Shown here piece after piece: positions 1 through 12,591 of a DNA stretch of 12,591 nucleotides. The stretch covers positions 1 to 12,591 of the forward strand of contig JAUWXV010000096.1 of the NCBI GenBank assembly GCA_030616165.1. The letters are read 5' to 3'. Position 1 is the first letter of the stretch. Each line of letters opens with the position of its first letter. The translations under genes and the position numbers were made by a program. The notes beneath the pieces were generated by a model that did no database searches, was not told the origin of the DNA, and saw nothing but the letters and a program-made list of their open reading frames with translations. The DNA comes from a bacterium. Lineage in GTDB: Bacteria > SM23-31 > JAUVVT01.

Positions 1-822
1 GGCAAAGGCTTTACATATATCACCTCCAGAATACATACCTCCATCTGTTATAATTGGAACATATCTGCCCGTCTTCTTGAAATAAATTTCCCTCGCTGCA
101 GCACAATCAACGGTAGCAGTCACCTGTGGGACACCTATACCCAAAACTCCCCTTGTAGTACATGCAGTCCCGGGTCCTATACCTACAAGAAGGGCATCTA
201 TACCTGTCTCAATAAGAGCAAGCGCCTGTTTATAAGTCACGCAGTTTCCAACTATAACAGGAATCTTCATCTCCTTGCAGAACTTCCCAAAGTTAAGAAA
301 TTTATATTCGGTCGAAAAATGGCGAACCGTAGTTACTGTCGATTGAACTACAAATATGTCAGCCCCAGACTCCTGCGCCATTATTCCAAATCTCTCTGCT
401 CTCTGTGGTATTGAAGAAACAACTGTAGGAACACCTGCCGATTTTATCTGTTCTATTCTCTGTGAAATCAATTCTTCTTTTATATCTTTTTGATAAATTT
501 CCTGCAATAACTGTGTAACCTCATCAGAACTCGCCTTTGCTATTCTTTCGAATATTTCAGTTGGGTCTTCGTATCTGGTTTGTATCCCTTCAAGATTCAG
601 AACTGCAAGACCTCCAAGATTCCCCATAGTCACTGCAAACCTTGTATCAACAACACCATCCATCGCCGCCGCTATTATTGGTATCTCGTATTTTTTCCCT
701 TTCAATTCCCAAGTTATATCCACCTCATTAGGATTTATTGTTACTTCACCAGGAACAAGGGCTATCTCGTCAAATCCATAGCATCTCCGAGCATTTCTTC
801 CTCTCCCTACAAATAATCCCAT
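1..822 (-). CDS. guaB3: GuaB3-type IMP dehydrogenase, 3' end missing
   Basis: Predicted cytoplasmic IMP dehydrogenase-family enzyme, which would oxidise IMP to XMP with NAD+ at the guanine branch of purine synthesis. The 274 visible residues are open and run off the left edge; the family is usually about 370-390 aa. The N-terminus GRGRNARRCYGFDEIALVP resembles the GuaB3 group. The catalytic loop IGPGTACTTR places the nucleophilic Cys at residue 220, followed by GVLGIGVPQ and the phosphate-binding ITDGGMYSGGDICKA near the edge. No CBS pair interrupts the barrel, unlike canonical GuaB. The ATG start is fixed by a strong GGAGGAG upstream. It is the last visible gene of a tight cluster with the DUF2905 and SAM-hydrolase genes. 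GuaB3 proteins have long been annotated only as IMPDH-related, and at least cyanobacterial members have IMPDH activity. GMP reductase activity is a less likely alternative. Confidence 0.9.
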   Translation of the reverse strand, partial: MGLFVGRGRNARRCYGFDEIALVPGEVTINPNEVDITWELKGKKYEIPIIAAAMDGVVDTRFAVTMGNLGGLAVLNLEGIQTRYEDPTEIFERIAKASSDEVTQLLQEIYQKDIKEELISQRIEQIKSAGVPTVVSSIPQRAERFGIMAQESGADIFVVQSTVTTVRHFSTEYKFLNFGKFCKEMKIPVIVGNCVTYKQALALIETGIDALLVGIGPGTACTTRGVLGIGVPQVTATVDCAAAREIYFKKTGRYVPIITDGGMYSGGDICKAFA

Positions 823-826
823 TAGT

Positions 827-833
827 CTCCTCC
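827..833 (-). promoter_or_regulatory. Strong ribosome binding site of guaB3
   Basis: On the minus strand GGAGGAG lies four bases before the ATG at 822. It is the clearest Shine-Dalgarno sequence in the window and fixes the guaB3 start. Most other genes here have a weak SD or none. Confidence 0.85.
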
Positions 834-847
834 TTTAAAAATTAATC

Positions 848-1072
848 TTATTTTCCTAAAATCTTTAATATTATGTATATAATTATGCTTATTAAAATAC
901 AAGTGGTCAGAGGAAAATAAAATACAAAGTTATCTCTTTTAATATAAATATCTCCTGGAAGCCTTCCTATATAAGGTATTCGATTTGCATAAAGGACAAC
1001 AATGCCTATAAGAATTATAACAGCACCAACTATAATCAAAATTTTTCCAATCGATGGAAAAGGCGAATACAT
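848..1072 (-). CDS. DUF2905 family small membrane protein
   Basis: A 74-residue protein with two predicted transmembrane helices, about residues 8-29 and 52-72. They are joined by the family's hallmark loop, IPYIGRLPGDI at 32-42, then a short charged stretch (IKRDN) and FYFPL at 51-55. Length and layout match the DUF2905 family, whose function is unknown. The ATG start is supported by GAGG about 8 bases upstream, overlapping the TGA stop of the SAM-hydrolase gene, which suggests translational coupling. guaB3 starts 25 bp after its stop. The family is seen; any role is unknown, and placement between a SAM hydrolase and an IMP dehydrogenase does not define one. It is not a signal-peptide fragment, because both hydrophobic segments are complete. 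Confidence 0.85.
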   Translation of the reverse strand: MYSPFPSIGKILIIVGAVIILIGIVVLYANRIPYIGRLPGDIYIKRDNFVFYFPLTTCILISIIIYIILKILGK

Positions 1073-1080
1073 TTTTGAAT

Positions 1081-1084
1081 CCTC
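1081..1084 (-). promoter_or_regulatory. Ribosome binding site overlapping an upstream stop codon
   Basis: Minus-strand GAGG lies 8 bases before the DUF2905 ATG and shares bases with the TGA stop of the SAM-hydrolase gene (1085-1083). This arrangement usually couples translation of the two genes. Confidence 0.6.
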
Positions 1085-1877
1085 AATTAAATGATAAATT
1101 CACATAATCACCAATCTTAACATCAAGAGACTTTTCTGCATTCCCAAGGTATATTGCTATCTCTAAAAAACCACTACTGCCAAATAGTGCAATTGGTCTA
1201 TTCTTTCCGCCATCAGAATAAAAGCGTGATATTCCCCTTATATTTAAATCTTTGATATTTATTGAAATATATTTTTCCTGATATTTTACGGGCATCTCGT
1301 CTTTTTTTATATTAGTAATGATATTTCCAAAGCTATCACAATAAATTACCTTTCCAATTATCTTATTTCCCTTTTTAAATGGCTCAAAACTTTCCCCCTT
1401 TATATAGTCAGAAATCTCGGGACCAAATTTTTCTATATCAGTCCCGAGAGATAAATAAGCAGAAACCGGGGCAATAATATCTCTTCCATGAAATGTTGAA
1501 CTAACATTTTTGAGAAAATAATCTTTATTAACAACGTCATAAACTTGAAAATTTTTCTTTTCTGATAGAATATATTTAAGCACACCATTGTCGGGCGCAA
1601 GAAACACGTAATTGATACAATCAAGAACAATAATCCTTCGTAAACTACCCACTCCAGGGTCAACAATAACTATGTGAATAGTTCCTTCAGGAAAAAATGA
1701 AAAAGAATTTTTTATAACAAATGCAGCCTGGTCAATATTCTGCCTTTCAATTTCATTTGTTATATCAATAATTTTTGCTTTTGGATTGATTCCAAGAATA
1801 ATCCCTTTCATTACCCCAACAAACCCATCTTTCTCCCCAAAATCTGTTGTCAACGTTATAATTCCTGACATCTTCAT
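1083..1877 (-). CDS. S-adenosyl-L-methionine hydrolase (adenosine-forming), DUF62 family
   Basis: Predicted cytoplasmic enzyme that splits S-adenosylmethionine with water or hydroxide into adenosine and methionine. At 264 aa it is the usual family length. The N-terminal ITLTTDFGEKDGFVGVMKG (6-24) is the SAM-binding start of the fold. The Asp-Arg-His set of the SAM hydroxide adenosyltransferases is recognisable: Asp73 in VDPGVG, Arg80 seven residues on, and His130 in FHGRDIIAPVSA. APDNGVL (94-100) and a small C-terminal barrel (from about 165) complete the family. It lacks the setting of secondary-metabolite chlorinases or fluorinases, so hydrolase is the best call. The start may be Met1 or Met3, and neither has a clear SD. 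The next gene starts 10 bp downstream. The physiological reason for hydrolysing SAM is unclear in most bacteria that carry this family. Confidence 0.9.
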   Translation of the reverse strand: MKMSGIITLTTDFGEKDGFVGVMKGIILGINPKAKIIDITNEIERQNIDQAAFVIKNSFSFFPEGTIHIVIVDPGVGSLRRIIVLDCINYVFLAPDNGVLKYILSEKKNFQVYDVVNKDYFLKNVSSTFHGRDIIAPVSAYLSLGTDIEKFGPEISDYIKGESFEPFKKGNKIIGKVIYCDSFGNIITNIKKDEMPVKYQEKYISINIKDLNIRGISRFYSDGGKNRPIALFGSSGFLEIAIYLGNAEKSLDVKIGDYVNLSFN

Positions 1878-1894
1878 AATTTGCAGTTTTTTTC

Positions 1895-2039
1895 GTTACT
1901 TTCTTTGAAAAGAAAGTAACCAAAGAAACTTTTAACATATTCCCTATCCCGTGCTTTGCACGGGATAGGGAATAATAGTAAGTTTACTCCGCCATAGGCG
2001 GGTTCTTTGTATTGCCTACTTCTTGTGAAAAGGAAGTAG
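1895..2039. repeat. Composite inverted-repeat element (family A), 145 bp
   Basis: The gap between the SAM-hydrolase and panB genes is almost wholly a nested palindrome. It holds four hairpins. 1895-1920 has 12-bp arms with a GA centre. 1938-1974 is a perfect 17-bp stem with a TTT loop. 1989-2001 is a 5-bp GC stem. 2016-2039 is an imperfect 9-bp stem. The halves are also inverted copies of each other: CAAAGAAACTT after the first hairpin mirrors GGGTTCTTTG before the last, and the central 17-bp stem joins them. The right half carries the 1989-2001 hairpin as an apparent extra. There is no ORF and no T-tract after any stem. It looks like a MITE- or BIME-like element made of two family-A units placed tail to tail. 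Confidence 0.85.
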
Positions 2040-2040
2040 A

Positions 2041-2838
2041 TTAATAACTCTCGTCTTCAGAAGGGAATTTTTTTTCTTTTACGTCTTTTATATAATTTTT
2101 AAATGCGGTTAACATATCATCATAAATATTGGCATAAATATGAACGAATTTAAGATGAAATTCTTTATTAAGACCGAGCATATCTGCATAAACCAGAATC
2201 TGGCCGTCACAGAATTTTCCCGCACCTATACCGATTGTGGGGATTTCAAGTTTTTCTGTGATTTTTTTTGCACACTCAGAAACAATCTTCTCCAGAACAA
2301 TACTAAATGCACCAGCATCCCTCAGAGCCAAAGCATCCTCCATAAGTTCCCTTTCGGCATCAGGACTATCACCGTGCACACTATACCCTCCCAATTTATG
2401 AACCGACTGCGGTGTTAAACCAATATGCCCCATAACCGGGATACCAAAATCTACAAGACGTTTTACTATATTTATTACAGATTTCCCTCCTTCTAATTTA
2501 ACAGCGGATGCACCTGCTTTCAGGAAATTTCCAGCATTCCTTACAGCCTCTTCAACTCCGCATTGATAGGATAAAAATGGCATATCAGCAATTACCAGTG
2601 CCCTTTTTACACCATTTTTTACCGCTCGTGTATGATAAAGCATCTCCTCCATCGATATCTTCAAAGTATATTCATATCCTGCAAAAACATTTGCAGCAGA
2701 ATCCCCAACAAGAATTATATCTATTCCGCTCTCGTCAAGAATCTTGGCAGTAATATAATCATACGCAGTCAGCGCTGAAATCTTTTCTCCCCTCTCCTTC
2801 ATCATACGAAGTTTTATTGTTGTTACCTTATCCTGCAT
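2041..2838 (-). CDS. panB: 3-methyl-2-oxobutanoate hydroxymethyltransferase (PanB)
   Basis: First committed enzyme of pantothenate and hence coenzyme A synthesis; it transfers a hydroxymethyl group from methylene-tetrahydrofolate to 2-oxoisovalerate, giving ketopantoate, in the cytoplasm. At 265 aa it is full length. Family motifs are in order: ALTAYD (22-27); VGDSAANVFAGYEYT with metal ligand Asp46; ADMPFLSYQ with metal ligand Asp85; VKLEGG with Lys114; MGHIGLTPQSVHKLGGY (136-152); VLEKI with catalytic Glu183; and IPTIGIGAG..CDGQILVYADMLGL (199-223). Asp46, Asp85, Lys114 and Glu183 match the known active-site residues of the Escherichia coli enzyme. The ATG is preceded by an A-rich stretch with only a weak, distant AAGG. 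No panC or panD is nearby, so the pathway is dispersed. It lies between two family-A repeats. Confidence 0.96.
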   Translation of the reverse strand: MQDKVTTIKLRMMKERGEKISALTAYDYITAKILDESGIDIILVGDSAANVFAGYEYTLKISMEEMLYHTRAVKNGVKRALVIADMPFLSYQCGVEEAVRNAGNFLKAGASAVKLEGGKSVINIVKRLVDFGIPVMGHIGLTPQSVHKLGGYSVHGDSPDAERELMEDALALRDAGAFSIVLEKIVSECAKKITEKLEIPTIGIGAGKFCDGQILVYADMLGLNKEFHLKFVHIYANIYDDMLTAFKNYIKDVKEKKFPSEDESY

Positions 2839-2878
2839 AATATTTTAATACCTTTTTTTAAATTTTAAAAAGAAAGTA

Positions 2879-2925
2879 GACACCTTTTTTGAAAAAAAGG
2901 TGTCCCAAAAAACTTACTATTATTC
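2879..2925 (+). repeat. Family-A hairpin repeat between mnmA and panB
   Basis: A 26-nt hairpin at 2879-2904 has 12-bp complementary arms (GACACCTTTTTT and its complement) around a central GA. It is followed by CCAAAAAACTT and the reverse complement of GAATAATAGTAAGTT, a 15-mer that also occurs at 1970-1984. The arm sequence differs from the 1895-1920 copy at several positions, each matched by a change in the other arm. AAAAGAAAGTAG just before it (2868-2879) resembles a stray right arm of the 1895 copy. The whole 2839-2941 gap holds nothing else recognisable. Confidence 0.75.
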
Positions 2926-2941
2926 ATTATATTCCAAATAA

Positions 2942-4042
2942 TCAAGTTATTCTTTTCTTTATTACACCTCCGCCGATGACTTTATCCCCCTTATAAAATA
3001 CTGCCGACTGACCGGGGGTAATAGATTTTTTGGGCGAATCAAAAATTATCTTGACCGTATTATCATCTATCGGATATACAGCCGAACTCGCTCCAGAATC
3101 ATTATACCTGATTTTGGTCGTCACATTTATTGGCTTATCCAATTTCTTAAAAGCGATAATATTAATATTATCAGCAGTAAGACCGATATCATATAAATCC
3201 TCTTCATCCCCTACGAAAATTCTGTTCGTATTCGGCTCAATATCGGTAACATAAACAGGTTTACCAACTGCTATGCCTAATTTTTTCCTTTGACCAATGG
3301 TATAGAATGGATAACCTTTATGCAGTCCTAAAACACTTCCATCTTTTGCTACTATTTCTCCCTCACCCACGTTGATTTCAGAGTCCTTAGTCCATTCATT
3401 CAAAAATCTATGATAGTCGTCATCCGGGATAAAACAAATCTCCTGACTTTCTCTGACTTTTGATGTCTTAAGATTCCTGCTACCGGCATATTCCCTGACC
3501 TCGGGTTTTGTCATCTCACCAATTGGCAAGATAGTCCTCGAAAGTGCACTCTGTGAAAGTCCCCAAAGAACGTAAGATTGGTCCTTTTTAGCATCCTTTC
3601 CTTTCTTTAACAGATATCTATTACTTCTTTTATCGAACTCAATCCTGGCATAATGTCCGGTTGAGAAGTAATCTGCACCAATTTCGAGTGCCTTTTTTAA
3701 AAGTGCCTCCCACTTAATTTTAATATTACATAAAACGCAGGGATTTGGAGTTCTGCCATTTAGATATTCTTCCACAAAGTTATTTATGACATATCTTTCG
3801 AAAATATCTGTGAAATCCAGTGTATAATGCGGAATCCCAATCTGACTGCACACATATCTCGCATTATCGATAGACTCCAGCGAACAGCATGATGATTCAT
3901 TTTCAACATTTCCTCCCAAATCCTCATATTCCCATAATTTCATAGTCAGACCAATAACTTCATACCCTTCTTCTTTCAGAACAACCGCCGCTACCGAACT
4001 ATCCACACCACCACTCATTGCTACCGCAACTTTTCTCTTCAT
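2942..4042 (-). CDS. mnmA: tRNA-specific 2-thiouridylase MnmA
   Basis: Cytoplasmic enzyme that thiolates U34 at the wobble position of Lys, Glu and Gln tRNAs, using ATP and persulfide sulfur. At 366 aa it matches the family. The PP-loop AMSGGVDSSVAA (8-19) activates the uridine by adenylation. NPCVLCN holds Cys102, and SQEICFIPD holds Cys203; these correspond to the two active-site cysteines of E. coli MnmA. Other landmarks are GHYAR (129-133), KDQSYVLWGLSQ and HKGYPFYTIGQRKKLGIA in the central domain, and a C-terminal barrel ending with ITPGQSAVFY. The ATG start places the PP-loop in the usual position but has no clear SD. The cysteine desulfurase directly upstream is the natural sulfur donor. 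The 148-bp gap between them holds two repeat hairpins, so co-transcription is probable but not shown. Confidence 0.97.
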   Translation of the reverse strand: MKRKVAVAMSGGVDSSVAAVVLKEEGYEVIGLTMKLWEYEDLGGNVENESSCCSLESIDNARYVCSQIGIPHYTLDFTDIFERYVINNFVEEYLNGRTPNPCVLCNIKIKWEALLKKALEIGADYFSTGHYARIEFDKRSNRYLLKKGKDAKKDQSYVLWGLSQSALSRTILPIGEMTKPEVREYAGSRNLKTSKVRESQEICFIPDDDYHRFLNEWTKDSEINVGEGEIVAKDGSVLGLHKGYPFYTIGQRKKLGIAVGKPVYVTDIEPNTNRIFVGDEEDLYDIGLTADNINIIAFKKLDKPINVTTKIRYNDSGASSAVYPIDDNTVKIIFDSPKKSITPGQSAVFYKGDKVIGGGVIKKRIT

Positions 4043-4111
4043 CTTGATAACAGAACTCAGGTAAATATATTAATTATCATTAAAATTATTATAGCAACTT
4101 AAATTTGAAAA

Positions 4112-4146
4112 ATTTTTAATTCCTTATGTAATAAGGAATTAAAAAT
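4112..4146. repeat. 15-bp AT-rich hairpin downstream of the cysteine desulfurase gene
   Basis: Perfect 15-bp stem with a 5-nt loop, core TTAATTCCTTA and its complement. On the transcribed (minus) strand it follows a second hairpin (4163-4188), and its distal arm ends in A-tract then T-tract. It is the only hairpin here that could pass as a weak intrinsic terminator or attenuator ahead of mnmA. GCAACTT recurs at 4094-4100 and 4164-4170, so both hairpins may belong to one longer element, about 4094-4188. Confidence 0.6.
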
Positions 4147-4162
4147 AATTTAAAGTTTTTTG

Positions 4163-4188
4163 TGCAACTTTTTTTCAAAAAAGTTGCA
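4163..4188 (-). repeat. Family-A hairpin repeat after the cysteine desulfurase stop
   Basis: On the minus strand this is a 26-nt hairpin with 12-bp arms (TGCAACTTTTTT and its complement) and a central GA, followed by CAAAAAACTTT. Size, centre and tail match the units at 1895-1920 and 2879-2904, but the arm sequence is different. It starts two bases after the stop codon of the cysteine desulfurase gene. Confidence 0.75.
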
Positions 4189-4190
4189 AA

Positions 4191-5348
4191 TTAAAAAGAA
4201 ACAGAAGAAAGTTCTTTTAATCTTTTTATAACCTTTGGAAAAACGGATAAAGCATAATCTATATCCTCTCTGGTATTCTGTTTTCCAAGAGAGATTCTGA
4301 TACTCGACTGCACCGTTTCTGGAGACAGTCCCATAGCCTCGAGCACATGGGATGGTTCGGAACTGCCTGAAGAACAAGCCGAACCAGTTGCAACCGCTAT
4401 ACCTTCAAGGTCAAGGCTTAAAAGTAAAGATTCCCCTTCGATTCCGCTGAATGACATATTAAGATAGCCAGGCAGTTTCTCTTCTGGATGTCCGTTAAAT
4501 TTAATATTGTCGATGGTTTCATACAAGTTTGTCCTGAAATAATCCTCGAGTTCGGATAAATATTTAAATTCGCTCCCCATTTCTTCAGCCCTTATTTCAG
4601 CCGCTTTTCCAAGACCTACAATTCCCGGAATATTTTCCGTTCCGGCTCTTTTGTTTCTTTCATGGCTTCCCCCGTGCAGGAGGGGCTGAATTTTTATTCC
4701 CCTTCTGACATAAAGTGCACCCACACCTTTCGGTCCGTATATCTTATGCCCGGAAATTGTCAAAAGGTCAACCCCAATTCCCTTTACATCAATCGGCAGT
4801 TTACCGAAGGTCTGAACTGCATCGCTATGAAATAAAATCTCATTCTCCCTTGTAATTTTCCCGATTTCACTAATATCATTAATTGTGCCTACTTCATTAT
4901 TAGCATGCATTATTGATACAAGTATAGTCTTTTTATTGATGGACTTCTTCACATCAGAAGGGTCAACCATTCCATATTTATTCACCGGAAGATACGTAAC
5001 TTTAAATCCATTAGATTCAAGAAATTCACAGGTATTTAAAACAGCATGATGCTCCACCATCGAGGTTATAATATGTTCCCCTTTATCGCGATATGCATAT
5101 GCAATCCCTTTAACAGCCAGGTTGTCAGATTCCGTGCCGCTTGAAGTAAAATATATCTCTGAATCTTTCGCATTAATCATATTCGCAATAATTTCCCTTG
5201 ATTTATCCATTCCAGTCCTGGCTTTCCTTCCAAACGTGTGGAGACTGGATGCATTCCCATAGGATATATGAAAAAATTCCTTCATAGCCTCAAAAACTCT
5301 CTTATCAACAGAAGTCGTCGCAGCATGGTCAAAGTATATTGGTTTCAC
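4191..5348 (-). CDS. iscS: Class I cysteine desulfurase (IscS/NifS family)
   Basis: PLP enzyme that removes sulfur from L-cysteine as a protein-bound persulfide, giving alanine, in the cytoplasm. At 385 aa it is full length. The start IYFDHAATT (4-12) is the family N-terminus. SSGTESDNLAVKG (69-81) binds the cofactor. EHH (99-101) contains the histidine that stacks on PLP. TISGHKIYGPKG (198-208) holds the PLP-binding Lys202. ATGSACSSGS (320-329) holds the persulfide-forming Cys325 in the long flexible loop typical of class I. The start codon is GTG; the conserved motif begins at residue 4, so no later start is possible. The SD is weak. With mnmA downstream and no iscU/nifU scaffold in the window, its partner is probably MnmA, as in the B. 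subtilis YrvO-MnmA pair, though Fe-S cluster supply cannot be excluded. IscS versus NifS naming is arbitrary here. Confidence 0.95.
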   Translation of the reverse strand: MKPIYFDHAATTSVDKRVFEAMKEFFHISYGNASSLHTFGRKARTGMDKSREIIANMINAKDSEIYFTSSGTESDNLAVKGIAYAYRDKGEHIITSMVEHHAVLNTCEFLESNGFKVTYLPVNKYGMVDPSDVKKSINKKTILVSIMHANNEVGTINDISEIGKITRENEILFHSDAVQTFGKLPIDVKGIGVDLLTISGHKIYGPKGVGALYVRRGIKIQPLLHGGSHERNKRAGTENIPGIVGLGKAAEIRAEEMGSEFKYLSELEDYFRTNLYETIDNIKFNGHPEEKLPGYLNMSFSGIEGESLLLSLDLEGIAVATGSACSSGSSEPSHVLEAMGLSPETVQSSIRISLGKQNTREDIDYALSVFPKVIKRLKELSSVSF

Positions 5349-5457
5349 GGCTTGTTCTTTATTTTAAAAATAGATTTTAACGAAATTAATTTACAGAACC
5401 TTGGTAAATTCTGAAAATCAATATTTTTTATTTAAATCACTAATATATTTAATTATC

Positions 5458-5571
5458 GGGATTACCACGCTTCGTCCTCCCGCAAATGCGGGGGGACTAC
5501 ACTCGCAATGACAAACTAACTTCACGTTATTGCGATGAGCGAAGCGACGCCTGCGCAGGCGTGTCAATCTC
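5458..5571. repeat. Pair of inverted ATTGCGA...AATC repeats (family D)
   Basis: Two copies face each other: one on the minus strand (5513 to 5458) and one on the plus strand (5525-5571). Both begin with a T(C/T)ATTGCGA-like end, contain GACGAAGCG or GCGAAGCGAC, and finish with GGTAATCCC or GTCAATCTC. Each encloses its own GC-rich hairpin: 5474-5497 is a 10-bp stem with an AAAT loop, and 5547-5562 is the perfect palindrome ACGCCTGCGCAGGCGT. The hairpins are unrelated in sequence between the two copies. The element is clearly richer in GC than its surroundings. Similar ATTGCGAGGAGCGAAGCGAC strings occur in many unrelated bacterial genomes. Confidence 0.8.
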
Positions 5572-5614
5572 AGACAAATTTCATAAAGTTTTTTAACTTA
5601 ATATCATAAATTCC

Positions 5615-5756
5615 ATGAATATTAATTCGAAATGTTTTTAATAGTGCTTGATGAATCAAGCCCCTACAGATATTAAATTAATTAATATTTTATTATTGTA
5701 GGGATTCGATTTATCGAACCCGAAATTTAAAACATTTTTACTAAAAGAATATTCAT
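5615..5756. repeat. 142-bp inverted-repeat element with TGTAGGG arms (family B)
   Basis: The arms run inward from ATGAATATT at 5615-5623 and its complement at 5748-5756. They contain AAATGTTTT(T)AA, then a hairpin, and end at CCCCTACA (5661-5668) and TGTAGGG (5697-5703), about 29 bp of AT-rich spacer apart. The left hairpin stem is GCTTGAT/ATCAAGC (5646-5661). The right stem is TTCGAT/ATCGAA (5705-5718) closed by GGG/CCC. Aligned with each other, the two hairpins differ at two stem pairs where both partners changed. No ORF is present. It is shaped like a MITE without a transposase. Confidence 0.75.
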
Positions 5757-5786
5757 ATTAAATAAAAATTTACTAAAATTCAGCAT

Positions 5787-6935
5787 CTAATTTATTTTTT
5801 TATCCATATCCGAATATATCTCCTCTATATTACAATAAGGTTTCGGAGGTTTTCCCCTTTCTACCAGTCTGAGGAGGTCTCCATATTTATAATTTTTAAA
5901 AGCCACTATTCCCTTTCCGCTGATATATAAAAGAGCAGTCAGATTTGCAAATTGGACAGCCTCTTCAATTTTAAGATTTCCGCTTTTAAAACTATTTAAA
6001 TTTTTCAATATATAGATATTGAACCCGGCTCTAAAAGAATCTCCTGCCCCCACCGCATCAACTGCCTTCATTGAAGAATAATAATTTTCAATGAACCTTG
6101 TAATCACACCTTTTGGAGGGGAAAAATATTTTATTATCACATAATCTTTAGAAGTTACAGCAAAAATCCTTGAATCTTCAGCATTTTTCCAGAACTTTCT
6201 TTGAAGATATTCTAAAAATGCGTATGCTTTTGATATTTCATCGCTTTGTGGAGCAGAATCAACTTCATACCTTCGGTTCATCAATTCTACTTCATCATTA
6301 CTGCACATAAATAGATGCGCATCATAAAGAGAAGGCTTAAGAAGGTCATATTTCTCGGATTTATTGGTGTATGTATGAGTATCGACCATAACAATCGACC
6401 CAATCCCTTTTATCCACACAATCATTTCGGCAAGATTTTTACCCTCATTCCTATCTGCACCTCTATCAAAAAGCCCGCTGTATCCTATCTGTACAATTTT
6501 CGGTTTTAAAGAGTGTAGTTTGTCTTTTATTTCTTCAGTCATATCAAAATATCTTCCAGCCCCCTCAAAAAACGCAATAGGTCCCCTTTTTCCCCCTTCA
6601 CCTTTTGGGATTATTGATACATCTGTATGCCATCCTGTCTTTATAATCCCTTCAGTATCTATTCCATATTTTTTCATCCCATTAACGAAGAACTCACCTT
6701 CATAATCATCGCCGATGTAACCCATAACCCCTGTTTTAACTCCCAGAGCATTTGCCGGCAACACGGCATTACCCGCTCCGCCATAATGAGAACTCTCAAT
6801 CTGCTTTCTGCTTAATCTTGGCTTATGGTGGACTACTCCTAAGGCACCTTCTTTAATATCATGCTTCCTTATATCCACAGGTTCCTTCACATCATCCACC
6901 AATACCGATATACATAAGAAATCTACCTTCCCCAT
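5787..6935 (-). CDS. PfkB-family carbohydrate kinase
   Basis: Predicted ATP-dependent kinase of the ribokinase/PfkB superfamily, cytoplasmic, substrate unknown. HYGGAGNAVLPANALG (50-65) is the N-terminal substrate-side signature. GYIGDDYEGEFFVNGMKKYGID (72-93) is typical of sugar kinases. The C-terminal signature AVDAVGAGDSFRAGF (291-305) supplies the GAGD anion hole and the catalytic base Asp299. At 382 aa it is longer than most PfkB sugar kinases (about 300-330), with extra residues before GGAGN and a tail after about 345. The ATG has no recognisable SD. The nearest upstream gene is a D-lyxose-isomerase-like cupin, 307 bp away across a repeat, so a ketose such as xylulose or fructose is a reasonable guess for the substrate. 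A nucleoside or another sugar is equally possible from sequence alone. Confidence 0.88.
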   Translation of the reverse strand: MGKVDFLCISVLVDDVKEPVDIRKHDIKEGALGVVHHKPRLSRKQIESSHYGGAGNAVLPANALGVKTGVMGYIGDDYEGEFFVNGMKKYGIDTEGIIKTGWHTDVSIIPKGEGGKRGPIAFFEGAGRYFDMTEEIKDKLHSLKPKIVQIGYSGLFDRGADRNEGKNLAEMIVWIKGIGSIVMVDTHTYTNKSEKYDLLKPSLYDAHLFMCSNDEVELMNRRYEVDSAPQSDEISKAYAFLEYLQRKFWKNAEDSRIFAVTSKDYVIIKYFSPPKGVITRFIENYYSSMKAVDAVGAGDSFRAGFNIYILKNLNSFKSGNLKIEEAVQFANLTALLYISGKGIVAFKNYKYGDLLRLVERGKPPKPYCNIEEIYSDMDKKIN

Positions 6936-7242
6936 AATATGAAACTTAAAGTCTTTTGTGCGAATTTCTTAAGGCTGAAAATCTTAAAATTTACCGATGG
7001 TTTTTATTAACTTGATATATTCACAAATCCTGTCCTTGTCATTCTAAAACAATAACTGTCATTCCGAACTCGTTTCGGAATCTATCTTTAGATTTCATAT
7101 TAGATCCTGAAACAAGTTCAGGATGACAATAGTAGCAGCACTCAACCTTGTTTCAAAGATAATTCTATAGTAATTTTAATAATATTAATATTGTACCTAA
7201 TAAAACAAAGAATTTTATGAATTATTCAGGTAAATAAATTCC
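6936..7242. other. 307-bp intergenic region with one composite repeat
   Basis: No gene is supported. The centre (7057-7128) is an inverted repeat listed separately. The flanks (6936-7056 and 7129-7242) are AT-rich with no recognisable ORF, RNA gene or convincing promoter; the kinase promoter may lie in 6936-7056. Confidence 0.65.
7057..7128. repeat. Inverted pair of TGTCATTCCGAA-type hairpins (family C)
   Basis: Two 28-nt arms (7057-7084 and 7101-7128, the second inverted) match at 23 of 28 positions and are separated by 16 bp. Each arm is itself a hairpin: ATTCCGAA/TTCGGAAT around CTCGT on the left, and ATCCTGAA/TTCAGGAT around CTTGT on the right. Of the five differences, four form two compensatory base-pair changes and the fifth is in the loop. 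There is no T-tract. Similar TGTCATTCCGAA strings are widespread intergenic repeats in bacteria. Confidence 0.85.
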
Positions 7243-8010
7243 CTATACCATCCTTTTAATACCTGGATGAAGATACAAGTCGAGTTCATCCCTGCTTCTT
7301 GTTGAGGCCTCCGTATATACAGCACCGCCAGTTCCTCCCACAATAAGATGAAATGTGTTTGTCGGTAAATGGACAATATCTCCAAACTTGAAAACATATT
7401 CTCTGGCAAACTTGACCTGATTATGCTCATCCGGAATTGGACGAACGGGATTTATCGTATGCTCACCCTCCCTACATGGAATCCACAATGAAGCCGACCC
7501 ATAATGAAAACGGAAAGCCTCTTCCTTACCCTTAATTTTCACTGCTACTCCCTTAAGTTCATCCGGGACAGTAAAGTCTTTTATACCAGTGGTCTTTAAT
7601 ATTGCATACATATAGTCAGATGGAAATTCATCTTTTAAACCAACAAATCCCTTTGCTTTTTCATTCATATCGATAAAACCTTCAGGGATATCATACCCCG
7701 GAGGAATCACCAGAACACTCACATGGGAATGCCAGGTTAAAACCTGCCCCTCAAGAGTCATCAGAACTTTCCTGCATTCATCCTCATTTACAAATGTAAT
7801 CAATCCAACACCGGTCCTTTTGAATTTTTCATAGTCTCCTCCGGATAGGAAATAATCCACAATCTCGATATATTTATAGATTATTTCTCTGTATCTCCCC
7901 GTATTAACATCGAGTACTCTTTTGGCTTTATAGCCCGACCTCTGGAAAAGTTCCCAGTATTCTAATTGAGCTTTTAATTCATTTTCTTCGTTTAATTCGT
8001 TTGACTTCAT
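7243..8010 (-). CDS. D-lyxose isomerase-like cupin protein with insertion
   Basis: Cupin protein of 255 aa resembling D-lyxose ketol-isomerases, metal enzymes that interconvert D-lyxose with D-xylulose and often D-mannose with D-fructose. Matches to the family are GVGLITFVNEDECRKVLMTL (67-86); GQVLTWHSH, giving His94 and His96; KEEAFRFHYGSASLWIP (162-178) with Glu164; GDIVHLPTNTFHLI (210-223) with His221; and the C-terminal ASTRSRDELD...HPGIKR. These form the expected two-His, Glu, His metal site. In typical members the second His and the Glu are about 11 residues apart; here they are 68 apart, from an in-frame insertion at about 97-160 that I do not recognise. The ATG at 8010 follows GGGG at 8020-8017. 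A longer reading from 8112 would overlap mrfB and translate the repeat palindrome, so it was rejected. The substrate is uncertain. Confidence 0.78.
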   Translation of the reverse strand: MKSNELNEENELKAQLEYWELFQRSGYKAKRVLDVNTGRYREIIYKYIEIVDYFLSGGDYEKFKRTGVGLITFVNEDECRKVLMTLEGQVLTWHSHVSVLVIPPGYDIPEGFIDMNEKAKGFVGLKDEFPSDYMYAILKTTGIKDFTVPDELKGVAVKIKGKEEAFRFHYGSASLWIPCREGEHTINPVRPIPDEHNQVKFAREYVFKFGDIVHLPTNTFHLIVGGTGGAVYTEASTRSRDELDLYLHPGIKRMV

Positions 8011-8016
8011 AATAAT

Positions 8017-8020
8017 CCCC
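8017..8020 (-). promoter_or_regulatory. Ribosome binding site that decides the cupin start
   Basis: Minus-strand GGGG(A) six bases before the ATG at 8010. It supports this start over the upstream in-frame ATG at 8112, which lies inside mrfB. Confidence 0.5.
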
Positions 8021-8050
8021 AGTTTAATAAAACCAATGAAAATCATCACC

Positions 8051-8079
8051 ATCCCGAATATTCGGGATAATAGTAAGTT
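8051..8079. repeat. Short palindrome with family-A flank
   Basis: ATCCCGAATATTCGGGAT (8051-8068) is a perfect 18-bp palindrome in the 70-bp gap between mrfB and the cupin gene. It overlaps ATAATAGTAAGTT (8067-8079), identical to 13 bases at 1972-1984 in the 145-bp element. There too, that sequence directly follows a palindrome ending in GGGATAGGGA. It is probably a decayed or minimal copy of the centre and right half of that element. Confidence 0.65.
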
Positions 8080-8080
8080 C

Positions 8081-8932
8081 TCACACATATCCAGTAAACA
8101 TATAGAGAACAAGTTCGCTCATTGTTACAAGGTCAAAAATGTTATGACATAATATAGACCTAATTTTAGAAAAATTGGCAGTCCTAACAAATTCATGATA
8201 CACATCGGGGATTTCTTCTCCTGGTATATCATCTACTCTGTATCTTTTCAATATATTCCTTTCGAGAGTCTGAAGTTTACAGTCCGGAAGATACTCTTTC
8301 CATCTCCTTCGCGATTCGTGAAGTGTATCGAAATGTGGAAAATCAGGGTCAAAGCGAACATTATAAAGAAATCCTCTCTCCATAAGATATGGATAATCAA
8401 ACGATTTTCCGTTAAAAGTAACAATTAGTTTAAACCTTCTCATTAAATTTTCAAGATAAACAAGTATTGGTTTTTCCTCGGTGTAGTCTCTTGCAAACAA
8501 CTGCTCAAATGTAAAATCATTATCTTTAAAATACATAAGCCCAATAAGAAAAATCGGACTGCTGGTAAGACCACAGGTCTCTAAATCTATAAATAGTGCT
8601 TCTTCACACTCTATACTAAAAAATTTGCGCATATCTTTATGAAGCAGATCCAAATTACCGCTATATCCCCCTGTTTTAAAAGTAAATTTATATCTTGATA
8701 CAAATTGTTCTGAATTTTCCATTAATTCTTTTAATCTTTTCAATATTTTTAAAAAAGAGCCCTTTTCGTTACTAACTACTTCACCCTTAAGAAATTTTTC
8801 TATTTGAGCGTCGTCTCTTATTTTCAATTGAGAAGATTCCTTCTTTAACCGCCCGATTTCGCTCAACGGGAATACTTTAATTTCCTTACGGTTAAGTTCA
8901 GAAATTCGCCTTTTCAGTTCTTCAGATAACAT
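8081..8932 (-). CDS. mrfB: MrfB/YprB-type DEDD exonuclease
   Basis: Predicted cytoplasmic exonuclease with an RNase H-like fold (PF13482, YprB group). In B. subtilis MrfB works with the helicase MrfA to repair mitomycin C damage outside the UvrABC pathway. Visible catalytic residues are Asp116 and Glu118 in LFIDLET, Asp179 in TFNGKSFDYP, and Asp267 in HNIFDLVTM with His263 four residues before it. FPHFDTLHESRRRW (198-211) and DCKLQTLERNIL (217-228) are characteristic of YprB. At 283 aa the protein stops just after the nuclease domain, whereas as I recall B. subtilis YprB is over 400 aa with a TPR-like C-terminus. The first 80 residues are charged and probably helical. The ATG has AGGA nine bases upstream. 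mrfA lies directly upstream, 206 bp away across two palindromes. Confidence 0.88.
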   Translation of the reverse strand: MLSEELKRRISELNRKEIKVFPLSEIGRLKKESSQLKIRDDAQIEKFLKGEVVSNEKGSFLKILKRLKELMENSEQFVSRYKFTFKTGGYSGNLDLLHKDMRKFFSIECEEALFIDLETCGLTSSPIFLIGLMYFKDNDFTFEQLFARDYTEEKPILVYLENLMRRFKLIVTFNGKSFDYPYLMERGFLYNVRFDPDFPHFDTLHESRRRWKEYLPDCKLQTLERNILKRYRVDDIPGEEIPDVYHEFVRTANFSKIRSILCHNIFDLVTMSELVLYMFTGYV

Positions 8933-9138
8933 AATCTCTTGTCCTAATATGAATACTTACTTCTTTTGAAAGATAGTCTGGCATAAAGTTGTAATTATAC
9001 AGGGACACGCCTCTGCGTGTCCCTACAAGGTTCTGTAAGCAAAAATAAATATTTTGAGAAATTGTATTTATTTCAGTAGTAGAGACATGCCATGGCATGT
9101 CTCTACTATATGCCGTGTCATTTTTAAAAGAAAGTGGG
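8933..9138. other. mrfA-mrfB intergenic region
   Basis: No gene is present. It contains the 9001-9108 hairpin pair listed separately. A degenerate hairpin at 8959-8977 (ACTTCTTT around TG with AAAGATAGT) resembles a decayed family-A unit. AAAAGAAAGT at 9126-9135 resembles a lone family-A right arm next to the mrfA stop. Confidence 0.5.
9001..9108. repeat. Two related GGGACACGCC/GAGACATGCC palindromes (family B)
   Basis: The first hairpin (9001-9024) has 10-bp arms, AGGGACACGC and its complement, with a CTCT loop. The second (9077-9108) is a perfect 32-bp palindrome centred on CCATGG; its inner arm AGAGACATGC differs from the first at two positions, and both paired bases changed too. About 52 bp of AT-rich spacer separates them. 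CCCTACA at the inner end of the first links it to the 5615-5756 element. No T-tract follows on either strand. Confidence 0.75.
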
Positions 9139-11442
9139 CTAAATAATCAGTTCCATAATAATCTTAGTAGCCCTTTTATCCGGATAAAACCATCCCCCTT
9201 TCCCATCGGAATCCCGGTATACAACATTTCTGAGGTCACTTGCTCCCACACAGGATGGACAGCCATTTTCACAATCACAACCCATTAGCAAATCATATCC
9301 CATATTCAACACATCTTCAATCAATTCAAATCCCTTTTCGGAAAAACCGAGTCCCCCGGGATATTTGTCGAATACATAAATCCCCGGAGATGCAGGATTT
9401 TTGATATCAATCGTCCCGCCTATATCATTCTTATCGCACATAGAAAGAATTGGAAGTGTAGCGAGCATAAGATTCTTAATCCCTACCAGACCATCTGCAG
9501 GTCGAACTCCAAGACTTAGTATATATTCGAAGTCCAGTGTCGAAAAGTCAAGCCATACCGAAGCTGTCTCCATTTTTTGTTCTGGAAGCTCAAGTTTCTC
9601 CATACCAAATCTTTCTAACGTATAAAATTTTATCTTTGCAAATGAAAAAACAGAAAACAAAACCTCGACATTTCCAAAAAAGGCAAATATATTTTTAATT
9701 TTTTTATCGCCCCTTTTTTCAATAACTTTTATTGCAGAATAGGTTACTGGCTGGGTATAATAATCCAGATTGCATTTTTTGACATAAGCAATTTTTCTGG
9801 TTATATCTAAATTATGTACAAGATAACTCTCACCTTCCTGAATATATATTGCCCCAGGATGCACTAAAAGAAAGGCGCTGGGAAAATCAACTGTACCGAT
9901 TACATTTCTGCTCTCCTCCATTTCTACAATAGAGATGTTATCTCCAGAAGCGGTTCTCAAGTTGTTCTTTGCAGATGGGCTTTCCCCTCTTGACCAATAC
10001 CACCTGTTTTGAATTCCTTTAACATACCCCTCGTCTTCAAGGATATTAATCAATTCATCTGTTAAAGGACCAAAATACTGCGTATCACTCTCACAAAGTG
10101 GAATCTCGTATGCAGCACAGCTGAGGTGTCCTGCTAAAATATAGGGATTGTAAGGGTCAATTACCGCATTCTCTGGGTCAGAATCAAAATAATATGCCGG
10201 ATGATTTATAAAATACTGGTCAATAGGGTCATCGTATGCGACAATTATTACCATGCTTTCTGATTTTGTTCTTCCTGCCCGCCCGGACTGCTGCCAAACA
10301 CTCGTTATGCTCCCAGGATAACCAACTATTATGCAGGCATCAAGTGTCCCTATATCTATTCCGAGTTCGAGTGCATTAGTGCAGGTCACACCGAGAAGTT
10401 TCCCATTAAAAAGTAATTCTTCAATCTTCCTTCTCTCTTCAGGAAGATAACCCCCCCGATATGAGCGTACCGATTCTGTATTAAAGTTTTTCCTCTTTTT
10501 TAAATATTCAATGGTATATTTATAAAGAATTTCTGCAACAATCCTTGTACGGGCAAATGCTATTGTCTGGATTTTTTTTTCTATCAGTTTCGAAAATATT
10601 TTTTGTGCCTGAATATTCGTGCTTTTCCTGACATTCTCTTTTTTTCTATCTATAGGAGGGTTCCAGAATACAAAAGTCTTTTCTCCTTTTGGAGAACCAT
10701 CATTTTTAATAATTTTCATCTTTTTCCCGCTCAGTTTTTCCGCCAGTTCAACCGGGTTTGCAATAGTTGCCGAACAGCATATATATTGTGGAGAGGTTCT
10801 ATAATAGTCTGCGATTCGATTTAATCTTCTTAAGACCTGGGCAGTATTTGAGCCGAAGACTCCGCGATAAACATGAATCTCATCAAGTACAATATATTTC
10901 AATCTTCCAAAAAATTGAGCCCATTTAACATGATTGGGCAGGATTGAATAATGAAGCATATCCGGGTTAGTAAGCAAAATCGACGAATTTGTCCTGACCT
11001 TTTTCCTTTTATGTTGGGGTGTGTCTCCATCATAGGTTTCTGCTTTTATTCTGTCTCCGAATATTCTAAAAGTAAAGAGATTTAAATTCTTTAGTTGGTC
11101 CTGGGCAAGTGCCTTGGTCGGAAATATATAGAGTGCTTTATCATCAGGATTTGAAATTAAATTTTCAATAATTGGAATATTGTAACAAAGTGTCTTACCG
11201 CTTGCAGTTGAGGTTACAATAACCAAATTTTCTCCCTTACGAATTCTATTGACTGCATCTGCCTGATGAGTATAAAGTCTCTTTATGCCAAATTCGAGAA
11301 GCAGTTCCTCTAATTTTTTGGGCAGATGATTAGATAAATTACCATACTTTGCCTCTCTTTTTTCAATTCTCTTAATGAAAATAATTTGACCTTCGTAATC
11401 AGGACTACTTTTCAACTCCTTAATAATTTCATCTGAATTCAT
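9139..11442 (-). CDS. mrfA: MrfA/YprA-type DEXH helicase with DUF1998 domain
   Basis: Predicted ATP-dependent DNA helicase; B. subtilis MrfA is a 3'-5' helicase that, with the nuclease MrfB, repairs mitomycin C lesions. At 767 aa it is family length. Motifs in order are YTHQADAV (57-64); Walker A TSTASGKT with Lys83; FPTKALAQDQ (107-116); TNPDMLH (158-164); Walker B DEIH (187-190); SAT (224-226); SYRGGYLPEERR (327-338); TNALELGIDIG (355-365); and motif VI QQSGRAGR (384-391). The C-terminal DUF1998 region (about 600-735) ends with CDCENGCPSC: Cys722, 724, 728 and 731 form the four-cysteine metal site. The preceding FDKYPGGLGFSEKG is also typical. The ATG lacks an SD. The adjacent mrfB supports the assignment over other DUF1998 helicases such as DISARM components; no methylase or phospholipase D gene is nearby. 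Confidence 0.92.
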   Translation of the reverse strand: MNSDEIIKELKSSPDYEGQIIFIKRIEKREAKYGNLSNHLPKKLEELLLEFGIKRLYTHQADAVNRIRKGENLVIVTSTASGKTLCYNIPIIENLISNPDDKALYIFPTKALAQDQLKNLNLFTFRIFGDRIKAETYDGDTPQHKRKKVRTNSSILLTNPDMLHYSILPNHVKWAQFFGRLKYIVLDEIHVYRGVFGSNTAQVLRRLNRIADYYRTSPQYICCSATIANPVELAEKLSGKKMKIIKNDGSPKGEKTFVFWNPPIDRKKENVRKSTNIQAQKIFSKLIEKKIQTIAFARTRIVAEILYKYTIEYLKKRKNFNTESVRSYRGGYLPEERRKIEELLFNGKLLGVTCTNALELGIDIGTLDACIIVGYPGSITSVWQQSGRAGRTKSESMVIIVAYDDPIDQYFINHPAYYFDSDPENAVIDPYNPYILAGHLSCAAYEIPLCESDTQYFGPLTDELINILEDEGYVKGIQNRWYWSRGESPSAKNNLRTASGDNISIVEMEESRNVIGTVDFPSAFLLVHPGAIYIQEGESYLVHNLDITRKIAYVKKCNLDYYTQPVTYSAIKVIEKRGDKKIKNIFAFFGNVEVLFSVFSFAKIKFYTLERFGMEKLELPEQKMETASVWLDFSTLDFEYILSLGVRPADGLVGIKNLMLATLPILSMCDKNDIGGTIDIKNPASPGIYVFDKYPGGLGFSEKGFELIEDVLNMGYDLLMGCDCENGCPSCVGASDLRNVVYRDSDGKGGWFYPDKRATKIIMELII

Positions 11443-11501
11443 GAGAATATATTATCCAATAACACACTAATTATACTCTATTTCTTAAAGAAATCATAAG
11501 C

Positions 11502-11523
11502 AGGACAGACATTCCTGTCTGTC
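11502..11523. repeat. Short hairpin between nadD and mrfA
   Basis: GACAGAC (11504-11510) pairs with GTCTGTC (11517-11523) around ATTCCT, preceded by CAG. It resembles the GGGACA-type hairpins at 9001-9024 but is shorter. No T-tract follows on the minus strand, so a terminator for nadD is not convincing. The rest of the 103-bp gap is featureless and AT-rich. Confidence 0.6.
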
Positions 11524-11545
11524 GATGTTTAAATTATTATTTTAA

Positions 11546-12121
11546 TTAACTCTTATAAAAACCCTTTTTCAGAATATACTCTTCAACAGCAGGATGAACA
11601 AGATATTTTATAGATTTTCCTTCTCTCACCCTTTCTCTAATCTGGGTGGATGAGATTGATATTTCGGGAGAATCAGAGAATATTACCTTATCGGAATATA
11701 TAATCTTTTTACCGTTGTCCTCATGATTCGGACGCCTTGCAACAACTATGTTTGAAAGCCTGATAATCTCATCAGGGTCTTTCCAGGTAGGAAATTCCTT
11801 CAAACTGTCTCCTCCAATGATAAAATAAATTTCATCATCCCCTTTAGAAAATTCTTTCAAAGTATCAACGGTAAAAGAGACATTTTCTTCGTTTATTTCA
11901 ATATCTGAAATCTCAAATTTGGGATTATCTCTAATAGATAGTTTAACCATTTCCCATCTGTCTTTTTTATCTGTCATCTTTACATTCTTTTTATGAGGCG
12001 GTAAAGCAGCCGGAACAAATATAATCTTTTTTAACCCCCAACTTTCTCTAATCCATTCCGCAATAATTAAATGTCCCACGTGTATAGGATCAAAAGTTCC
12101 ACCCAGTAAACCAATCTTCAT
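11546..12121 (-). CDS. nadD: Nicotinate-nucleotide adenylyltransferase (NadD)
   Basis: Cytoplasmic enzyme that joins nicotinate mononucleotide to AMP from ATP, making deamido-NAD+, an essential step of NAD synthesis. At 191 aa it is the normal length. GGTFDPIHVGH (7-17) is the nucleotidyltransferase signature, with the HxGH His14 and His17. VPAALPPHKK (36-45) and VSFTVDTL (81-88) contact the nicotinate nucleotide. IIGGDSLKEFPTWKD (101-115) follows, and ISSTQIRER (156-164) is the ATP-binding ISSTxIR motif. The ATG start places the signature at the usual position, but the upstream region is only A/T with no SD. bamD ends 57 bp upstream, close enough for one transcript. The usual downstream partner rsfS is absent here. 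NadD is preferred over phosphopantetheine adenylyltransferase because of the length and the GGD(S)L motif. Confidence 0.96.
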   Translation of the reverse strand: MKIGLLGGTFDPIHVGHLIIAEWIRESWGLKKIIFVPAALPPHKKNVKMTDKKDRWEMVKLSIRDNPKFEISDIEINEENVSFTVDTLKEFSKGDDEIYFIIGGDSLKEFPTWKDPDEIIRLSNIVVARRPNHEDNGKKIIYSDKVIFSDSPEISISSTQIRERVREGKSIKYLVHPAVEEYILKKGFYKS

Positions 12122-12178
12122 TTTAAAATTTTAATTTTTTTAAATTCCCATTCAAAAGACAAGTGTCGTAATATACAA

Positions 12179-12591
12179 TTATTTTAATTTTTCAGAGAGT
12201 ATCTTTTCATCACTGAGTTGTTGGATTCTGGACTTGGCATTTCCCACGAGTTTGTGGTCAGGAAAAATTTTTATAAATTCTTCAAAGGTTCTTTTTGCGT
12301 TCTGAAAATCTTTTAGTTTCATTTCACATTCACCAATCTCAAACATAGCCTCTGATGCCCATTTTGTATCAATATAATCCTCTAAAACATTCAAAAAATA
12401 TCTTTTTGCAGCAACATAACTGCCCAATTTTTTATACTGCTTGGCATTTTCAAACCTCTTTCTTGCCAGTTTACCCCTCGATTCCATTATTTTATTCGCA
12501 GCATCCTCCACATAGTCACTTGCAGGATAGTCTTCTATTAATATGATAAATTCATTTATCGACTTAATTGTATAATCCTGGTCAAGATTAT
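12179..12591 (-). CDS. bamD: Outer membrane assembly lipoprotein BamD, N-terminus missing
   Basis: The reading frame continues beyond the right edge; 136 residues are visible, 26 of them upstream of an in-frame GTG at 12511 that should not be taken as the start. The protein has tetratricopeptide-like helical repeats: DQDYTIKSINEFIILIEDYP...YVEDAANKI, then ARKRFENAKQYKKLGSYVAA, then WASEAMFEIGECEMKLKDFQ with AKRTFEEFIKIFP. The order and spacing match the later TPRs of BamD, a periplasm-facing lipoprotein of the BAM complex that folds beta-barrel proteins into the outer membrane. The signal peptide and lipobox Cys would lie outside the window, so they cannot be confirmed. A generic TPR protein such as YbgF/CpoB is the main alternative. 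nadD follows after 57 bp. If correct, it shows a diderm cell envelope. Confidence 0.75.
   Translation of the reverse strand, partial: NLDQDYTIKSINEFIILIEDYPASDYVEDAANKIMESRGKLARKRFENAKQYKKLGSYVAAKRYFLNVLEDYIDTKWASEAMFEIGECEMKLKDFQNAKRTFEEFIKIFPDHKLVGNAKSRIQQLSDEKILSEKLK

Follow-up and report, generated by a model that had tools for sequence, protein, structure and literature searches.

An intergenic bacterial hairpin repeat with a mirror-image purine tail, a candidate triple-helix-forming element

Three hairpins in a 12,591-nt contig of a bacterium from the SM23-31 lineage (JAUWXV010000096.1; the whole stretch is hereafter the window) are members of a dispersed DNA repeat family with approximately 100 copies in the 3.74 Mb genome. 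The units of this family are probably REP-like intergenic repeats, a single strand of which, judging from the symmetry between arm and tail, has a layout suited to forming a short triple helix.

The three window units and the family to which they belong

A preliminary description of the window reported three hairpins with 12-nt arms around a central GA, each followed by a CAAA(R)AAACTT tail, and all three are present with exactly this design (Table 1). The window units belong to larger elements, such as the composite at 1895-2039 around unit 1, the layout of which is repeated elsewhere in the genome (contig C302). By inspection, the second end hairpin of this composite is inverted relative to unit 1, and its own tail is broken by the mini-hairpin. 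The reverse-strand gene at 4191-5348 is followed, 2 nt past its stop codon, by the hairpin of unit 3.

Table 1. Positions and parts of the three units and of the associated palindromes in the window
Feature	Position	Strand	Sequence and remarks
Unit 1 hairpin	1895..1920	+	GTTACTTTCTTT-GA-AAAGAAAGTAAC; foot GTTA/TAAC, arms CTTTCTTT/AAAGAAAG, loop GA
Unit 1 tail	1921..1931	+	CAAAGAAACTT; AAAGAAA in the tail mirrors the purine arm
Perfect palindrome, centre of the composite with unit 1	1938..1974	.	TATTCCCTATCCCGTGC-TTT-GCACGGGATAGGGAATA; read directly; same layout in contig C302
GC mini-hairpin	1989..2001	.	CCGCC-ATA-GGCGG; same kind as the inserts in the tails of other copies
Imperfect second end hairpin of the unit 1 composite	2016..2039	-	CTACTTCCTTTTCACAAGAAGTAG on the - strand; assigned by inspection
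Unit 2 hairpin	2879..2904	+	GACACCTTTTTT-GA-AAAAAAGGTGTC
Unit 2 tail	2905..2915	+	CCAAAAAACTT
Unit 3 hairpin	4163..4188	-	TGCAACTTTTTT-GA-AAAAAAGTTGCA
Unit 3 tail	4153..4162	-	CAAAAAACTT
Palindrome after unit 3	4113..4145	.	TTTTTAATTCCTTAT-GTA-ATAAGGAATTAAAAA; inverted repeat I5

The genome scan that had been proposed along with this description recovered far more than a few copies: a covariance model built from 16 copies produced 155 matches at E<=1 (the best at 4e-14) in the same genome, some loci being matched on both strands because the units are palindromes. The pattern of hairpin plus tail matched 21 times in the 3.74 Mb, compared to 0 matches for the reversed control pattern, which is far more than chance would give. 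A pattern restricted to the arms, which counts each palindrome on both strands, yielded 100 forward and 103 reverse matches in this genome; a second genome from the family had 60 and 61, and four further genomes from the class had none. In 1.15 Mb of contigs from the same and the related genome, a stringent hairpin search returned 358 strand matches, 127 of these with a tail, the copy statistics being derived from searches and from contigs picked for carrying matches. Three trials with Markov-shuffled sequence gave no hairpin of the stringent design.

The arms covary, as had been suggested from the three window units. Across the 16 copies, 96.8% of the stem cells are paired, changes on both sides occur at 5 of the 12 stem pairs, and the covariation score is 0.383 vs 0.112 after shuffling, with 0 of 500 shuffles as high. 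The arm types in this genome are NNNACTTTCTTT, NNNACTTTCTTTT, CTTACTTCTTTT, GACACCTTTTTT and GCAACTTTTTTT. Some of the units form inverted pairs, with the tails pointing inward, around one or two perfect palindromes of free sequence; many others are solitary and have no inverted partner.

Similar strings in unrelated genomes, mentioned in the preliminary description, do exist: relatives of the family were found across several phyla. At least 120 genome contig stretches contain a 20-base core; the carriers among the matches listed include Caballeronia, Xanthomonas, Stenotrophomonas, Ignavibacteriae, Campylobacteraceae, Clostridia, Selenomonadales and others, and in most of the matches listed, a hairpin lies upstream of the core. 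A Fusobacteriota plasmid carries the core as well, and relatives also occur in many Proteobacteria, the same A/T-rich core being found in GC-rich members of this group. The spread is patchy, with units in 6 of the 398 genomes from the phylum of the Selenomonadales carrier. No family member was detected in the phages searched, and a search of the literature by sequence string found no description from bacteria.

Several larger arrangements were noticed along the way. In Stenotrophobium (L330, L336, L342, L345) and Caballeronia (L068, L145), units are located at both ends of 400-800 bp imperfect palindromes; these proteobacterial palindromes are non-coding, contain many nested hairpins and are present in tens of copies per genome. 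The Clostridia genome G006 (C47:21221-21476, C14:1944-2112) contains short tandem arrays of units with a period of 87 bp, which include a second palindrome, AAAACCCGTCGG..CCGACGGGTTTT.

The mirror-image tail and the pairing of the loop

The tail was initially regarded as fixed, conserved and single-stranded. It is not fixed but varies together with the arm, and a better description is that it mirrors the purine arm of the same unit. Among the units with asymmetric arms, the tail is the mirror image in 30 of 30: the arm TTCTTTT is followed by the tail AAGAAAA in 18 of 18 units, and the arm TTTCTTTT by the tail AAAGAAAA in 12 of 12. In the same 30 units, the tail is never a direct copy of the 3' arm (0/30), so this candidate explanation was rejected. 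The lengths of the A-tracts in the tail mostly track those of the T-tracts in the arm. Among 332 distinct units, drawn from eight genome sets, 273 were scorable, and the position of the odd base agrees between arm and tail in 265 of these, compared to 170 expected under independence; given shared descent within copy types, the independent events are fewer than these counts suggest. Varied arm types were seen in Clostridia (TTTTCTT with AAAAGAA), Selenomonadales, Stenotrophobium and Thiotrichales. In mixed composites, every tail matches its own arm and never that of the partner, which rules out pairing with the tail of the partner unit as the cause of the match.

A mirror-image tail is what would be expected if the hairpin and its tail formed a triple helix together. 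The sequence rule that three-stranded DNA follows is mirror symmetry in its purine tracts (PMC4666352), and the units with asymmetric arms display the order of a class II intrastrand triplex, that is, a pyrimidine arm, a purine arm and an antiparallel purine third strand (A.AT, G.GC). The ITxF definition of this class specifies stems of 6-15 nt and two loops of 1-6 nt each; unit 1 lies within these limits (stems of 7, loops of 2 and 6), and the second loop is longer in unit 2 (8) and unit 3 (7). Some copies contain one or two GC mini-hairpins (CCGCC..GGCGG) between the foot and the tail, and in many such copies, the tail beyond the insert is intact; that such inserts often leave the tail whole supports the triplex. 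The inserts occupy set places in the tail (L212, L213, L226, L243, L252, L261, L280, L286): in TTTCTTT-type units, the mini-hairpin follows the first C; in TTCTTTT-type units, it apparently lies inside the tail, after CAA (CAA-TCCAAAGGACCCGCCTATGGCGG-GGAAAAC).

Outside the window, copies of the repeat have loops of 4-10 nt that are complementary to the bases directly after the tail, for example, TTGTG with CACA, GCTG with CAGC, GCGCGG with CCGCGC, and CGAG with CTCG. The mean complementary run in 45 distinct pairs of loop and post-tail sequences is 3.69 vs 2.34 after shuffling (0 of 2000 shuffles as high). At an orthologous locus in Stenotrophomonas, the MFS-dksA intergenic region, the loop and the post-tail bases change jointly (TTCGCGAA/CGCTCC, GCGCGCGC/CGCGCC, GCTCGTGC/CACGCC) and changes in the stem are compensated; the unit is missing in other species. 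The window copies are probably the plain form of the repeat, without the predicted pseudoknot, because their loops of only 2 nt cannot pair in this way. In two Stenotrophomonas species, the hairpin at the same MFS-dksA locus carries an insertion of approximately 100 nt in its loop, with the arms and the tail still recognisable (L374, L369).

Placement, turnover and the search for a mobiliser

The units are short palindromes of high copy number and mostly intergenic, as in REP elements. In genome G000, 3 of the 97 units lie inside ORFs, as delineated for the placement counts by a simple script rather than a gene finder. In the same genome, the orientation of units between co-directional genes is balanced (36 vs 39), and divergent regions rarely hold units (2 of 84); in G006, 18 of the 19 classified intergenic units are in convergent regions. 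Units on the reader strand start at a median distance of 0-3 nt past the upstream stop codon, and those on the opposite strand end approximately 36 nt ahead of the next start.

Such placement would suit an element that acts mainly in RNA, with the pyrimidine-first strand of the transcript forming a triple-helix pseudoknot that would shield mRNA ends or slow ribosomes between genes. In favor of this rather unlikely alternative, divergent regions are avoided, reader-strand units start next to stop codons, and inverted pairs ensure that every transcript, from either side, ends with a pyrimidine-first copy; furthermore, triplexes of the pyrimidine motif are possible in RNA and those of the purine motif are not (PMC4666352). 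However, the pyrimidine-first orientation is not favored among unpaired units (28 vs 35), the sites are not kept between genera, and Rfam 15 contains no family matching at curated score, the sole match being a tRNA elsewhere. The lack of orientation bias leans toward DNA as the active form, whereas the position at stop codons leans toward RNA and counts against the DNA-level reading.

Location between co-directional and convergent genes is also what would be expected of a site for a DNA-binding protein or of a bidirectional transcription terminator, in which case the tail would belong to the site. Both are quite improbable: a protein binding a dyad would select neither a mirror-image tail nor the pairing of the loop with post-tail bases, and most copies lack a U run after the stem on either strand. 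A terminator scan flags unit 2 alone among the three window units, and the stems are A/T-rich, in contrast to the G/C-rich stem followed by a T run that characterizes intrinsic terminators.

Syntenic comparison of the two members of the bacterial family, which represent two genera, yielded 41 gene pairs, 16 of them with a unit in one or both genomes. The two genomes are discordant at 12 of these 16 sites, including those of window units 2 and 3; unit 2 is missing from the syntenic intergenic region of G002. The units would appear to be a spreading sequence family because copies come and go intergenically, often as inverted pairs around free palindromes. Composites with inverted ends are present. 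In the syntenic comparison and at the Stenotrophomonas MFS-dksA locus, units are present in some genomes and absent in others, with flanks too diverged for exact boundaries or target duplications to be read.

The preliminary description likened the copying of the units to that of REP elements, which are moved by RAYT, a Y1 tyrosine transposase. The likeness to REP stands with respect to intergenic location, inverted pairs, and gain and loss between related genomes; mobilisation by RAYT does not, and we consider it highly unlikely that the units are ordinary REP elements, even with 7 Y1_Tnp genes in the same genome. Several of these genes, on inspection, lie among other palindromes (GTAGGGGCG..CGCCCCTAC, CCGAGCC..GGCTCGG). 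The proposed search for a Y1 gene flanked by units gave a negative result, with a unit within 500 bp of 0 of the 14 Y1 genes in carrier genomes. Furthermore, Y1_Tnp has no match in the carrier genomes G002, G006, G008 and G010, one of these four having approximately 200 copies and G002 being just 70% complete. The unpaired GTAG or CGTC tag at the foot of the hairpin is absent as well, GTAG being found only inside the paired feet of some copies. RAYT was rejected as the mobiliser on the strength of the four carriers without Y1_Tnp and the 14 unflanked genes, and a reverse transcriptase was rejected because RVT_1 was found in none of the seven genomes searched. Each single absence is weak because some of the assemblies are incomplete; taken together, however, the absences argue against either RAYT or a reverse transcriptase as a general mobiliser. 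Nor was a cognate transposase, of the kind that defines MITEs, identified, and no autonomous version was found because the Stenotrophobium and Caballeronia listings contain no unit pair enclosing a gene-sized insert.

The Y1 genes in the genome of the window (L034:6860-7780, L022:1000-2400) have other palindromes around them. Copies of the GTAGGGGCG..CGCCCCTAC palindrome surround one of these genes, another is flanked on each side by CCGAGCCTGGGGACAGGCTCGGCTACGG units in a long array, and in two close paralogues (L030, L031), GTAGGGGCG-like repeats lie within the reading frame itself.

Template switching during replication, an established mechanism that restores inverted repeats without selection, might keep palindromes perfect in the A/T-rich intergenic DNA of this A/T-rich genome with no selection for a fold, but we give this explanation next to no credence, given that it cannot produce a mirror-image tail, that the hairpins are absent from shuffled sequence and that GC-rich Proteobacteria share the A/T-rich core.

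The predicted fold and related systems

Under the triple-helix reading, the reader strand would consist of a foot of approximately 4 bp, the pyrimidine arm, the loop, the purine arm, the other side of the foot and the mirror-image purine tail, which would fold back onto the stem and serve there as an antiparallel third strand of purines. Read on the opposite strand, these bases would form a third strand of pyrimidines that is parallel to the purines, in the order known from telomerase-type pseudoknots. Where a copy has a larger loop, this loop would pair with the post-tail bases and tie the tail in place, yielding an H-type pseudoknot. The folded single strand, exposed in replication or repair, would be the form that is copied or recognised. 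Intrastrand triplex repeats that fold in vitro provide a precedent (PMC4666352). A weak point of the predicted fold is that, with a foot of 4-5 bp, only approximately 1 nt would join this foot to the third strand. In addition, A-rich triplexes of the purine motif are weak, which counts against the fold, and the absence of a mobilising gene and of an exact insertion boundary counts against the spreading model. In its entirety, the proposal is that these repeats cross phyla, that a single-stranded triple-helix pseudoknot is their replicating or recognised form, that they spread by neither RAYT nor a reverse transcriptase, and that they provide natural covariation evidence of triple helices in the repetitive DNA of bacteria; we put this forward tentatively, as a possibility somewhat less likely than not.

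The closest kin of the family are the Box C/PIT/TM-ECO intrastrand triplex repeats (Holder et al. 2015, PMC4666352); the present repeats would be a variant of these that is rich in A/T and has a foot helix as well as, in many members, a pseudoknot. Both have a pyrimidine arm, a loop, a purine arm, a short link and a purine third strand; both are intergenic, without strand bias, occur as inverted pairs and are tied to variable loci; and for neither is a mobile gene or any promoter or terminator activity known (PMC4666352). Box C, however, is G/C-rich (CCCTCNCCC N3-6 GGGNGAGGG N3 GGGNGAGGG), and the present units do not conform to the Box C/TM-ECO consensus. Where Box C has a 3-nt loop, the present family has a paired foot of 4-5 bp, and, unlike Box C, it spans several phyla and shows pairing of the loop with post-tail bases in many members; the triplex was measured in vitro for Box C and is predicted from sequence here (PMC4666352). 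On a Variovorax paradoxus plasmid (L296:3250-3390), an inverted Box C-like triplex pair, CCCTCTCCC..GGGAGAGGGTTAGGGTGAGGG, lies inside a composite bounded by A/T-rich units.

With the GTAG- or CGTC-tagged REPs and REPINs (PMC3733652, PMC3116915, PMC8266576), the family shares short palindromes in approximately 100 or more copies, location mainly between co-directional or convergent genes and near stop codons, common inverted dimers, and an unpaired conserved flank at one foot. In REPs and REPINs, this flank is the 5' GTAG or CGTC tag, whereas here a purine tail on the 3' side, mirroring the arm, takes its place, with no associated RAYT gene. On the opposite strand, the order of a first stem, a loop strand along the second stem and the second stem itself is shared with the guanidine-III riboswitch (PMC5696562) and telomerase RNA, the loop strand being positioned in each case to be the third strand. 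Those, however, are single functional RNAs with solved structures, whereas the present family is a dispersed repeat without orientation bias, known from sequence.

Whether bacterial repeats that can form triplexes do so inside cells is an unsettled question: for Box C, the triplex forms in vitro, but footprinting did not support a stable fold in vivo (PMC4666352). Because natural copies with asymmetric arms tell a mirror-image tail apart from a direct copy, covariation of base triples can be tested across genomes in the same way as compensatory pairs in hairpins. If the fold is true, these units would constitute an additional REP-like element present in several phyla without a known mobiliser, and the question of how such palindromes spread would become testable.
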